Shown: positions 1 to 64,000 of the stretch, piece by piece
Numbering within the stretch: position 1 is the first letter of the stretch
Layout: the number at the start of each line of letters is the position of its first letter
NCBI RefSeq assembly: GCF_900103365.1
Contig: NZ_LT629703.1
Span: 1,860,001-1,924,000, forward strand
Length of the DNA: 64,000 bases
From: Afipia sp. GAS231
GTDB lineage: Bacteria > Pseudomonadota > Alphaproteobacteria > Rhizobiales > Xanthobacteraceae
Reading direction: 5' to 3'
Program-made: the position numbers and the translations under genes
The notes under the pieces: generated by a model
Database searches by the model: none
The model's input: only the letters and a program-made list of their open reading frames with translations
What the model was told of the DNA's origin: nothing

Positions 1-776
1 ACGTCGGAGACCGAAAAATTTCGAAAGCCGTTGTCGTGCAGTCCTTCGAGGGCGCCGTAGACGGCAAAATTGCCGTCGACCTGCTTGCCCCATTGCGCCG
101 AACTCTGGATCCGGCCGAACGAGCCGCCCATCGTGTCGATCTCGGCGCCGTGATAGTTGAAACCGTCCTTCATCTGCACGTTGACCGCCCCGCCGAGGGC
201 ATTGAGCCCGAAGGCGGGATTGTTGGTCACGACGCTGACCGATTTGATCGCGGCGGTCGGAATCAGGTCCCAGTTGACGGTGTCGCCGAAGGCTTCGTTA
301 ATGCGCACTCCGTTCTGGTAGACCGCAAGGCCCTGCGGCGTCCCGGCTACCGGTGATGCTACGAAGCCGCGGAACTCGACGTTCGGCTGAAACGGATTGC
401 CGGCCACCTCGTTGATGCTGACACCCGGCACCTGTTGCAGCAGCGCGTCGGTAATATTCATTGACCCCGTGCGCGCGATGCGCGCGGCGTCGACGAAATT
501 GACGCTGGCCGGAATCTTGTCGACGTCAATGCTGGAGCCGGAGCCCGCAGCGGGCGTGGTCGAGTACACATAGACGACGCGGGAGGGTTTCCGTGCCGTG
601 CGTGCAGCTTGCTGGGTGGGGCCGCGTTTGGCGCGCGAAGCCGGTGCCGACACCACGATCGGCGGCAACGTCTGGGCCTCGCCGGGGGCGCTTTGGGCAT
701 ATGCCTGTTCCGTGCCGGGAAGCAGGCACACCGACATCGAAACTATTACAAGCCGCCGGGCGCCCATCCACGTCAT
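1..776 (-). CDS. TonB-dependent outer-membrane receptor, N-terminal part (cut by left edge)
   Basis: Outer-membrane gated uptake receptor driven by TonB. Only about 258 N-terminal residues are inside the window; the beta-barrel lies to the left. I chose ATG at 776 because GGGGAG precedes it and an in-frame stop lies just upstream. Visible parts are a signal peptide (residues 1-27), a TonB-box-like stretch LPPIVVSAP near 37-45, a low-complexity linker, and a plug domain from about 90 to 200 with ALLQQVPGVSINEVAG, FRGF, VYQNGVRINE and NPAFGLNALGGAVNV. The substrate cannot be read from the sequence. Its place beside PQQ-associated ABC genes recalls the lanthanide uptake (lut) clusters of methylotrophs, where a TonB receptor and an ABC importer cooperate; that link is inference. 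Confidence 0.88.
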   Translation of the reverse strand, partial: MTWMGARRLVIVSMSVCLLPGTEQAYAQSAPGEAQTLPPIVVSAPASRAKRGPTQQAARTARKPSRVVYVYSTTPAAGSGSSIDVDKIPASVNFVDAARIARTGSMNITDALLQQVPGVSINEVAGNPFQPNVEFRGFVASPVAGTPQGLAVYQNGVRINEAFGDTVNWDLIPTAAIKSVSVVTNNPAFGLNALGGAVNVQMKDGFNYHGAEIDTMGGSFGRIQSSAQWGKQVDGNFAVYGALEGLHDNGFRNFSVSD

Positions 777-949
777 CCCACTCCCCGCCGTCACGTTATG
801 AACCGCCGGTCGGGTTGTGAACGATCCTAATGCGATGCCGGGATTGCGCTACCTGCAAAAGGTCCGGGTTCGAATGCACCATCTTTCCCGACGTGTCGCG
901 GGAAGAATTCCCGAAGCGACGCGACGCAACCCGGATCTACCGGACCGAT

Positions 950-2404
950 TCAGGCGCGCGCGCCGCTGGGAACCAGCGCTTCCACCGTCACGCCGCCCTC
1001 GTCGGACGCGATCGTGAGCGTGCCGCCCAACGCCAAAATCCGCTCGCGCATCCCGGTAAGACCGAAGCCGAGCTTGTGATCCGGTTTCATGCCGCTGCCA
1101 TTGTCGCGGACGCGCACGCGCGCGAAGCTGCGGTCGGCATGCAATCCTGTCGGCTGTTCCGCCGGTTCGACGCTGACATTGACGGAGGTCGCGCCGGCAT
1201 GGCGGAAGACGTTGGTCAACGCTTCCTGGATGACGCGATAGATCGTGAGCTCCGCGGTTTCTCCGGTCTCGCCAAGCGCGGACGAGATCGTCGTTTCGAT
1301 CGCCATGTCGGGATGAGATTCACCCCAAAGACGCAGCAAGGCGCCGAGCGCCTCGCGAAGCCCGAGCTCCGCCAGTCCCACGGGCCGAAGCCGCTCCAGA
1401 ATCCTGCGGTTGAACTGCTGCAGCGCATTGACCTGCTCCAGGATCGCGCCGCCGTGCCTTCGCAACGCGTTCGCGTCCGGCGCGCCGACGTCCGAAAGCC
1501 GCATCAACGCGCCGGCATGCGCGCGCAGTGCAAAAAGATAAGGTCCGAACTCGTCATGCAGCTCGCGCGCAATCTCCTTGCGTTCAACGTCCTGGGCCGA
1601 GACAGTCCGCTCGGCGAGATGCCGATTTTCCTCGACGGCGCCGCCCAGCGTCGCCGCAAGGTGGTTCAACCTGGTACAGATCGCCGCCAGTTCGGGCGCG
1701 CCACCCGGCGTCACGCGCGTCCCGTAACGCCCGGACTCGATGTCGGTCATCGCTTGCGAAAGCGCCTTGAGCGGCGCCAGCGCACGGCCAACGACCGTCA
1801 TCGTGATCAAAAGCAGCGCCGCGGCAATGGCCGAGCCGACCTCGAGCTGGGTCACGATGCCATCCCAGATTTCCGCCATCTCGTCATCGGGATGCGACGT
1901 GATTACAAGCGCTTGCGGCCTGCCGCGGATCGTGATCGGCACGCTCACCGAGGTTTTCTCCGGGTGAACCAGGGCGACGAACCACGCCGGCGGCGAACGG
2001 GCGCTGTCATCGTCATCGGAGCGGGCGGATGGCCGGGAAATTTCGGCCGCATCGTCCTGCCGTGCAATACTGACGTGACGCAGCCGGCTCAGATCGCGCA
2101 CGATCTGGTTCAGCCGCGCCTCGGGGTCCGGCGCTTCATTCAGGCCGGCGACGATCGTTTCGACAAACTCGCGCGCCAGCCGGATGACGCTCTGATCTTC
2201 GGCCTGGACACGGGGCGTCGCCTCGACCACCAGCCGCGCAATGTTGATGGCCAAACCGAGCGCAAGGACGAAGGCCAGAAGCAAATTGATCCGGGCCCGC
2301 AGGGATAATTTTTGCCACATGACGTTTGTCCAAAAGTTCATCGGAGGCCGCGTTGCTTCCGGTTCCTCACCAAGAGGAACGTTGACAGACGATGAGGCGG
2401 CCAT
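950..2404 (-). CDS. Membrane histidine kinase, NarX/LiaS type (FlhS-like)
   Basis: Sensor kinase of a two-component pair with the divergent regulator at 2544. It has a transmembrane segment near residues 40-60, a periplasmic sensor region, a second membrane segment near 188-208 and a HAMP-like linker. The HisKA_3 box ERKEIARELHDEFG puts the phospho-accepting His at about 283. The HATPase region shows QEALTNVFRHAGA (393-405), DNGSGM (434-439) and GFGLTGMRER (446-455). The start is uncertain: no good ribosome site precedes residue 1, and Met22 or Met29 are alternatives. Proximity to fghA makes it resemble FlhS of Paracoccus, which with FlhR controls methanol and formaldehyde oxidation; this assignment is inferred from context. 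Confidence 0.9.
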   Translation of the reverse strand: MAASSSVNVPLGEEPEATRPPMNFWTNVMWQKLSLRARINLLLAFVLALGLAINIARLVVEATPRVQAEDQSVIRLAREFVETIVAGLNEAPDPEARLNQIVRDLSRLRHVSIARQDDAAEISRPSARSDDDDSARSPPAWFVALVHPEKTSVSVPITIRGRPQALVITSHPDDEMAEIWDGIVTQLEVGSAIAAALLLITMTVVGRALAPLKALSQAMTDIESGRYGTRVTPGGAPELAAICTRLNHLAATLGGAVEENRHLAERTVSAQDVERKEIARELHDEFGPYLFALRAHAGALMRLSDVGAPDANALRRHGGAILEQVNALQQFNRRILERLRPVGLAELGLREALGALLRLWGESHPDMAIETTISSALGETGETAELTIYRVIQEALTNVFRHAGATSVNVSVEPAEQPTGLHADRSFARVRVRDNGSGMKPDHKLGFGLTGMRERILALGGTLTIASDEGGVTVEALVPSGARA

Positions 2405-2543
2405 CTAATGGAAGCGTACAGCAACATCGCTTCCGTTGCATAATCGGTTGAAGGCGAGTCTGATACCGATGCGCATGCAACTGATGCGGTGCAGCAACGC
2501 GACGCGTTGCGGACACATCACGGGACGCATCGGAGATAATGCC
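2405..2543. promoter_or_regulatory. Divergent promoter region between kinase and response regulator, with GCAAC/GTTGC dyads
   Basis: This short region separates two genes transcribed away from each other. It contains a perfect inverted repeat at 2494-2510 (GCAACGCG, centre A, CGCGTTGC) and a looser GCAAC-9-GTTGC dyad at 2421-2439. Both are plausible binding sites for the LuxR-type regulator encoded next door, but no binding specificity can be proven from sequence. A GGAGA ribosome site at 2532 serves the regulator. Confidence 0.45.
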
Positions 2544-3164
2544 ATGCGCATTCTGATCGTAGATGACCATCCGATCGTGGCATCGGGCTGCCGCGCCGTT
2601 CTCGCCGACGAACCCGCTGTCGTGTTGCTGGAAGCCTGCGACGCCGAGAGCGGCGAACGGGTCTTCAACACCGAGCGGCCCGACATCTGCGTGATCGACA
2701 TCAACCTGCCGACGGTGTCGGGATTCGAACTGGCGCGACGCATTCTCGTCCGCGACGCCTCCGCCCGCATCATCATGTTCAGCATGAATGACGATCCGGT
2801 ATTCGCCGCCCGCGCGATCGAGATCGGCGCCAAGGGTTACGTCTCGAAGACCGGCGATCCCCATGACCTCGTCGAGGCCATCCATGAGGTCGGAAAGGGC
2901 GGAGAATATTTGCCGCCCGCGATGGCGCGAAGCATTGCGTTCGCCGGCCCGGCCTTTGCCCAGAGCCCGCTTTCCAAACTGACGACGCGCGAGATGGAGA
3001 TCTTGCGCCTGCTGAGCGCCGGCAAGAGTCTCTCCGAGGTCGCCTGGCTCGTTCACTCCTCCTACAAGACGGTCGCCAACACCTCCTCGATCATGCGCCA
3101 GAAGCTTGGCGTGCGGACCTCTGTCGAACTGGTCCGGTTTGCGATCGAGAGCGGCGTCGCCTGA
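2544..3164 (+). CDS. LuxR/NarL-family response regulator (FlhR-like)
   Basis: A 206-residue response regulator. The receiver domain has the acidic pair D7-D8 (ILIVDDHP), the phospho-acceptor D52 (CVIDINLP) and the conserved Lys in YVSKTG. A C-terminal LuxR-type helix-turn-helix spans about 143-190 (LTTREMEILRLLSAGKSLSE). ATG 2544 is preferred because GGAGA sits eight bases upstream; the frame stays open to 2436 but that stretch looks non-coding. It is divergent from the histidine kinase at 950-2404 and lies 27 bp upstream of fghA, so it may be co-transcribed with it. Likely targets are the quinoprotein accessory operons nearby, as for FlhR in Paracoccus; this is inferred. Confidence 0.92.
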   Translation: MRILIVDDHPIVASGCRAVLADEPAVVLLEACDAESGERVFNTERPDICVIDINLPTVSGFELARRILVRDASARIIMFSMNDDPVFAARAIEIGAKGYVSKTGDPHDLVEAIHEVGKGGEYLPPAMARSIAFAGPAFAQSPLSKLTTREMEILRLLSAGKSLSEVAWLVHSSYKTVANTSSIMRQKLGVRTSVELVRFAIESGVA

Positions 3165-3191
3165 AGCGCATGACGTCGAAGGCTTGAACTT

Positions 3192-4043
3192 ATGGGCGTG
3201 ACCATGCAGACCGTTTCGCTCAACCGATCGTATGGCGGCACGCAAGGCGTCTACAAACACGCCAGTCGCGAGACCGGAACCGACATGGTGTTTTCGGTTT
3301 ACGTGCCGCCGCACCCCGAGGGCGCGAAGCTTCCGGTGATCTGGTATCTGTCGGGACTGACCTGCACCCACGCCAACGTCACCGAAAAAGGTGAATTCCG
3401 CAACGCCTGCGCCGAACTGGGTTTGATCTTCGTGGCGCCCGATACCAGCCCGCGCGGCGAAGGCGTGCCCGGCGATCCCGCCAAAGCCTACGATTTCGGG
3501 CTCGGCGCCGGCTTCTATGTCGATGCAACGCAGGCGCCGTTTGATCGTCATTACCGCATGTGGAGCTATGTCACGGCCGAATTGCCGGAACTGATCGCCG
3601 CGCAATTCCCGGTCGATTCCAGACGGCAGTCCATCCTCGGCCACTCCATGGGCGGCCACGGCGCGCTCACCGCAGCCCTGCGCCATCCCGACCGTTACCG
3701 CGCCGCAACCGCGTTTGCGCCGATCGTCGCACCATCGCGCGTGCCCTGGGGTATCAAGGCGCTCGGCGGCTATCTCGGCGACAACAAGCAGCCATGGCGC
3801 CAGCACGATGCGGTGGCGCTGATCGAGGACGGCGCCAAATTTGCAGACCTGCTGGTGGATTACGGCGACGCCGATCCGTTTCTCACCGAACAGCTTCGTC
3901 CCGAATTGCTGAAGGCCGCCTGCGACACGGCCGGCATTCCCCTCACCTTGCGCCGTCAGGCCGGTTACGATCACAGCTACTACTTCATCTCCACCTTCAT
4001 GACCGATCACCTGCGCTGGCACGCCACGCGCCTGAAAGCCTGA
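3192..4043 (+). CDS. fghA: S-formylglutathione hydrolase
   Basis: Cytosolic serine hydrolase that splits S-formylglutathione into formate and glutathione, the second step of glutathione-dependent formaldehyde oxidation. The 283-residue length is normal for the esterase D family. The nucleophile is S152 in GHSMGGHGAL, with the acid around D226-D228 (DYGDADPF) and H261 in GYDHSYYF; WYLSGLTCTHAN is the usual oxyanion-side segment. An alternative start is Met5. Its position just after the two-component regulator, within PQQ-oxidation genes, fits removal of formaldehyde made by methanol-type oxidation. The formaldehyde dehydrogenase partner (flhA/adhI) is not in the window. Confidence 0.95.
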   Translation: MGVTMQTVSLNRSYGGTQGVYKHASRETGTDMVFSVYVPPHPEGAKLPVIWYLSGLTCTHANVTEKGEFRNACAELGLIFVAPDTSPRGEGVPGDPAKAYDFGLGAGFYVDATQAPFDRHYRMWSYVTAELPELIAAQFPVDSRRQSILGHSMGGHGALTAALRHPDRYRAATAFAPIVAPSRVPWGIKALGGYLGDNKQPWRQHDAVALIEDGAKFADLLVDYGDADPFLTEQLRPELLKAACDTAGIPLTLRRQAGYDHSYYFISTFMTDHLRWHATRLKA

Positions 4044-4209
4044 ATTCGGTCGCGCCTTAATTCCATGGCGATGACCGGCGCTCTCGAAACAGTGATCTCT
4101 CGCGCTGACGGTGGCACGGCGACCAAGGTGGGGTTGCAAGCTGCGAGAATTCGGTCATGTTTCCTGTCAAGCGTCCTCCGTCAATCGATGAGGCGCATCG
4201 GGAGGAACC

Positions 4210-5391
4210 ATGATCCGATGGTTGGTTGCTGCGATCGGCTTTTGCGTCGTGGCTACCCCTGTGCTCGCGGCTGATCCGCTCGAGATCGGCATCGGCTATC
4301 TCGGTCACGCCGGCGTCAAGGCAAAACTGTCGCTGGTCGAACAGCCGGCCGAGAACGACGGCGTGGCGGGCGCGCGGCTCGCCATCGAGGACAACAACAC
4401 CACCGGAAAATTCCTCAATCAGCATTTTACGCTGGAAGAGGTTCGACTCAAGGACGGCGACGACGCCGCGAAGGCAGCGACGACACTGGCCGGCCGCAAC
4501 GGCTTCATCATCGCCGACCTGCCGGCGGATGAGTTGCTGAAAGCCGCCGATGCGGTGCGCGAGCGCGGAACCGTGTTGCTGAACGCCGGATCGATCGACG
4601 ACCGGTTGCGCGAAACCGATTGTCGCGCCAACATCGTCCATGTCGCACCGACGCGCTCGATGCTCGCGGACGCACTCGCGCAGTATCTGGTGTGGAAGCA
4701 GTGGAAGCGCTGGCTGCTGGTCGCGGGCTCACACGACCAGGACAAGCTCTATGCCGATGCGCTGCGACGCGCCGCATCGCGCTTTGGCGCCAAGATCGTC
4801 CAGGAGCGGACGTTCGAGGACACCGGCGGCGCCCGCCGCACCGACAGCGGCGTGACGCTGATCCAGCGTCAAATGCCGGTGTTCACGCAAGCTGCGCCGG
4901 CCTATGACGTTCTGGTCGCCGCCGATGAAAGCGAGGTGTTCGCGTCCTATCTGCCCTATCGCACCTGGGATCCGCGCCCGGTCGCGGGCTCGGCGGGGTT
5001 GGTGCCGGCCAGTTGGGATGCAGCGCAGGACCAATGGGGCGCGGTGCAGATGCAGAACCGGTTCATGAAACTGAACTCACGGCATATGACCGCGCTGGAC
5101 ATGCAGGCGTGGACCGCGGTGCGCATGCTCGGCGAGGCGACATCGCGCACCAACTCCGGCGACCCCAAAACGGTGTTCGATTTCGTCAAAGGACCCGACT
5201 TTTCGGTTGCGGCCTTCAAGGGACAGCGGCTGACACTGCGCGACTGGAATCTGCAGCTTCGCCAGCCGATCCTTCTGGTCGACGGTCGCATGGTCGTCTC
5301 GGTTTCGCCGCAGGAAGGTTTTCTGCATCAGGTCTCGGAACTCGATACGCTCGGCGTCGATCGCCCGGAGACCAAATGCAAGCTGCACTAA
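4210..5391 (+). CDS. PQQ-alcohol-oxidation-associated ABC substrate-binding protein
   Basis: Periplasmic binding protein of about 393 residues with a clear signal peptide (1-20, ending VLAADP). The fold is that of branched-chain amino-acid-type receptors: an N-terminal IGIGYLGHAG stretch, AGARLAIEDNN and a Rossmann-like WLLVAGSHDQD segment. The family is the one linked to PQQ-dependent alcohol dehydrogenase systems (the TIGR03863 type), recognised from its composition and from the following propeller, ATPase and permease. ATG 4210 is preceded by GGGAGGA, a strong ribosome site. The ligand is unknown; related proteins in methylotrophs are tied to lanthanide handling, which would be an inference here. 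First gene of an operon running to 8681. Confidence 0.88.
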   Translation: MIRWLVAAIGFCVVATPVLAADPLEIGIGYLGHAGVKAKLSLVEQPAENDGVAGARLAIEDNNTTGKFLNQHFTLEEVRLKDGDDAAKAATTLAGRNGFIIADLPADELLKAADAVRERGTVLLNAGSIDDRLRETDCRANIVHVAPTRSMLADALAQYLVWKQWKRWLLVAGSHDQDKLYADALRRAASRFGAKIVQERTFEDTGGARRTDSGVTLIQRQMPVFTQAAPAYDVLVAADESEVFASYLPYRTWDPRPVAGSAGLVPASWDAAQDQWGAVQMQNRFMKLNSRHMTALDMQAWTAVRMLGEATSRTNSGDPKTVFDFVKGPDFSVAAFKGQRLTLRDWNLQLRQPILLVDGRMVVSVSPQEGFLHQVSELDTLGVDRPETKCKLH

Positions 5392-5423
5392 AACAAGCTG
5401 CACTGAAGACGGAGAGGTTTCGC

Positions 5424-6395
5424 ATGTGGCGTGGTTGTCTGCTCCCGGTGATGGCGGTATCGCTCGCGGCCGCCTCGCCCGCGCACGCCTTCATGGCCTA
5501 CGTGTCAAACGAGAAGAGCAATACCGTCTCGGTCATCGACACCGACAGCTGGACGGTCACCAGAACCATCAAGGTCGGCCAGCGACCGCGCGGCATCGAA
5601 TTCACGCGAGATGGCAAGTTCGTGCTGGTCGCGGTCGGCGACGACGACAAGATCGAGGTCATCGACACCAAGACCCAACAGGTGGTGGATTCCCTGCCCT
5701 CCGGCCCCGATCCGGAACTGTTCACCCAGGACGCCGCCGGCAAGACGCTTTATGTCGCCAACGAGAACGACAACACGGTAACGATCATCGATCTCGAGAA
5801 GCGCGTGCGCCTCGGCGACATCCAGGTCGGCGTCGAGCCTGAAGGCATGGCGATCAGTCCCGATGGCAAGACGCTGATCAACACGTCAGAAACGACCAAC
5901 ATGGCGCATTTCATCGACACCGCGACGCGCCAGGTCGTCGCCAATGTGCTGGTCGACTCGCGGCCGCGCTTTGCCGAATTCAAGCGTGACGGCTCCGAAC
6001 TATGGGTATCGTCCGAGATCGGCGGCACCGTGTCGGTGATCGACCCTGCCAAACACGCGGTGACCGGAAAGATCACCTTCGAGATTCCAGGCCTGCGGCG
6101 CGAAGCGATCCAGCCTGTCGGCATCGGCATGACCAAAGACGGCAAGACCGCGTTCATCGCGCTCGGCCCGGCCAACCGCATCGCCGTCGTCGACGGCACG
6201 AGCCACGCGGTCAAAAAGTATCTTCTGGTCGGCCAGCGGGTCTGGCACATGGCGTTCACGCCGGAGGAAAAGTTTCTGCTGGTGACCAATGGCGTGTCGA
6301 ACGACGTCTCGGTGATCGACGTCGCCGCGCAAAAGGTCATCAAGACCATCCAGGTCGGCGAGCTGCCCTGGGGCATCACGATTGCGCAGCCATGA
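5424..6395 (+). CDS. PQQ-associated YVTN beta-propeller protein
   Basis: Secreted seven-bladed propeller of 323 residues. A signal peptide ends near ASPAHA, followed by repeats of the pattern YVSNEKSNTVSVIDTDSWTV, with a V-DxxT beta motif about every 42 residues. It belongs to the PQQ-dependent catabolism-associated propeller family. The start at 5424 is supported by GGAGAGG at 5411; a longer in-frame reading reaching into the preceding gene is unlikely. The stop codon overlaps the next start (ATGATGA), showing translational coupling to the ABC ATPase. Its exact role is unknown; it is probably a periplasmic partner of the dehydrogenase or of the importer. Confidence 0.9.
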   Translation: MWRGCLLPVMAVSLAAASPAHAFMAYVSNEKSNTVSVIDTDSWTVTRTIKVGQRPRGIEFTRDGKFVLVAVGDDDKIEVIDTKTQQVVDSLPSGPDPELFTQDAAGKTLYVANENDNTVTIIDLEKRVRLGDIQVGVEPEGMAISPDGKTLINTSETTNMAHFIDTATRQVVANVLVDSRPRFAEFKRDGSELWVSSEIGGTVSVIDPAKHAVTGKITFEIPGLRREAIQPVGIGMTKDGKTAFIALGPANRIAVVDGTSHAVKKYLLVGQRVWHMAFTPEEKFLLVTNGVSNDVSVIDVAAQKVIKTIQVGELPWGITIAQP

Positions 6396-7213
6396 TGACT
6401 TCAGCCGCACCCACTGCCGGCCAGGATACACAGGACGTCCCTGCCCCCGCTTGCGCGGCCGGAACGCAAGCGCTGTCGATTAGCGGCGTCAACCATAGCT
6501 ATGGTCCGCGACGCGCGCTCATCGACATCAGCTTTACCGTCGCCCCGGCGAGTTTCACGGCGCTGCTCGGGCTCAACGGCGCCGGCAAGAGCACGCTGTT
6601 CGCTTTGGTGACGCGGCTGTTCGGAATCCAGGCCGGCCACATCGGCATTTTCGGCCATGACATCGGGCTTACGCCGGGCGAGGCACTACGGCTGCTCGGC
6701 GTCGTGTTCCAGCCGCGCACGCTCGATCTCGATCTCTCGGTGACGCAAAACCTGCTGTATCACGCAGCCCTGCACGGCATCGGCCGGCGTGACGCGCGCT
6801 TGCGCAGCGGCGAGGTGCTGACCCGCATCGGGCTTGCCGATCGCGCCGGCAGCAAGGTGCGCGATCTCTCCGGTGGCCAGATGCGGCGGCTGGAAATCGC
6901 GCGCGCTCTGCTGCACCGGCCGCGGCTGTTGCTGCTCGATGAAGCCACCGTCGGGCTCGACGTCAAGGCCCGGGCCGATATCCTCAGCCACGTCCGGCAG
7001 CTCGTCACCGAGCAGGGCATCGGCGTTCTCTGGGCCACGCATCTGTTCGACGAGGTCGCCGCCAGCGACGACCTCGTCGTGCTGCATCAGGGGAAAATCC
7101 TGGCGCAGGGACCGGTCGCGCGCGTCGTCGCCGAGGCCGGCGCCGATAACGTCAATTCCGCGTTCATGCGCCTGACCGGCGCCGCGGAACGGATCGGGAG
7201 CGACACGCCATGA
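6392..7213 (+). CDS. PQQ-associated ABC transporter ATP-binding protein
   Basis: Cytoplasmic ATPase of 273 residues. Walker A is GLNGAGKST (60-68), the Q-loop lies near VVFQPRT (104-110), the signature is LSGGQMRRLE (159-168), Walker B is LLLLDEATVGLD (179-190) and the H-loop is in WATHLFDE. A roughly 25-residue Ala/Pro-rich extension precedes the domain. The first ATG overlaps the propeller stop and the 3-prime end overlaps the permease start by four bases, so propeller, ATPase and permease form one coupled unit. With the ABC-2-type permease it makes a complete transporter; the direction of transport is not settled by sequence, although the binding protein at 4210 suggests uptake. Confidence 0.93.
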   Translation: MMTSAAPTAGQDTQDVPAPACAAGTQALSISGVNHSYGPRRALIDISFTVAPASFTALLGLNGAGKSTLFALVTRLFGIQAGHIGIFGHDIGLTPGEALRLLGVVFQPRTLDLDLSVTQNLLYHAALHGIGRRDARLRSGEVLTRIGLADRAGSKVRDLSGGQMRRLEIARALLHRPRLLLLDEATVGLDVKARADILSHVRQLVTEQGIGVLWATHLFDEVAASDDLVVLHQGKILAQGPVARVVAEAGADNVNSAFMRLTGAAERIGSDTP

Positions 7214-8058
7214 GCTCCACGATCGTCAGGCCTGCCCGGAGCGGCTTCTCATTCGCGGAATATCTCATTTGCCTGAACGGCATCGTGTGGCGCGAGGCAT
7301 TACGTTTCCTGCATCAGCGCGAGCGTTTCATCTCCGCGCTGGTGCGGCCGCTGGTGTGGCTGTTCATCTTTGCGGCCGGCTTCCGCCAGGTGCTCGGCAT
7401 TTCCATCATCCCGCCATACGAGACCTACATTCTCTACGAGGTCTATATCGCGCCCGGGTTGATGGCGATGATCCAGCTCTTCAACGGCATGCAGTCCTCG
7501 CTCTCGATGGTCTACGACCGCGAGATGGGCAACATGCGCACCTTGCTGGTGAGCCCGCTGCCGCGCGGGTACCTTCTGTTCTGCAAGCTGCTCGCCGGCA
7601 CCGCGGTCTCGCTGCTGCAGGTCTACGCCTTCCTGTTGATCGCCTGGTTCTGGGACATCGCCCCGCCGCCGACGGGCTATCTCACGGTGCTGCCGGCGTT
7701 GATCCTGTCCGGCCTGATGCTGGGCGCACTCGGCATGCTGATCTCTTCCGGCATCAAGCAGTTGGAGAACTTTGCCGGCGTGATGAACTTCGTGATCTTT
7801 CCGATGTTCTTTGCTTCCTCCGCGCTTTATCCGCTGTGGCGGGTTCAGGAAGGCAGCCCCCTGCTCTACTATGTCTGCCTGTTCAATCCGTTTACCCATG
7901 CGGTCGAACTGATACGCTTTGCGTTGTACGGACAGACCAACTGGATTTCGCTGGCGGTGGTGGGCGGCTGCAGCGCCGTCTTCATGTTGGGCGCGATCTA
8001 CGCCTACGATCCATCGCGCGGCTTGATCCGCCGCGGACCTGCCGGAGGCGAGACATGA
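7210..8058 (+). CDS. ABC-2-type permease, PedC-like, of the PQQ-associated transporter
   Basis: Inner-membrane protein of 282 residues with about six hydrophobic spans (around 45-65, 85-105, 120-150, 160-185, 195-215 and 245-270). MVYDREMGNMRTLLVSPLPRG is the cytoplasmic coupling segment usual in ABC-2 permeases. This is the permease type found with PQQ alcohol oxidation (PedC family). The ATGA overlaps on both sides place it between the ATPase and the secreted protein at 8055. A polysaccharide or drug ABC-2 permease would look similar; the neighbours decide the call. Confidence 0.9.
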   Translation: MSSTIVRPARSGFSFAEYLICLNGIVWREALRFLHQRERFISALVRPLVWLFIFAAGFRQVLGISIIPPYETYILYEVYIAPGLMAMIQLFNGMQSSLSMVYDREMGNMRTLLVSPLPRGYLLFCKLLAGTAVSLLQVYAFLLIAWFWDIAPPPTGYLTVLPALILSGLMLGALGMLISSGIKQLENFAGVMNFVIFPMFFASSALYPLWRVQEGSPLLYYVCLFNPFTHAVELIRFALYGQTNWISLAVVGGCSAVFMLGAIYAYDPSRGLIRRGPAGGET

Positions 8059-8681
8059 GACGGCGAATTCCAGTCGGTGTCGCGATCGCCACGCTGCTTG
8101 CCACGGTGATGTCGGCTGGCCTCTGCATGGCTGCCGATCCGCGTTACCCGGATTGGCCGTGCGCCCAGGCCAAGGTACCGGAGATATCGCTGGCGGCGGT
8201 GTGGGCCGGTCCGCCGCTCGACGATCTCAGGGACAAATGGAAGGACGATGCCAAGGTGAGTGCACTGGTGTCGAAGCTGTCCGCACGAAAGCTCCCGCTC
8301 GAAGAAGCCCAGAAGGCGGTCGCAGAATTTTTGACCGCCGCAGCGGCCGACAAAGCGACCCGGGGCAGACTGCTGTTCGCCGGCCTGTTCGATACCCTTA
8401 ACGCGCAGCGTTCATCGGTCATGAACGGTCTCGAGCGGGTGATGCGCAAGCAGCGCGAGGCCGCGGATAAAATTCGCGCCGATACGCTGGCGTTGCAGGC
8501 GCTGCAGGACGCGCCGAAGCCCGATCAGGCCAAGGTCGAGGAGTTCGGCAATCAACTGGTCTGGGAGACCCGAATCTTCGAGGACCGGCGGCGCGTGGTC
8601 AAATTCGTCTGCGAGGTACCGACCGCGATCGACCAGCGGTTGTTTGCGCTGGGCCGCACGATTCAGCAGGAGATGGAGTAG
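8055..8681 (+). CDS. Secreted alpha-helical protein of the PQQ operon, function unknown
   Basis: 208 residues, with a signal peptide of about 26 (ending GLCMA) and then a mature protein beginning DPRYPDWPC. The mature part is charged and helical, with likely coiled-coil content near 120-170 (RVMRKQREAADKIRADTLALQALQDAP). Two Cys residues (the one in PDWPCAQ and one in KFVCEVP) could form a disulfide. I do not recognise a catalytic motif. It is translationally coupled to the permease (ATGA) and is the last gene of the operon, so it is probably a periplasmic accessory of the transporter. Similar exported proteins of unknown role occur in methylotroph lanthanide clusters. Confidence 0.82.
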   Translation: MRRRIPVGVAIATLLATVMSAGLCMAADPRYPDWPCAQAKVPEISLAAVWAGPPLDDLRDKWKDDAKVSALVSKLSARKLPLEEAQKAVAEFLTAAAADKATRGRLLFAGLFDTLNAQRSSVMNGLERVMRKQREAADKIRADTLALQALQDAPKPDQAKVEEFGNQLVWETRIFEDRRRVVKFVCEVPTAIDQRLFALGRTIQQEME

Positions 8682-8700
8682 CACTGCCGCACCGCGGAGA

Positions 8701-9276
8701 TTATCGCGGCGCCAGCGTCTCTTCCGCCGCGCGCGGCTCCGGCTGCGATTCCTCCAGCGGCAGGCCGGCGAATTCCCAGCCGTCAGTGCCTTCCGGGTAC
8801 CACGCCACATCGCGGTAGCCGTACGACAGGATTCGTTTCGCCGCATTCCAGGACATCCAGCAATCGGCCTGGCAGTAGACCACCAGCAGCATGGCGTCGT
8901 TGCCGCCGGAAACGCGCTTGATCCCCTGCTTCAGATAGTCCTCGGTCGCGGTCGACAGCTTGCCGTAACCGGTGTCCGGCAGCCATACACTGCCGGGGAT
9001 GTTGAGCCGAGGCTTGTCGCGCCAAATCGTGCCGGCGGGAAGATTTTGCGGCTTGGGCGCGCGCGGCAGCACATCGATGAAAACGCCGCTCTTTGCGCGC
9101 CAGATCGTCTCGGCCTCCGCCGTAGTGAGAACGCGCCCGCCGGTGAGCGTCGCGGGCACCGGCGTGCGGTAATTTTCCATGCGGTATTGGTCGGGCTCCG
9201 GCGGACTCTGCTGCGCGGGAGCCGGGATCGTCGATGCGATCATCGTAAGGATCAGACCCGTGATCTTCCAGATCAT
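8701..9276 (-). CDS. PQQ-associated rhodanese-like protein with Cys-Trp motif
   Basis: Periplasmic protein of 191 residues with a short signal peptide (1-21). The C-terminal half is rhodanese-like and carries VVYCQADCWMSWNAAKR, with Cys135, Cys139 and Trp140. This matches the family named for its CXXCW motif in PQQ-dependent catabolism clusters, although here three residues separate the cysteines. ATG 9276 overlaps the stop of the upstream MoxJ-like gene (ATGA), so the two are co-translated. A redox or sulfur-transfer role beside the SoxYZ-like carrier at 11394 is plausible but unproven. Confidence 0.9.
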   Translation of the reverse strand: MIWKITGLILTMIASTIPAPAQQSPPEPDQYRMENYRTPVPATLTGGRVLTTAEAETIWRAKSGVFIDVLPRAPKPQNLPAGTIWRDKPRLNIPGSVWLPDTGYGKLSTATEDYLKQGIKRVSGGNDAMLLVVYCQADCWMSWNAAKRILSYGYRDVAWYPEGTDGWEFAGLPLEESQPEPRAAEETLAPR

Positions 9277-10172
9277 GGCAGTTTTGTTGCGGTCTCCGAA
9301 CCGAGCGGCCGGTCGTTCTCGTCGAGCAAGGGAACGCCGAAGTCGAGCAGTATCTTGTTGATCGCCGGCTGATTTTCCTGGATCAGCCGATTGAGCAGGC
9401 GCTTCCAGTTCTGGTCCGCGCCTCGCACCCCCATGCCAATGCGAAAGGTCAATCGAGGTCCCGTCGTTTCCTTGACGAGCGGTGTGACGTGGAGCGGCGG
9501 GCTGGCGCGCTTGGCATAGAAGCCCGCCATCGGGCCCCACAAAATCCCGGCATCGATCGTACCTGACATCAGATCGCCGATCATCGCCTCAGCCGACGAG
9601 TCGAACCGGGTATCGATCATCAGCGGATAGGGCTTTGCATTGATCATCAGGCCGTTGGCCGCCATGTTGGTGGCGGGCGGCGTGCCGGCGACGATGCCGA
9701 TATGCTTGCCCTTCAGGCGCTCGTCATCCAGCGTGTTGACTTCGTCGAGGCCGCTGCCCGGCTTGGCGACCAGCGCATAGGCCGTGCGGTAGTAGGGATT
9801 GGTGCCTTGCACCAGTTCGTCGCCCTGCGGAAAGCCCATGATGACATCGCAACGATGGGCGCCAAGCGTCATCCGGACGAAGCCGGTCGCCTGCGGAAAG
9901 TACATATAGTCGAGCTTCTTCTGCAGCTTTTCTGCAAACAGTTCGGCGAGCTTGTTCTCGAAACCCTCGCCCTTCTCGTTCGAGAACGGCAGGTTGCGCG
10001 GATCGGCACAGACGCGCAACACCTTGGGATCGACAAGCTCGATCGACAGATCGCCGGTTTCGTTGATCTGTGCGACCGCCGCACCGCGGCCGAGCAAGAG
10101 TGCGGCAACGACAACCAGGGAAACCAACAGCCAGCGACGTCGTCCAGCAACGTTTGTTAAGACATGTGTCAT
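9273..10172 (-). CDS. Quinoprotein dehydrogenase-associated periplasmic binding protein (MoxJ/XoxJ-like)
   Basis: Periplasmic solute-binding-fold protein of about 299 residues. A signal peptide follows MTHVLTNVAGRRRW and ends near GAAVAQ. The mature part shows LRVCADPRNLPFSNEKGEGFENKLAEL, typical of family-3 receptors, then GAHRCDVIMGFPQ and GIVAGTPPATN. Homologues (MoxJ, XoxJ) bind methanol dehydrogenase rather than a free ligand and are thought to aid its activation. The start is not certain: no strong ribosome site precedes 10172, and ATG 10217 is possible. It heads a two-gene operon with the Cys-Trp protein. No dehydrogenase gene lies in this window. Confidence 0.9.
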   Translation of the reverse strand: MTHVLTNVAGRRRWLLVSLVVVAALLLGRGAAVAQINETGDLSIELVDPKVLRVCADPRNLPFSNEKGEGFENKLAELFAEKLQKKLDYMYFPQATGFVRMTLGAHRCDVIMGFPQGDELVQGTNPYYRTAYALVAKPGSGLDEVNTLDDERLKGKHIGIVAGTPPATNMAANGLMINAKPYPLMIDTRFDSSAEAMIGDLMSGTIDAGILWGPMAGFYAKRASPPLHVTPLVKETTGPRLTFRIGMGVRGADQNWKRLLNRLIQENQPAINKILLDFGVPLLDENDRPLGSETATKLP

Positions 10173-10407
10173 CGAGAGCTGTTGCACGTCGCGCCCACCA
10201 TGTTGCGAACCATCCATCGGCGTCAGCGATCGCAACGAACCGAAGTTCACGTGAGCCGCAGACAATCAAAATGCTATGCTTCCGAACCGGAGCGTGCAAC
10301 AGGAATAATCCTCGCGAAATTCTACTCCGTCTGTTGCGACGCAAACCAACCATGGCGACGGAACACGGATCATCAATATCGCTTCGTGGTGGCACGGAGG
10401 CAAAACC
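10173..10407. promoter_or_regulatory. Divergent promoter region between MoxJ-like gene and metallohydrolase
   Basis: A 235-bp gene-free region between outward-facing operons. It contains a separated inverted repeat GCAACAG (10296-10302) and CTGTTGC (10331-10337). Further GTTGC/GCAAC pentamers lie at 10181, 10202 and 10232, similar to the dyads in the 2405-2543 region. GGAGG at about 10396 serves the plus-strand gene. A shared regulator for both promoter regions is suggested, not shown. Confidence 0.35.
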
Positions 10408-11337
10408 ATGGCTCGCTGCGTGTTGATCGTCGTCGCGTTCGCGATCCTCGGGACATCGACGCTGGCGCAGGCTCAGCAACACGCCCCGTTGCCGGTCAGC
10501 GAGATCGCTCCCGGTGCATTCGTGCACGACGGCCAGGTCGCGCTGATGACGCGCGAGAACAGCGGCGACATCGCCAACATCGGATTTGTCATCGGCCAGG
10601 ACGCGGTCGCGGTGATCGATACCGGCGGCAGCGTTCGCGAAGGCGACCGGCTGCTCGCAGCCATCCGCGCGCGCACCGACAAGCCGATCCGATACGTCAT
10701 CAACACCCACGGCCATCCCGATCACGTTTTTGGCAATGCCGCCTTCGTGGCCGATGGAACCGTATTTGTAGGCCACAAGAATCTGCCGCGGGCACTGGCC
10801 ACGCGTGGCCAGTTTTACATCGATGCTTTTCGCCGCATCATGGGCGACGAATTGATCGACCCGGTGCGGATCGTTTCCCCGACGCTTCTGGTCGACGGCA
10901 CGCTCAGGCTCGACCTGGGTTCGCGAACCCTGCTGCTGCAGGCGTGGCCGACGGCGCACAGCGACAGCGACCTCACCGTGCTCGACGAGCAGACCGGAAC
11001 GCTGTTCGCGGGCGACCTGGTGTTCCTCACCCATATCCCGGTGATGGACGGCAGCATTCGCGGGTATCTCGCCGTCATCGATGAACTTGCCACCCTGCCC
11101 GCGCAGCGCGTGGTTCCCGGTCACGGCGCTGTGAGCGCATGGCCCGCAGCGTTGGCCGACGAGCGCCGTTATCTCGGGACGCTGGCGTCGGACGTTCGTG
11201 CGCTGGTCGCCGGCGGCAAGCCGATCACGGCTGCCGCCAATACGGCCGCGGCTTCCGAGCGATCGCGGTGGGAGTTGTTCGACGACTACAATGCCCGTAA
11301 CGCAACCGCAGCATTCTCCGAAATTGAATGGGAATAG
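10408..11337 (+). CDS. Quinoprotein relay system zinc metallohydrolase (MBL fold, SoxH-like)
   Basis: Secreted metallo-beta-lactamase-fold hydrolase of 309 residues with a signal peptide of about 22. The metal site is H101-x-H103-x-D105-H106 ([12 protein letters not shown]), H184 (TAHSDSD), D203 (FAGDLVF) and H239 (VPGHGAV), all present. The family is related to SoxH and recurs next to PQQ dehydrogenases together with a SoxYZ-like carrier, which follows here at 11394. GGAGG precedes ATG 10408. The natural substrate is unknown; a thioester or persulfide on the carrier cysteine is the attractive guess. Confidence 0.9.
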
Positions 11338-11393
11338 CCAACGCAATGCGGTATATTAGCGTCGTTGCTTCCACCTTCGCGAAGGGTGCGACC

Positions 11394-12218
11394 ATGCCCA
11401 AAGCTCATTTCCGCCTGCTCTGCATCGCCGGCCTGCTTGTGCTCGGCGCGCAGCAGACGCCTGCGGCAACGCCGGAGGCTTATGACCCGTGGCCTGGCCT
11501 GGTTCAGGACATCTTCAGCAATCGCACCATGAACGATGGCAATGACGTGATTGCGATCGAAATGCCCTACCGCGCCGAGGACGCGGCGATCGTTCCCGTC
11601 ACCTTGAAAACCAAGCTTTCGCCAGGCGACAGCCGTCGCGTCGTCAGCATTACGCTGGTCATCGACCAGAACCCCGCACCGATGGCAGCGAAGTTCGCGC
11701 TCGGTCCGGACGCAAGGGTGTCGGAAATTTCGACGCGCGTGCGCGTCAATAATTATACCGACGTTCATGCCGTGGCCGAGCTCAGCGACGGCAAGCTCTA
11801 CGTGACGAAGACCTACGTCAAGGCGTCCGGCGGCTGCTCCGCGCCTGCCGCCAAGAATGCCGAAGAAGCCAATAGCCGGCTGGGCCAGATGCGCTACCGA
11901 CAATTCGCGAAATCCGGCGAAGGTCCGACCAGCGGCGCCCGCGAGGCCCAGATCATGATCGGCCACCCCAACAATTCCGGCCTGCAGATGGACCAGGTCA
12001 CGCAGCTCTACATCCCGGCGTTCTTCGTCAACGAACTGCATCTCTGGCAGGACGGCAGCCCGATACTGACGATGGAAGGCGGGATTTCGATTTCGGAAGA
12101 TCCCAATATCCGCTTCACCTATGTCTCGAACGGCGCCAAGCGCTTTCGCGCCGAGGCCCGGGATAGCGAAGGCCACGTGTTCCAGCACGAATGGAGTGTC
12201 GACGCGTCTGGCATTTGA
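11394..12218 (+). CDS. Quinoprotein dehydrogenase-associated SoxYZ-like carrier protein
   Basis: Secreted fusion protein of 274 residues: a SoxY-like half (about 30-160), then a SoxZ-like immunoglobulin half (about 170-274, IMIGHPNNSGLQMDQ...IPAFFVNELHLWQDG). In SoxY the sulfur-carrying Cys lies in a flexible C-terminal GGCGG arm; here the equivalent is SGGCSAP with Cys148, now internal because SoxZ is fused behind it. ATG 11394 with AAGGG upstream gives a clean signal peptide; an earlier in-frame ATG at 11328 would overlap the hydrolase. It forms an operon with the metallohydrolase. It probably acts as a covalent carrier in the periplasm; its cargo is unknown. Confidence 0.9.
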   Translation: MPKAHFRLLCIAGLLVLGAQQTPAATPEAYDPWPGLVQDIFSNRTMNDGNDVIAIEMPYRAEDAAIVPVTLKTKLSPGDSRRVVSITLVIDQNPAPMAAKFALGPDARVSEISTRVRVNNYTDVHAVAELSDGKLYVTKTYVKASGGCSAPAAKNAEEANSRLGQMRYRQFAKSGEGPTSGAREAQIMIGHPNNSGLQMDQVTQLYIPAFFVNELHLWQDGSPILTMEGGISISEDPNIRFTYVSNGAKRFRAEARDSEGHVFQHEWSVDASGI

Positions 12219-12262
12219 CGTCGAGCGACCGGGTGCCGGACGGATTTTAGCGATGCTGCGCC

Positions 12263-12619
12263 TCAGAAACACCTGACTTCGGCTTCGGCCTGAGCACGCC
12301 GGAGATCATTGAGCGCGCTTGTCGCCTGCTCGGAGGTGCGGAACTGGCCTCCCAAATTACCCCTGACCTGGGACATGCTCAACACCGTCTCCGCGGTGAC
12401 ATAGCGGTCATAGGGCACGAGCGACGCGACAACATCGATCGAACAGGAGCATTGCTCGATCGCCTGTCGCGTTTCGCCATTCGCCTTCAGGCAGCCGAAC
12501 ACATATTCGGAGCGGGCCGAGGTCGGATAATCGTTGTCGTCGGCGTGCGTCGTAACGACCGCTGACAGCAGCACAGCCAGTGCGCCGACACTACGTCCGA
12601 TCGATCCAGCAAACGTCAT
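12263..12619 (-). CDS. Small secreted cysteine-rich protein, function unknown
   Basis: 118 residues with a signal peptide (ending VVTTHADD). The mature part carries FGCLKANGE, QCSCSID and a C-terminal EVRCF, giving four cysteines that could form two disulfides or bind a metal. ATG 12619 is favoured over 12625 because GGAGA then has normal spacing. It is convergent with the SoxYZ-like gene and conserved-looking in composition, so a real gene is likely. No domain is recognised. Small cysteine-containing exported proteins of this sort occur in quinoprotein clusters, so a periplasmic accessory role is a reasonable guess. Confidence 0.75.
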   Translation of the reverse strand: MTFAGSIGRSVGALAVLLSAVVTTHADDNDYPTSARSEYVFGCLKANGETRQAIEQCSCSIDVVASLVPYDRYVTAETVLSMSQVRGNLGGQFRTSEQATSALNDLRRAQAEAEVRCF

Positions 12620-12689
12620 GTCCATTCTCCGACTGCCGGAGCCTTATCGGTTCTGATGGCATCAGAACCGGGCTCCACTCTCTTGCTTC

Positions 12690-12736
12690 GACGCGTTTTC
12701 TTTACGCGAACCGGAATCCGCTTCGCTTGAAAACGC
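12690..12736. repeat. Dispersed 47-bp element, copy 1 (GCGTTTTC...GAAAACGC ends)
   Basis: A second, closely similar copy lies at 45444-45490. Both run GACG(C/T)GTTTTCTT, ACGCGAACCGG, then CTTCGCT and GAAAACGC, so the outer GCGTTTTC and GAAAACGC arms are inverted. I recognise this as a short dispersed element common in Bradyrhizobium-type genomes. Here it lies in the promoter region of the small secreted gene at 12819. Confidence 0.75.
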
Positions 12737-12818
12737 TGTTGGCCGGAAGCTATGCTATGATCGTCGTTCTGAAAAGAAGGCGATCGCGGAAGCGGTTCAA
12801 ATCTCCGGGGAGGCTGCC

Positions 12819-13184
12819 ATGTTGCGTGCGTGGACCATCGTCACTGTCTCGCTGATCGCCTTGGCGAGTTCGTTGCCGAGCCAGCTCGCCGCGCAAAGCA
12901 AGGGAAAAGGCATCCGGTTGTGGAACCTGACCACGGCGACGATTTCAGGTTTTCAGCTCTCGCCTGCCGGAAAGACCGACTGGGGGCCGAACCAGACCCT
13001 GAATGACAAGGACGGGGAAGTCGACCACGACGAACGGCTGCGCATCACGGGCGTTGAACCGGGCCGCTACGACGCCAAGGTGAGCTACCGGGACTCACGG
13101 CAATGCATGGTGCGCGACATTGAAATCAAGGCGGATGCGGTGTTTTCGATTGCGGACAAGGATCTCAAGGACTGCAACAAATAG
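12819..13184 (+). CDS. Small secreted beta-rich protein, function unknown
   Basis: 121 residues. The signal peptide runs to about 25 (SQLAAQ). The mature protein reads as a small beta-sandwich: IRLWNLTTATISGFQLSP, TDWGPN, then GVEPGRYDAKVSYRDSRQC and VRDIEI. GGGGAGG precedes the ATG. An acidic loop NDKDGEVDHDE partly fits an EF-hand (acidic at loop positions 3, 5, 9 and 12, with Gly at 6) but position 1 is Leu. The overall pattern matches a widespread family of exported alphaproteobacterial proteins with the motif of a WG pair followed by CxYDxxV-like strands; no function is known to me. Confidence 0.78.
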   Translation: MLRAWTIVTVSLIALASSLPSQLAAQSKGKGIRLWNLTTATISGFQLSPAGKTDWGPNQTLNDKDGEVDHDERLRITGVEPGRYDAKVSYRDSRQCMVRDIEIKADAVFSIADKDLKDCNK

Positions 13185-13217
13185 CCCGTGCGACACCGCC
13201 GGCTGAGGCGATCCGCT

Positions 13218-13454
13218 TCAGCCTGCGTGAGTTGGCTTGCCGGCGTCCGCTTTGTCGTTGGTGTGCGGATATTCGCAGCGCCATTTGACCGCGGTCCACT
13301 TCGGATGGTCGCCGACCCATTGCGCGATGTACGGCGGCGCGGCCATGACGCATTGCGTCAGCGAACCACTGTAGGAAAACACCAGATGGGTGTCCTCGCA
13401 GGTGGTTGGAGACAGCACCGCACATACGGTCACAATCAGGTCGATCGGATTCAT
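13218..13454 (-). CDS. Small conserved protein, 78 residues, function unknown
   Basis: Short protein beginning MNPIDLIVTVCAVLSPTTCED and ending in a charged tail. It has cysteines in SPTTCED, LTQCVMA and KWRCEYP, plus an aromatic stretch YIAQWVGDHPKW. ATG 13454 has GAGGGA upstream; an open extension to 13598 looks non-coding. A hairpin (GGCTGAGGCG / CGCTTCAGCC, 13201-13223) lies across its 3-prime end and could stop transcription from both sides. I have seen this type of small protein as a conserved hypothetical in Bradyrhizobium; no role is known. Confidence 0.7.
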   Translation of the reverse strand: MNPIDLIVTVCAVLSPTTCEDTHLVFSYSGSLTQCVMAAPPYIAQWVGDHPKWTAVKWRCEYPHTNDKADAGKPTHAG

Positions 13455-13602
13455 GCCTGAGATCCCTCGGATTGATTTGCCCCAGATTGATTCGTCAAAA
13501 ACATAGCACGCACAAATACGTACCCGAGGAAGCGAGGTTTCACACCACCGTGAAAATGCGGGGGAAGAGCCCGACCCTGAATCAGGTAGAGCCTGCAAGG
13601 CC

Positions 13603-14472
13603 TTAGAAGTTGACGCCGAACACCAGCCGGGCCTGATGCCGCTCGAAATTGACGAGATCGAGGGTGGCTCCCGATCCGGCCGGACGTCCCCAGGCCTGGA
13701 CGCTCCAGCTTGCGGTCAGCCGGGAACGTTCGGATAGCTGGAAATACGCCGTCGGGCCGATGAACAGCGCCTGGCCGGAGAACTCCTCCAGACCTATGCC
13801 CTCATATTTCCGTAAGTACCGCGCTTCACCGCCGAGCAGAAACCCCGGACGTAACTGCGCCATCACGGCGAATGCGGCGCCGACCGTCGACTCCTGCTCC
13901 GCGGCTCCCGTCCCGACGAAGCGTGTCCACTCCGGCTGATAGATCAGATTGAGCGCCGCAACCGCGACGTTGGGAACAATGTCGCGATCGAATGCCACGG
14001 TGAGGTCCGTGCCGTATTTGCGGACCGCCGCGGCCGTGGATTCATCGATGCGGTCGGCATGCGGCTCGACCGCGACGGTCAGGCCGAACGGAGCTGTTTC
14101 CCGGTCGAGAAACCGGTAGCGGAAATCCACCGAGACGCCCTGCCATCCCAGTTGGCGGCGATCATCGAACCCCGGAACGCCGTTGATATCCTGCGCCGAA
14201 AACGTGCTTCCCAGTTCGATTCGGAAATTTTTAACGGGCACGAACTCCAGTTCGACTTGCTGGCCGCCCGCCCGGTACGTTCCGCCGCTCTTGCCGAACC
14301 GGCCGGTCGTCTCGGTTTGAAACTCGCGCTCGCCGACATTGCCGACATCGGTGCCGATCATGAAGCCGAAGATATGCTCGGTATCGATGCCCTCTGCGGC
14401 CTGAACGGCAGCCGGAACCACCGCCGCAAAGCACACGATGATCGCCCGGATCGATTTTGCGCAACTAGACAT
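13603..14472 (-). CDS. Outer-membrane beta-barrel protein, function unknown
   Basis: 289 residues with a signal peptide (ending VQAAEGID). It consists of alternating amphipathic strands and ends with a C-terminal Phe (RLVFGVNF), the usual outer-membrane insertion signal. Segments such as QQVELEFVPVKNFRIELGSTFSA and GPTAYFQLSERSRLTASWSVQAWG are beta-hairpins of a barrel, perhaps 12 strands. It may be a small-molecule channel or a structural barrel. It lies downstream of pqqA on the same strand (289 bp away), so it may belong to the same quinoprotein island, but no ligand can be deduced. Confidence 0.8.
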   Translation of the reverse strand: MSSCAKSIRAIIVCFAAVVPAAVQAAEGIDTEHIFGFMIGTDVGNVGEREFQTETTGRFGKSGGTYRAGGQQVELEFVPVKNFRIELGSTFSAQDINGVPGFDDRRQLGWQGVSVDFRYRFLDRETAPFGLTVAVEPHADRIDESTAAAVRKYGTDLTVAFDRDIVPNVAVAALNLIYQPEWTRFVGTGAAEQESTVGAAFAVMAQLRPGFLLGGEARYLRKYEGIGLEEFSGQALFIGPTAYFQLSERSRLTASWSVQAWGRPAGSGATLDLVNFERHQARLVFGVNF

Positions 14473-14761
14473 TCACACCTTGGAGCGGACGAAAGCGACA
14501 GCAGCGCTGACCGTAAGGCAGCCTAGCATAATCCGGAGAAAGGTCGTGAGCCATCGCAGCCGCCGATCGGAGCCGATCTGGCGAAAGACATTCCGTGGCG
14601 GGTTCTGGGATCAGACGGCGGCGCCGAACAACGCTCTCTAAAGCACGTCCGACGGGCCTCAGCACCATTGGGTGCGGGAAGCGGCGTGAGGAAAGCGCAC
14701 GCCTGCCCGACTCGAAACAGCGAACTTGCTGCCGGAGCCGGGCAGATCGCCTTGATGCTGT

Positions 14762-14842
14762 CTACTTGCGCGCTGCGCAGGCGTACATGTTGATTTCCAT
14801 GCCCACCGACACTTCGACAACCTTCGGAGTCTTCCAAGTCAT
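14762..14842 (-). CDS. pqqA: PqqA, precursor peptide of pyrroloquinoline quinone
   Basis: A 26-codon gene. The product begins MTWKTPKVVEVSVG and continues with MEINMYACAARK; Glu16 and Tyr20 in the E-x-x-x-Y motif are the two residues that PqqE cross-links and that become PQQ. The ribosome site GGGAG lies about seven bases before ATG 14842 and the stop is TAG. Length and motif match PqqA of rhizobia. pqqB, pqqC, pqqD and pqqE do not follow: downstream on the same strand lies a beta-barrel gene. This is therefore a detached or extra pqqA placed among quinoprotein accessory genes. Confidence 0.93.
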   Translation of the reverse strand: MTWKTPKVVEVSVGMEINMYACAARK

Positions 14843-14948
14843 AGCGAGTCTCCCAAGTAGTTTTGGCGCGAGGTCCGCACCGGCGTCGAACGTAGGGCCA
14901 CCCCAGATGCCGCGCAAGTACGCCAAGTGACACCCAAACAACCGAAAT

Positions 14949-14985
14949 TTCTCTCTTGGACAAACTTAGTTCTCTCTTGGGCAAA
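14949..14985. promoter_or_regulatory. Tandem 16-bp direct repeat upstream of pqqA
   Basis: TTCTCTCTTGGACAAA at 14949-14964 and TTCTCTCTTGGGCAAA at 14970-14985 differ at one base and start 21 bp apart, two turns of the helix. They lie about 107 bp before the pqqA start and about 140 bp before the divergent ExbB-like gene. Spacing and placement suit an activator dimer; the regulator is unknown. Confidence 0.5.
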
Positions 14986-15127
14986 ATTGCGCGCGACAAA
15001 GGCACGCGGGGCGCGTTGAAGTGCTTTCACCCAACAACATTTTGAATGGATGTTGCAGCGGATTCGGTTTGCCTGCCTCGACGGCATGTGGAACGCTCGG
15101 CCTCCTGTCCGATGTCGAGGTGCAAGA

Positions 15128-15898
15128 ATGCCAACGACGAACGCGGATATTGATTCCTTCGGTGACCGTGGCCCGCTGCTGCGATGGCTGGTGTTTACCG
15201 GGCTCTGCCTGTTTGCGTTCATCCTGCTGTGGCGTTTCGGATTGATCCGGCAGATGGTCGCAAGCGATCGCACCTACATCTCTTCCATCATCGGCTTGCT
15301 CTATGTGGCTGCGTCACTGCACTGCCTGTGGCGCACGATCGCGATCTCGCGCGAGGCCGATGCGGCACGGCGCGGCGGAGCGTTGATCGAGGCAGGATTG
15401 GGCCCGCTTCATCTCGACGGCGACGCCGTTATCGTCGAAGGCGCCGGCGAGCTCCCGCGCGGCCTCGTCGCGGGACATATCCATGATCTGGCGGTCAAGG
15501 CACGGCTGCAGGGACCGCGGCGTATCGACCAGACCCTGTTGCTGCGCGGGCTTGCGGGACGGCTGCGCGGCTCCAACCAGTTCGGCGCCTTCGCCAGCGA
15601 TACGCTGATGAAGCTCGGCCTGCTCGGCACCATCATCGGATTCATCATGATGCTGGCGCCGATCGCAGGCATGGACCCTGGCGATCGCAGCACCATCAGG
15701 TCGTCGATGAACCTGATGAGCGACGGCATGGCGGTCGCCATGTACACCACGCTCGCCGGCCTCGTCGGCTCGATCCTGGTCAGGATCCAGTATTACATGC
15801 TCGATGACGCGACCGCAAAACTGTTCGCCTACGCCGTCGGTCTGACCGAGGTTCGCGTCGTCTCGGTGCTCGAAGACCGGCCTGAGGCAGCGGAATGA
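15128..15898 (+). CDS. MotA/TolQ/ExbB-type proton channel protein
   Basis: Inner-membrane protein of 256 residues. Spans lie near 17-40, 50-68, 161-182 and 200-224. The C-terminal half carries the family signature LMKLGLLGTIIGFIMML, then GMAVAMYTTLAGLVGSIL, which line the proton path in ExbB, TolQ and MotA. ATG 15128 has GAGG upstream. It overlaps the next gene by four bases. Unlike exbB or tolQ operons, the following genes are not standard ExbD/TolR and TonB/TolA; see 15895 and 16533. It probably uses proton motive force to drive a periplasmic or outer-membrane process. It is transcribed away from pqqA. Confidence 0.85.
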   Translation: MPTTNADIDSFGDRGPLLRWLVFTGLCLFAFILLWRFGLIRQMVASDRTYISSIIGLLYVAASLHCLWRTIAISREADAARRGGALIEAGLGPLHLDGDAVIVEGAGELPRGLVAGHIHDLAVKARLQGPRRIDQTLLLRGLAGRLRGSNQFGAFASDTLMKLGLLGTIIGFIMMLAPIAGMDPGDRSTIRSSMNLMSDGMAVAMYTTLAGLVGSILVRIQYYMLDDATAKLFAYAVGLTEVRVVSVLEDRPEAAE

Positions 15899-16527
15899 TC
15901 GACGAATTCGAACTGATGCCGCAGGAGGAGCCGTTCGACCCGTTCGCGGTCATGCTGTTCAAGGCGCTTCAGGTGCTGGCGTTCCTGTTTTTCATCGCGC
16001 TGCTGGCGATTGCGCCCGAGGCCAAGGACGGCAAGATCGACAGCAAGGCCGAATTCCTGGTGACGATGAGCTGGCCCGACCAGCACCCGGACGATTTCGA
16101 CATGTTCGTGCAGGATCCGATCGGCAATATGGTCTGGTACCGCCGGCGCGAAGCCGGTTTCATGCTGCTCGACCGCGACGATCGCGGCGGCGCCAACGAT
16201 TTCATTCTGGTCAACGGCCGCAAGGTACTGTCGCCGATCCGGCAGGAAACGGTGAGCATTCGCGGCATCGTCGCCGGCGAATACACCGTCAACGTCTACC
16301 ACTTCATTGCCATGGGCCATGAAGCCGTTCCGGTCTCGGTGAAGGTCGAGAAGCTCAACCCGACCGTTCAAGTGGTCTATTACGACACCATCATGCTGCA
16401 GAGCGCCGGGACCGAGCGGACCGCCGTTCGCTTCGCGATCGATGCCAGCGGCACGGTTACCGATGTCAACAGCCGTGAAAAATCGCTGCTGCAGACGCTG
16501 CGCAATCCACGCCGCAACGCAGGCTGA
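15895..16527 (+). CDS. Single-span membrane protein with YfaP/DUF2135-like periplasmic domain
   Basis: 210 residues. A short cytoplasmic N-terminus (1-17) precedes one membrane span (about 18-40, FAVMLFKALQVLAFLFFIALLAIAP), and the rest is periplasmic. The stretch PFDPFAVML...ALLAIAPEA resembles the ExbD/TolR anchor in layout, but the in-membrane Asp is missing (the nearest are Asp3 and Asp15). The periplasmic part SWPDQHPDDFDMFVQDPIGNMVWY, then LLDRDDRGG and VAGEYTVNVYHF, looks like the DUF2135/YfaP beta-sandwich. It overlaps the channel gene (ATGA) and so is likely its stator-like partner. Function is unknown; the fold call is by eye. Confidence 0.72.
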   Translation: MIDEFELMPQEEPFDPFAVMLFKALQVLAFLFFIALLAIAPEAKDGKIDSKAEFLVTMSWPDQHPDDFDMFVQDPIGNMVWYRRREAGFMLLDRDDRGGANDFILVNGRKVLSPIRQETVSIRGIVAGEYTVNVYHFIAMGHEAVPVSVKVEKLNPTVQVVYYDTIMLQSAGTERTAVRFAIDASGTVTDVNSREKSLLQTLRNPRRNAG

Positions 16528-16532
16528 CGAGG

Positions 16533-17147
16533 ATGGGACTGCAGTCGCAAATCGTCGGTCTGTCGGTCGCCTATGTCCTGCTGGCGGCGCTGCTGCTTGT
16601 GGTCGCCTTGCGCGTTCGCGCACCCTGGCCGCTCAAGGCTGCCGCCGTTGTCATCACCAGCATGTTCTACTGCATCGCGTTCTTCCGCGTCGAAGGCCTG
16701 CCCGGATGGTCCGCGGCCGCACCGTTGCCGCCGCAGTTCCAACTGCTGTGGGCACGGGTGGTAGATCCGAACCCGCTCGATCGCGATCCCGGCGCGGTGC
16801 ATGTCTGGGTCGAGGAACTCGACGCTGCCAATATTCCGAGCGGTCAGCCACGCGCCTATCGGCTGCCCTGGTCGCCGACGCTTGCCGCAAAAGTGGAAGC
16901 CGCGCGCGATGAAATCATGAAAGGCCGTCCGCAAGGCGGTCGCGCGGCCGATTACGGTACCGGCACCGGACAGGCCGCGCCCGAAGGCCCATCCGACGTC
17001 ACCAAGCTTCGCCCCGCCGCGGCGCCGGGCGGCGATCCGACCGGCGGCGGACTGCTCGATCTGTCGTTCCTGACCGGTGAATCCGGCAACATCGAATTTT
17101 CGGCGCTGCCGCCGCCGGTGCTTCCGCCCAAGGACACGCCACCCTGA
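16533..17147 (+). CDS. Membrane protein with Pro-rich periplasmic tail, third gene of ExbB-like operon
   Basis: 204 residues. Two hydrophobic spans (about 7-28 and 32-52) are followed by a conserved-looking block LLWARVVDPNPLDRDPGAVHVWVEELD and then a Gly/Pro/Ala-rich tail to the C-terminus (ending LPPPVLPPKDTPP). It starts six bases after the previous stop. The long disordered Pro-rich tail recalls TonB or TolA spacers, but no TonB C-terminal domain is present. I do not recognise the family. Together with 15128 and 15895 it appears to form a three-component, proton-driven envelope system. Confidence 0.72.
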   Translation: MGLQSQIVGLSVAYVLLAALLLVVALRVRAPWPLKAAAVVITSMFYCIAFFRVEGLPGWSAAAPLPPQFQLLWARVVDPNPLDRDPGAVHVWVEELDAANIPSGQPRAYRLPWSPTLAAKVEAARDEIMKGRPQGGRAADYGTGTGQAAPEGPSDVTKLRPAAAPGGDPTGGGLLDLSFLTGESGNIEFSALPPPVLPPKDTPP

Positions 17148-17238
17148 TTTCGGGTTTCGGGTGGCCGCGCAAATGCCGATGTCGTTTAATCGCACCGCTG
17201 CTGGAGCCGTGTTCCAAATGCTGGTTTGCGAGGCCGTC

Positions 17239-17484
17239 ATGCGAGCTTTGTACGGAGCAATACTTGGCGCGTTCCTTGTCGTCGGGTTGACGTCAGCCAC
17301 ACCGGCGCAAAACGCGCGTCCGGATCAGGTCGCGCCGACCAGCACGTCGCCATCGCTGACCGGCAAGGAGCGGCTCGGCAGAAAATGGATGGACGAGCAA
17401 CGGATCGACAACTGCAACGTCCCGGTCGACAAGCGAGGCACGCGGCCGCGGCCAACCAGCTGCGCGCATATCCCTACCGGATGA
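17239..17484 (+). CDS. Small secreted protein, 81 residues, function unknown
   Basis: A signal peptide runs to about 25 (TSATPAQN). The short mature protein contains GKERLGRKWMDEQRIDNCNVP and a second Cys near the end (PTSCAHIP), which may form one disulfide. GAGG lies seven bases before ATG 17239; an upstream open stretch to 17077 overlaps the previous gene and is rejected. The segment KERLGRKWMDEQRIDNC recurs in Bradyrhizobium conserved hypotheticals, from memory. Function is unknown. Confidence 0.75.
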   Translation: MRALYGAILGAFLVVGLTSATPAQNARPDQVAPTSTSPSLTGKERLGRKWMDEQRIDNCNVPVDKRGTRPRPTSCAHIPTG

Positions 17485-17510
17485 TCAGCAACGGCGGTCG
17501 CGACGTGACG

Positions 17511-17909
17511 TCAGACGCCGCCGGGCTGAACGTAGCAGAACACGTACCGGGTGCGGCTCAGGAATACGATGCCGTGCCCGGTGGGATTCGATTTGTCCCA
17601 TTTGAGCTTGTTGTCGGGAATTTCAATTTCCGTTCCGATCTCGATGTGGGGCCGGCCACGCGGCTCATCCGGCCGGTCGTCGGTCACGATCGCGTAGGTC
17701 TTGCCGTCCCTGACATGGATTTCATCCGCCCAATAGGCATCGGCTTCGCCGCAGCATGACGCGTTGGGAACGTCGGGCTGCATCAGGGCCTGATACCATT
17801 GCTTGAGCGAGGGATCGACGGCATCCCACTGTCCCAAATCGCGCGCACTCGTACTCGCACCTGCGCCCAGGTAACCGAAAATACCCAGGCAAAGGACGAT
17901 CCATCTCAT
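17511..17909 (-). CDS. Secreted protein with paired-cysteine motif, function unknown
   Basis: 132 residues. Signal peptide to about 22, then a mature domain with NASCCGEADAYWADEIHVRDGKTYAIV, EIEIPDNKLKWDKSNPTGHG and a terminal YVFCYVQPGGV. The adjacent cysteines followed by GEADAYW form a recognisable motif of a rhizobial conserved hypothetical family; a metal or haem role is possible but unsupported. AGGAG at normal spacing supports ATG 17909; a TTG at 17924 is the alternative. It converges with the small gene at 17239. Confidence 0.75.
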   Translation of the reverse strand: MRWIVLCLGIFGYLGAGASTSARDLGQWDAVDPSLKQWYQALMQPDVPNASCCGEADAYWADEIHVRDGKTYAIVTDDRPDEPRGRPHIEIGTEIEIPDNKLKWDKSNPTGHGIVFLSRTRYVFCYVQPGGV

Positions 17910-18166
17910 CCCCTGGCTCCTCAAGTTGTTCCGGCCGAATCAACGAAGCAAGCTTCGTGCCGCGAAGAACAACTTGAAAGATCGAGGTAGAAGAATGGCT
18001 TACCGTAGAAATACTGACTCACCCGCATCCGGCGAAAGCATCGGCCGGCGTTCGCTCTCGCGGGGGCGCAGTCGTTTGCGGCTGCAGCCGGATTTGAAGC
18101 ATCGGACGGCGGCCCGGCGCAAAGCTGCGGCTGGTGTTTCTCAGAGAGAAAAGTTCTTGAAAGGCT

Positions 18167-18242
18167 TGGTGGGCGCACCAGGGCTCGAACCTGGGACCCG
18201 ATGATTAAGAGTCATCTGCTCTACCAACTGAGCTATGCGCCC
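18167..18242 (-). tRNA. tRNA-Lys (anticodon CTT)
   Basis: The reverse strand folds as a full cloverleaf. The acceptor stem is GGGCGCA paired with TGCGCCC, the D-arm is AGCTCAGTTGGTAGAGC, the anticodon loop is CTCTTAA with anticodon CTT, and the T-arm is GGTTCGAGCC. The 3-prime CCA is encoded. Overlapping open frames on either strand here are artefacts of the tRNA. Confidence 0.97.
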
Positions 18243-18354
18243 GGATCTTGGTCCGGAGAAGCCCTGCAAGAGGGCGTCGTTTAGCAAAGCGACTCCGCGA
18301 TGTCCAGCAAGCCGGAACGAGTTTTCCCGGCCTTTGGCGGGCCCCCGGAACGGC

Positions 18355-18379
18355 AAAAAGCCGCTGGATTTCAGCGGCT
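18355..18379 (-). terminator. Rho-independent terminator after the LTXXQ gene
   Basis: Perfect 8-bp stem AGCCGCTG / CAGCGGCT with a five-base loop, followed on the minus strand by five T residues. It lies 38 bp beyond the stop codon at 18417 and upstream of the tRNA, so it separates the two transcripts. Confidence 0.8.
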
Positions 18380-18416
18380 TCCGCCGTTACCGGGATCGAC
18401 CCGCCGAAAGGGGTCC

Positions 18417-19022
18417 TTAAAGCCGTTCGGAGCCGCCCCGATCCGGGCCGCCGTCGCGGTCGTAGCGATTCCGGTCAAAATCGCGACCCCGGCCGCCGTC
18501 GTCGCGGTCACGGTCGAAGCCGCGGCCCGGTCCCATCCCGTCATGATGGCGCCAGCCTTCCCCACCGCCGAAACGGTGGTCCATATGGGTCAGCAGGGCC
18601 AGGCGGCGCTTCTGGCCGTCATCGAGCGTCTTGTAGAGCGGGTCGGCGGCGTCGGCGATTTTCTTCATGGCGGCTGCCGAGGTTGCCATGTTGTCGGCGC
18701 GCTCGCGCAAGCGGGCGACCGGATCGTCCGGCTTCTGCGGGCTCGAGTCATCCTTCTCCGCGTTCATCCGCGCATTGGCGCGATCGATCCGCAGTTTGAC
18801 GAAATCCTTCACCGCAGCTTCCACCGGCGGCCACAGCTTTTCCTGATCCGGCGTCAGCCGGAGGCCGGCGTGAACCGCGGCAATCCGCGCGTCCGCAAAC
18901 GCCGCACGATCCTCCGGGTTCATCCGCATGTGTCCGTAGGACCAATGACGGTGCTGGGCGTAGACGGCGGTCGAGCCGGCAATAGCGAGCACGGCGACGG
19001 CGGCGATGGTGAACTTTCTCAT
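18417..19022 (-). CDS. Periplasmic LTXXQ-motif (Spy/CpxP-like) protein
   Basis: 201 residues with a signal peptide (1-22, ending AVYAQ). The helical mature domain contains RLTPDQEKLWPPVE, the LTXXQ motif of Spy/CpxP-related chaperones or metal-sensing proteins, followed by further helices. The C-terminal 50 residues are a low-complexity Gly/Asp/Arg tail (DRDRDDGGRGRDFDRNRYD), probably disordered. A strong AGGAGG site supports ATG 19022. It is monocistronic, with its own terminator. It likely acts in envelope stress; the partner is unknown. Confidence 0.87.
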   Translation of the reverse strand: MRKFTIAAVAVLAIAGSTAVYAQHRHWSYGHMRMNPEDRAAFADARIAAVHAGLRLTPDQEKLWPPVEAAVKDFVKLRIDRANARMNAEKDDSSPQKPDDPVARLRERADNMATSAAAMKKIADAADPLYKTLDDGQKRRLALLTHMDHRFGGGEGWRHHDGMGPGRGFDRDRDDGGRGRDFDRNRYDRDGGPDRGGSERL

Positions 19023-19167
19023 GCGAACCTCCTGTAAAGGTTGCCTGAAGATGGGCCCACATCGAACGCGGTTCAACTTACCGATTGGAAAGAGTGCCCC
19101 CTCTTACCAAGATGTAATGTGACGCCGCCTGATGCACCGCAGCACGCTGCGCCAACTGCGGCAAAAT

Positions 19168-20454
19168 CTAAATCATCCCGAGCAACCGCGGCAGCCACAG
19201 CGATATTTCCGGCACATAGGTGATCAACCCGAGGAAGACCAGCATCGCGCACAGCCACGGCAGCACCGCGATGGTGATCTCGCTGATCCCCATTTTGGCG
19301 ATACTGCTGGCGATGTAGAGATTGAGTCCGACCGGGGGATGGCACAGACCGACCTCGGTGTTGACGATCATCAGGACGCCGAGATGAACCGGGTGGATGC
19401 CGAGCTTGGTCGCCAGCGGAAACAGGATCGGCGCCATGATCAGCAGGATCGACGACGGATCCATCACGTTGCCCGCCAGCAGCAGGATGATGTTGACGAC
19501 CAGCAGGAACATCCAGATCGAGAAATTCTTGTCGATGATCCAGGCCGCCATCTCCTGCGGGATCTGCTCCGATGTCATCAGGAACGAGAACAGCACCGCG
19601 TTGGTGATGATGTAGAGCAGCATCGAGCTCATGCTCGCGGCCTGCAGCAGCACCCTCGGCACTTCCGTGAGCTTCAGCTCCTTGTAGACGAACACCGTGA
19701 TGAAGAAGGCATACACCGCCGCTACAGCCGCGGCTTCCGTCGGCGTGAAGATGCCGCCATAGATGCCGCCGAGCACGATGCCGATCAGCAGCAGGCCCCA
19801 GAGGCTTTCGCGGAACGCAGTCCATTGCTGGCCGAGCGTGGCCTTCGGCATCTTCGGATAGCCGTTGCGCAGCGCGACAACGAAGGTCACGGCGGCGAGC
19901 ATCAGCGCGAGAATGATGCCGGGCACGATGCCGGCCATGAACAGCGCGCCGATCGAGGTGTTGGTGGAGACTCCGTACAGCACCAGGATGATCGAGGGCG
20001 GCACCAGGATGCCAAGCGCGCCCGAGGTCGCGATCACGCCGACGCCGAACCGGCGCGGGTAGCCGTACTGCACCATGGCCGGCATCATGATCGAGCCGAT
20101 CGCGACCACCGTCGCCACGCTCGACCCCGAGATCGCAGCGAACATCGCGCAGGCCGCGACGCCGGCAAGACCGAGCCCGCCCGGCAGATGCCCGACCAGC
20201 GAGGTCGTGAACGCGATCATCCGTCGCGCCACCCCGCCGCGGGTCAGGAAGGTACCGGCCAGGATGAAGAACGGGATCGCCATGATGCCGAAGTTGTCCA
20301 GCCCTGAGAACAATTTCAGGCCGACGCTTTCGATCGGCACCTGCGTCATCGTGAACAGGAAGGTCAGCACGGTGAGGCCGAGCGAAATCGAGATCGGCAT
20401 GCCCGTCAGCATCAGCGCAAACAGCAGTCCGAAGATAATGGCGGCGCTCATCAC
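19168..20454 (-). CDS. dctM: TRAP transporter large permease (DctM type)
   Basis: Inner-membrane ion-coupled permease of 428 residues with about 12 spans. Family marks are GMPISISLGL, AIPFFILAGTFLTRGGVARR, AAISGSSVATVVAIGSIMMP, PPSIILVLYG, FTPTEAAAVAAVYAF and MDPSSILLIMAPILFPLA. It overlaps dctQ by four bases (ATGA). Together with dctQ and dctP it forms a complete TRAP importer for an organic acid; the substrate is not evident. Length and spans are normal for the family. Confidence 0.96.
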   Translation of the reverse strand: MMSAAIIFGLLFALMLTGMPISISLGLTVLTFLFTMTQVPIESVGLKLFSGLDNFGIMAIPFFILAGTFLTRGGVARRMIAFTTSLVGHLPGGLGLAGVAACAMFAAISGSSVATVVAIGSIMMPAMVQYGYPRRFGVGVIATSGALGILVPPSIILVLYGVSTNTSIGALFMAGIVPGIILALMLAAVTFVVALRNGYPKMPKATLGQQWTAFRESLWGLLLIGIVLGGIYGGIFTPTEAAAVAAVYAFFITVFVYKELKLTEVPRVLLQAASMSSMLLYIITNAVLFSFLMTSEQIPQEMAAWIIDKNFSIWMFLLVVNIILLLAGNVMDPSSILLIMAPILFPLATKLGIHPVHLGVLMIVNTEVGLCHPPVGLNLYIASSIAKMGISEITIAVLPWLCAMLVFLGLITYVPEISLWLPRLLGMI

Positions 20455-21020
20455 GCTTCTCCAAGCGCGATCGGCGCGGTCTTGCTGGTTTCGACGCCAT
20501 CAACATGGGTGGCGTCATGATGCGGCAGTTGATCGGTCCGCCAGTAGGTCCACACCACCTGAAGGAAGCGGAAGCACATCAGATACGAACCCAGCGGAAT
20601 GCAGGCGTACACGATCCAGCTCGGTATCTCGAGGTCGGGCGATGTCTGGTCGGTCGACATCAATTCGATGACGAATTTGGCGCCCATGGTGCCGACGATC
20701 GCCGTGAACAGCGCGCCGCCCATCAGGCCGAACAGGATGGTGACCTTGCGCCAGCGATCATTGAGCCGGTTGATCAGCACGTCGACGCCGACATGGATGC
20801 CGGTGCGCACGCCGTAGGCGGCGCCGAACTTGGCCATCCAGATGAACATGTAGATGCACAGCTCCTGGGTCCAGGCGATGTGGATCTGGATCAGGTACGG
20901 ATAGAGAAACGGAATGCCGGTACCAAAGCGGTGCACGACGGCAACGAAGATCAGCACGGTCGCGGCGCCCATCAGCGTGCTGATCAGGATTTCCTCGAGC
21001 CGATCAAGGATACGAAGCAT
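20451..21020 (-). CDS. dctQ: TRAP transporter small permease (DctQ type)
   Basis: 189-residue membrane protein with four spans (about 14-36, 50-68, 90-112 and 132-155). It has the usual WTQELCIYMFIWMAKFGAAYGVRTGIHVGVDVL segment of DctQ. It is coupled to dctM by an ATGA overlap. Between it and dctP lies a 263-bp gap containing a long palindrome, which may serve to lower its expression relative to the binding protein. Confidence 0.94.
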   Translation of the reverse strand: MLRILDRLEEILISTLMGAATVLIFVAVVHRFGTGIPFLYPYLIQIHIAWTQELCIYMFIWMAKFGAAYGVRTGIHVGVDVLINRLNDRWRKVTILFGLMGGALFTAIVGTMGAKFVIELMSTDQTSPDLEIPSWIVYACIPLGSYLMCFRFLQVVWTYWRTDQLPHHDATHVDGVETSKTAPIALGEA

Positions 21021-21045
21021 CTTCTATGTTTCCCCAGCCATCCAA

Positions 21046-21133
21046 CCGTCATGCCCGGGCTTGTCCCGGGCATCCACGCCTTGCGTTGCTGCAAGGAGGA
21101 CGTGGATGGCCGGGACAAGCCCGGCCATGACGG
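21046..21133. repeat. Long dispersed palindrome between dctP and dctQ
   Basis: The left arm (21046-21078, starting CCGTCATGCCCGGGC) and right arm (21101-21133, ending GCCCGGCCATGACGG) are inverted 33-mers matching at 31 of 33 positions. The 22-bp loop can itself pair (CCTTGC / GCAAGG). I recognise this as a common dispersed element of Bradyrhizobium-type genomes, comparable to REP elements. In an operon mRNA it would form a very stable hairpin. Confidence 0.85.
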
Positions 21134-21239
21134 AAAATCATTCATTCTCGGCCGCATGACTCGCTGCGGCACCCCCACCCATAGCCGATGCTCCGCATCG
21201 GCGTTATCACATCAAGAACGGCGGCCATAGGCCGCCTGT

Positions 21240-21265
21240 GCCTCCCCCGCAAGCGGGAGAGGGAG
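21240..21265. repeat. Partial copy of the CCCGCAAGCGGGAGAGGG element
   Basis: CCTCCCCCGCAAGCGGGAGAGGGAG matches the right arm of the larger element at 59339-59490. It lies just after the dctP stop, on the 3-prime side of the dctP transcript, and is itself a short hairpin (CCCGC-AA-GCGGG). Confidence 0.65.
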
Positions 21266-21283
21266 TATCACCAGTCGTCGCGT

Positions 21284-22285
21284 TTAGTGGCTCGCCTGCC
21301 CGGTCTCTTTCAGGAACTCGTCGATCAGCGGCTGGCCGACGCGGGTCGCGACATCCTTGTAGACCGGCTCCACCGCCTTGCGCATCGCGGCGTCCTGCTC
21401 CGGCGTCAGCGTGACGATCTCGGTCTTGCCGCTCTTTTTGATCAGCTCGAGCGCGTCCTCGTTTTCCTTCGCCGACTGGCTGTTGCCGAAAGCGGTGGCT
21501 TCCTTCATCGCCTTGTCGAGCTCGGCGCGGATGTCGGCCGGCAGGCCGTCCCAGAACTTCTTGTTCACGACCACGACGTAGCCGATGTAGCCGTGGTTGG
21601 TGACGGTGGCGAACTTCTGCACCTCGTGCATTTTCTGGGTGTAGATGTTGGACCAGGTGTTCTCCTGGCCGTCGACCACGCCGGTCTGCAGCGCCTGATA
21701 GACTTCGCCGAACGCCATCACCTGCGGGATTGAACCGAGCGCGCGGAACTGCGCCTCCAGCACCTTCGACGACTGGATGCGGAACTTGACACCCTTGTAG
21801 TCGGCGGGGGCGACGAGCTTCTTGTTGGCGCTCATTTCCTTGAAGCCGTTGTCCCAGTAAGCGAGGCCGGTCATGCCCTTGGAATCGAGCAGCTTGAGCA
21901 GCCGGGCGCCGAGCGGGCCGTCGGTGACCTTGCGCAGCGTGGTCAGGTCGGGAAGGATGTAGGGCAGATCGAACACCTCGAATTCCTTGACCCCGATCGG
22001 GCCGAATTTCGAGTTCGACGGCGCCAGCATCTGCACCGCGCCGAGCTGCAGCGCTTCCAGCTCTTCCTTGTCCTTGTAGAGTGTCGAGTTCGGGTAGACT
22101 TCGACCTTGACCTTGCCGGCAGTGTATTTCTCGGCCAGTTCCTTGAACTTGTCGGCCGCCTTGCCCTTCGGTGTGTCGGAAGCCACCACGTGGCTGAACT
22201 TGATGACGATCGGCGCCTGCGCGGCGGCCGGACCGGCCAGAGCCAAAGCCGCGACCGATGCCGCGACCAAAATCAATCCACGCAT
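21284..22285 (-). CDS. dctP: TRAP transporter substrate-binding protein (DctP type)
   Basis: Periplasmic receptor of 333 residues with a signal peptide (1-22, GPAAAQ). Typical DctP features are IVIKFSHVVASDTPKGKAADKFKELAEKY, the ligand-carboxylate Arg in GVKFRIQSSKV, and MAFGEVYQALQTGVVDGQENTWSNIYTQKMHEVQKF. GGGAGG supports ATG 22285. It is first in the dctP-dctQ-dctM operon. The conserved Arg predicts a carboxylated ligand of C4-dicarboxylate or keto-acid type; nothing else narrows it. Confidence 0.96.
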   Translation of the reverse strand: MRGLILVAASVAALALAGPAAAQAPIVIKFSHVVASDTPKGKAADKFKELAEKYTAGKVKVEVYPNSTLYKDKEELEALQLGAVQMLAPSNSKFGPIGVKEFEVFDLPYILPDLTTLRKVTDGPLGARLLKLLDSKGMTGLAYWDNGFKEMSANKKLVAPADYKGVKFRIQSSKVLEAQFRALGSIPQVMAFGEVYQALQTGVVDGQENTWSNIYTQKMHEVQKFATVTNHGYIGYVVVVNKKFWDGLPADIRAELDKAMKEATAFGNSQSAKENEDALELIKKSGKTEIVTLTPEQDAAMRKAVEPVYKDVATRVGQPLIDEFLKETGQASH

Positions 22286-22614
22286 GTAACCTCCCGCGCT
22301 ATTTTTGCGGGACAGGGGTAGTACCCGGCCCCGAACTTTGTATGCCGGCCGCACCAATACAGAGAAGCGGACCGGATTGCCATTGCCCCTTTAGCAGGGG
22401 CTGATGTTTCGTTTTTGCTGCATCGCAAAATGCGACATTCTGTCCATACAGCAAACGTCTGCTGCGATCGGCCACCGCATATGCAGGGCGCTGTGCCCGG
22501 GTTCCGCCGCGGCGTCCAGTAGAGGTTGGCTTACGCTGGATTCGCGATAGCAGAACGGTGGATGTTTATCTCGTGGTCAGGGGAGGAATTTGGGGCGCCT
22601 ACTACCTCTCTCCA

Positions 22615-22734
22615 CGTCATTGCGAGGAGCCAACGGGTCGCGCGAATGCGCGCCCGATGACAGGCTCCGCGACGAAGCAATCCATTCTTTCTTTCCGCGG
22701 CGCGATGGATTGCTTCGCTTCGCTCGCAATGACG
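22615..22734. repeat. Dispersed palindrome CGTCATTGCGAG...CTCGCAATGACG, copy with internal insertion
   Basis: The outer arms (CGTCATTGCGAG and CTCGCAATGACG) and inner arms (GAAGCAATCCAT and ATGGATTGCTTC) match the copy at 44001-44085. This copy is about 35 bp longer: a segment beginning CAACGGGTCGCGCG interrupts the left arm. Short open frames through it are repeat-derived and not genes. Confidence 0.85.
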
Positions 22735-23453
22735 GACGATAGATACACCTTCGCATTCTCGCGGCGTGGTGCGCCCGGAGTTTTGCATTTCGTTGGCCCT
22801 CTTGAAGTGAAGAGGGCGTGGGGAAGACCGGATGCGCGCTGCACCCGCGGTCTCATGTACGATGCGTAGTAGTAATGTTGCACATGAGCATACAGGTTCA
22901 GCGGAGAACATCCGGCCTCCCCCACGCAATGGCTTTACGGCTTATACGATTTCGTCCTGGTGACCGGCTTTCTTGCCACCACCATCAACGTCAGCTTTCG
23001 CCTCTGCCAACTTGACGCCAGCACCGGGGCGTCGGACCCAAACGATTTCGCCGTACGCGAGTGCCGCGCTCGTCAGTCGCAGCCTCGCGTCCACCGCATC
23101 TCACCGCACGTTCGTGACGATCGCGAGCGCCCCTCTCATCGCGGGAGACAGGCGGAGTTAAACTCCTGATTTGCCCGACGGCTCAACGGAAATATTTTTA
23201 TCCGAAGGGCTGGACAGGTTTTTGGTGATTTGCCCGTCGGGCTACTTTGTCGCACCATGAAGATAGATTTTCTGGTTGCGCGCGAAGCGACTCGTCCGCC
23301 GTTGCTCAACGAGGCAGAAGCCGTGCCTGGCGCGCGGAGGCTAACCTTGCGCATGACCTCCGCGGGCCGTTAGGTTGGCAGTCAGAAAACGGCCGGTCAC
23401 GGATCGCCGGCAATCGATATTCATTTTTATGCGGGAACGATATATGGATCATT
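22735..23453. other. Gene-free stretch of repeat-like sequence upstream of the XRE regulator
   Basis: No reading frame here has a ribosome site or a protein-like sequence. 22806-23158 reads like a larger dispersed block (I recall similar stretches in Bradyrhizobium intergenic regions). At 23167 and 23226 a 15-bp motif TGATTTGCCCG(A/T)CGG is directly repeated 59 bp apart. The last 50 bp before 23454 are AT-richer and probably hold the regulator promoter. Confidence 0.5.
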
Positions 23454-24344
23454 ATGGCAATTGATTATCTCCAGGTCGGACAACGCCTGCGCGCGCACCG
23501 CATGGGCCTCGGGCTAACTCCCGAGCAATTGGCCGAGCAACTCGATATCTCGCGCGCAGCGCTCTACAATTATGAGAAGGGCGAGGGACCGGTAAAGCTC
23601 GAGATCCTGGAGCGGATAGCTGATTTTTTGAAGACGTCGCTACCTTCCCTTCTCGGCGTCGGCACCGAGTATTTTTCAAGCGCCACGGCCTATTTCGAAC
23701 GGCTCCGGCAAATCGAAGCGAGCTCCGAGCGCGTTCTCGTCTATTACGAGCCCGTCACCTTCCTGCTGACCTCCGACGAATATCCGCAGATCCTGCGAAA
23801 CATGCTGCTTGAAGGGCTTCCGGAAAAGCTGCCCAACCGACGCCGCGCCCAGGCTGAAATAGAGAGCCTGATCGGAATTTTGAGCGAGCGCCGGGCGACC
23901 ATATCCAAGGGCGGACCGAGTTTCGCCGGCATTGTCGGCGCCACCCAGGTGCGGCGCCTGCTGCGAACCGGCCTGATCGGGACCTACGACCTGCCAAAGG
24001 CGGAGCGGGACAAACGACGGCTGGCTGCGCGGCGAGAGGTCGAGCGGATCGCCAACATTATGGAGAACGAGCCGGTCGGCATCCAGATCGGGATTGTCGA
24101 CGACACCCTTCCCAATCAGACTTTCGAGATCTGCCGGTCGCGGGACGGCACCGTTTTGGTCGCGGTCAGTCCGTTTCGGTTGGGCGAACTGCCGAATGTG
24201 CGGTTGGGTGTCGCTACCGTGACCGCAGCGCCCGAGGCCGTCGATCTCTACCAGCGGCTCGCCGGTCAAATGTGGGAGCGGGCCGCGAAGGGCGTCAGCG
24301 GAGCGGCGCTGCTGCGCAAATGCCTGAAAGAGCCTCAGATCTGA
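23454..24344 (+). CDS. XRE-family transcriptional regulator of the pyrimidine-type operon
   Basis: 296 residues. An N-terminal Cro/CI-type helix-turn-helix (about 6-62; VGQRLRAHRMGLGLTPEQLAEQLDISRAALYNYEKGEG) is followed by a roughly 220-residue domain that I cannot name (ERVLVYYEPVTFLLTSDEYPQ, NEPVGIQIGIVDDTLPNQTFEICRSRDG), possibly ligand-sensing. ATG 23454 gives a standard regulator start; the open frame further upstream runs through repeat sequence. It lies ahead of, and in the same direction as, the MFS-PyrK-PyrD-amidohydrolase-PyrE operon, with a 439-bp gap, and probably controls it. Confidence 0.85.
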   Translation: MAIDYLQVGQRLRAHRMGLGLTPEQLAEQLDISRAALYNYEKGEGPVKLEILERIADFLKTSLPSLLGVGTEYFSSATAYFERLRQIEASSERVLVYYEPVTFLLTSDEYPQILRNMLLEGLPEKLPNRRRAQAEIESLIGILSERRATISKGGPSFAGIVGATQVRRLLRTGLIGTYDLPKAERDKRRLAARREVERIANIMENEPVGIQIGIVDDTLPNQTFEICRSRDGTVLVAVSPFRLGELPNVRLGVATVTAAPEAVDLYQRLAGQMWERAAKGVSGAALLRKCLKEPQI

Positions 24345-24783
24345 GCCGGGCCTTCGTCCGTCAGAGGAGCTCCTGCCCGGCCCTCGAGATCGGAATCTCG
24401 CCGCTACCTGCGTCAGACACTTGACAGGGCTTGCCGAAGAAATCATCGATTCAACAGGGCGTTAGCCGCTTGTGGGCGCAGCCCGCATGTCTCAACCAAT
24501 GACGGGACGGCCCTTTGTCCGGCGATCCGATCGCCGGCCTAATTTCTAAGCTGTCCATGTTTATAGAATAATCTTGATTTTTATACGACGGCGATGTGAA
24601 CTGTCATATCGGGATCGGGACGATCGAGCCTCGATAGTGCCAACCCATGTTCCGCGCTTCGCTGCGCGCTCCATGGCGGGCGGAAGATCGCCTCGTCAAC
24701 GTGCGCCGTGCGAATTTGAAGATTCATGGCTGAGACCGCAGCAAGCGGTCGCAGCCGCAACGCATTTTCGACGGGAGATTCGC
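24345..24783. promoter_or_regulatory. Promoter region of the pyrimidine-type catabolic operon
   Basis: A 439-bp gap without a gene. TGATTTTTATACG at 24575-24587 closely matches TCATTTTTATGCG at 23421-23433, which lies 21 bp before the regulator start; 11 of 13 positions agree. Both sit in AT-rich islands, so a shared operator or promoter element for the XRE regulator is plausible. GGGAG at 24774 is the ribosome site of the MFS gene. Confidence 0.35.
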
Positions 24784-26034
24784 GTGAGCCACTTTCAAGA
24801 CGTCGCAGGCAGCATCACCTCAGATGAATTCTCGCCGGCCAAGGAGACCGAGGCGCGCAAGGCGCTGTTGGGATCGGCACTCGGTTATGCGATGGATGGT
24901 TTCGACCTTCTCATCCTCGGCTTCATGCTGCGGATCATATCCGCCGACCTCGGATTTGGCCCCGCGCAGGGAGCCTCGCTCGTCACAGCGACGCTGATCG
25001 GTGCGGTGATCGGTGGCGTCGTCTTCGGAATGCTGTCGGACCGCATTGGCAGGGTCCGGGTGCTGACCTGGACGATCGTGCTGTTCGCCGTGTTCACAGG
25101 CATGTGCGCGCTTGCGCAGAGTTATTGGGACCTGCTGATCTATCGCACGATTGCCGGCATCGGGCTCGGTGGCGAGTTCGGTATAGGCATGGCGCTGGTC
25201 GCCGAAGCGTGGCCTGCCTCGAAACGTGCGCGGGTCTCGTCCTATGTCGGACTCGGTTGGCAACTTGGCGTGCTTACGGCAGCGATCGTCACGCCGTTGC
25301 TGCTTCCGGTCATCGGCTGGCGCGGCATGTTTGCGATCGGAATCCTGCCGGCGATCGCCGCCTACTTCATCCGGCATTCGCTGCATGAGCCGGACGTCTT
25401 CGTCGAGCGGACCGCCAAAGCGCCGACCGCAAGCCTTCCGATCAATCTGCTCGTCAAGGATGCCGAGACCACCAAGATCAGCATCGGCATGGTCATTCTC
25501 TGTTCGGTGCAGAATTTTGGCTATTACGGCGTCATGATCTGGCTGCCGAACTATCTCTCTTCGCGCTTTGGCTTCGGTCTTGCGCAGTCGGCCACATGGA
25601 CAGCGGTCACCATCGCAGGCATGGCGGTCGGTATCTTCCTGTTCGGTCACGCCGCCGATCGGATCGGCCGCCGGCCCGCCTTCATCACCTACATGCTTGG
25701 CGCAGCGATCATGGTGGTGGTCTATTCCAAGCTCACCGACCCGACCGCGCTGCTGTTCGGTGGCGCCGTCATGGGATTGTTCGTCAACGGCATGCTCGGC
25801 GGATACGGCGCGCTGATGAGCGAATTGTATCCGACAACGGCGCGCGCCACGGCGCAGAACGTGCTGTTCAACATCGGCCGGGCTGTTGGCGGCCTTGGAC
25901 CTGTGGTCGTCAGCGCCGTCGCGGCATCGTGGGGATTCGAAACCGCCATCGCCCTGCTGGCGCTGCTCTACATCGCCGACATGCTGGCGTTCTGGCTGCT
26001 CATTCCCGACCGGCGCGGCGCCGAACTGACCTGA
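24784..26034 (+). CDS. MFS transporter (aromatic-acid:H+ symporter type) of the pyrimidine-type operon
   Basis: 416 residues, 12 spans. LGYAMDGFDLLILGFML is the usual span 1 with the key Asp; GMLSDRIGRVRVL and GHAADRIGRRPAF are the two MFS loop motifs; RTIAGIGLGGEFGIGMALVAE is span 4. I chose GTG 24784 because GGGAGATTC lies just before it; the open frame continues upstream without a ribosome site. AAHS members import small carboxylates with a proton. In this operon orotate, dihydroorotate or an N-carbamoyl amino acid would be sensible cargo, by inference. Confidence 0.9.
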   Translation: MSHFQDVAGSITSDEFSPAKETEARKALLGSALGYAMDGFDLLILGFMLRIISADLGFGPAQGASLVTATLIGAVIGGVVFGMLSDRIGRVRVLTWTIVLFAVFTGMCALAQSYWDLLIYRTIAGIGLGGEFGIGMALVAEAWPASKRARVSSYVGLGWQLGVLTAAIVTPLLLPVIGWRGMFAIGILPAIAAYFIRHSLHEPDVFVERTAKAPTASLPINLLVKDAETTKISIGMVILCSVQNFGYYGVMIWLPNYLSSRFGFGLAQSATWTAVTIAGMAVGIFLFGHAADRIGRRPAFITYMLGAAIMVVVYSKLTDPTALLFGGAVMGLFVNGMLGGYGALMSELYPTTARATAQNVLFNIGRAVGGLGPVVVSAVAASWGFETAIALLALLYIADMLAFWLLIPDRRGAELT

Positions 26035-26069
26035 GCGCGTTCCCCGCCCGATTTCATCGCGAGGCCCTG

Positions 26070-26939
26070 ATGACAGTCCAGCCCCCTGTTGAAGCCACGA
26101 CCGTGGAATCTGGCGGCGCCGTGCACGGCGCCGCACCCTGGAGCCCTACCGTGGTCGGCGAAGTTGCCGAGGTGGTCGCGAATGATGCCGTCAACCTCGA
26201 ATATCGCCATCTCGTCGTGCGATGCAGTCCGGTCGCGGCAAGCGCCGTCCCGGGACAGTTCTTCCAGTTGCTGTGCCCGCACACCGATGGCGCTCAGCCC
26301 TTCCTGCGGCGGCCGATGAGCCTGTACGGCGCCGACCCGATCCGTCGCGAGGTCGAGTTTCTCTACAAGATCGCCGGCGCCGGAACCCGCGGGCTGGCGA
26401 CGCTGCACCCCGGCGACCCCATCGACATCATGGGGCCGCTGGGCATCGGCTTCACCATCGACCCGTCGCTGCGACACATCGTGGCGATCGGGCGGGGTGC
26501 CGGGCTGGCGACGCTCGCTCCGCTTGCCAAAGCCGCGAAGGCCAATGGCACCAAGGTGACGGCGATCTTCAGCGCCCGCCGTCCCGAACTGCTGGTCTCG
26601 GTCGACCTGTTCAAGCGCCACGGCGCCGAGGTGATCGCTGTCACCGACAGCGACAGCACCAGCGGCCCGTCGAACATCGAACGCATCCTGCGTGGCCTGA
26701 TCGCTGAAAAACGCTCCGATGCATTCTACACCTGTGGCTCCAGTCGCCTGTTGCGCGTGCAGCAGCGGCTGGCGCGCGAATTCAATATCCCGGGCCAGGT
26801 GGCGATGGAGCAGCAGATGGCTTGCGGCATCGGTCTTTGTTTCTGCTGTGTGCGCGATTTCAATGTCGGCGGCGAGATCGTGCATCGCAGGGTCTGCTGG
26901 GATGGACCCGTGTTCGATATGATGGAGGCGCTTCCATGA
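26070..26939 (+). CDS. pyrK: Dihydroorotate dehydrogenase class 1B, electron-transfer subunit (PyrK-like)
   Basis: 289 residues. FAD-binding barrel with RPMSLYG (81-87), NAD-binding lobe (HIVAIGRGAGLATLAPLA, 136-153) and a C-terminal 2Fe-2S site with C252, C257, C260 and C276 (MACGIGLCFCCVRD...RRVC). These are the marks of PyrK, which passes electrons between PyrD and NAD(H). The N-terminal 25 residues are extra. It overlaps pyrD by four bases. Class 1B enzymes are unusual in alphaproteobacteria, whose biosynthetic PyrD is class 2, so a catabolic role is likely. Confidence 0.9.
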   Translation: MTVQPPVEATTVESGGAVHGAAPWSPTVVGEVAEVVANDAVNLEYRHLVVRCSPVAASAVPGQFFQLLCPHTDGAQPFLRRPMSLYGADPIRREVEFLYKIAGAGTRGLATLHPGDPIDIMGPLGIGFTIDPSLRHIVAIGRGAGLATLAPLAKAAKANGTKVTAIFSARRPELLVSVDLFKRHGAEVIAVTDSDSTSGPSNIERILRGLIAEKRSDAFYTCGSSRLLRVQQRLAREFNIPGQVAMEQQMACGIGLCFCCVRDFNVGGEIVHRRVCWDGPVFDMMEALP

Positions 26940-27883
26940 TCGATCTTTCGGTGCGTATTGGCAGCCTGACGCTGGCCAATCCCGTCATGCCTGCCTCCGG
27001 TACGTTTGCCGAAAGCCTGATCCAGGCGATCGACTTCAATCGGCTCGGCGCATTCGTCACCAAGACGATCACGCGCGAGCTCCGGACCGGCAACCCGCTG
27101 CCCCGCGTCGTCGAGCGCGCCGGCGGACTAATCAACTCCATCGGGATTCCCTCGAAGGGCGTGCCCTACTTCATCAACGAAACGTTGCCGCACTATGCGC
27201 CCTACAAGCCGCCGCTGGTCGTCAGCATCTCGGCGCCGACCGCCGAGGACTTCGCGCAGCTCGCCACCGAGCTGACGCGTGCCGGCGTGGCCGCGATCGA
27301 GGCCAATATCTCCTGCCCCAACATCGAGGAAGACGGCAAAGCCTTCGCGATGCGGGCGAGTTCCACCGAGACCGTCGTGCGCCATTTGCGCGCGGCGACG
27401 CCACTGCCGCTGTGGGTCAAGCTGACACCGAACACCGGTGATCTGCCCGACGTTGCACGCGCCGCGGAAGCCGCCGGCGCAGATGCCGTCGTGGTCGCCA
27501 ACACGATCCTGGCAATGGCCATCGACCTCACGACGTTCAAGCCATGCCTCGGCAATGTCATGGGTGGCCTGTCCGGTCCGGCCATCAAGCCGATCGTGCT
27601 GCGACAGGTCTACCAGTGCGCCCGCACCGTGAATATCCCGGTGATCGGATGCGGCGGCATTTCGACGACCGAGGACGCGATCGAATATATGCTGGCCGGC
27701 GCCACCGCGGTCCAGGTCGGGACGGCAACCTTCGTCCAGCCGGCAGCAATGACGACGATCATCGACGGGCTGGCCAGGTTCTGCGAGCGGCGGGATACTT
27801 CGCGCGTGGCCGACCTGATCGGCGCCGTTCTGAACGAAGAAACCGATGAACCCGAACTGGCGTGGCTAGCGCCGACCCCATGA
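26936..27883 (+). CDS. pyrD: Dihydroorotate dehydrogenase class 1B, catalytic subunit (PyrD-like)
   Basis: 315-residue FMN barrel interconverting dihydroorotate and orotate. The catalytic base is a Cys (C127 in EANISCPNIEE), diagnostic of class 1; class 2 enzymes use Ser. FMN-site segments are NPVMPASGTF, GGLSGPAIKPIVL, PVIGCGGISTTEDAIEYMLAGA and VQVGTATF. Coupled to pyrK upstream and to the amidohydrolase downstream by ATGA overlaps. With NAD as partner the pair can run toward dihydroorotate, as in orotate-fermenting clostridia; direction here is inferred. A dihydropyrimidine dehydrogenase-like activity is another possibility. Confidence 0.92.
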   Translation: MIDLSVRIGSLTLANPVMPASGTFAESLIQAIDFNRLGAFVTKTITRELRTGNPLPRVVERAGGLINSIGIPSKGVPYFINETLPHYAPYKPPLVVSISAPTAEDFAQLATELTRAGVAAIEANISCPNIEEDGKAFAMRASSTETVVRHLRAATPLPLWVKLTPNTGDLPDVARAAEAAGADAVVVANTILAMAIDLTTFKPCLGNVMGGLSGPAIKPIVLRQVYQCARTVNIPVIGCGGISTTEDAIEYMLAGATAVQVGTATFVQPAAMTTIIDGLARFCERRDTSRVADLIGAVLNEETDEPELAWLAPTP

Positions 27884-29175
27884 CAGCGGCAAACCAGCGG
27901 AGCCTCGTTCCCGAGACGAACATCGAGCGTGACCAGGCGTTATGCGAGAGCCTCTTTACGGCGCTGCGCGACGCCACCAGCGACGGCATCGGCATCACCC
28001 GCGAAAGTTTCGGGGCCGGCGAATCGCTGGCGCTCGACATTGTCGAAAGTGCCGCGAGGGAGGCTGGCCTTGAAACCGAGCGCGACGCCGGTGCCAATCT
28101 CGTGGTGACGCTTCGGGGGACTGATGCGGAGTTGCCGTTCGTGGCCTGCGGATCGCATCTCGATTCGGTTCCGCAAGGTGGCAACTTCGATGGCGGCGCC
28201 GGCGTGATCGCAGGGCTCGCAATCCTGGCCGGCCTGAAGCGGGATAACTTCGTCCCCCGACGAACGCTCAAGCTGTTCGGCCTTCGCGGCGAGGAAAGCG
28301 CCTGGTTCGGCAAGGCCTATATGGGATCGAGCGCCTTGTTCGGCCGCCTGACGCCTGACGATCTCGCTTCGCCACATGCCGTTTCCGGCCGCCCGCTCAG
28401 CGACTGCATGGGTGACGTCGGAGCTGATATCGACCGCATTGCGCGGGGAGAGCCGCTGCTGGACAGCCGTCGCATCGCCGCCTGGATCGAACTGCACATC
28501 GAACAAGGCCCGGTCCTCGTGGCACGCGACCTGCCGATCGGCATTGTCACCGGCATTCGCGGCAATGTGAGGCATCGAACCGTCGAATGCGTTGGCGAGG
28601 CCGGCCACTCCGGCGCGGTGCCGCGCTGGCTGAGACGCGACGCTGTGTTCGCAGTGGCCGAACTGATCACGCATCTCGACCGGCACTGGCGCACGCTGCT
28701 GGAACGCGGCCGCGACCTCGTCATCACATCCGGGGTCATGGGAACCGACAGTACGGAACACGCGATCGCGCGCATTCCCGGCAGCGTCAAGTTCAGTTTC
28801 GAGGCGCGCAGCCAGAGTCAGGAGACGCTGGAGGCGTTTTACGACCTTTTCATATCGGAATGTGCCAGCATCGGCGACGACCGCGGGGTCGAGTTCAAAC
28901 TCGACCGTCGCTTGCAATCGTCGCCCGCCACCATGGATCCCGGTTGGGTCGATCGGTTGCGCACCGCGGCCCGGGAGCTCGGGTTGCCCGATGAAACGAT
29001 CCCCAGCGGCGCCGGGCACGATGCAGCCGTCTTCGCCAATGCCGGGATTCCGAGCGCCATGATATTTGTCCGCAACGAAAACGGCTCCCATAATCCATTT
29101 GAGGCCATGAAAATCGACGACTTCATGAAGGGCGTCGCGGTGATGCGAAAGGTTTTGGCGGAGGCAATCACATGA
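27880..29175 (+). CDS. M20-family N-carbamoyl/allantoate-type amidohydrolase
   Basis: 431 residues. Binuclear-metal signature CGSHLDSVPQGGNFDGGAGV, then FGLRGEESAWFGKAYMGSSA, the substrate-side HIEQGPVL, SGAGHDAAVFA and FVRNENGSHNPFEAM. This is the AllC/HyuC group (allantoate amidohydrolase, beta-ureidopropionase, N-carbamoyl-L-amino-acid hydrolase). ATG 27880 overlaps the pyrD stop; an earlier in-frame ATG at 27862 is less likely. In this operon a ureidosuccinase-type activity, releasing aspartate, ammonia and carbon dioxide from N-carbamoylaspartate, would complete orotate breakdown, but the substrate cannot be read from the sequence. Confidence 0.9.
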   Translation: MTAANQRSLVPETNIERDQALCESLFTALRDATSDGIGITRESFGAGESLALDIVESAAREAGLETERDAGANLVVTLRGTDAELPFVACGSHLDSVPQGGNFDGGAGVIAGLAILAGLKRDNFVPRRTLKLFGLRGEESAWFGKAYMGSSALFGRLTPDDLASPHAVSGRPLSDCMGDVGADIDRIARGEPLLDSRRIAAWIELHIEQGPVLVARDLPIGIVTGIRGNVRHRTVECVGEAGHSGAVPRWLRRDAVFAVAELITHLDRHWRTLLERGRDLVITSGVMGTDSTEHAIARIPGSVKFSFEARSQSQETLEAFYDLFISECASIGDDRGVEFKLDRRLQSSPATMDPGWVDRLRTAARELGLPDETIPSGAGHDAAVFANAGIPSAMIFVRNENGSHNPFEAMKIDDFMKGVAVMRKVLAEAIT

Positions 29176-29203
29176 CGCCCCGGTCCATCGGAGAGGTCAG
29201 GCC

Positions 29204-29887
29204 ATGACGGTGGAAGACCTCGGCGCGGCAACCGCGCGGCTTCTGATCGAGGCTGGCGCCATCCAGATCAGTCAGGATCGGCCTTACGTGCTGGCCGCGG
29301 GATGGGCCAGTCCGGTCTATGTCGATTGCCGGCTGTTGATCGGCGAACCGCGGCTTCGCAGAGAGGCCGTGCGGCTGGCGGCACTGGCCGGCCGCCGATT
29401 GCGGGAAACCGTTGGCTTCGATGCGGTGGCCGGCGCCGAAACGGCGGGAATTCCGTTTGCGTCCTGGCTGGCGGATGCGCTGGACGTTCCGCTCCGCTAC
29501 GTTCGCAAACGACCATTGGGAATCGGCCATAACGCGCAGGTGGAAGGCGGGCCGGTCGACGGGCTGCGCGTGCTCCTCGTCGACGATCTCACCACCGACG
29601 CAACCAGCAAGGTTTCTTTCGCAACCGGATTGCGTCAGGCCGGCGCTGATGTGACTGACGTGCTGACCATTTTCTACCACTCGGCGTTTCCCGGCGCGAG
29701 CGAACGTCTCGCACAGACGGGGCTAACATTGCATCCGCTCGCGACGTGGGACGATATCATGCGGATCGACCTCAGCGGCCGGCTCAATGCCGGCGACCGG
29801 GCGCATATCCTGGATTTTCTCGACGATCCGGTCGCCTGGTCGACCAGGCACGGAGGACGTTCGGCCCTGCCTCCCCGCAAGCGCTGA
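29204..29887 (+). CDS. pyrE: Orotate phosphoribosyltransferase-like protein
   Basis: 227 residues with the PRT fold: GAIQISQDRPYVLAAGWASPVYVDCR at the N-terminus, AGAETAGIPFASWLA, and the PRPP loop VLLVDDLTTDATSK. The loop is unusual: PyrE proteins normally have a small Gly-rich turn (for example TTDGGS or TTGGS) where this one has TTDATS. The change could alter activity or substrate. It lies 28 bp after the amidohydrolase with the same direction and is probably the last gene of the operon, converting orotate to OMP for salvage. A separate biosynthetic pyrE is expected elsewhere. Confidence 0.85.
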   Translation: MTVEDLGAATARLLIEAGAIQISQDRPYVLAAGWASPVYVDCRLLIGEPRLRREAVRLAALAGRRLRETVGFDAVAGAETAGIPFASWLADALDVPLRYVRKRPLGIGHNAQVEGGPVDGLRVLLVDDLTTDATSKVSFATGLRQAGADVTDVLTIFYHSAFPGASERLAQTGLTLHPLATWDDIMRIDLSGRLNAGDRAHILDFLDDPVAWSTRHGGRSALPPRKR

Positions 29888-29961
29888 TCTGCACCGGGTG
29901 TTGTGCAATGTCGGACGCTCCGAGATTGTTGCCTCGCTGATCCTGGAAGCAGGCTTCCGGA

Positions 29962-30267
29962 TCAGAACAGCTCCGCCGCGGCAATTCTGTTCAGAACTGT
30001 CAGCTGTTGCTCTGTGGAACCGTGAAGGGAGCCTTCACCTTCTTCCACCAGACGAAAGAAAACGTCATAGGCTTTTTGCGCGACGTCCACTGGCAAGGGT
30101 TCTTCGTCGAACACCGTGACATAGTGGCCAGCCAGGCCAGCTAACAATCTGTAAAGAGCTCTATGGGAGGCATCGGCGGCAAAAAGCTCGAGGGCCTTTT
30201 CCTGGAACGTCTTGTACGTTCGAAGGCCGGGATGCTGGGTTGCAAGCCAATCAACTAGTTCGGTCAA
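29962..30267 (-). CDS. Small helical protein, function unknown
   Basis: 101 residues, starting with a TTG codon at 30267 that has AAGGAG about ten bases upstream; no ATG is available near the start. The protein is amphipathic-helical and acidic (TYKTFQEKALELFAADASHRALYRLLAGLAGHYVTVFDEEPL). No signal peptide and no recognised domain. It is monocistronic and convergent with pyrE. The composition looks protein-like, but the non-ATG start keeps confidence moderate. Confidence 0.55.
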   Translation of the reverse strand: MTELVDWLATQHPGLRTYKTFQEKALELFAADASHRALYRLLAGLAGHYVTVFDEEPLPVDVAQKAYDVFFRLVEEGEGSLHGSTEQQLTVLNRIAAAELF

Positions 30268-30400
30268 AGCAGGATGCTCCTTCTACACCATGAAGAAGCA
30301 ACCGTTTTTAGCCCAACGGCATCCTCGACGCAATACAAAAAATTGGATAATTCCAAGTTTTTGGCCGGAACCGGGGGCGCGCGGACGTCAGGCCATGGCT

Positions 30401-30763
30401 TTATCGGCCGCAGTTCCAGACCGGCCCGATCGGCGTCTGGGTCCAGCACGGGCCGAAGCTGCCGCCATTGTAGCGGCCGCCGTAGAAGCCGGGCCGGCCG
30501 AAATAGTGCCACTCGTCATCCCAGCCGATATATTCCGGGGTCCGGTCGATATACCAGGGCCGCCGGTTCTGGCGCGCATAGCGCGCAACCCCGGCTTTCT
30601 GGGCGTAAAGCGGCAGCGCGTTATTCAGGGGTTGCTGATAGCCCGGCAGGAAGCCGTAGCCATGCCAGCGCGGGGCTGGTCGTTTATGGGCCGGCGCAGC
30701 TGGCGCGACGACCGGCAGCAGCGAGAGAACGACAGCAATCAATAGAAACACGAGGCGTGACAT
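30401..30763 (-). CDS. Small secreted aromatic-rich protein, function unknown
   Basis: 120 residues. A signal peptide ends near VVAPAAPAHK; the mature part is basic and rich in Tyr, Trp, Gly and Pro (APRWHGYGFLPGYQQPLNN, YFGRPGFYGGRYNGGSFGPCWTQTPIGPVWNCGR). The last 20 residues carry two cysteines. This resembles small exported rhizobial proteins with GYG/WNCGR endings, for which I know no function. It lies downstream of the MFS gene on the same strand. Confidence 0.7.
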   Translation of the reverse strand: MSRLVFLLIAVVLSLLPVVAPAAPAHKRPAPRWHGYGFLPGYQQPLNNALPLYAQKAGVARYARQNRRPWYIDRTPEYIGWDDEWHYFGRPGFYGGRYNGGSFGPCWTQTPIGPVWNCGR

Positions 30764-30839
30764 CGGCTCAGCATAGACGGCCGCATATTCGGAAGCGATT
30801 CAAAAATAAGTGCACGACAACACTGGCGGCTGAACGCCC

Positions 30840-32120
30840 TCACCGCGCATTCGCCGGTGCGTGCACCGGCCAGAGATCGGCGCGCCAATGCAGCGCGATC
30901 GCCATCATCGCGATCAACCCCGAGACCGCATAGAGCGTGCCGGTCGCCGAATAGCCGATCAGATCGATCAGGCTGCCGGCAGCCAACAGGCCGATCGGCA
31001 GGCCGTAGATCACCATCATGCGCACGCCCATCACCCGGCCGCGGAGGTGCGCGCTCGCGGTGCGCATCAGGATCACGGCGGCGGCGATCATCGACATGCT
31101 CTGGGCGATGCCGGCGAGCACCAGACAAGCCATCGCCACCGGCATGGTTCTGAGCTCGACGAACACCAGCAGCATCGCGTACCAGGCGAGCGTGGCGCCG
31201 ATCAAAAGCCGGGCGATGCGCAAGCCGCCTGCCAGACTGAGCGTGATCGAGCCGATCAGCGAACCCACGGCAAAACTCGCCGACAGATAGCCGAGACCGG
31301 TCTGGTCGGTGTGGAAGATATCGCGCGCCACGTAAGGCAGCAGTCCGTTGGTCAGCGGAAACGCGGTCAGATTGGCGAGGAAGGCGACACAGAGCGCCGC
31401 GCGCATGCCGGGACCGCTCCAGGAATAGACAATGCCTTCTTTCAGGTCTCGCAGCAGCGAGGATCCGATCAAGCCATGCGACGGATGACCGATCGGGGCA
31501 ACGGATTGTTGCGGCCGGGTCAGACACATCATCAGGACGGCTGCCACGAAATAGAGACAGGCGATGACGACATAGGAAAATCCGATGCCGAGAGCGGCGA
31601 ACAGTCCGGCACCGGTCAAGGCGCCGGCAATGCGCGCGCTGTCCTGCGTCGTGCGTGCCACGCTGATCGCTCCGACCAGTTGCCCTGGTGGCATGATGTC
31701 GGCCAGCAACGCACCGCGCACGCCGAGGTCCGAGGGACGGATCAAGCCCATGATCGCAACGATGATCATGACGTTGAATGGCGACAGATATCCGGTCAGT
31801 GCCAGCGTCATCGTGGTCGCGGAGAGCGCGGTATACACAAAGCGCATCACGGCCAGAAGATCGCGGTGACCCATCCGGTCCCCGACCATTCCGAGTACCG
31901 GCGCGATCAGCGTTCCGACATATTGCAACGATGCGAGCACGGTCAGCAGCAGCACCGAGCCGGTCTCGACCATGATGTACCAGCCGAGCACAAGCGTCTC
32001 GATCTCAAACGCCCAGGAGGTGAGCAGATCGGAAGGCCATTGAAAACGGTAGTTGCGGATACGGAATGGCGCGAGCGCGGAAGTCCGCGCAGGTCCCTTC
32101 ACGACGCCAGGTCCATTCAA
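30840..32120 (-). CDS. MFS exporter, EntS/MFS_3 type
   Basis: 426 residues with about 12 spans. The N-terminus ALAPFRIRNYRFQWPSDLLTSWAFEIETLVLGWYI is typical of MFS_3 (enterobactin-exporter-like) proteins, followed by GMVGDRMGHRDLLAVMR (loop 2-3) and LRGRVMGVRMMVIYGLPIGLL in the second half. Substrate unknown; members export siderophores, macrolides or other hydrophobic compounds. No regulator is adjacent. Confidence 0.88.
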   Translation of the reverse strand: MNGPGVVKGPARTSALAPFRIRNYRFQWPSDLLTSWAFEIETLVLGWYIMVETGSVLLLTVLASLQYVGTLIAPVLGMVGDRMGHRDLLAVMRFVYTALSATTMTLALTGYLSPFNVMIIVAIMGLIRPSDLGVRGALLADIMPPGQLVGAISVARTTQDSARIAGALTGAGLFAALGIGFSYVVIACLYFVAAVLMMCLTRPQQSVAPIGHPSHGLIGSSLLRDLKEGIVYSWSGPGMRAALCVAFLANLTAFPLTNGLLPYVARDIFHTDQTGLGYLSASFAVGSLIGSITLSLAGGLRIARLLIGATLAWYAMLLVFVELRTMPVAMACLVLAGIAQSMSMIAAAVILMRTASAHLRGRVMGVRMMVIYGLPIGLLAAGSLIDLIGYSATGTLYAVSGLIAMMAIALHWRADLWPVHAPANAR

Positions 32121-32420
32121 GACTCAATGACGCGTTTCACGGCGGCCCTGCCCTTTTCATTGTTCTTTTTGGGAAAGCTTCCCGGTTGGGCAGCAAAGTA
32201 GCGCAGGCGACACTTGTGTCAACCCGAGCGGCTGCATGCCGGCATGCCCGGAAATGTCGCTCCAGCGCATTGCAACATGAGGCGCGGCGCCGGTCCGCTC
32301 CCGATCGATTCGGGCGCTCGCGCGTCGGTGATCACACGTGATGAAATTTTTTGGGGCGTTTCCCGCACTTGTTCTCAGAAGCCGAGATTGTTCGGCTTCG
32401 AACACGATGCGGAGAAGACC
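32121..32420. other. 300-bp intergenic region, no gene seen
   Basis: Lies between the divergent MFS exporter and a small secreted gene, so it should hold both promoters. No reading frame with a ribosome site and no strong inverted repeat was seen apart from short hairpins (for example GCCGAGATTGTTCGGC near 32382). GGAGAAG at 32411 serves the plus-strand gene. Confidence 0.5.
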
Positions 32421-32627
32421 ATGACCAAATTTACTTTCGTCGCCGCTGCACTGGTTGCCGCCGCCGCTTACGCCACCGAAGCTTCGGCTGCCCGCAGCAA
32501 CGTCGCGCCGCGGCACAACGAGGCCACGACCAACGCCGCCGGCGATTGTGTGCGGGCTCCCAATGTCGGCGCGTACGCCACAGCGCCCTATACTGTACCG
32601 CCCTGCATGCCGAACACGGCGAACTGA
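32421..32627 (+). CDS. Small secreted protein, 68 residues, function unknown
   Basis: A signal peptide (MTKFTFVAAALVAAAAYATEASA) leaves a mature peptide of about 45 residues with two cysteines (GDCVRAP and PPCMPNTAN) that probably pair. A GGAGA site lies eight bases before the ATG. No homologous function is known to me. A GC-rich hairpin follows. Confidence 0.7.
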   Translation: MTKFTFVAAALVAAAAYATEASAARSNVAPRHNEATTNAAGDCVRAPNVGAYATAPYTVPPCMPNTAN

Positions 32628-32637
32628 CAGCGCAAGC

Positions 32638-32670
32638 GGCCGGGCTGGCGGACTTTCGGCCAGCCCGGCC
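32638..32670. terminator. GC-rich hairpin between convergent genes
   Basis: Perfect 12-bp stem GGCCGGGCTGGC / GCCAGCCCGGCC with a nine-base loop, placed between the stops at 32627 (plus) and 32699 (minus). There is no U-tract on either side, so termination may be partly Rho-dependent; the position favours a bidirectional stop. Confidence 0.55.
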
Positions 32671-32698
32671 GGCATCGTGGTACAAGGATTCGATGAAA

Positions 32699-33901
32699 TT
32701 ACGTATCCGATGCTGGGATCGCTGAATGGGATGAGTTCCATTCCCGGCAGCCGTCGCCCGGTGCTTCCCAACCACCGTCGCGGACGATCAACGTATCCTC
32801 GAGCTTGATGTAGCCGCGTGCGGGATGCAGCAGCGCGGTTTCGACCGAAATCACCATGCCGGTTTCGAGCGCGCGGTCGGCATCGTAGGGCGCATACGGC
32901 ACCGGCCCGGTCGCAGTGAGGCGCGGGGCTTCGTGGCTCACGAGACCGATGCCGTGCGCGGTGAAGTCGAGCACCTTGCGATGGACTGAAGATTTTGCGG
33001 CGGCCTCTCCCGCCGCGATGATGTCGCCGCCGAGTGCGCCCGGCCTGATGACGCGGCGGGCGGCCTGCTGGATGGTTTCGACTTCCGCCAGTAATTCGCG
33101 GAGCTCGTTGTCCGGCTCGCCGAGTATTCCCATCCGGCTGAGATCGCCGATATATCCCCTGTAGTTGCCGCCGGAGTCGATCGAGATCACATCGCCCTCC
33201 TCCAGCCGCTGGTTCGACGGCGCGCGGTTGTGGCTGGTGCCGGCAGCGATCAGGCAATATTCGAACACCAGATCGCGTTCGTGCTCTTCGTGCTTCAGCT
33301 GCGCCACAACATCGTGTTTGGTCATGCCCGGCGCACAAGCCTTGAAGGTGGCTGCCATCGCATCGACGACGCGTTCGGAGGCCTGCCGGATCAGTTCGAT
33401 TTCATTCGGCGATTTCACGGCGCGCAGGCGTTCCAAGACAAAATGCGCCTCGCGCAGCTCGAAACTGTTGAGACCGGCCAGCACGTCCTTGGCGTCCGAC
33501 GGCATGAAGCCGGCCTCGATGCCGACGCGTTTGGCGTTGCCACCGAGCTTTCTCACATGGTCGACGGCAAGCCCGATCGCATCGATCGTTCCCCATGACG
33601 CCGTCTTGACGACGGGGGTCCAGATGCTGCCGAGTTCGCGCTCGAATCCTTCCATGCGGTTGCCGATATAGGCGGCATTTTCGGGATGGCCTTTTTGATA
33701 GATGAAGGCCGGCAGATAGCGGCTGGTGCCGATCGCTTCCATCACGTCGAAGAAAAAGAAGCGATAGCCGCCGAGCAGATATTGCACGTTGTGACGCGAG
33801 GTCGCGATCAGGACATCGAGACCGGCCTCCTCCATCAGCCGATCGAGCTTGTCGGTGTCGAACGGCGCCTTGGTTGCGGTCTTGCCGGGCATATAATTCA
33901 T
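32699..33901 (-). CDS. M24-family metallopeptidase/hydrolase (Xaa-Pro peptidase-like)
   Basis: 400 residues. A creatinase-type N-terminal domain (TSRHNVQYLLGGYRFFFFDVMEAIG) and a pita-bread domain with metal ligands in ISIDSGGNYRGYIGDLSRMG (two Asp), TAHGIGLVSHE (His), VETALL (Glu) and KLEDTLIV (Glu). ATG 33901 is preferred since GGGAGA lies seven bases before it; 33916 is the other option. It is last in the operon with the MFS, hydrolase and monooxygenase. Family members also act on non-peptide C-N bonds (creatinase and relatives), so in this catabolic setting a non-peptide substrate is possible. Confidence 0.9.
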   Translation of the reverse strand: MNYMPGKTATKAPFDTDKLDRLMEEAGLDVLIATSRHNVQYLLGGYRFFFFDVMEAIGTSRYLPAFIYQKGHPENAAYIGNRMEGFERELGSIWTPVVKTASWGTIDAIGLAVDHVRKLGGNAKRVGIEAGFMPSDAKDVLAGLNSFELREAHFVLERLRAVKSPNEIELIRQASERVVDAMAATFKACAPGMTKHDVVAQLKHEEHERDLVFEYCLIAAGTSHNRAPSNQRLEEGDVISIDSGGNYRGYIGDLSRMGILGEPDNELRELLAEVETIQQAARRVIRPGALGGDIIAAGEAAAKSSVHRKVLDFTAHGIGLVSHEAPRLTATGPVPYAPYDADRALETGMVISVETALLHPARGYIKLEDTLIVRDGGWEAPGDGCREWNSSHSAIPASDT

Positions 33902-33922
33902 GACATCGTCTCCCATCCTACA

Positions 33923-35332
33923 TCACGCCGCCGTTTTTGCCGTCATTGGCTCCGCTGCCGCGCTGCCGGCCCGGTTACCGAACAGCGAGACCGCGCGCCC
34001 GTGCGGCTCGACACCAAGGAAGGTAAAGGCGAGACCGACCAGAAGGCCGGTGCCGGCCAGAAAGACAAACGCCGGCAACACCGCCGATGCGGTCGCGTGC
34101 GGCTGCACCAGATTGTCCGCGCCCGCGATCAGCGCCAGGCACAAGGGGCCTACGATCTTGCCAACGCCGTTGGCGAATTGGGCCAGACCAACGGCACGGC
34201 CACTAAGCTGAACCGGGAAAATCTCCGCCGGATATGGGCCGATGTTTGCGAACCCGCCGTCGAAGAACAGCGCGCCGATCACCAGGAAAACCAGGAACAG
34301 CGGCACCGAGCCGGCAAAATCGTTGTGGAAGTAGGCCGCGAGCGCCAGTGAAATCGCCGTGCCATATCCCATCAACTGGCCGCACGGCTTGCGGCCAACT
34401 CGATTGGCCAGAAAGGCAAAGCCGGTGCGGCCGAGCACGCCGGCAAGGCTGACATAGATGAACATCTTCGCCGCATCCTGGGGTGCTACGCCGAGCAACA
34501 GCGCGACGATGGTCGGCCCCCACAGGAAGACGCCATAGTTGGCCGTGCTGGCGCCGAACCAGATCAGCACCGTCAGCCAGAAGCGCCGCTGCTCGGCATA
34601 CAGATCGGCGAATCGCGCCGGGCTCGCCGCCGGAAGCGTCGGCAGCGCAAAGGACTGATCGCCGACCCGGTAGAGTTTGCGGATGCTGGTCTGCGCTTCC
34701 CGGATGCGGCCCTTGCTGATCAACCAGCGCGGCGATTCCGGCATGATGATCATGGTCAGGACCGCAAGGATGATCGGCAGGAATCCGACCGCGGCAAGCC
34801 CGCGCCAGCCGACCAGCGGCAGCAGAAAACTCGCCGTGATCGAGGCCGACAACACACCAAAGGCGACGGGAACGACCACGAGACTCGTGACCAGCGTCCG
34901 ATGCCGCGTCGGCGCGAATTCGACGATGGCGGGTACCGCGGCCGCGGCGCCCGCCGCGAGGCCAAAACCGACGAAGAAGCGCAGGCATGCGAAAAAGATC
35001 CAGCCGTCTTCCGGGATCAGCGCAATCGCGCCGGAACTGAAGCCGCAGATCAGCACACCAATAACCGCTAAAGGCTTCCGCCCGAAACGATCGGCGAGGA
35101 AGCCCGCGGCCAACGCGCCCAGCATGGCGCCGATGCCGGCGCTCATCAGCATGATCGAGGTCTGCCCGAAGGTCAGATGCCATTTCGGCGCCAGCACCGA
35201 CACCAGAAAGCCAACCACGAAGAAATCGAAGAAATCGACCACGCCGGTGACGGCAAACAGAATGATCGATAGCCAATAGCGCGTCGTTACCGGCGCTTCG
35301 TCGAAAGCCACTGCGCTCGCCTGGTCAGCCAT
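33923..35332 (-). CDS. MFS transporter of the LysR-controlled catabolic operon
   Basis: 469 residues, 12 spans. GVVDFFDFFVVGFLVSVLAP is span 1 with acidic residues, GFLADRFGRKPLAVIG is the A motif, PESPRWLISKGRIREAQTSIRKLYR follows span 6, and PAEIFPVQLSGRAVGLAQFANGVGKIVGPL is the span-10/11 segment of sugar/aromatic-acid type MFS proteins. It probably imports the substrate of the monooxygenase at 36153. Same direction as, and 32 bp downstream of, the alpha/beta hydrolase. Confidence 0.9.
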   Translation of the reverse strand: MADQASAVAFDEAPVTTRYWLSIILFAVTGVVDFFDFFVVGFLVSVLAPKWHLTFGQTSIMLMSAGIGAMLGALAAGFLADRFGRKPLAVIGVLICGFSSGAIALIPEDGWIFFACLRFFVGFGLAAGAAAAVPAIVEFAPTRHRTLVTSLVVVPVAFGVLSASITASFLLPLVGWRGLAAVGFLPIILAVLTMIIMPESPRWLISKGRIREAQTSIRKLYRVGDQSFALPTLPAASPARFADLYAEQRRFWLTVLIWFGASTANYGVFLWGPTIVALLLGVAPQDAAKMFIYVSLAGVLGRTGFAFLANRVGRKPCGQLMGYGTAISLALAAYFHNDFAGSVPLFLVFLVIGALFFDGGFANIGPYPAEIFPVQLSGRAVGLAQFANGVGKIVGPLCLALIAGADNLVQPHATASAVLPAFVFLAGTGLLVGLAFTFLGVEPHGRAVSLFGNRAGSAAAEPMTAKTAA

Positions 35333-35364
35333 GGTTTCCCCCTCTGTGTTATCGGTCCGTCTTT

Positions 35365-36141
35365 TTACGAAGTCAGAAATGCGATCACCGCCTCCGCCAC
35401 ACGTTCCGGCGCCTGGATCGACGACACATGGCCGACCTGTTCGATCACGCGCGTCTCGACGCGCTTGAGACCCTGCGCGATCGCAAATGTCTCGACGTTC
35501 GGAATCAGGCGATCATCGCTGCCTGCCAGCAGCAGCGTCGGTCGATCGAACGTCGCAAGATCGGCCGCGACCGGTTGCGCGAGGAGCGCGCCGCGCCGCG
35601 CCTTTTGTCCGTCGTCGCGGCTGTTGCCGCGGAAGATGTCGATCAACCCGGGCCGCGCACGCAGGCACTCCGGCGGAAAGAAGTATTCCGCGATTTTTGG
35701 CGCGTTGCCGGCGGTGTCGGCGCGGTAGGAAGCGAGCGTGCGGAACGCGTCCGGATTGACCTCCAGCGGGCTCTTGTTGATCTTCCAGGTGCTGCCGAGG
35801 ATCAGCCGGTCGATGCAGTCGGGATGCCGCGCCGCCAGCGCCTGCGCGATCTGGCCGCCGAGCGAGGTTCCGAACACGTGCGCTCGCTCGTGACCGAGGC
35901 CACGGATCAAAGCGGCGGCATCGTCGGCAAGATCGGCGAGCGAATAGGACGCCGGCGGATTTTTCGTCGCACCGGAGTCGCGCTGGTCATAAGCGATGAC
36001 CGTGAAGTGGCCGTTCAGTGCGTGCGACAGGCCGTCGAACATCGCGTGATCGGCCTCGCCGCCATGCAGCAGAACGACCGGCGCGCCGCGGCCCGAAGTC
36101 TGATAGGCGGTCGCAACGCCGTTGGCTTCGAAGAATTGCAT
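35365..36141 (-). CDS. Alpha/beta-hydrolase of the catabolic operon
   Basis: 258 residues. Oxyanion motif LLHGGEADHAMFD, nucleophile Ser in VFGTSLGGQIAQAL (about 91-104), acid in LLAGSDDRLIP and His in EQVGHVSSIQAPE. GGAGG supports ATG 36141. It is most like 3-oxoadipate enol-lactonase or meta-cleavage-type hydrolases, but specificity is not predictable. It lies 11 bp after the FAD monooxygenase, so it probably acts on the product of that step or a later one. Confidence 0.9.
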   Translation of the reverse strand: MQFFEANGVATAYQTSGRGAPVVLLHGGEADHAMFDGLSHALNGHFTVIAYDQRDSGATKNPPASYSLADLADDAAALIRGLGHERAHVFGTSLGGQIAQALAARHPDCIDRLILGSTWKINKSPLEVNPDAFRTLASYRADTAGNAPKIAEYFFPPECLRARPGLIDIFRGNSRDDGQKARRGALLAQPVAADLATFDRPTLLLAGSDDRLIPNVETFAIAQGLKRVETRVIEQVGHVSSIQAPERVAEAVIAFLTS

Positions 36142-36152
36142 CGGAGCCTCCG

Positions 36153-37772
36153 CTAGTGCAGCAGCGTCGAGAGCGCGCCGGCGAGCTCCTTCGCCGGATC
36201 CGACGGCAGCCACGGCATCCGCCACGCCACATGGCCATCGGGCCGCACCAGCACCGCGCCGCGCATGCCGAGTTGAAACCCTTCGGCGGGGTCGGCCGCC
36301 GGCAACTGCTTCAGCGAGAGCGACACGCCGGTTTTTTCGGAAACCTGCCGGCCCGCTTCGAGCCACTCGTTGCCGAGCGGACCGGTGACAATCGCGAATT
36401 CCTTGTCGAACCAGTCCAGCGTCGAATGCTTGCGCGGCGAATCCAGCCACATATGCGGAAAGCGCGCGCCGGGGCGGTCGGACGGAGTGTAATAGCGGGA
36501 GTTCAGCGCCTTCGCGACGGTGCCGTCGGGAATGACGGCGCCCTCTTCATAGTTGTGTCCGAGATTTTGCCCGATGCTGTGCAAGTGGTTGTCCATATCG
36601 TTGATCCAGAACTTGATCCGGTCCGGATTGCGCGATCGCACCGCGTCGTCGGTGAGGCCGATGCGCAGACGGTTGCCGAAGCTGAAATTGGCGTTGGACT
36701 GCGCCACCGGACGCCGTTCGCTCGAATAGCTGTCGAGCAGCTTGTCGTCGGCTAAACCCTTCAGCACGAAGGCGAGCTTCCAGGCGAGATTGTGCGCATC
36801 CTGAACGCCGGAGTTCAGACCAAAACCACCGGTCGGCGGGAAACGATGGGCGCAGTCGCCAACCAGGAACACCCGGCCCTTCCGGAACGTCTCCGCGACC
36901 TGCATGCTGACGCGCCAGATCGAGCGGTTGAGCAGCGTCACATCGAGGTCCGGAATGCCGACATGCCCGCGCGCGATCTCGATGAACTCCTGATCAGTCC
37001 ACGGCCGCTCGCGATCGTCCTTGGTCTGCCCGATCTGCGTCACCGTCAACCAGCGATCCCGGCCGTTGGTGTTGAGGATTCCCGCGCGCGGCAGGCCAGG
37101 CTTGTCAGGAATGACCATGAAGCCGGCGGCCTCGCGCGCGATCGGTAGAGAAGACAGATCGGCCCGCCAATACTCGTTCGACATCACCGCCAGCGTCGAC
37201 GGTCCGACCATCTCGATGCCGGCGCTGCGGCGGGTCCGGCTGCCGGCGCCGTCGGCGGCGATGAGATAGGTCGCGCTCCACTCGGTGACTTCGCCGGTCT
37301 TTTCGCAGCGCGTCTTGACGCGAACGCCGCTGTTGGTTTCCTCGAAGGATTCACACTCGGTGCTGAATAAAACGGTGGCGTGCTTCGACTTCTCGACGAC
37401 GCGGAGGATCTCCTCCTCGACCGCATCCTGCGCGACCAGGCTCTTCCAGGCCGGGGTATGTCCGACATTCGGCTCCGGGCGGGTGCGGCCGTATTCATGT
37501 CCCGCGATGCTGTCGAGGAACACGAACATATCGGAATTTTCCTGCAGCCCGCGGTCGCGGACCGCGGTCTCGATCCCCCACTGCCGAAAGATCTCCATGG
37601 TGCGGACCCAGCAGCCGCGCGACTTCGGATGATCTGTCGTGGTCGAGCTCTTCTCGACCACGACGCAGTCGATGCCGAAGCGGTCGAGCAACAGCGACAT
37701 GGCGAGGCCGACCGGGCCACCGCCGGCAATGAACACTGATGTCTGGCGCGTTGCTTCCGCAGCGATGCCCAT
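36153..37772 (-). CDS. FAD-dependent aromatic monooxygenase (PheA/TfdB/MhpA type)
   Basis: 539 residues. GxGxxG nucleotide site VFIAGGGPVGLAMSLLLDRFG (about 13-33), the mid-protein DG motif (YLIAADGAGSRTRR), and the second FAD motif VFLVGDCAHRFPPTGGFGLNSGVQDAHNLAWKL. These define the class A flavoprotein hydroxylases, which use NAD(P)H and oxygen to hydroxylate a phenol- or pyridine-type ring. The C-terminal roughly 130 residues match the thioredoxin-like tail of phenol hydroxylases. First gene of an operon with a hydrolase, transporter and M24 enzyme, divergent from a LysR regulator. Confidence 0.92.
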   Translation of the reverse strand: MGIAAEATRQTSVFIAGGGPVGLAMSLLLDRFGIDCVVVEKSSTTTDHPKSRGCWVRTMEIFRQWGIETAVRDRGLQENSDMFVFLDSIAGHEYGRTRPEPNVGHTPAWKSLVAQDAVEEEILRVVEKSKHATVLFSTECESFEETNSGVRVKTRCEKTGEVTEWSATYLIAADGAGSRTRRSAGIEMVGPSTLAVMSNEYWRADLSSLPIAREAAGFMVIPDKPGLPRAGILNTNGRDRWLTVTQIGQTKDDRERPWTDQEFIEIARGHVGIPDLDVTLLNRSIWRVSMQVAETFRKGRVFLVGDCAHRFPPTGGFGLNSGVQDAHNLAWKLAFVLKGLADDKLLDSYSSERRPVAQSNANFSFGNRLRIGLTDDAVRSRNPDRIKFWINDMDNHLHSIGQNLGHNYEEGAVIPDGTVAKALNSRYYTPSDRPGARFPHMWLDSPRKHSTLDWFDKEFAIVTGPLGNEWLEAGRQVSEKTGVSLSLKQLPAADPAEGFQLGMRGAVLVRPDGHVAWRMPWLPSDPAKELAGALSTLLH

Positions 37773-37820
37773 GCGCGTCTCTCCCTGTTTTCCTTGACCG
37801 GAGAGTGCGCCGATTTTTGT

Positions 37821-37866
37821 ATCTCACAAGAATATGTTTAATATGGTTGCTATCTCGGTTTGAGAT
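37821..37866. promoter_or_regulatory. Candidate LysR binding region in the divergent promoter
   Basis: The palindrome ATCTC-GGTTT-GAGAT at 37852-37866 fits the T-N11-A LysR box and ends 12 bp before the lysR start. A further ATCTCA half-site lies at 37821. The arrangement suits autorepression plus activation of the monooxygenase operon. Confidence 0.55.
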
Positions 37867-37878
37867 GGAGGCAAAAAC

Positions 37879-38805
37879 ATGGACCTGCGACAGCTTCGCT
37901 ACTTCATTGCGGTCGCCGAACGCGGCGGCTTCGCGGCCGCGGCGAGCACGCTCAACGTTGCCCAGTCGGCGCTCAGCCGTCACGTCAAGGAGCTCGAGCA
38001 CGAACTCGGCGGCAAGCTGTTTGAACGCGGGGCGCGCGGCGTATCGGTCACCGAGTCGGGCAAGGTGCTGCTGGCGCGCGGCCGCTGGCTGCTCGGCACC
38101 ATCGACGATATCAAGGCCGAGGTCCGGACGGAAAATCGCGAGCCCAGCGGCACGGTTCGGCTCGGTGCGCCATCGAGCCTTGCCGAAATCCTGTATGCGC
38201 CGTTCGCCCAATTATTCGTGAAACGGTTTCCGCGGGTGCGGCTCGAATTGAGCGAGGGCCTGACCGAAGGGATGAGCGACCGTGTGCTGCGCGGCGAACT
38301 CGACCTCGCGATCGTGACTGCGCCGCAGCCCAACGATCATCTCGACTACGAGGTCCTGGTGGTCGAGCAGGTGTTTCTGATCGGGCCGCCGCGCGATCCC
38401 CTGCTCAAGCGCGGCAAGTTGACGCGAAAGGAGTTCGACAGCCTGCCCTCCGCCATCCTGCCACTCAGCCGCAACCCGTTCCCGCCGACGGTGCCGTTTT
38501 CATTGCGCGTCGACTCGAGCATCCCGTTGAAGCGGATCGTGGCGTCCGGACTTGGCTACGGGCTGCTGCCATTTTCCGGCATTCATGAGGAGGTGGCGGC
38601 GGGTACGCTGTCGGCGGCCCTGCTGCCCTGGATGGGCGCCGACCGCGTGTTGGCGTTGCCGCGCGGGCGTCCTGTGAGCCGGGCAACGCGGGAAGCGGTC
38701 ATCGTCCTGAAGGAGGCCTGCAAGGATCTTGTTCGCGAAGGCAAGATCCTGACGGTGTCACAACGCAGAACGGTCACCGATTTGTCGATGCGTGAGACAC
38801 GCTAG
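37879..38805 (+). CDS. LysR-type regulator of the catabolic operon
   Basis: 308 residues. N-terminal winged helix-turn-helix (1-60; LRQLRYFIAVAERGGFAAAASTLNVAQSALSRHVKELE) and a periplasmic-binding-fold effector domain (about 92-295). GGAGG precedes ATG 37879. Divergent from the FAD monooxygenase operon and therefore its likely regulator; effectors of such proteins are usually the pathway substrate or an intermediate. Its stop codon overlaps the end of the convergent PrpF-like gene by four bases. Confidence 0.92.
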   Translation: MDLRQLRYFIAVAERGGFAAAASTLNVAQSALSRHVKELEHELGGKLFERGARGVSVTESGKVLLARGRWLLGTIDDIKAEVRTENREPSGTVRLGAPSSLAEILYAPFAQLFVKRFPRVRLELSEGLTEGMSDRVLRGELDLAIVTAPQPNDHLDYEVLVVEQVFLIGPPRDPLLKRGKLTRKEFDSLPSAILPLSRNPFPPTVPFSLRVDSSIPLKRIVASGLGYGLLPFSGIHEEVAAGTLSAALLPWMGADRVLALPRGRPVSRATREAVIVLKEACKDLVREGKILTVSQRRTVTDLSMRETR

Positions 38806-39983
38806 CTTACCGCCGGATGCGGCGTATCAGGTACGAAGACATAGCCTTCCATGATGCGACGCGCGGTACGCCCCAGCGTCGCGCGGCGAACGACGTATTG
38901 ACCGGCGCCGTTCTTCTCGACCCGGGTTTCGGTCTCGATCACGCCCGCGGGATGTCCGATACGCACCGTATCCGCCTGGCGCATTTGCAGCCGCGTCACC
39001 TCGTGAACGAGGGTTCCCGTCAGGCGGCTGGCGACGCCGGTGCACACGGTACTGGTCCCGGCATAGGTCTTGTGGGTCTGCTGCATGAACATCAGCCGGG
39101 AAACCAGATCGACCTCGTTATCGTTCACAACAGCGCCACCGTTCTCGTCGCGATAGGATGCCGGCGGGCTGACGATGCCGAGAATGGGCGTGGCGGGCGA
39201 CGCTTCGCGCGACCGCGCGGCGGCGGCGATCATGCCCATGCGCTCGGCCGCGGCGCCGCGGATGCGCTCCAGCCGCGCGCGTAGTTCATGATCGGCATCG
39301 AGCTGCGCGGCGCTTTCCGTGCCACGCAGACCCAGGTCGCCGGCGCGCACGAATACGTGGGCGTTGCCGATATCGACCAGCGAGACATCGATTTCGCCGA
39401 CATCAGGAATTGTGAGACGATCGACCGGCCGGCCCGTGGGAAGCAATGCGCCGGTGGCGGCGCCGGCGGTGTCGGAAAAATCGATGAGGATCTTCGCGCC
39501 CGTTCCGGGCACACCGGGGACCGAGTAATCGCCCTGTTCGAGGGGACGCCCGTCGCGGACGGGAACTTCGATCGTCAGCACGCGCGACAGGTTGGTATTG
39601 AATACGCGCACCTGCGTCATCGGCTCGTGCGGCGTCACGTATCCCTCGTACACCGCGAAGGCCCCGACCGCCGAACTGATATTGCCGCACAGGCTCAACC
39701 AGTCGATTTCGGGATGCGCAATCTCGACCTGACCGAAGGTATAGGTGAGATGCGTCCCGGCCGCGCGTGGTTCCGCCGTGCGGACCGGGCCGATGACCGC
39801 GAGCTTGCTGGTAAGGGGATCGGCGCCGCCCAGTCCATCGATCTGCCGGCGATCGGGCGAGCCGAAGATCGAAAGGATGGTCCTGCTGCGTTCGGCTTCG
39901 TCGATCGGAAGATCGCTTTCCTTCAAGAAAACGGCCTTGCTGGTGCCTCCGCGCATCAGCACACATCTGATTTGACGGACCAT
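38802..39983 (-). CDS. PrpF-family isomerase (4-oxalomesaconate tautomerase-like)
   Basis: 393 residues, the normal length for the family. RCVLMRGGTSKAVFLKE at the N-terminus, GGADPLTSKLAVIGP, LCGNISSAVGAFAV (active-site Cys region) and HVFVRAGDLGL are PrpF/diaminopimelate-epimerase-fold marks. Members isomerise aconitates (PrpF) or 4-oxalomesaconate in gallate/protocatechuate 4,5-cleavage (GalD). Converging on the LysR gene and close to an aromatic monooxygenase, an aromatic-catabolic role is possible; there is no methylcitrate gene nearby. Exact substrate unknown. Confidence 0.88.
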   Translation of the reverse strand: MVRQIRCVLMRGGTSKAVFLKESDLPIDEAERSRTILSIFGSPDRRQIDGLGGADPLTSKLAVIGPVRTAEPRAAGTHLTYTFGQVEIAHPEIDWLSLCGNISSAVGAFAVYEGYVTPHEPMTQVRVFNTNLSRVLTIEVPVRDGRPLEQGDYSVPGVPGTGAKILIDFSDTAGAATGALLPTGRPVDRLTIPDVGEIDVSLVDIGNAHVFVRAGDLGLRGTESAAQLDADHELRARLERIRGAAAERMGMIAAAARSREASPATPILGIVSPPASYRDENGGAVVNDNEVDLVSRLMFMQQTHKTYAGTSTVCTGVASRLTGTLVHEVTRLQMRQADTVRIGHPAGVIETETRVEKNGAGQYVVRRATLGRTARRIMEGYVFVPDTPHPAVS

Positions 39984-40047
39984 TGAACTGATCTCCCGGC
40001 TGCGACGTGTATCGCAACCGGGTCGTCAACTGTCAACAATGAGGGTT

Positions 40048-40138
40048 CGTAGGGTGGATTAGCGAAGCGTAATCCACCAAGGTCTTCATGCGCGGGTAGT
40101 TTCGCGGTGGGTTACGGCTTCGCCTAACCCACCCTACG
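40048..40138. repeat. Dispersed palindrome GTAGGGTGGATTAGCG...CTAACCCACCCTACG
   Basis: The left arm (40048-40078) and right arm (40106-40138) are imperfectly inverted (CGTAGGGTGG against CCACCCTACG; TTAGCGAAGCGTAA against TTACGGCTTCGCCTAA). I recognise it as a common dispersed element of Bradyrhizobiaceae. The stop codon of the gene at 40134 lies inside its right arm. Confidence 0.85.
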
Positions 40139-41038
40139 CACTGCGCGCTGCCGCCTCACCTTCCCGCATCACCGCTTCGCTCACCTCTTCGCCTTCTTCC
40201 GCGCGCCAGCCGGGCGGACCGATGACATGCATCAGCCGTGCGCGCCAGGTGCGGGCCTGCCAGAGATCGCGGGCCATCGCCGCCCATTCATGGAAACCGA
40301 TCACCAGCGGGTTGTTGGACAGCAAAGGCGTCACCAGGCCGTAGCGGCAGGGCACGTCGTCGCGCTCGCTGACGAAAGTTCCGAACAGGCGATCGAACAC
40401 GATGAAGATGCCGCCGTAATTACGATCGAGATATTCCGGATTGGCGGCGTGGTGCACACGATGATGCGAGGGCTGTTCAGCATATATTCGAGCCAGCCAA
40501 GCTTCGGAATCCATTCGGTATGAATCCAGAACTGATAGAGCAGGCCAAAACCGGCGGCGATGAACACCGGCCCCGGTGCGAAGCCGAGCCAGATCATCGG
40601 CACAAAGAAGGCCCCGGCGCCGGTCAACCGCCCGGTCCAGCCAAAGCGGTACGAAGCGCCGAGATTGAGCTCGTTGGATGAATGGTGAACCGCATGCGTC
40701 GCCCAGAACCACCTGATACGGTGGCTGGCGCGATGGAGCCAGTAATAGCAGAAATCCTGCCCAATCACGAGCACCACCACCGCGGTCGCGGTATTGAGCG
40801 GCACGGTGAACAGGCGATGGTCCCAGGCCAGACGGATCAATGGCGACGCGATGCTCGCCGACAGGAAAATGTACACGATGTATTCCCGGCCGAGCCCATC
40901 GGCGAGCGAGGCAAAATAGGCCCGCCAGTTGTAATCCCGCCGCATCACGACGGCGAGAAACAGCGCCTCGAGTGTCGCGATCGCGATAAAGACCGGGAGG
41001 GAGAATTGGAGGATCGTAATGAGCTCTTTCACGGCCAT
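40134..41038 (-). pseudogene. Sterol desaturase/fatty acid hydroxylase family protein, frameshifted
   Basis: Di-iron membrane hydroxylase broken by a frame change. The first frame (from 41038, or better a GTG at 41032 with AGGAG six bases upstream) gives the spans and the histidine boxes HRASHR and HAVHHSS, up to WLEYMLNSP. The remaining essential box, SHHRVHHAANPEYLDRNYGG, is in another frame and runs to the stop at 40134. The shift lies at about 40469-40473 in a GGG run (CCC on the coding strand): one extra C would restore a 300-residue protein. It may be a true mutation or a sequencing error. The last codons and stop overlap a dispersed repeat. Confidence 0.85.
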
Positions 41039-41150
41039 CTCCTGTCCGGCAAATGCGCCAGCCCATCAGGGGATCGCGCTGCCTTCGGGATCAACGTGAC
41101 ATGGGGAGGTCTTTTCGGCTCGCCGGTTTCCAGCCGCTTCTGGCCGAATC

Positions 41151-42248
41151 CTACGAACGGCTGGCCGATTCCGGAATCGGCAACGAGCCTGCGCCTTCAG
41201 CCCCGAAACGGGTGCGCCGATATTCGGTCGGCGTCAGCCCGGTATGGACCTTGAACGCGCGATTGAACGGCCCGATCGAACCGAAGCCAGCGTCGAGCGC
41301 GATCGTCAGGATCGGCACTTCGGCCTGGCTGGGGTCGGCCAATGCGGCTTCCGCTTCGGCCAGCCGGTAGCCGTTGACGAAGGCGCTAAAATTCCGGTGG
41401 CCAAGTTGTCCATTAATCAGGCGACGCAACCGGTACTCCTGAACGCCGAGGGTTTGTGACAGCGAGGTGATGCTCAGGCTGTCGTCGCGATAGGCCCTGC
41501 CCTCCACCATCAGCCTGCCGAGCTGCGCAAGCAGGACGGCGTCCTGCCCGGTAGCTGATCGCACCTGCTGCGGTTCGGCCCCGACGGACGGGGCCGAACC
41601 GTCTTGTGGCGACGCTGGTGCGAGTTGTTGCCTGATCAACAGAGATAGTCGCAGCCACGCATACACAAAGATGAACGCCATCAGGCCGATCGCGTTAAAG
41701 AGACTGTAAGGGGGCTTGCCCAGCGTGCCCGGCCATATCCGCTGCGACACGATGATGGAGGCGATATAGAACGCCGTGATCACCGCGAACTCGACGCGGA
41801 GCTGACGCCGCCATTCCACCAGATCCCCGGCCCGGCCGGCCAACGCATGCCAGACGCCGAGCGCGACGAACAGCAGCGACGAAGCCTCCTGCACGGCCAC
41901 GACGGCTGGCGGCCAACCATACATTTCCCGCCAGGCGAGGCCGGCGAGCCAGAGCCAGGCGAGAGCGTGATACCAGCGTGCCTTGAAGTCATCATCGAAC
42001 AGCGCCGCCGCCATGATCCAGAACACCGCCGGCGTTGCGATGCAAAGAATGTGGATCGGGATTTTCAGACGCATGTCGAGCGTCAAGAAGCCGGGCGCCG
42101 AATCGATCACGAACGCCGCTGTGCCGAGGAAAAGCAGCGCGGAGTAGCGGCTTAACCGGCTGGTTCGCAGGTCGCGGGCGACGAGAAACACGATAAGGAA
42201 GAGAATGGCAATCGTCCCTCCTCGCAATGCGGCTTCAAGGGTCGACAT
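41151..42248 (-). CDS. Membrane-anchored AraC-family regulator
   Basis: 365 residues. The N-terminal 220 residues contain about six or seven hydrophobic spans (IAILFLIVFLVARDL to LMAFIFVYAWLRLSLLI); the C-terminal 100 form an AraC/XylS DNA-binding domain (SITSLSQTLGVQEYRLRRLINGQLGHRNFSAFVNGYRLAEAEAALAD, then ALDAGFGSIGPFNRAFKVHTGLTPTEYRR). Such proteins sense a membrane or periplasmic cue. ATG 42248 is chosen; a TTG at 42311 is the only earlier option. It lies upstream of the hydroxylase gene on the same strand and may regulate it. Confidence 0.88.
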   Translation of the reverse strand: MSTLEAALRGGTIAILFLIVFLVARDLRTSRLSRYSALLFLGTAAFVIDSAPGFLTLDMRLKIPIHILCIATPAVFWIMAAALFDDDFKARWYHALAWLWLAGLAWREMYGWPPAVVAVQEASSLLFVALGVWHALAGRAGDLVEWRRQLRVEFAVITAFYIASIIVSQRIWPGTLGKPPYSLFNAIGLMAFIFVYAWLRLSLLIRQQLAPASPQDGSAPSVGAEPQQVRSATGQDAVLLAQLGRLMVEGRAYRDDSLSITSLSQTLGVQEYRLRRLINGQLGHRNFSAFVNGYRLAEAEAALADPSQAEVPILTIALDAGFGSIGPFNRAFKVHTGLTPTEYRRTRFGAEGAGSLPIPESASRS

Positions 42249-42347
42249 GAGTTGCGCCGGTTGATTGTCGTGCCGAGACAGAGAAACTGACTCTGTCGCA
42301 GGTGTCAACAAGCCGCAGCGGAGATACGATCCGTCCAGCGAATTCCG

Positions 42348-42773
42348 CTAGTAACACCGCACGATGTTGACGGTGTGATCCTTGCCGCCAGCGCCTGGGA
42401 CCGTCACGGTCTCTGCGGGGCACTGCGTCACATAGGCCCGCTCGGACGGCACGACATTCGGCGGATACCGATGCGCCCAATCCCAGGGAACGTCATAGGT
42501 GGAAGGGTAATGAATATCGTTCGAGAGCGGCGGCGGAACGTCGGCGATGGCTTCGCCGTTTGATGGCCCATCGTAGTAGCCCGCCGGCCAGTACGTGACA
42601 TCGGTGTTTCGTCGGTGATGCCGCGGGCCGAATGGCGAATGGGGGATCGCGCGCGCCGAAGTGAAGCCTCCACCATGCGCGCCGCCCGACCTCGCAGACG
42701 TCTCGTTACCAGCAAACATCAGCGCAATAGCGGCAAGCGACCCGACCAGCGCTCCGTACCTTCCATACGTCAT
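42348..42773 (-). CDS. Secreted protein, 141 residues, function unknown
   Basis: Signal peptide MTYGRYGALVGSLAAIALMFAGNETSA, then a Gly/His-rich stretch (SGGAHGGGFTSARAIPHSPFGPRHHRR) and a C-terminal region with YVTQCPAETVTVPGAGGKDHTVNIVRCY, where two cysteines flank a beta-hairpin-like segment. The C-terminal motif (CPxETVxVP.....xVNxxRCY) recurs in exported Bradyrhizobium proteins of unknown role. ATG 42773 gives the clean signal peptide. Promoter and partners are not evident. Confidence 0.72.
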   Translation of the reverse strand: MTYGRYGALVGSLAAIALMFAGNETSARSGGAHGGGFTSARAIPHSPFGPRHHRRNTDVTYWPAGYYDGPSNGEAIADVPPPLSNDIHYPSTYDVPWDWAHRYPPNVVPSERAYVTQCPAETVTVPGAGGKDHTVNIVRCY

Positions 42774-42857
42774 GGCACGCACCTGTTTTTGGGTGGCCGA
42801 GCAAAATCCTGCGGGAACGCTAGGCCCGGCCTCCGGCACCCGCAAACATAACCCTAA

Positions 42858-43856
42858 CTATTGGTTAATGCGTCCACGCCGGCGCGGTTCCTGCGACTGC
42901 TCCGCGGTGCGCAGATGATCCAGCACCATCCGGCCGGTGCCGGAAAGTTGTGTTGCTTCGCGCACCACGATCTTCAGTTCCCGCTTCGCCCAGTCGTCGC
43001 GCAGCGGGATCGCGCGCAGGCCCATGCCAGCGCCGATCACCTCGAAGGCGCGATCCGGAATAAGCCCGATGCCCATGTCGGCCTGCACCATCCGGCACAC
43101 CGCGTCGAAGCCGGGCACGTTGATGCGCAGCCGCATCGACTTGCCGGCCTGACTCGCCGCATATTGCGAGCGCAGGTAGATCGAACTCGCGGCATGCAGC
43201 CCGATATGGTCGTAGTCGAGCGTGTCCGCGAACAGGATATCGGCGCGCGCGCTCAGTGGATGATCCGACCGCACCACCACGGCGAGATGATCGTAGCGAT
43301 AGTGAAACGCCTCCAGCGCGCGCGTCTCGGCCTCGCCCGAGCAGATGCCGATCTCGGCAGCGCCCTCCTCGATGCCGCGCACCACGTGCCCGCTCGGCCG
43401 CTCCTGCAGGTCGACCCGCAGCAGTTCATGCGCGCTGAAGAACGCCTGGAGATCCTCGGGCAGGAACTGCACGATCGCCGACAGGTTCGCCAGCATGCGG
43501 ACATGGCCGCGGACGCCTTGCGAATATTCCGACAGTTCGACCGCGATCTTTTCGACATTGAGCAGCGTGACGCGGGCATGGTGCAGCAGCGCCTCGCCGG
43601 CCGGCGTCAACGCCATGCCCTTGGACAACCGCCGGAACAGCGTGACGCCGAAGGCTAGTTCAAAATCGTTCATCCGCTTGGAGACGGCCGAGGCTGCGAT
43701 GCCCTCGCGCTGCGCCGCCCGCGTCAGGTTCTGCTCTTCGCACACGGCCATGAACAGGCGCAGCGTGGTCAGATCGATCCGGCGCGTCAGCGCGGCTTCG
43801 GAAAGCCCGATGGTGCGGTCACGGGGAGCAGCAAGATCGAGGGTTTCGAGCGACAT
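42858..43856 (-). CDS. LysR-type transcriptional regulator
   Basis: 332 residues with a roughly 27-residue N-terminal extension before the helix-turn-helix (IDLTTLRLFMAVCEEQNLTRAAQREGIAASAVSKRMNDFE). The effector domain contains VRMLANLSAIVQFLPEDLQAFF and MVQADMGIGLIPDRAFE. It lies downstream of the old-yellow-enzyme gene on the same strand, separated by a dispersed palindrome. Targets are unknown; the oxidoreductase at 44096 is the nearest candidate. The C-terminus is basic (PRRRGRINQ). Confidence 0.88.
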   Translation of the reverse strand: MSLETLDLAAPRDRTIGLSEAALTRRIDLTTLRLFMAVCEEQNLTRAAQREGIAASAVSKRMNDFELAFGVTLFRRLSKGMALTPAGEALLHHARVTLLNVEKIAVELSEYSQGVRGHVRMLANLSAIVQFLPEDLQAFFSAHELLRVDLQERPSGHVVRGIEEGAAEIGICSGEAETRALEAFHYRYDHLAVVVRSDHPLSARADILFADTLDYDHIGLHAASSIYLRSQYAASQAGKSMRLRINVPGFDAVCRMVQADMGIGLIPDRAFEVIGAGMGLRAIPLRDDWAKRELKIVVREATQLSGTGRMVLDHLRTAEQSQEPRRRGRINQ

Positions 43857-44000
43857 GGGACGTCCTGGGGTTCGCGGACGTCGGGACGTTACAAGCATCT
43901 ACGGAGCGGAAAATATCAATTAGGTGAGCGCTGGGTCGCGAGAGTGGGAAATGATTCTAATCGGCGCCCGAATGGCCGAATTTCATTCCAACTCCATCAT

Positions 44001-44085
44001 CGTCATTGCGAGGAGCGAAGCGACGAAGCAATCCATTCTTTCTTTGCGCGGTGGGATGGATTGCTTCGCTGCGCTCGCAATGACG
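44001..44085. repeat. Dispersed palindrome CGTCATTGCGAG...CTCGCAATGACG, compact copy
   Basis: 85 bp. Outer arms CGTCATTGCGAGGAGCGAAGC and its near inverse, inner arms GAAGCAATCCAT / ATGGATTGCTTC. It is the uninterrupted version of the element at 22615-22734. It begins 10 bp beyond the stop of the oxidoreductase at 44096 and could act as a 3-prime mRNA hairpin. Confidence 0.88.
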
Positions 44086-44095
44086 ATTGGAGCAC

Positions 44096-45292
44096 TCACC
44101 CGCGACGTGTCACCACGCCGGTCGGCGTTGCAAAACCCTCCAGCGTCCGGATGCGCTTTTCGAGCCACCAGCCATATTCGGGCGACCAGTCCTCGAAGCG
44201 CGTGTTGATCCCGAGATCGTGCGCCCAATGCTGCGCGATGTTGGGATTGAACTGCGACTGGCGGCCGATCGCGATCAGGTCGGCCTGCCCGTTCTGCAGG
44301 ATCGCCTCGGCCTGCTGCGCCTCGAGAATGATGCCGACCGCCATGGTGGTGACATCGGCTTCGTTGCGGACGCGTTCCGCAAACGGAACCTGGAACCCGA
44401 GGCTGCGCGGCACCTGCGCCGCGGTCGCAGCACCGGCGATGCCGCCGGAAGAGCAATCGATCACGTCGACGCCGCGCGCTTTCAGTTCGCGCGCGAACAC
44501 GACGGTGTCATCCATGTTCCAGCCTTCCTGCGTGCCGTCGACCGACGAGACGCGGACGAACAGCGGCATCGTATCCGGCATTTCGCGGCGCACCGCTTCG
44601 GCGATCTCCAGCGGCAAGCGCATGCGCCCGGCGCGGTCGCCGCCATATTCGTCGTTGCGGGTGTTGGAGACCGGCGACAGGAACGAGGCTAAGAGATAGC
44701 CGTGCGCGGTGTGGATTTCGATGGTGTCGAAACCCGCAGCCACCGCATTCCGCGCCGCCTTGGCCCAGGTGCCGACCATCGCCCTGCACTCTTCCGTCGT
44801 CAGTTGCCGCGGCGTCAGCCAGCCCTTGGCAACCGGCTCGGCGGTCGGCCCGACCGGCTGCCAGATCTTGTCGCCGGCTTTGAGGTTTTCTTCCGTCAGC
44901 GGTCCCATGCCCTGCATCGCGGTTTGCGAGGAGGACTTGCGGCCGCCATGGGCCAGCTGAATGCCGATCGCGGTGCCCTGCCGCTTCATGAAAGCGATCA
45001 GCGGTTTGAAACTCTCGACCTGCGCATCGTTCCAGATGCCGAGGTCATGCTCGTTGATCAGCCCGATCTCCTCGACACCGGTTGCCTCGACGAAGACGAG
45101 ACCAAAACCGCCGAGCGCATAGCGGCCGAGATGCACGACGTGAAAGGTACCGCAGGTGTTGCCGGGCTCGGCTCGATAATGAACCATCGGCGGCACCACG
45201 AGGCGATTTTTCAGCGTCAGGCCGCGGATCGCGAGCGGCTGGAACAGCATCGGCGATTGTCCCTGGCTGCCGTTGGTCGAACCGTCCATCAT
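44096..45292 (-). CDS. NADH:flavin oxidoreductase, old yellow enzyme family (YqjM-like)
   Basis: 398-residue FMN barrel. LFQPLAIRGLTLKNRLVVPPMVHY is the N-terminal FMN segment, IGIQLAHGGRKSS the QLxHxGR motif, EIHTAHGYLLASFLSPVSNTRNDEYGGDRAGRMRLPLEIAEAVR the core substrate/FMN region, and IAIGRQSQFNPN the phosphate site. Such enzymes reduce activated C=C bonds with NAD(P)H. The start is either of two adjacent ATG codons; the second (45289) has the better spacing from AGGGAG. No pathway partner is evident beside it. Confidence 0.93.
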   Translation of the reverse strand: MMDGSTNGSQGQSPMLFQPLAIRGLTLKNRLVVPPMVHYRAEPGNTCGTFHVVHLGRYALGGFGLVFVEATGVEEIGLINEHDLGIWNDAQVESFKPLIAFMKRQGTAIGIQLAHGGRKSSSQTAMQGMGPLTEENLKAGDKIWQPVGPTAEPVAKGWLTPRQLTTEECRAMVGTWAKAARNAVAAGFDTIEIHTAHGYLLASFLSPVSNTRNDEYGGDRAGRMRLPLEIAEAVRREMPDTMPLFVRVSSVDGTQEGWNMDDTVVFARELKARGVDVIDCSSGGIAGAATAAQVPRSLGFQVPFAERVRNEADVTTMAVGIILEAQQAEAILQNGQADLIAIGRQSQFNPNIAQHWAHDLGINTRFEDWSPEYGWWLEKRIRTLEGFATPTGVVTRRG

Positions 45293-45395
45293 TCGCTCCC
45301 TTGCGGATTGTTGTTATTGGTTGCGCCGCCCGATCGGGTGGCCGAGGCCGCCGATTAAAAATGCCCCGCGCGATCGCGTCAATGCGCCGTTTCAG

Positions 45396-45432
45396 CCAGG
45401 GCCCGTTCCGATCGAATCGGAACGGGCCCTGG
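45396..45432 (+). terminator. 17-bp perfect hairpin with T-rich tail
   Basis: CCAGGGCCCGTTCCGAT pairs perfectly with ATCGGAACGGGCCCTGG around a three-base loop; TTTCTTATTTT follows on the plus strand. In form it is a strong Rho-independent terminator for plus-strand transcription, yet no plus-strand gene precedes it. It lies after the acyltransferase on the minus strand, where it lacks a U-tract. Confidence 0.6.
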
Positions 45433-45443
45433 TTTCTTATTTT

Positions 45444-45490
45444 GACGTGTTTTCTTAACGCGAACCGGTGCCCACTTCGCTCGAAAACGC
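45444..45490. repeat. Dispersed 47-bp element, copy 2, inside the acyltransferase 3-prime end
   Basis: Matches the element at 12690-12736 over its whole length with a handful of differences. It supplies the last twelve codons and the stop of the acyltransferase (KAFSSEVGTGSR and TAA). Confidence 0.8.
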
Positions 45491-46513
45491 TTTAGCCGCC
45501 TGCGCCGGACGCAGAGCGCCAAGGCGCCGGCTCAACCTGAGCAACGGCCGCTCCACCGCGACGTTGAGCAGCAGGCCGAACGCGACGACGATGGCACTGG
45601 TGACGACCAAGAGCAGCAGCGGCGGAACCTGTGGGATCAGGCCAGCGACGGTCGTGCCTGCCAGCGTGACCGTCTCCACCTGCGCGAGATAAATCGAATA
45701 GGAGGCATCGCCCAGCCGCGCCAGCGCACGCTCTGGCCAAGATGGATGCGTGCGCTTACGGCTGACAAAGGCGGCCGCCGCTACCAGCAAGGCTGACGGA
45801 ATGCCGGATATGATGACGCGCTGGGTGGGATCCGCCGCCAGCACCGCCGCGATCGCACAGGCTACGGCAACCGGCATCGGCCAATCGACCCGGCCAGTCA
45901 CGAACACGCGCCCGACGATGACGCCGAGCACGAATTCGAGGATCAAGGGATCGACGAAGAACGCGTAATTTCCGAGCGCGGCTTCGACGCCCGGGATGCG
46001 CCCGACGATGGCGAGCGCGGAAAACAGCAACACGATGTTACGCCAGGGATCGCGCGTTGCCGCCATCAGCAGCGCGACCGCGAGGTAGAAGTACATCTCA
46101 TATTCGAGCGACCAGCCGACATAGACGACCGGCATTTCGCCATCGGTGAAGGCGGCGAAGGCCAGCGATTTGAGGATGTGGCGGGGCGTATACCAGTCGG
46201 TCGCGCCGAAGGTGGCCGGCAGCGTCACCGCCAGCACGGTGACGGCGAAGATCACGAAAAAATACGGCGGCACGATCCGCTCGACACGGCGGCGCAGGAA
46301 CTCCGCCGGCGTCAGTCCTCTGCCATCGGTCGCATAAAAAATGATGAAGCCGGAAATGACGAAGAACAGATCGACGCCGCGGCCGCCGTAGGACAGCACA
46401 AAGGAGATGGCGCTCTCGGGAACCTTGTGGCCGTCAGGAGCGACGCCCAGCGCATGAAAGGCGATGACGGCAACCGCCGCGATAAACCGGAGAATCTGGA
46501 TATGGACGAGCAT
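45455..46513 (-). CDS. Acyltransferase family 3 (OafA/NodX-like) membrane protein
   Basis: 352 residues with about ten spans. ILRFIAAVAVIAFHALGV carries the family His, then GGRGVDLFFVISGFIIFY, the R-rich RRRVERIVPPYFFVIF and WSLEYEMYFYL (the WSLxxE motif). Members O-acetylate or otherwise acylate polysaccharides, lipids or Nod factors. The final residues KAFSSEVGTGSR are encoded by a dispersed repeat and are not part of the family, so the original C-terminus was probably replaced. No glycan genes adjoin, so the target is unknown. Confidence 0.9.
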   Translation of the reverse strand: MLVHIQILRFIAAVAVIAFHALGVAPDGHKVPESAISFVLSYGGRGVDLFFVISGFIIFYATDGRGLTPAEFLRRRVERIVPPYFFVIFAVTVLAVTLPATFGATDWYTPRHILKSLAFAAFTDGEMPVVYVGWSLEYEMYFYLAVALLMAATRDPWRNIVLLFSALAIVGRIPGVEAALGNYAFFVDPLILEFVLGVIVGRVFVTGRVDWPMPVAVACAIAAVLAADPTQRVIISGIPSALLVAAAAFVSRKRTHPSWPERALARLGDASYSIYLAQVETVTLAGTTVAGLIPQVPPLLLLVVTSAIVVAFGLLLNVAVERPLLRLSRRLGALRPAQAAKAFSSEVGTGSR

Positions 46514-46705
46514 CCGTTGTCATTAACGCGCGGCGAGCAGCGGCTCCAAGGGAAATCGCGTGGTGTGAGCCGATTGAACTCAACGCAAAAACGCGGCGCA
46601 TCCCTGCGGCGTCGCCTGCCGTCGTTGGCATTTAAAGTCACGGAACCTATAGTGCCTGACGGGCGGCTGCTGGACCGTGCTGCGGAATTTTGTGGGAAGT
46701 GATCG

Positions 46706-47962
46706 ATGTCGGATGGGGTAACGGGCAAGCTGGCGGACGTCATCGTGCTTGGCGCCGGCGTGGTCGGCGTGTCCGCGGCCTATGTCGCGCGGCAGCGGGG
46801 CCTGTCGGTCATTCTGGTAGACCGGCGTGAGCCGGCTAGCGAGACCTCCTACGGCAATGCCGGCATTCTATCCAGCGGTTCGATCTTGCCGCTCAACCAG
46901 CCGTCACTCTGGAAGAGCCTGCCGAAATATCTGACCAACCGGCACCATGCACTGCGCTGGAATCCGGTCTGGTCCGCGCGCAATCTCGATTGGGTTGTCC
47001 GGTTTCTCGCCAACGCGACCCCGGCGCATACCAAGCCGCGGGCGACCGCGTTGCGTGCGCTGACCGGTGCCTCGCTAAAACTGCACCGGGAATGGATCGT
47101 CAAGGCGGGTGCGCCCGAGCGCATCCGTGAGACCGGCTGGCTCAAGGCCTGGCGCGGCGACGGCCTCGCGGCGGCCAAGGCGGAACAGGCGCTGCTGGCG
47201 GAATACGGCGTTCGCAGCGAAGTACTCGATCGCCAGGGAATATCGGCGCTCGAACCCAACATCCTGCCGGTCTACACGGTCGGGCTGCTGCACTCCGAGA
47301 CGGCGTCAGTGGATTCACCGGGCAATGTGGTGAAAGCCTATGCGCGCATGTATGCGGGTTTGGGCGGCGAGATCCGTCAGGCGGAGATCAGGTCGATCAT
47401 GCCCGACGGCGACGGTTGGCGCACGGTGCTTTCGGATGGCGAAATCCCCGCGCGTCACGTCGTCGTGGCGCTTGGCCCGTGGTCCGCCGACCTGTTGCGG
47501 CCGCTCGGCTATCGCGTTCCCCTGGCGTTTGAACGCGGCTACCATCGCGAATTCAAGCCGAACCCCGCGCGCTCGCTGCTGCGCCCGATCCACGACGCCG
47601 ACGGCGCCTTCCTGATGTCGCCGATGGAGAACGGCATTCGCGTCACCTCAGGCGTCGAACTGACGGCACGCGATGCACCCTCCTCCTATGCCCAACTCGA
47701 CATGGTGGTGCCGCTTGCCCGCAGCGTGGTCGAATTCGGCGAGGCCGTCGGCGAACCCTGGCGCGGTGCGCGGCCGACACTGCCGGACAGTTTGCCGATG
47801 ATCGGGCCCGCGCCACGGCACGTCGGCCTGTGGCTTGCCTTCGGCCATCAGCATATTGGTTTCACGACCGGCCCCGCGACCGGGGCCGCGATCGCGGCCA
47901 TGATCAGCGGCACGCAACCGCCGTTCGATGCCGCGCCGTTTTCGCCGGGGCGGTATCTTTGA
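46706..47962 (+). CDS. FAD-dependent oxidoreductase, D-amino-acid dehydrogenase (DadA) type
   Basis: 418 residues. GxGxxG site VIVLGAGVVGVSAAYVARQRGLSVILVDRREPASETSYGNAG, then the DAO fold with VVVALGPWSADLLRPLGYRVPL and the C-terminal FAD contact FGHQHIGFTTGPATGAAIAAMISG. It most resembles DadA-like D-amino-acid dehydrogenases, which feed electrons to the respiratory chain. It is a single gene, opposite to its neighbours, ending at a bidirectional terminator shared with leuA. The substrate range (D-amino acids, sarcosine or others) cannot be fixed. Confidence 0.88.
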   Translation: MSDGVTGKLADVIVLGAGVVGVSAAYVARQRGLSVILVDRREPASETSYGNAGILSSGSILPLNQPSLWKSLPKYLTNRHHALRWNPVWSARNLDWVVRFLANATPAHTKPRATALRALTGASLKLHREWIVKAGAPERIRETGWLKAWRGDGLAAAKAEQALLAEYGVRSEVLDRQGISALEPNILPVYTVGLLHSETASVDSPGNVVKAYARMYAGLGGEIRQAEIRSIMPDGDGWRTVLSDGEIPARHVVVALGPWSADLLRPLGYRVPLAFERGYHREFKPNPARSLLRPIHDADGAFLMSPMENGIRVTSGVELTARDAPSSYAQLDMVVPLARSVVEFGEAVGEPWRGARPTLPDSLPMIGPAPRHVGLWLAFGHQHIGFTTGPATGAAIAAMISGTQPPFDAAPFSPGRYL

Positions 47963-47984
47963 TCGGCAGCAGAATCCCATAGCA

Positions 47985-48013
47985 AAAACGCGGCGCTTTG
48001 GGCGCCGCGTTTT
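47985..48013. terminator. Bidirectional terminator between the DadA-type gene and leuA
   Basis: Perfect 12-bp stem AAAACGCGGCGC / GCGCCGCGTTTT with a five-base loop; T-runs on both strands. It lies 22 bp past the plus-strand stop and 23 bp past the leuA stop. Confidence 0.9.
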
Positions 48014-48036
48014 GTGGTGGGATTATCTTAGCGGCG

Positions 48037-49596
<1,560 letters not shown>

Positions 49597-49662
49597 TGGA
49601 AGCATTCCTTATGGGTCGTGCGCTGCATTTTTTGAGCGCTGAAGGGTCTGGTGATCTCGCTC

Positions 49663-49709
49663 AAAACCCCTGAGTGCCCAGGCGCAACCGCCCAGACGGC
49701 CCTCAGGGG
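49663..49709 (-). promoter_or_regulatory. Transcription attenuator of leuA
   Basis: On the minus strand CCCCTGAG (49709-49702, including the leader-peptide stop) pairs with CTCAGGGG (49674-49667), followed by TTTT. The intervening segment carries two near-repeats (CTGGGCGG and CCTGGGCA), which could form a competing structure. Placed directly after a run of Leu codons, this is a classical leucine attenuator. Confidence 0.8.
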
Positions 49710-49837
49710 CCGATAAGAAGCAGAAGCCCGCCGAGAAGGAGGGTGGGCAAGGACGCAGGCGGAATCGCGGGGGCAGTCATGGGGGCAGCCTTGGCCGCTC
49801 CACCCCGAACTCCCAACATTTCGCTGCGAATCAGCAT
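49703..49837 (-). CDS. Leucine-rich leader peptide upstream of leuA
   Basis: 44-residue peptide (start ATG 49837 with AAGGG seven bases upstream; ATG 49780 is a shorter alternative). Its end reads LPTLLLGGLLLLIGP then stop: eight Leu in the last 15 codons, written with a mixture of CTC, CTT, CTG and TTG. The stop codon lies within the first arm of the terminator hairpin. Shortage of charged tRNA-Leu should stall the ribosome there and let transcription enter leuA. It is not a functional protein. Confidence 0.8.
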   Translation of the reverse strand: MLIRSEMLGVRGGAAKAAPMTAPAIPPASLPTLLLGGLLLLIGP

Positions 49838-50014
49838 TGCCAGACCCTTGAGAAGCCGGAATCCTCGGCCAAAACCGTTGACGGTTCGTTGCCGGGACCT
49901 CACTTCCCCGCCGTTCTAGACGAGAAATATGACCGTCCGCAACGCCAAAAGATGGTCAGCAGGGATGACCTAATCGCCTCCGGCTCCATCCGGGTACGGG
50001 CCGCGGTATCCCAA

Positions 50015-51205
50015 TCACGCCTGCGCAGGCTCGGTTTTCGGCTCGGCCTGCGGCGCCTCGAACAAGTCAGGCACTTTCTTGTACCAGTCCAACAGCCGGG
50101 CCGCCGCCACCATGATCGCGATGCCGACCAGGCTGACGAAAAGCTGCTCGGCAATGCCCTTGGAATACTGGGTGAGGAGCCAGTGCGCCGAAAACGACAG
50201 GAATATTCCGAGGCAGAATATCGGCAGCGAATGCCGGCCGCAGGCCATCAGCGGCCATAGCCACTTCGACGTCAACGGCGGCCAGTTCTTCGGCACGAAC
50301 CGGACCACCACCAGAGCCAGCGCCAGGAAATGCGTGAAGCGCAGCATGTCGAGATCGGACTTGTCGATCGGATAGATCACCTTGATCAGCCACTTCGGCA
50401 CCAGCGACCCCAAAAAATCACTGTGCCAGGTCATCACGATCAGAAACGCAAACACAAGCCAGGCCACGGCCACCACGAACGCGGCGCGGGAGCGGATCAG
50501 AAATTGCAGATGGGCGATGCCGCCAAGACCGCACCAGGCGGCAAACACGAACAGCATCTGCCAGGCAAACGGATTGAAATACCAGCTCGACCCGGCCGGA
50601 TAGGACGGCAGGTTCCAGTCGAACCAGCGCGCCGCGATGTACAGCACGACCGAACCTGATAGCGCGAGCGCCGGACGCCTTATCAGGCACCACAGGATCA
50701 AGGGCGATGCGAACAATAGCGCCATATAGAGCGGCAACACGTCGAAATTGACCGGCTTGTACTTCAGCGACAGCGCCTGCCCGATCATCACGTCGGGATG
50801 CTGCAGAAAGTTGAAGACGTTGAATTCATTCTCGTACATCGGGTTGTCGGAACGCCTGGCGGTGCGTGCGACCTGCGCCGTAAAGAGCAGGAACAGGAAG
50901 ATGTGGGCGATGTACAATTGCCAGACCCGCTTCATCAGCCGCTTGGTGGCGGCCAGAAAATGGCCGCCACGCACCGCCGGACCGTAGATGAAGCCGGCGA
51001 GGTAGCCGGAGATGAACACGAAGAACTCGGCCGCATCGCTGAAGCCGTAATTGCGCAGTGTCAGCCAGCTGACGATGTCGTGCGGAATATGGTCGAGAAA
51101 AACCATCCACTGCCCGATGCCACGAAACAGATCGAGCCGCAGGTCGCGTTCGGGCGGCCGCAGGGCGGATAGATCCTGCTGGTTGGCGGAAATGATCTGG
51201 TCCAT
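50015..51205 (-). CDS. opgC: OpgC-type acyltransferase (periplasmic glucan modification)
   Basis: 396-residue membrane protein with about ten spans. RDLRLDLFRGIGQWMVFLDHIPHD is the OpgC N-terminal motif (LDxxRGxxxxxIFxxH-like), followed by YGFSDAAEFFVFISGYLAGFIYG and CGRHSLPIFCLGIFLSFSAHWLL. OpgC proteins succinylate osmoregulated periplasmic glucans. The C-terminus is Glu/Pro/Ala-rich. Glucan synthase genes are not adjacent. Ribosome site upstream of 51205 is weak. Confidence 0.88.
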   Translation of the reverse strand: MDQIISANQQDLSALRPPERDLRLDLFRGIGQWMVFLDHIPHDIVSWLTLRNYGFSDAAEFFVFISGYLAGFIYGPAVRGGHFLAATKRLMKRVWQLYIAHIFLFLLFTAQVARTARRSDNPMYENEFNVFNFLQHPDVMIGQALSLKYKPVNFDVLPLYMALLFASPLILWCLIRRPALALSGSVVLYIAARWFDWNLPSYPAGSSWYFNPFAWQMLFVFAAWCGLGGIAHLQFLIRSRAAFVVAVAWLVFAFLIVMTWHSDFLGSLVPKWLIKVIYPIDKSDLDMLRFTHFLALALVVVRFVPKNWPPLTSKWLWPLMACGRHSLPIFCLGIFLSFSAHWLLTQYSKGIAEQLFVSLVGIAIMVAAARLLDWYKKVPDLFEAPQAEPKTEPAQA

Positions 51206-51323
51206 GGCGAGTGACCCCGTTTAGTAGAAGCCGGTGGCAATTCGTTGGCGCAGCCTGCTGCGAATCCGGCACCGTGCATGGTATACCGCAACGAAGGCGT
51301 AGCCGGTGGGCAAAGCGATAGTA

Positions 51324-51362
51324 CCGTAGGGTGGGCAAAGGCGCTTTTGCGCCATGCCCACC
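51324..51362. repeat. Dispersed palindrome CCGTAGGGTGGGCAAAGGCGC...TGCCCACC
   Basis: GTGGGCAAAGGCGC and GCGCCATGCCCAC form an imperfect hairpin around TTTT. It is related in its CGTAGGGTGG end to the element at 40048 and is a common dispersed type in these genomes. It lies upstream of opgC; no gene is seen in the 213-bp gap around it. Confidence 0.7.
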
Positions 51363-51418
51363 ATGCATCGACAGATCGCATCAGATCTGGGGGGCACGCT
51401 TAGGCTCACATCGCCAAC

Positions 51419-53656
51419 TCACTCGATGAGATAAATCGGGCTCGACCAGGCTTGATGACCGTCAGCCTGTGTCACGCGCAGGTAGATTGGCATGTCGCGG
51501 CCGCCCGCAAAGCTTACCTTGTGGTCAAGGGTAACACGGCGGCTGAAGTCAGCCTCAGGCAGACGATAAATGCTCAGTTGCCTGCCAAGACCGCCGCCTT
51601 CGAACGCGACGGTGCGATCGGCGAGTGCATCCATATCCACCATCCCCGACACCACATTGGTCTCGATGTCGAGCGAGCCTGAGTCCGCCTCGTCAAGCCA
51701 AAGGTCGATGCCTGCCAGATTGCCGGTCGTAACCGAACTCCAGGCCAACGCGCTCCCCGGTGCCGTCTCTCGCACCACCCGCTCGGGGTTGAGGAAATTG
51801 ACGGGCGCAAACCGTGCAATACGATTGCCCGTGACGGTCAGCCTGCCCTCCCACAGGGTCTCGCGGCCACGTCCCCGATACTCGGCGCCTTGCCACAGCA
51901 AGCGCACGCGCCGTCCGAGATCGGATGCGCCAAACGGACGAAACGTCTCTGCGAGGAAGCTTCCATGCAGGACGTCGACCCGCTCGATCGGCGCGGTTCC
52001 GATTACTTCCGCGGCGAGATGCATCGGCACGCGGCCCGGACGAATGATGTCTCCCATCACGGCCTGTTGAACCGCGAATTCGCCGGCCGGCCCGAGCTGT
52101 GGATCTTCAGAAAAGCCGGTGACCGGCAGATCGAACGAGGCGTGCAGATCCATGAAGATCCGTACCCCGGTGGTCCCATAATGCCGCCGTCGCCGCAACG
52201 CCTCGAACAGAGCATCGCGCGTCAGTTCCGGCATGAAATAGCAGGTAAGGCCGCCGATCGCGCCAAAGCTGGACGCTCCCGGGCGGGTCGCACCGGGCCG
52301 TCCCTTGTGATCGTCGCTGTGACAGACAACGCCTACGCGATAGCCTTTCTCGAACGCATCGTGCAGAAGCCATTCGAAGGTACCCCATGTCGAGTGGACC
52401 TCGACGGCCCGCTCCAGTCGGCCATCATGGGCATATTTCAGATCCGCGTAACGCCCACCGACATGCGCGATGACAACGGTGTCAGTGCCTTCCAGTTCAC
52501 GGAACAGCGCGTCGGCGGTGTACACGGCATCCGTCGAGGTCTGCCCCTGGACCAGAATGTGCGACGACCGCCGGATCGGGCTGCCTTCGCGGCGGTAAAA
52601 GACATTGCGATCACCGCCCATGCCGGTATTGCCCGACCATTCGTATCCCGGGAGGCAAACAAACCGGCCGGGAACATCAAACCCGGCCGTCAGCCGGTTG
52701 AGTTCATTCCAGAAGGCGTCGGTAATCTGGAAATCGTTGCCCTGATGTCCGACGATATCGACGAAGGCGGCGTCGCGCGCGTAACGGAAATAGGCGTCGG
52801 CCGTGCCCATCCCGATGGTTTCACCGCTCTGTCCGTGCAGGTCACCCCAATAGCGGCGCAGCGTTGTGTGCTGCACGACGCGCAGCGGATTGGCGCGCGC
52901 CAGCTCTTCACCTCCCGCCATCAGCCGCAGGTCGACATCGCCTTCCGTGCCGGCAACCAGGTTTTCGATTGCACAGGGAACGTCACCTTTTTTGATCACG
53001 ATTCCGGCCGGCATTCCTTGCAGACCATGCGACGATACGAGATCGAAACTCTGATCGGCGTCAGGCGTGGGGTTGCCCCATTTGTCTTCGGCGACGATAC
53101 CCAGGCGAAACGGCTCACCGACAACCGCAAGCGACGGCAGGATCGCCTTCCAACTCACTGCCAGCCCCGGTATGAGGTCGAAAGCCGGCTGTACCGGCAG
53201 TTCGCAGAACTCGTACGCTGCAAACGCGTCAACCGAGGTCCTCAGTTCGACATTCGCCTCGGCGTTGGTCTGCAACCGGAAACCGGGCGATCCCTTTCGG
53301 CGATCGCCCAAACGTACCGTCAACGTGTCCCCTGCGCGCAAATAGCCGCGGCCGACCCGGATCAGGAGAGTGTTGGCAAAGGGCCGGACGTTAAGCCTGT
53401 CGAACCACACTTCAAGCCTGGCGCCGTTGCTGGCCTCGACGGTTGTAAAATTGGCCGCCTGTGGCTTGTCGAACTGCGGCTTGCTCATGTCGGACGTGGT
53501 CCGCCACGATATCTTCACCATGCCGGTGTCATCGATGCCGAAGGTGCCGGCGACATAGGTGAGGGTCAGCTCCGCATAGGAGCCCGCGACAAATGGACCA
53601 GCGGGAGTCAACTTGGCTGAACCCATCTGTTCGGGAAGGTAGGTCGAAAATGGCAT
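51419..53656 (-). CDS. DUF3604 protein (PHP-like metallohydrolase)
   Basis: 745 residues. An N-terminal region of beta strands (about 1-300) precedes a PHP-like metal domain: YWGDLHGQSGETIGMGTADAYFRYAR, FVDIVGHQGNDFQ, LPGYEWSG, VVIAHVGGRYADL, EVHSTWGTFEWLLHDA and VCHSDDHKGRPGA supply His, Asp and Glu ligands. A beta-rich C-terminus follows. DUF3604 proteins are poorly characterised. ATG 53656 lies 11 bp after the TctC-type gene, so they form an operon: the hydrolase probably acts on the compound taken up. No signal peptide is evident at this start. Confidence 0.88.
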   Translation of the reverse strand: MPFSTYLPEQMGSAKLTPAGPFVAGSYAELTLTYVAGTFGIDDTGMVKISWRTTSDMSKPQFDKPQAANFTTVEASNGARLEVWFDRLNVRPFANTLLIRVGRGYLRAGDTLTVRLGDRRKGSPGFRLQTNAEANVELRTSVDAFAAYEFCELPVQPAFDLIPGLAVSWKAILPSLAVVGEPFRLGIVAEDKWGNPTPDADQSFDLVSSHGLQGMPAGIVIKKGDVPCAIENLVAGTEGDVDLRLMAGGEELARANPLRVVQHTTLRRYWGDLHGQSGETIGMGTADAYFRYARDAAFVDIVGHQGNDFQITDAFWNELNRLTAGFDVPGRFVCLPGYEWSGNTGMGGDRNVFYRREGSPIRRSSHILVQGQTSTDAVYTADALFRELEGTDTVVIAHVGGRYADLKYAHDGRLERAVEVHSTWGTFEWLLHDAFEKGYRVGVVCHSDDHKGRPGATRPGASSFGAIGGLTCYFMPELTRDALFEALRRRRHYGTTGVRIFMDLHASFDLPVTGFSEDPQLGPAGEFAVQQAVMGDIIRPGRVPMHLAAEVIGTAPIERVDVLHGSFLAETFRPFGASDLGRRVRLLWQGAEYRGRGRETLWEGRLTVTGNRIARFAPVNFLNPERVVRETAPGSALAWSSVTTGNLAGIDLWLDEADSGSLDIETNVVSGMVDMDALADRTVAFEGGGLGRQLSIYRLPEADFSRRVTLDHKVSFAGGRDMPIYLRVTQADGHQAWSSPIYLIE

Positions 53657-53667
53657 TATCTTTCCCG

Positions 53668-54636
53668 CTACTCGGCCTTTATGTTCAAGTCCTTCACCAG
53701 TCGTCCAAACTTGGCGTAATCCTCGCGAACGAGCTCGGCGAACGCTTCCGGCGTTCCGCCGACAGGCTCCTGTGCCGAGTCGAGGAAACTCTTGCGCACC
53801 GCCGGATCGGCAAGGGCCTTTCCGATCTCGCGGTTGAGAAGCTCGACGATGGCTGGCGCAACACCAACCGGGGCGAATACACCAAGCCATTGATCGAGAA
53901 CGAGACCCTTGATTCCCTGCTCTTCAAATGTCGGCACATCCGGTAGACTCGACGAGCGCGCCTGCGAAGTTTGCGCCAGCAGACGCAAGGTACCTGCCCT
54001 GTAGTGCGATATCAGGGGCGTCGATCCGAGCGCCCCGAGTTTCACGTGACCACCGAGAAGATCATTGATCGCCGGCCCGCCGCCGCGATACGGCACCTGC
54101 TCCAGCTTGATGCCGGCAATCTGCGCGAACCATTGCACCGCCATATGCTGCGGTGAACCGAGCCCGCTCCCGGTCGCATATGGAAGGCCCGGCTGCTTCT
54201 TTGCCAGCGCAATCAATTCGGCAAGCGAGTTGACGCCGAGCGAAGGATGGGCCGCCAGCACAATCGGCTGACGTGAAACCTGGATGATCGGCAACAGGTC
54301 CTTTGAGGGGTCGACCCTGGTATGAAACACGTGCGGATTGCTCGCCACCGCGTCAATGGTAAAAAGAATGGTGTAGCCGTCCGGCGGGCTCCTGGCAGCT
54401 TCCTCGACCCCGACGGTACCGTTTGCCCCGGATTTGTTCTCAACATAGACCTGCTGACCGAACGTCCGCGACAAGCTTTCGGCGATAAGGCGCGCGCCCA
54501 CATCCGTCGACCCGCCCGCCGGAAATGGCACGACGAACCGGATGGGTTTGGCGGGATATGCTGCGGCGTTTGCGGTAGCGATCTTGGCCAATCCGAGGGA
54601 AAGTGCCGCCAGCGTCAGCGTGCGTCTGGTGATCAT
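53668..54636 (-). CDS. Tripartite tricarboxylate (TctC/Bug) substrate-binding protein
   Basis: Periplasmic receptor of 322 residues with a signal peptide (MITRRTLTLAALSLGLAKIATANAA). Bug-family marks are YPAKPIRFVVPFPAGGSTDVGARLIAESL, VENKSGANGTVGVEEAARSPPDGYT and VPYRGGGPAINDLLGGHVKL. GGGAGCGG supports ATG 54636. No tctA or tctB membrane genes are adjacent, as is common for Bug orphans. Operon with the DUF3604 gene suggests a shared, unidentified carboxylate. Confidence 0.92.
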   Translation of the reverse strand: MITRRTLTLAALSLGLAKIATANAAAYPAKPIRFVVPFPAGGSTDVGARLIAESLSRTFGQQVYVENKSGANGTVGVEEAARSPPDGYTILFTIDAVASNPHVFHTRVDPSKDLLPIIQVSRQPIVLAAHPSLGVNSLAELIALAKKQPGLPYATGSGLGSPQHMAVQWFAQIAGIKLEQVPYRGGGPAINDLLGGHVKLGALGSTPLISHYRAGTLRLLAQTSQARSSSLPDVPTFEEQGIKGLVLDQWLGVFAPVGVAPAIVELLNREIGKALADPAVRKSFLDSAQEPVGGTPEAFAELVREDYAKFGRLVKDLNIKAE

Positions 54637-54864
54637 GGTCCGCTCCCTGCGAAAACGACGAGGTGCATTCCGATTGTCGACAGTAGCGGACCAGCGCTCG
54701 ACCGACCAGTCTTTGCTGTCGGATCGAGCCCGCAAATTGGCTCACGGGGGCTGGGATCGCCCGACGGTCGATCAGGTCGATGTCACGCGGATTAATCCCG
54801 GTCCGATTGGCTGGAGTCGCCTTGGAGGATATGAATGCCGAAGGGGCCAGCGAGGCGGGTTGGC

Positions 54865-55800
54865 CTACTTCTGCGTCGACTTCTTTTCGCCGCCCTTGCC
54901 TTCTTTCAGCAGCGCCTCGCGGATCTGCTTGAACTCGCTGCGTTCGGCCTTGTCGACTTTCGGGAAATGCAGGTCGAGCTTGTCGAGCGCAGCGACAATG
55001 GTCGAACCGATCACGACGCGGGCAAACCATTTGTGGTCAGCCGGCACCACGTACCACGGCGCCAGGGATGTCGAGGTGTGGCGGACGATGTCCTGATACA
55101 CCGCCTGGTAGCGCCGCCACAGCGCGCGCTCGGTAATATCGCCCATCGAGAACTTCCAGTTCTTGGCAGGCTGCTCCAGCCGCTCCAGAAAGCGCTCACG
55201 CTGTTCCGCCTTGGAGACGTTGAGGAAGAATTTCAGGATCACGGTGCCGTTGCGCGCGAGGTAGCGCTCCAACGCGGAAATATCCTCGAATCGCTCGCGC
55301 CAGATGTTCTTGGTGATCAGCTTCGGTGGAATTTTCTCCTTGGCAAGGATGTCCGGGTGCACCCGCGTCACCAGGCATTCCTCGTAATAGGAGCGGTTGA
55401 AGATGCCGATGTGGCCGCGCTCCGGCAGCGCGATCGTGCTGCGCCAGAGGAAATCATGATCGAGCTCGTGCGAGGTCGGCTGCTTGAACGAGGTGACCGC
55501 ACAGCCCTGCGGATTGACGCCATCGAAGATGCTCTTGATGGCCGAGTCCTTGCCCGCCGCATCCATGCCCTGGAAAATCACCAGCAGCGACCAGCGGTCC
55601 TGCGCATAGAGCCGTTCCTGGAAATCGTTCAACCGTTCGCGGTTGGCCTCGAGAATTTTTGCCGCCTTGTCCTTGTCGAGGCCGCCCTTTTCGTCGGTCT
55701 TGTGCGATTTCAGGTGGAACTGGCCGGTTCCGTCGAAGCGGAACGGCGCGACGAATGGCTTCAATTCGTCGGCGAGGACCTTCGCGGGCTTCTTGCTCAT
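54865..55800 (-). CDS. ppk2: Polyphosphate kinase 2 family protein
   Basis: 311 residues. Walker A [19 protein letters not shown] (about 74-92), HDFLWR, Walker B/lid [16 protein letters not shown], and [29 protein letters not shown]. The signature [25 protein letters not shown] is closer to class III PPK2 enzymes (AMP or ADP phosphorylation with polyphosphate) than to class I, judging by eye. Cytosolic; Lys-rich C-terminus. Monocistronic and divergent from the nitroreductase-like gene. It probably regenerates nucleotides from polyphosphate. Confidence 0.92.
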   Translation of the reverse strand: [311 protein letters not shown]

Positions 55801-55997
55801 GGCGTAACCTGTTGGTTTTCCTTCCGCGCTGCGGGCGGTTGGCGCAGGCTATCCACAAACCGCCCGAATGGGAATCGTTTGTCGCCTTACCCCTGCATTG
55901 CTGCACAAGGCCGGACTTGCCGGACACTTGATATGCCTCAAGCCGAGCCCGCCGATCGGGCGCAAACCAGGATGGTCGCAGTAGTCAGGGAACGGCA

Positions 55998-57080
55998 ATG
56001 CTGAACAGACGCAGCTTGCTCGGCTTCGCAATCGGGGCTGGCATGGTACAACTTTCCTCGCCGGCTCAAGCCGCGACGATGAGCTACGAACAGGCAGTGC
56101 GTCAAACCTGGGCGCCGCTGCAACCGACGCCGAGAGACCGCGAACTGGTACGCGCAGCGACGCTCGCTGCCAACAGCCACAATACCCAACCCTGGATTTT
56201 CGCGGCCGACGCCGACGAAATCACCATCGCCCCGGATTTCAGCCGAAGATGCCCCGCGGTCGACCCGGACGACCATCACCTGTATGTCAGCCTGGGTTGC
56301 GCAGCAGAGAACCTCACACATGCCGCGGCGGCGATCGGATACAAGGCGACGCCAAGCCTTGCAGACGGTATGCTGGCCGTCAGCCTCGAACCGGCGCCGC
56401 CGCTGCGCTCGCCGCTGTTCGAGGCGATCGCGCTTCGACAATGCACCCGCGCAGCCTATGACGGCAGGCCGGTCGCCTCCGAAACGATCCGCTCCCTCGA
56501 GGCCGCCGGCCGCGAGCCGGGTGTTTCGGTCATCATCTTCACCGATCGCAGCGCGATGTCGAACATTGCCGATTATGTCGAGCAGGGTAACGCGTCGCAG
56601 ATGCACGACGACGCCTTCATGACGGAGCTCAAGAGCTGGATCCGCTTTAGCGAGGCGGACGCCGTGTCCACGATGGACGGGCTGTTCGCGCCCGCGTCCG
56701 GCACTCCCGCCATGCCGGCCTGGCTCGCCAGACCGTTGATGGGGCTGTTTTTCAACGAGAGAGGTGAAAACCGGAAGTACCGCGAACATATCGAAAGCTC
56801 GGCGGGGATTGCAGTCTTCGTCTCGGGGGCAAACGACAAGTCGCATTGGATCGCGGCGGGACGCGCCTGTCAGCGCTTTGGCCTGCAGGCGACGGCCCTC
56901 GGGCTGAAATATGCCTTCATCAACCAGCCGGTGGAAGTACCCGCGCTACGCCGCCAGTTCGCTTCCTATCTCGGGATCGGCGATCGGCGGCCCGACCTCG
57001 TGCTGCGGTTTGGCACCGGGCCGCAATTGCCGAGATCCCTCCGTCGTCCCCCGGAGCAAGTCATGCGACAGCACGCGTGA
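55998..57080 (+). CDS. Nitroreductase-like (Acg-type) protein with Tat-like signal
   Basis: 360 residues. The N-terminus MLNRRSLLGFAIGAGMVQLSSPAQA has an RRSLLG twin-arginine-like pattern. The remainder shows duplicated nitroreductase-fold segments: LAANSHNTQPWIF (FMN contact) and AGIAVFVSGANDKSHWIAAGRACQRFGLQATALGLKYAFINQPVEVP. Acg-like proteins bind FMN but often lack reductase activity; some are involved in redox or hypoxia survival. It overlaps the next gene (GTGA). Function here is unknown. Confidence 0.85.
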   Translation: MLNRRSLLGFAIGAGMVQLSSPAQAATMSYEQAVRQTWAPLQPTPRDRELVRAATLAANSHNTQPWIFAADADEITIAPDFSRRCPAVDPDDHHLYVSLGCAAENLTHAAAAIGYKATPSLADGMLAVSLEPAPPLRSPLFEAIALRQCTRAAYDGRPVASETIRSLEAAGREPGVSVIIFTDRSAMSNIADYVEQGNASQMHDDAFMTELKSWIRFSEADAVSTMDGLFAPASGTPAMPAWLARPLMGLFFNERGENRKYREHIESSAGIAVFVSGANDKSHWIAAGRACQRFGLQATALGLKYAFINQPVEVPALRRQFASYLGIGDRRPDLVLRFGTGPQLPRSLRRPPEQVMRQHA

Positions 57081-57472
57081 AGCTGGCCTCGGTTGCCGCG
57101 ATCTATTTCCTGGCGGTTTTTTCGGCCGGCTTTCTGCTCGGACCGATCCGTGTGCTGCTGCTGGAGCCGCGCATCGGCGCTGTCGCGGCCACTCTCTGCG
57201 AAGCGCCGCTGCTGCTGATTGCGATGGTGGTTGCCGCCCGTTGGACGCCGCGACTGGTAGGGTTGACGACGTCCCTTGCCGGGATGCTGGCCGTCGGCCT
57301 CGGCGCGCTCGCCCTGCAACAAGCTGCTGACCTCCTGGTAGGCATGCTGCTGCGCGGATTGAGCGCGCAGCAGCAATTCGCCCGGCTGGCGACGCCGGAA
57401 GGCGCCATCTACGCGGCGCTGCTGGCTCTGTTTGCGCTGATGCCCGCGATGATCAACCGAACCAGCCGATGA
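57077..57472 (+). CDS. Four-span membrane protein coupled to the nitroreductase-like gene
   Basis: 131 residues, starting with GTG that overlaps the preceding stop. Four hydrophobic spans (about 5-25, 38-56, 62-82 and 110-127) with few charges; conserved-looking GPIRVLLLEPRIGAVAATLCEAPLLL. No known domain; similar small proteins are annotated as hypothetical membrane proteins. The coupling suggests it acts with the Acg-like protein. Confidence 0.75.
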   Translation: MKLASVAAIYFLAVFSAGFLLGPIRVLLLEPRIGAVAATLCEAPLLLIAMVVAARWTPRLVGLTTSLAGMLAVGLGALALQQAADLLVGMLLRGLSAQQQFARLATPEGAIYAALLALFALMPAMINRTSR

Positions 57473-57483
57473 TGCGAGCGCCG

Positions 57484-58443
57484 TCAGCGCGACGACTTGA
57501 ACCGCGCCAGGATGCTACCAAGAATACCCTTGGGAAGAAATATGATGAACACCACCAGCAGCACGCCGTAGACGAGATTGTCCCAGCCGACCGCCTTGGT
57601 TCCAAACCCGATGCGCAGGATTTCCGCGAGCATGATGGTGATGACCGCGCCGATGGTCGGCCCGAGCGAGACATAGAGCCCGCCGACGATGACGGCGAAC
57701 ACCATCTGCAGCGACACCGAAATGCCGCTGACGGTGTCCGGGGTGATGAACATCTGGTACTGGCAATAGAGCGCGCCGGCGAGCGCGGTCATCAGCGCCG
57801 AGATCAGCGTGATCTTGAGTTTTTCGGCGGTGACGTTGACGCCGGCCGCGGCGGCAGCGTCCTCGTCCTCCGAGATTGCCTCCATGGCGTAGCGGCTCAT
57901 GCTGCGGTCGATCAAGCGCCAGATCAAGAGGCCGACCACCCAGACGAACAGCGCGACAAAGTACCATGTGATCTTGTCGTCGAACTGCAGCGCCAGCAGG
58001 TGGCTGCCTTTGGCGCGGTTCGGCGTCAGCCCGAGCGAGCCGCCGGTGTAGTCGCGCGTCGCGGTGATGACCTGCAGCACGATGCCGGACAAAGCCAGCG
58101 TCACCAGCACGAAATAATGCCCGGTGATGCGGAAGCGGAAGCAGGGATAGGCGACGATCAGCGCCAGCACGCCCGCCGCCGCCATGCCGACGGGAATGCC
58201 GATCCACGGCGACACGCCAAGATGGTTCCACAACAGCGCCGTCACATAGGCGCCGACGCCCATGAAGCCGCCATGGCCGAGCGACACCAGGCCGAAGCGG
58301 CCCATGATCGACCACGACGTATAGGCAAACGACCAGATCAGGATCAGCACCAGGATGTGCAGATGGTAGGGCTCGCGATGGACAAAGGGCAGCGCGATCA
58401 GCGCCGCCAATCCGAGAGCCCAAGCCGCGTTGCGAAGAGTCAC
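57484..58443 (-). CDS. livM: Branched-chain-type ABC importer permease (LivM)
   Basis: 319 residues, about nine spans. GRFGLVSLGHGGFMGVGAYVTALL is the LivM signature; SRYAMEAISEDEDAAAAAGVNVTAEKLKIT the cytoplasmic EAA-like loop; GGLYVSLGPTIGAVITIMLAE follows. GTG 58443 overlaps the livH stop by four bases; an upstream extension in frame is inside livH. Part of a complete livK-G-F-H-M set, all on the minus strand. Ligands in this family include amino acids, urea, amides and aromatic acids. Confidence 0.94.
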   Translation of the reverse strand: MTLRNAAWALGLAALIALPFVHREPYHLHILVLILIWSFAYTSWSIMGRFGLVSLGHGGFMGVGAYVTALLWNHLGVSPWIGIPVGMAAAGVLALIVAYPCFRFRITGHYFVLVTLALSGIVLQVITATRDYTGGSLGLTPNRAKGSHLLALQFDDKITWYFVALFVWVVGLLIWRLIDRSMSRYAMEAISEDEDAAAAAGVNVTAEKLKITLISALMTALAGALYCQYQMFITPDTVSGISVSLQMVFAVIVGGLYVSLGPTIGAVITIMLAEILRIGFGTKAVGWDNLVYGVLLVVFIIFLPKGILGSILARFKSSR

Positions 58444-59321
58444 GAGCGCCTCGCAAACAGGCCCGCGGGCCGGATGAACATCATGACGATGAAGAAGGCG
58501 AAGGCGAGCACATAGCCCCATTCGAGGTCCGAAAACAGCCCGCCCAGCGAAATGATCTCGGCGAAGACAAAGGCCGCGATGAAGCCGCCGATGAAATTGC
58601 CGAGCCCCCCGAGCACGCAGATCAGGAAGGTGATCGGCCCGAACGACAGTCCGACAAACGGATGCACGTCGTATTGCAGCACCAGGAGGCAGGCGGCGAG
58701 GCCCGCGAGCCCGCCGCCGATCGCCGAGGTGATGAGATAGATGCGCTTGGTATCGACGCCCATCAGCGCCATGATCTGGCGGTCCTGCGCAATGGCGCGG
58801 ATGGCCGTGCCGGTATAGGTGCGCTTCATGAACAGGTAGACCGCGACCATGCCGACCAGCGCGGCGCCGAACGACAACAGCCGCGCGTAGCTGAAATGCA
58901 TCTCGCCGAACGCCAGTACCGGCAGGCGGATGCCGAGATTGCGGAAGTCGATACCGAAGGCGACGGTGGCAAAGCTCTGCAGGATGAACAGCACGCCGCC
59001 GGTGGCAAGCAACTGGTTGATCGGCGGCGCGGTCAACAGCGGCGCGATGACGATGTAATGCAGCGCGGCGCCGAGTGCTGCGACCAGCATGATGGTCAGC
59101 GGCGCCGCCGCCCAGTAGGGAAAGTGGAACACCTGCACGAGATAATACATCCCGTACATCCCGATCATGACGAGTTCGGCGTAGCAGATCCAGGTCACGT
59201 CGATGACGCCGAAGATCAGATTGAGCCCGAGCGCCAACAGCGCCAGCACGCCGCCGAGCAGGATGCCGTTGACCACAGCCTCCAGCAGATAGATATCGAA
59301 GATGTCCAGAAACGCCTGCAT
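58440..59321 (-). CDS. livH: Branched-chain-type ABC importer permease (LivH)
   Basis: 293 residues, about eight spans. GILLGGVLALLALGLNLIFGVIDVTWICYAELVMIGMY is the LivH N-terminal signature, then RAIAQDRQIMALMGVDTKRIYLITSAIGGGLAGLAA (coupling loop). AGAGG lies seven bases before ATG 59321. A 215-bp gap with a dispersed element separates it from livF upstream in the operon. Confidence 0.94.
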   Translation of the reverse strand: MQAFLDIFDIYLLEAVVNGILLGGVLALLALGLNLIFGVIDVTWICYAELVMIGMYGMYYLVQVFHFPYWAAAPLTIMLVAALGAALHYIVIAPLLTAPPINQLLATGGVLFILQSFATVAFGIDFRNLGIRLPVLAFGEMHFSYARLLSFGAALVGMVAVYLFMKRTYTGTAIRAIAQDRQIMALMGVDTKRIYLITSAIGGGLAGLAACLLVLQYDVHPFVGLSFGPITFLICVLGGLGNFIGGFIAAFVFAEIISLGGLFSDLEWGYVLAFAFFIVMMFIRPAGLFARRS

Positions 59322-59338
59322 GGTGTGCCTCTTGCTTA

Positions 59339-59490
59339 CCTCTCCCGCTTGCGGGGGTCGAGACGAGCGAAGCTCGCTCTTAGGTCGCATCGCATCGACA
59401 GATGCGATGCGGGTGGGGGCTCTCTCCACTCGAACGTTCCAACGTGTGGCGACACCCCCACCCCAACCCTCCCCCGCAAGCGGGAGAGGG
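59339..59490. repeat. Dispersed element CCTCTCCCGCTTGCGGG...CCCGCAAGCGGGAGAGG in the liv operon
   Basis: 152 bp with inverted ends (17-bp arms) and an inner hairpin CGCATCGCATC / GATGCGATGCG near 59386-59411. A partial copy lies at 21240. It sits in the mRNA between livF and livH and could act as a stability or processing element. Short frames through it are not genes. Confidence 0.85.
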
Positions 59491-59536
59491 AACGCACCTT
59501 CTTCGTGGAAGCTATTCGATCTATTCCACTCATTCC

Positions 59537-60241
<705 letters not shown>

Positions 60242-60243
60242 GA

Positions 60244-61011
60244 TCAGACCCCTGCCCGGCGGCGCGCTTCGGCGGCCGCGACCTGGCTCTCATCGGCATC
60301 GGTGCCGAGGTAGACCTCGATCACCCTGGGATCGCCGGCCACATGGCTTGGCAAGCCCTCGGAAATCTTCTCGCCGTGATCGAGCACCATCACGCGATCG
60401 ACCACCCGCATCAAAACGCCCATGATGTGCTCGACCCAGATGATGGTGATGCCGAGTTCGTCGCGGATCTTGCGCAGCATGTCGGCGGCCTGATCCATCT
60501 CGGTCTCGTCCAGCCCGCCGAGGCTTTCATCGGCGAGCAGGAGTTTCGGGCCGGTCGCCAGTGCTTTTGCCAGTTCGAGCTTTTTCAGGCCGGCGGCGCC
60601 GAGCCCGTCGACGCTGGCATGGCGATCGGTCGGCAGGCCGACCATGTGCAACGCCTTTTCCGCAGCTTCGTCGGCCTTGGCGCGGCTGTGGCGGCCCTGG
60701 CCGTAGAAGCCGGCCAGCGCCACGTTCTCAAAGATCGTGAGCCGGTGAAACGGCCGCGGGATCTGGAAGGTGCGGCCGATACCGCCGTTGATAATACGGT
60801 GCGGCGCCTGGCCTGCGAGCTCTGTGCCGTTGAACATGATCGAACCGGCCGTCGGGAGCAGCGTGCCCGACAGCATGTTGAAGATCGTGCTCTTGCCGGA
60901 GCCGTTGGGGCCGATCAGGCCGAGAATCTCGCCCTGCTCGACCCGAAACGACACGCTGTTAACAGCGGTGAAGCCGCCGAAACGCTTCACCAACCCGTCT
61001 ACAACAAGCAC
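60244..61011 (-). CDS. livG: Branched-chain-type ABC importer ATPase (LivG), atypical signature loop
   Basis: 255 residues. Walker A GPNGSGKST (34-42), INGGIGRTFQIPRPFHRLTIFENV (LivG-specific), and Walker B KLLLADESLGGLDETE. Two features differ from classic LivG: the signature loop reads LGAAGLKKLELAKAL instead of LSYGQQRRLEIARAL, and Walker B is followed by ESLGGL instead of EPAAGL. I believe this is a recurrent rhizobial subtype rather than damage. Upstream is livK, downstream livF. Confidence 0.93.
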   Translation of the reverse strand: MLVVDGLVKRFGGFTAVNSVSFRVEQGEILGLIGPNGSGKSTIFNMLSGTLLPTAGSIMFNGTELAGQAPHRIINGGIGRTFQIPRPFHRLTIFENVALAGFYGQGRHSRAKADEAAEKALHMVGLPTDRHASVDGLGAAGLKKLELAKALATGPKLLLADESLGGLDETEMDQAADMLRKIRDELGITIIWVEHIMGVLMRVVDRVMVLDHGEKISEGLPSHVAGDPRVIEVYLGTDADESQVAAAEARRRAGV

Positions 61012-61059
61012 CCCATAACCTCCGCTAACCCGCTTGCCTTGTCAGACCTGCTTTTTGGC

Positions 61060-62373
61060 CTACTGCTGGTCGCTGAACGTGGTCCCCTTCGGCAAAGGCA
61101 GCACGGTCTCGCGCTGCATCTGGCTCTTCGGCCACACGACATAGGATTTGTCGTCGATGTACTGTAGCACCACCGGGAACGAGCGTTCGTTCTGGCCGGC
61201 CATCTGGGTACCCTCGCCAAAGAATTTGACGCCAAAGCCGAGCATGGTGCCGCCTTCGGGAATATCCGTGTCGAGCGCAGCCTTGCGCAGCGCTTCCGGA
61301 TCGACGCCGCCATACTTCTTGATCGCCCGCGGCAGCACGTCGTCGAGGAAGACATAGGCATTCGAGGCGCCGATGCCGACATGCGCGGAGCGGATCGCGA
61401 CCCCCGGCTTCAGTTTGTCGAACTCCTCGCCGACCATCTTGATGACGGCCGGCAGCTTCGGATCCATGGTCTTCTGGTTGGCGAGCCAGATCGAGATCGG
61501 GTCGGTGTTGAAGAGGTAGTTGGCGTCGGCGCCGAGACCTTCCTTCAGCTTTTCGTACACGCCATAGCCCGCGCCATGGCCGACGATGGCGCCGAACTTC
61601 AGACCCTGCTCGCGCGCCTGCCGGAACAGCAGCGTGATGTCAGGATTGTAGCCGGTGTGGAAAATCACGTCGGGCTTGGCGCGCTTCAGCTTGGTGACCA
61701 GCGCGGAGAGATCGGGCGCAGTGGCCGAATAGCCTTCCTTCAGCACCAGGTTGAAGCCGGCCTTCTTGACGCCGGCCTCGTTGCCCTTCGACACGTCGAC
61801 GCCGTAGGCGCCGTCCTCGTGAATGATGGCGACCCGCAGATCCTTCGGCTCCTTGCCGAACTTCGACTTCGAATACTGCGCGATGAAATCCGTCGTCATC
61901 ATGCCGTACTGGTCGCCGGCCGCCTGCGGGCGGAACACGTATTTGTAGCCCTTGCTGTCGAACACCCCGGAGGAAATGCAGGTGGTGATCCACATGAATT
62001 TCTTCATCTGGTCGACGCGGGCCGACACCGGCACGCACTGCGCCGACGAGAAGAAGCCCATCAGCATGTCGACCTTTTCCTGCTCCAGCAGCCGCACCGC
62101 CTCGTTGATGGCGATGTCGGGCTTGCTCTGGGCGTCGGCGTAAACGGTCTCGATCTTGTAACCCTCGACGCCGGTCTTGGCGTAGTGGTCGAGCATGATC
62201 TTGACGCCGGTATATTGCAGCTCAGAGCCGCCGCCGGCGAGCGGGCCGGTGAGGTCGAAGATGACGCCGATCTTGAGCTTCTTTTCCTGAGCCTCGGCGG
62301 AAACCGCCATCCCCAGCACCGCGACAGCGGCCGACACCCCAACAAGCAGGCGTGCGAAATTGCGCACCGGCAT
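61060..62373 (-). CDS. Branched-chain-type ABC importer substrate-binding protein (LivK-like)
   Basis: 437 residues, longer than typical LivK. Signal peptide to about 28 (VSAEAQEKK), then LKIGVIFDLTGPLAGGGSELQYTGVKIMLDHY, NEAVRLLEQEKVDMLMGFFSSAQCVPVSARV and DLRVAIIHEDGAYGVDVSKGNEAGVKKAG, the periplasmic-binding-protein type I fold. A strong AGGGAGGA site precedes ATG 62373. First gene of the liv operon. Ligand not predictable; the divergence from LIV-binding proteins suggests something other than leucine. Confidence 0.93.
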   Translation of the reverse strand: MPVRNFARLLVGVSAAVAVLGMAVSAEAQEKKLKIGVIFDLTGPLAGGGSELQYTGVKIMLDHYAKTGVEGYKIETVYADAQSKPDIAINEAVRLLEQEKVDMLMGFFSSAQCVPVSARVDQMKKFMWITTCISSGVFDSKGYKYVFRPQAAGDQYGMMTTDFIAQYSKSKFGKEPKDLRVAIIHEDGAYGVDVSKGNEAGVKKAGFNLVLKEGYSATAPDLSALVTKLKRAKPDVIFHTGYNPDITLLFRQAREQGLKFGAIVGHGAGYGVYEKLKEGLGADANYLFNTDPISIWLANQKTMDPKLPAVIKMVGEEFDKLKPGVAIRSAHVGIGASNAYVFLDDVLPRAIKKYGGVDPEALRKAALDTDIPEGGTMLGFGVKFFGEGTQMAGQNERSFPVVLQYIDDKSYVVWPKSQMQRETVLPLPKGTTFSDQQ

Positions 62374-62512
62374 GAAATCCTCCCTGGACGATTGTGCACT
62401 GCGTCTTTTTTGTTTTAGCAGCGCCCATCACATTGATAGCGCGGACCGATGTCAAGCGCATTGCAGCGCCACAACGACGCGAGGCAACCCACACGGCGCG
62501 TGCACCTGCACG

Positions 62513-63220
62513 TCAGGGTTGGGTTGACAGCTGGGCTTCGATAAACGCGGCCACGAAATCCGGCATTGCGGAAGTGAGATCGGCGGTGCCGCGCACCAGA
62601 TGAATATCCGACAATTCCGGTGATCGCTGTAGAGCGAGATTGCCCACAATGCGGGCACGCAACCCTTCGCCCGGCATGTCGACGCGCAGGACCTTGATCA
62701 TCGCTACCGCTGGTCCGGTGAAGACGCAGTGCCAATGGGCTTCGTCCTGGTAATCGGCCGGCGCCAGACCGGTCTCCTCTTCCAATTCGCGCGCGACGCT
62801 GCCCGATATATCGACCGCGCCATCCCTGACGTCGTCGAGATCGGGCGTGCCCGAGGCAAAATAGATCCGCCCGGCATTGGCGGTGTGCTGGCCCATTTCG
62901 CCGAGCACGAACGCGCCGTCGCTAGAGAGCAGCGCGCCCATGCCAAAGCCATTGAACACGCCTTTGTCGGGAAAGCCCCAGTCGCGCCACGCCAGGAAAC
63001 TGGCGAAATCGGTTTCGAAATAGCTGGCGCTGAGCCGTTCGCCCGCAAATACCGGATTGCGTCCGAGCAGGACGCGACCGTTCCACAGCGCAGGATTTTC
63101 GTGCACTTGACGCGCAAAGTGCGCGTCGATTTCCGCGCGGCACTCCCGCGCGAACGGCCATGGCCAGTTTTCGACCGGCAGGTCGAGCGCGGTGACGCGA
63201 TGAATAACCAACCTACTCAT
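62513..63220 (-). CDS. Nudix-box protein
   Basis: 235 residues. A Nudix-like box ISGSVARELEEETGLAPADY supplies REL-EEETG (REx2EExGL) in the right order, preceded by FASGTPDLDDVRDG. The N-terminal half (WPWPFARECRAEIDAHFARQVHENPALWNGRVLLGR) matches the fungal/rhizobial Nudix-related hydrolases I recall as conserved hypotheticals. Substrate unknown. ATG 63220 is chosen; a GTG at 63229 is in frame. It lies between the liv operon and an NMT1-type binding protein with no evident link to either. Confidence 0.8.
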   Translation of the reverse strand: MSRLVIHRVTALDLPVENWPWPFARECRAEIDAHFARQVHENPALWNGRVLLGRNPVFAGERLSASYFETDFASFLAWRDWGFPDKGVFNGFGMGALLSSDGAFVLGEMGQHTANAGRIYFASGTPDLDDVRDGAVDISGSVARELEEETGLAPADYQDEAHWHCVFTGPAVAMIKVLRVDMPGEGLRARIVGNLALQRSPELSDIHLVRGTADLTSAMPDFVAAFIEAQLSTQP

Positions 63221-63266
63221 GCCATTCACCGCGTCATTTCAATTTCACTTGCGCATCACTCGAAAA

Positions 63267-64000
63267 TCACTTGGCGTTCATGCCCGTGGTCTTCTTGACC
63301 TGATCGACGAACTTGTTGGTCCAGGTCTTGGTGACGTCGATATTGGCCTTGGCGACTTCAGGCGACCCCTCGCTGAACACCGCGAGCACCGCGTCGGCGC
63401 CCTTGGGATCCATCTTGCCGGTCTCCGAATACATCGGGATCGTGTTCTTCAGCGCGGCGAGATAGAGCTCCTTGTTCTTGCCGACGATCTCTTCCGGCAT
63501 TTTCGCCATGATCTCTTCCGGCGAATGCGAATGAATCCAGCTCAGCGTGTTGACGATGGCCGTGGTCAGGGCCTGCACGTCCTTTTCGTGCGAGCCGATC
63601 CAGGCCGCCGTCGAGTACAGCGCGCCGCCCGGATATTCGCCGCCGAACAATGCCAGCGTATCCTTCTGCGTGCGGGTATCGGCGAGAATCGTGAGGTCCT
63701 TGTGACTGCCCTGCAGCACCGTGACCGACGGGTCGAGCATCACGGCGGCATCGATCTGGCCCTGCTCCATCGCCGCCACCGCGGTGGCGCCAAGACCGAC
63801 ACCGATGACCGCGGCGCTGGTCGGGTCGAGGCCGTTTTTCTTCAGCAGGAATTTCAGGAAGAAATCAGTCGAGGAGCCCGGCGCGCTGACGCCGACCTTC
63901 TTGCCGGCGAGATCCTTGATCGATTTGATCTCGGCGTTGTGCGAGGGCGACACCACCAGCACCAGCCCGGGATAGCGGTCATAGACCACGAAGGACACCA
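63267..64000 (-). CDS. NMT1/SsuA-type ABC substrate-binding protein (cut by right edge)
   Basis: C-terminal roughly 244 residues of a periplasmic receptor; the start lies beyond the right edge. IKSIKDLAGKKVGVSAPGSSTDFFLKFLLKKNGLDPTSAAVIGVGLGATAVAAMEQGQIDAAVMLDP is typical of nitrate/taurine/sulfonate/thiamine-precursor receptors. Ligand not predictable. The matching ATPase and permease are not in the window and may lie to the right. Confidence 0.9.
   Translation of the reverse strand, partial: VSFVVYDRYPGLVLVVSPSHNAEIKSIKDLAGKKVGVSAPGSSTDFFLKFLLKKNGLDPTSAAVIGVGLGATAVAAMEQGQIDAAVMLDPSVTVLQGSHKDLTILADTRTQKDTLALFGGEYPGGALYSTAAWIGSHEKDVQALTTAIVNTLSWIHSHSPEEIMAKMPEEIVGKNKELYLAALKNTIPMYSETGKMDPKGADAVLAVFSEGSPEVAKANIDVTKTWTNKFVDQVKKTTGMNAK

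Follow-up and report, generated by a model that had tools for sequence, protein, structure and literature searches.

Within a 64,000-nucleotide stretch of the Afipia sp. GAS231 genome (the window), six plus-strand genes encode, in order, an XRE regulator, an MFS transporter, PyrK, a class 1B PyrD, an M20 carbamoylase (AH) and PyrE (Table 1). An initial annotation, made from the sequence alone, had given the same gene order, which we confirmed; its outer coordinates, 23454–29887, were exact, and the ATGA couplings that it described were found at 26936–26939 (pyrK–pyrD) and 27880–27883 (pyrD–AH). The conserved unit probably also takes in the small neighbouring gene c7.

Table 1 Features of the locus, in window coordinates.
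Feature	Position	Strand	Remarks
XRE-family regulator	23454..24344	+	PF13560, 49.5 bits (HTH N-terminus)
Candidate operator/promoter element	24553..24588		Imperfect inverted repeat preceding the MFS gene
MFS transporter, GTG start	24784..26034	+	MFS_1, 163.8 bits
PyrK-like electron transfer subunit	26070..26939	+	PF10418; altered nucleotide-binding loop GRGAGLATL
PyrD, dihydroorotate dehydrogenase class 1B catalytic subunit	26936..27883	+	NF005574 above cut-off
M20 carbamoylase (AH), proposed N-carbamoyl-L-aspartate amidohydrolase (ureidosuccinase)	27880..29175	+	TIGR01879 above cut-off
PyrE-like protein, Leu105 replacing essential OPRTase loop lysine	29204..29887	+	NF001729, 238.1 bits (cut-off 245)
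c7, small all-helical protein	29962..30267	-	Conserved in relatives; convergent with pyrE here

Conservation was assessed in 34 loci from close relatives, which were retrieved with PyrK alone and are not independent draws. PyrK, PyrD and AH are adjacent in all 34, and the presence of PyrD and AH next to PyrK in every locus suggests that the grouping is more than chance. The MFS gene is present in 26 of these loci, an XRE homologue lies near PyrK in 26 and c7 homologues occur in 23. The operon PyrK is rare among relatives (7/149 genomes at E ≤ 1e-10, counting the host's own genome and two weak matches), and its distribution is sporadic across Alphaproteobacteria (11/385). A text search of open-access papers turned up no operon of this make-up.

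The operon PyrD exceeded the cut-offs of two class 1 models (NF005574, 345.9 bits, cut-off 269; TIGR01037, 297.4 bits, cut-off 270) and fell far below that of PreA (144.1 bits, cut-off 335). Its closest solved structure is Lactococcus PyrDB (1ep1), with which it was aligned. K43, N67, N124, C127, N129, K162 and N189, which include the catalytic-base cysteine of NxSCPN along with Asn and Lys residues of the active site, are invariant in 35 of 35 sequences. PyrK carries the 2Fe–2S domain PF10418 (40.8 bits) and, counting the residue at 26067 as 1, the Fe–S cysteines C253, C258, C261 and C277 are kept in all 35; it scored below the cut-off of every equivalog model run (best, 125.5 bits versus 314). 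The canonical GGGxG nucleotide loop is absent from PyrK. Where Lactococcus has GGGIGVPPL, the PyrK set has GRG(A/V)GLATL, with Arg143 in 35/35; the altered loop thus recurs across the loci. The biosynthetic pyrK–pyrD pair of Gram-positive bacteria forms the same heteromeric class 1B enzyme of catalytic and electron transfer subunits, but the operon copy has a carbamoylase as its neighbour (joined in relatives by a dihydroorotase), and its host already has a class 2 PyrD.

The initial annotation had allowed that these might be the biosynthetic genes if the genome held no other pyrD and pyrE. The closed host genome encodes, elsewhere, a class 2 PyrD (NF003645, 529.1 bits, cut-off 366), PyrB–PyrC and a canonical PyrE (TIGR00336, 137.2 bits, cut-off 106.8), and the operon copies are therefore surplus to biosynthesis. 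By comparison, the operon PyrE scored below both PyrE models (238.1 bits for NF001729; 80.6 bits for TIGR00336). At the position of the catalytic-loop lysine it has Leu105, as do all 26 members of the operon PyrE clade, whereas 12 of 12 standard PyrE proteins have lysine; this alignment column was equated with E. coli Lys103 by reading the loop motif. PMC10087573 describes Lys103 in the catalytic loop of E. coli OPRTase as important. PyrE is present in 32 of the 34 loci and has the lysine in 7 of them. The absence of this essential residue makes orotate salvage by the operon PyrE doubtful, contrary to the earlier suggestion that it would salvage part of the orotate. The c7 protein of the window had no match in NCBIfam at 1e-5 or in Pfam at 0.1, and its predicted structure is all-helical (pLDDT 93.8). 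Both c7 and the lysine-less PyrE recur with the cluster.

The earlier label of AH as an amidohydrolase is loose: AH is a member of the hydantoinase/carbamoylase family (TIGR01879, 279.4 bits, cut-off 204), and its fold is that of an M20 peptidase; the predicted structure (pLDDT 89.9) has the L-carbamoylase/allantoate amidohydrolase fold. H93, D104, E139, H206 and H404, which we take to be metal ligands, are invariant in 35 sequences. Arg298 is also invariant and is family-specific, with V, V and I in its place in three paralogues and V, V and S in three solved relatives. AH scored below the cut-off of the allantoate amidohydrolase model AllC (TIGR03176, 207.6 bits, cut-off 597.75). AH missed all specific models, the best being the general Zn-hydrolase subfamily NF009527 (430.3 bits, cut-off 461), followed by NF006771, a subfamily named allantoate amidohydrolase (385.2 bits, cut-off 399); the model of the N-carbamyl-L-glutamate hydrolase ErtE gave 283.2 bits (cut-off 520). 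As AH passes no specific model, its specificity for N-carbamoyl-aspartate is inferred, and we propose it as a candidate N-carbamoyl-L-aspartate amidohydrolase (ureidosuccinase).

The initial annotation had noted that a ring-opening dihydroorotase was missing from the window. The gene is indeed absent from this operon, but a class II dihydroorotase gene directly follows AH in 19 of the 34 relatives' loci, and both operon enzymes run against TIGR00856 (cut-off 292.95) passed (L023, 418.1 bits; L054, 410.2 bits). The host encodes its own copy about 567 kb away (C1:2457100–2458116; 410.1 bits), which clusters in a tree with the copies found in the operons of its closest kin (support 100/98). Among the 15 genomes whose loci lack the dihydroorotase gene, eight carry a class II copy elsewhere that is above the cut-off, and seven of these eight copies belong to the tree's main operon group; the assemblies of the remaining seven genomes yielded no class II enzyme, and these genomes must use another. 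Across 60 relatives, a class II dihydroorotase above the cut-off was found in seven, comprising 3/3 with the operon PyrK versus 4/57 without. In the tree, the class II dihydroorotase of one PyrK carrier (G108) sits apart from the operon groups, alongside those of three non-carriers, and one dihydroorotase (L063) falls inside the operon clade though its genome (G019) lacks the PyrK. In Bosea, the off-operon class II enzyme adjoins a standard PyrE and may be biosynthetic there. An aspartase gene lies within 7.5 kb of PyrK in six of the 34 loci; both of the aspartases tested passed NF008909 (637 and 722 bits, cut-off 510), and the host has an aspartase elsewhere in its genome (725.7 bits).

For the C-terminal part of the regulator, neither Pfam nor NCBIfam gave a match at 0.001. 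The best 30-bp motif upstream of 27 MFS genes reached 29.8 bits, compared with 13.9–14.2 bits in three base-shuffled sets run with fewer restarts; relatedness inflates the 29.8-bit score, and at least five of the 27 sites look like non-matches. The element is nearly identical in two loci (L023 and L024) whose flanking DNA is not. For the MFS gene, the GTG start was preferred over a TTG at 24574, which lies inside the conserved upstream block. The best NCBIfam model for the MFS protein, the aromatic acid/H+ symporter TIGR00895, scored below its cut-off (319.5 versus 418.55 bits); we propose that the protein is an importer of orotate or dihydroorotate.

The cluster also occurs on plasmids. Contiguous PyrK–PyrD–AH–dihydroorotase genes were found on Klebsiella, Variovorax and Pseudomonas putida plasmids, and the block is near-identical in 53 Klebsiella plasmid records, with lacYZ beside it in both regions examined. 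The Klebsiella dihydroorotase passed TIGR00856 (411.3 bits). Some of the strains with the block were isolated from milk, which is rich in orotate. On the P. putida plasmid, the slot is filled by a class I enzyme from a different dihydroorotase subfamily, with c7 and a malic-enzyme-like gene after it. PyrE is missing from the annotated plasmid regions of both Klebsiella and P. putida. Plasmid regulators are 41–51% identical to the window XRE protein (5/5 compared) and plasmid MFS proteins 60–78% identical to the window MFS (4/4 compared), and a c7 profile matched 5 of 6 plasmid clusters tested (27–58 bits).

Gene content, order and conservation are observed, as are the separate biosynthetic set, the dihydroorotase and an aspartase in the host genome; substrate, direction, transport and regulation are inferred. 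The locus is very probably an inducible operon that lets the host draw nitrogen and carbon from orotate (or dihydroorotate) in its surroundings. The MFS protein would import the substrate, PyrD–PyrK would use NAD(P)H to reduce orotate to dihydroorotate, and the class II dihydroorotase would open the ring to give N-carbamoyl-L-aspartate, which the M20 carbamoylase would convert to aspartate, CO2 and NH3; aspartase could pass the carbon on as fumarate, and the XRE protein would regulate the operon. Candidate genes for every step are present in the host genome. The separate biosynthetic set, the constant PyrK–PyrD–AH adjacency, the dihydroorotase after AH, the nearby aspartases, the plasmid-borne blocks and the invariant Arg298 of AH support the orotate-catabolic reading first suggested by the initial annotation. 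Gene content by itself does not discriminate among orotate, dihydroorotate and N-carbamoyl-aspartate as the import, nor between the two directions of PyrDK. A salvage route, in which imported dihydroorotate or N-carbamoyl-aspartate is oxidized by PyrDK to orotate and then converted by PyrE to OMP, with the carbamoylase as a side activity, would suit the frequency of PyrE, the seven loci that retain its lysine and the pyrF found about 8 kb from pyrK in two Devosia loci (outside the 7.5-kb neighbourhood). We regard it as improbable, because AH, present in every locus, drains N-carbamoyl-aspartate, PyrE is missing from two loci as well as from the annotated Klebsiella and P. putida plasmid regions and has no essential lysine in the window, and the aspartases point to breakdown.

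Borrowed pyrimidine-type enzymes could instead break down a different compound with a ureido group or a ring (an allantoin-type compound, a hydantoin or some other substituted pyrimidine), as would be consistent with an AH and an MFS protein that score below the curated cut-off of every specific model, the allantoate amidohydrolase name of the second-best AH model and the unmatched C-terminal part of the regulator. The position of dihydroorotase directly after AH, with both tested copies passing the equivalog model, the class I enzyme in the same slot in P. putida, the invariant PyrD active site and the recurrence of PyrE make this similarly improbable. Many Gram-positive bacteria use class 1B enzymes for biosynthesis, and an NAD-linked PyrDK might back up the quinone-linked PyrD in anaerobic pyrimidine biosynthesis; this is scarcely credible here, as it leaves the AH of all 34 loci, the transporter and the aspartase unexplained and fits poorly with the sporadic distribution.

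Comparable systems are known. Lieberman and Kornberg reportedly described orotate fermentation in Clostridium (Zymobacterium) oroticum, which proceeds from orotate through dihydroorotate and N-carbamoyl-aspartate to aspartate; we know of no published gene cluster for it. The reaction series is the one proposed for the operon, although C. oroticum, unlike the operon's host, is a strict anaerobe. PMC10395836 assigns its dihydroorotate dehydrogenase to class 1B. Reductive uracil catabolism (PreT–PreA/dihydropyrimidine dehydrogenase, dihydropyrimidinase and β-ureidopropionase) has the same logic of reduction, ring opening and decarbamoylation, and its N-carbamoyl-β-alanine amidohydrolase (8c46) belongs to the same M20 carbamoylase family as AH, but the operon's ring-opener is a dihydroorotase, its product would be aspartate and its PyrD is not PreA-like by score. 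Orotate import would be shared with oroP on Lactococcus plasmids and DctA in enteric bacteria; those systems feed UMP synthesis through PyrE and PyrF, have no carbamoylase and use different transporters.

More tentatively, and as a possibility that we hold to be rather unlikely as a whole, pyrK–pyrD–carbamoylase–dihydroorotase with MFS, XRE and c7 may form a mobile orotate-utilization module, spread through Alphaproteobacteria onto Variovorax, Pseudomonas and Klebsiella plasmids, in which the main-clade PyrE, in clusters that have it, has lost OPRTase catalysis and is now an orotate/PRPP-sensing partner of the regulator. Orotate breakdown has been known as biochemistry since the 1950s, and the operon would supply genes for this pathway. 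Plasmid records and NCBI models, which name pyrimidine biosynthesis where gene context points in the opposite direction, would be corrected. The operon also yields a candidate importer of orotate and a candidate subfamily of ureidosuccinases recognizable by a sequence hallmark; its occurrence next to lac on plasmids suggests an ecological role for milk orotate.

The six operon genes are real and lie in one direction in the order first described: XRE regulator, MFS transporter, PyrK, class 1B PyrD, an M20 carbamoylase (AH) and PyrE. ATGA overlaps join pyrK to pyrD and pyrD to the carbamoylase gene, and pyrE starts after a 28-base gap. The MFS gene would start at GTG 24784 rather than at a longer TTG start, because the latter falls inside a block conserved upstream of MFS in the nearest relatives. 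An adjoining C4-dicarboxylate-type DctPQM TRAP transporter was judged to lie outside the operon. Catabolism of orotate to aspartate is the best reading and a highly probable one. The proposed reaction order is that of Clostridium oroticum, in which the same order of chemistry converts orotate to aspartate. The C. oroticum dihydroorotate dehydrogenase belongs to class 1B (PMC10395836).

According to the initial annotation, absence of another pyrD and pyrE would make these the biosynthetic genes. That alternative does not apply, because the closed 7.58-Mb source genome (the window is C1:1860001-1924000) encodes a separate class 2 quinone-dependent PyrD (C1:4331555; 529 bits, cut-off 366), adjacent aspartate carbamoyltransferase and class I dihydroorotase (C1:567-569 kb) and a canonical PyrE (C1:3107239). 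PyrK is rare among relatives: counting the source genome, it was present in 7 of 149 relatives' genomes at E<=1e-10, two of the seven matches being weak, and in 11 of 385 Alphaproteobacteria (8 of 276 genera) at E<=1e-30.

Searching the genomes of named species with only PyrK as query yielded 34 loci, which are related and contain PyrK by construction. Within 7.5 kb of PyrK (tblastn), PyrD and the carbamoylase were found in all 34, PyrE in 32, the XRE regulator and the MFS gene in 26 each, a small-protein gene, c7, in 23 and aspartase in 6. A class II dihydroorotase lay directly 3' of the carbamoylase gene in 19/34. Two dihydroorotases and two aspartases from these loci all passed NCBIfam models, and pyrF lies about 8 kb from pyrK in two Devosia loci.

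The ring-opening dihydroorotase is indeed absent from the window's operon; the genome copy lies about 567 kb away (C1:2457100-2458116). In the tree it groups, at support 100/98, with operon copies of the nearest kin (L023, L024) and a copy from a same-genus genome that lacks PyrK (G019). Eight of 15 genomes without dihydroorotase in the cluster have one elsewhere, and a search of the assemblies found no class II enzyme in the other seven. Seven of the eight outside copies fall within the main operon group (22 rows), and the eighth, L080, sits on a long branch without resolved placement. Among 60 relatives, seven have a class II dihydroorotase above cut-off: all three PyrK carriers (G000, the source genome; G032, of the same genus; G108) and 4 of 57 non-carriers. 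The tree placement of the G108 enzyme, with copies from three genomes lacking PyrK and away from all operon copies, counts against the orotate-operon reading. In one Bosea genome, a class II dihydroorotase outside the operon (L082) may serve biosynthesis, because its gene is transcribed divergently from that of a standard PyrE. The source genome has an aspartase gene at another site (725.7 bits). Outside the window, a fumarase/aspartase-family match above cut-off (L090) has one TGA reported within it.

AH belongs to the hydantoinase/carbamoylase family, and its structural model (pLDDT 89.9) matches L-carbamoylase, ureidoglycolate hydrolase and allantoate amidohydrolase. It reaches the cut-off of no specific NCBIfam model. 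Its best matches are to the model of a general Zn-hydrolase subfamily (430.3 against a cut-off of 461) and to that of a subfamily named allantoate amidohydrolase (385.2 against 399). All 35 operon members and all nine sequences of a wider alignment share Arg298. Its position holds V, V and I in three same-genome paralogues, V in 3n5f and 1z2l and S in 4pxe, and is gapped in 5tp4. The preceding residue is A or S in the 35 AH sequences, Asn in two of the three paralogues (S in the third, L099) and Asn in the solved proteins 3n5f, 1z2l and 4pxe; this Asn has a role in binding carboxylate. An extra Arg near the substrate would fit a dicarboxylic substrate such as N-carbamoyl-aspartate.

PyrE and PyrK both depart from standard forms. 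PyrE proteins that fall in one clade with the window's copy typically have the catalytic-loop motif RKRPLG, with Leu in 26/26 at the site aligned with E. coli OPRTase Lys103 and Lys there in 12/12 standard PyrE. PMC10087573 reports a 96.2% loss of activity on acetylation of Lys103 and that its substitution had identified the residue as essential. Seven loci keep the lysine in the operon PyrE (L048-L051, L053-L055), and five (L030, L032, L036, L039, L041) have a second, standard PyrE near the divergent one. By pattern reading, not alignment, plasmid copies have L (Roseomonas), K (Nitratireductor), Q (Pacificitalea) or V (Variovorax). PyrE is thus variable among loci and plasmids. The PyrK nucleotide loop is GRG(A/V)GLATL, in contrast to GGGIGVPPL in Lactococcus; its Arg is present in 35/35 operon sets and all nine sequences of a wider PyrK alignment, including Roseivivax. 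The altered loop may bear on the choice between NADH and NADPH.

A motif search in 27 MFS upstream sequences gave, as the best of 12 runs, a 30-base motif of 29.8 bits; three base-shuffled control sets, each given 2 shorter runs, had best scores of 13.9-14.2 bits. In several members the motif forms a clear inverted repeat, the window copy is imperfect, and at least 5/27 sites look like non-matches (L042, L047, L050, L052, L053); we regard the motif as a candidate operator, no more. The c7 product, which matches no Pfam or NCBIfam family, repeatedly accompanies the XRE regulator across Alpha-, Beta- and Gammaproteobacteria. It may be regulatory, because it is absent from all eight loci without the XRE gene; it is also missing from three that have it.

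Tblastn against plasmids found PyrK in 75 records (E<=1e-30) and AH in 90 (E<=1e-60), 53 of each from Klebsiella. Ten plasmid regions were inspected.

Features of the window, outlying loci and plasmid regions
Feature	Location	Strand	Description
TRAP transporter	window 19168-22357	-	DctPQM
30-base motif, window copy	window 24553-24588		upstream of MFS gene
PyrK loop GRGAGLATL	window 26490-26516		PyrK residues 142-150
PyrE residue 105	window 29516-29518		Leu; aligned with essential OPRTase lysine
c7	window 29962-30267	-	conserved, all-helical, ~100 residues
L082 (Bosea)	2659-3690		class II dihydroorotase
L090	G000:C1:1962502-1963890		fumarase/aspartase family
Klebsiella L107, L108	6251-13488		MFS (divergent), pyrK, pyrD, carbamoylase, class II pyrC, XRE, c7; then lacYZ
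Variovorax L109			MFS, pyrK, pyrD, carbamoylase, pyrC, XRE, PyrE-like protein, c7
P. putida L105	9923-14735 (dihydroorotase onward)		MFS, pyrK, pyrD, carbamoylase precede; class I dihydroorotase, c7, malic-enzyme-like gene, chemoreceptor gene
Nitratireductor L104, Pacificitalea L112			TRAP genes replace MFS; pyrE present
Roseomonas L103			LysR regulator, MFS, pyrE; without dihydroorotase
Agrobacterium pAt1 L106			pyrK, pyrD, carbamoylase only
Roseivivax L111	6953-8699		pyrK-pyrD of same broad subfamily; without this carbamoylase
Cupriavidus L110			region carries no annotation

No pyrE is annotated in the Klebsiella (L107, L108) or P. putida regions, and no dihydroorotase was seen in the displayed stretch of L104 and L112. 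The P. putida dihydroorotase is class I, of another subfamily (NF006688; 701 bits, cut-off 535), and aligns over 160 residues with L057, the source genome's class II enzyme, at 29% identity. That the same slot is filled by an enzyme of a different class argues more strongly than any other single finding for this activity as part of the operon. The exceptional Roseivivax pair, perhaps a different system, neighbours genes annotated as CO dehydrogenase subunit G, SagB/ThcOx dehydrogenase and Glu/Leu/Phe/Val dehydrogenase. The Klebsiella pyrK-pyrC block is at least 99% identical across all 53 records, nine of which give milk or mastitis milk as source (a raw count, with no background rate), and megablast did not find it in 5,426 complete E. 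coli genomes. Text searches of open-access papers found no description of such an operon; new to us are the operon itself, its transporter and regulator, c7, the altered PyrE and PyrK, and the spread on plasmids.
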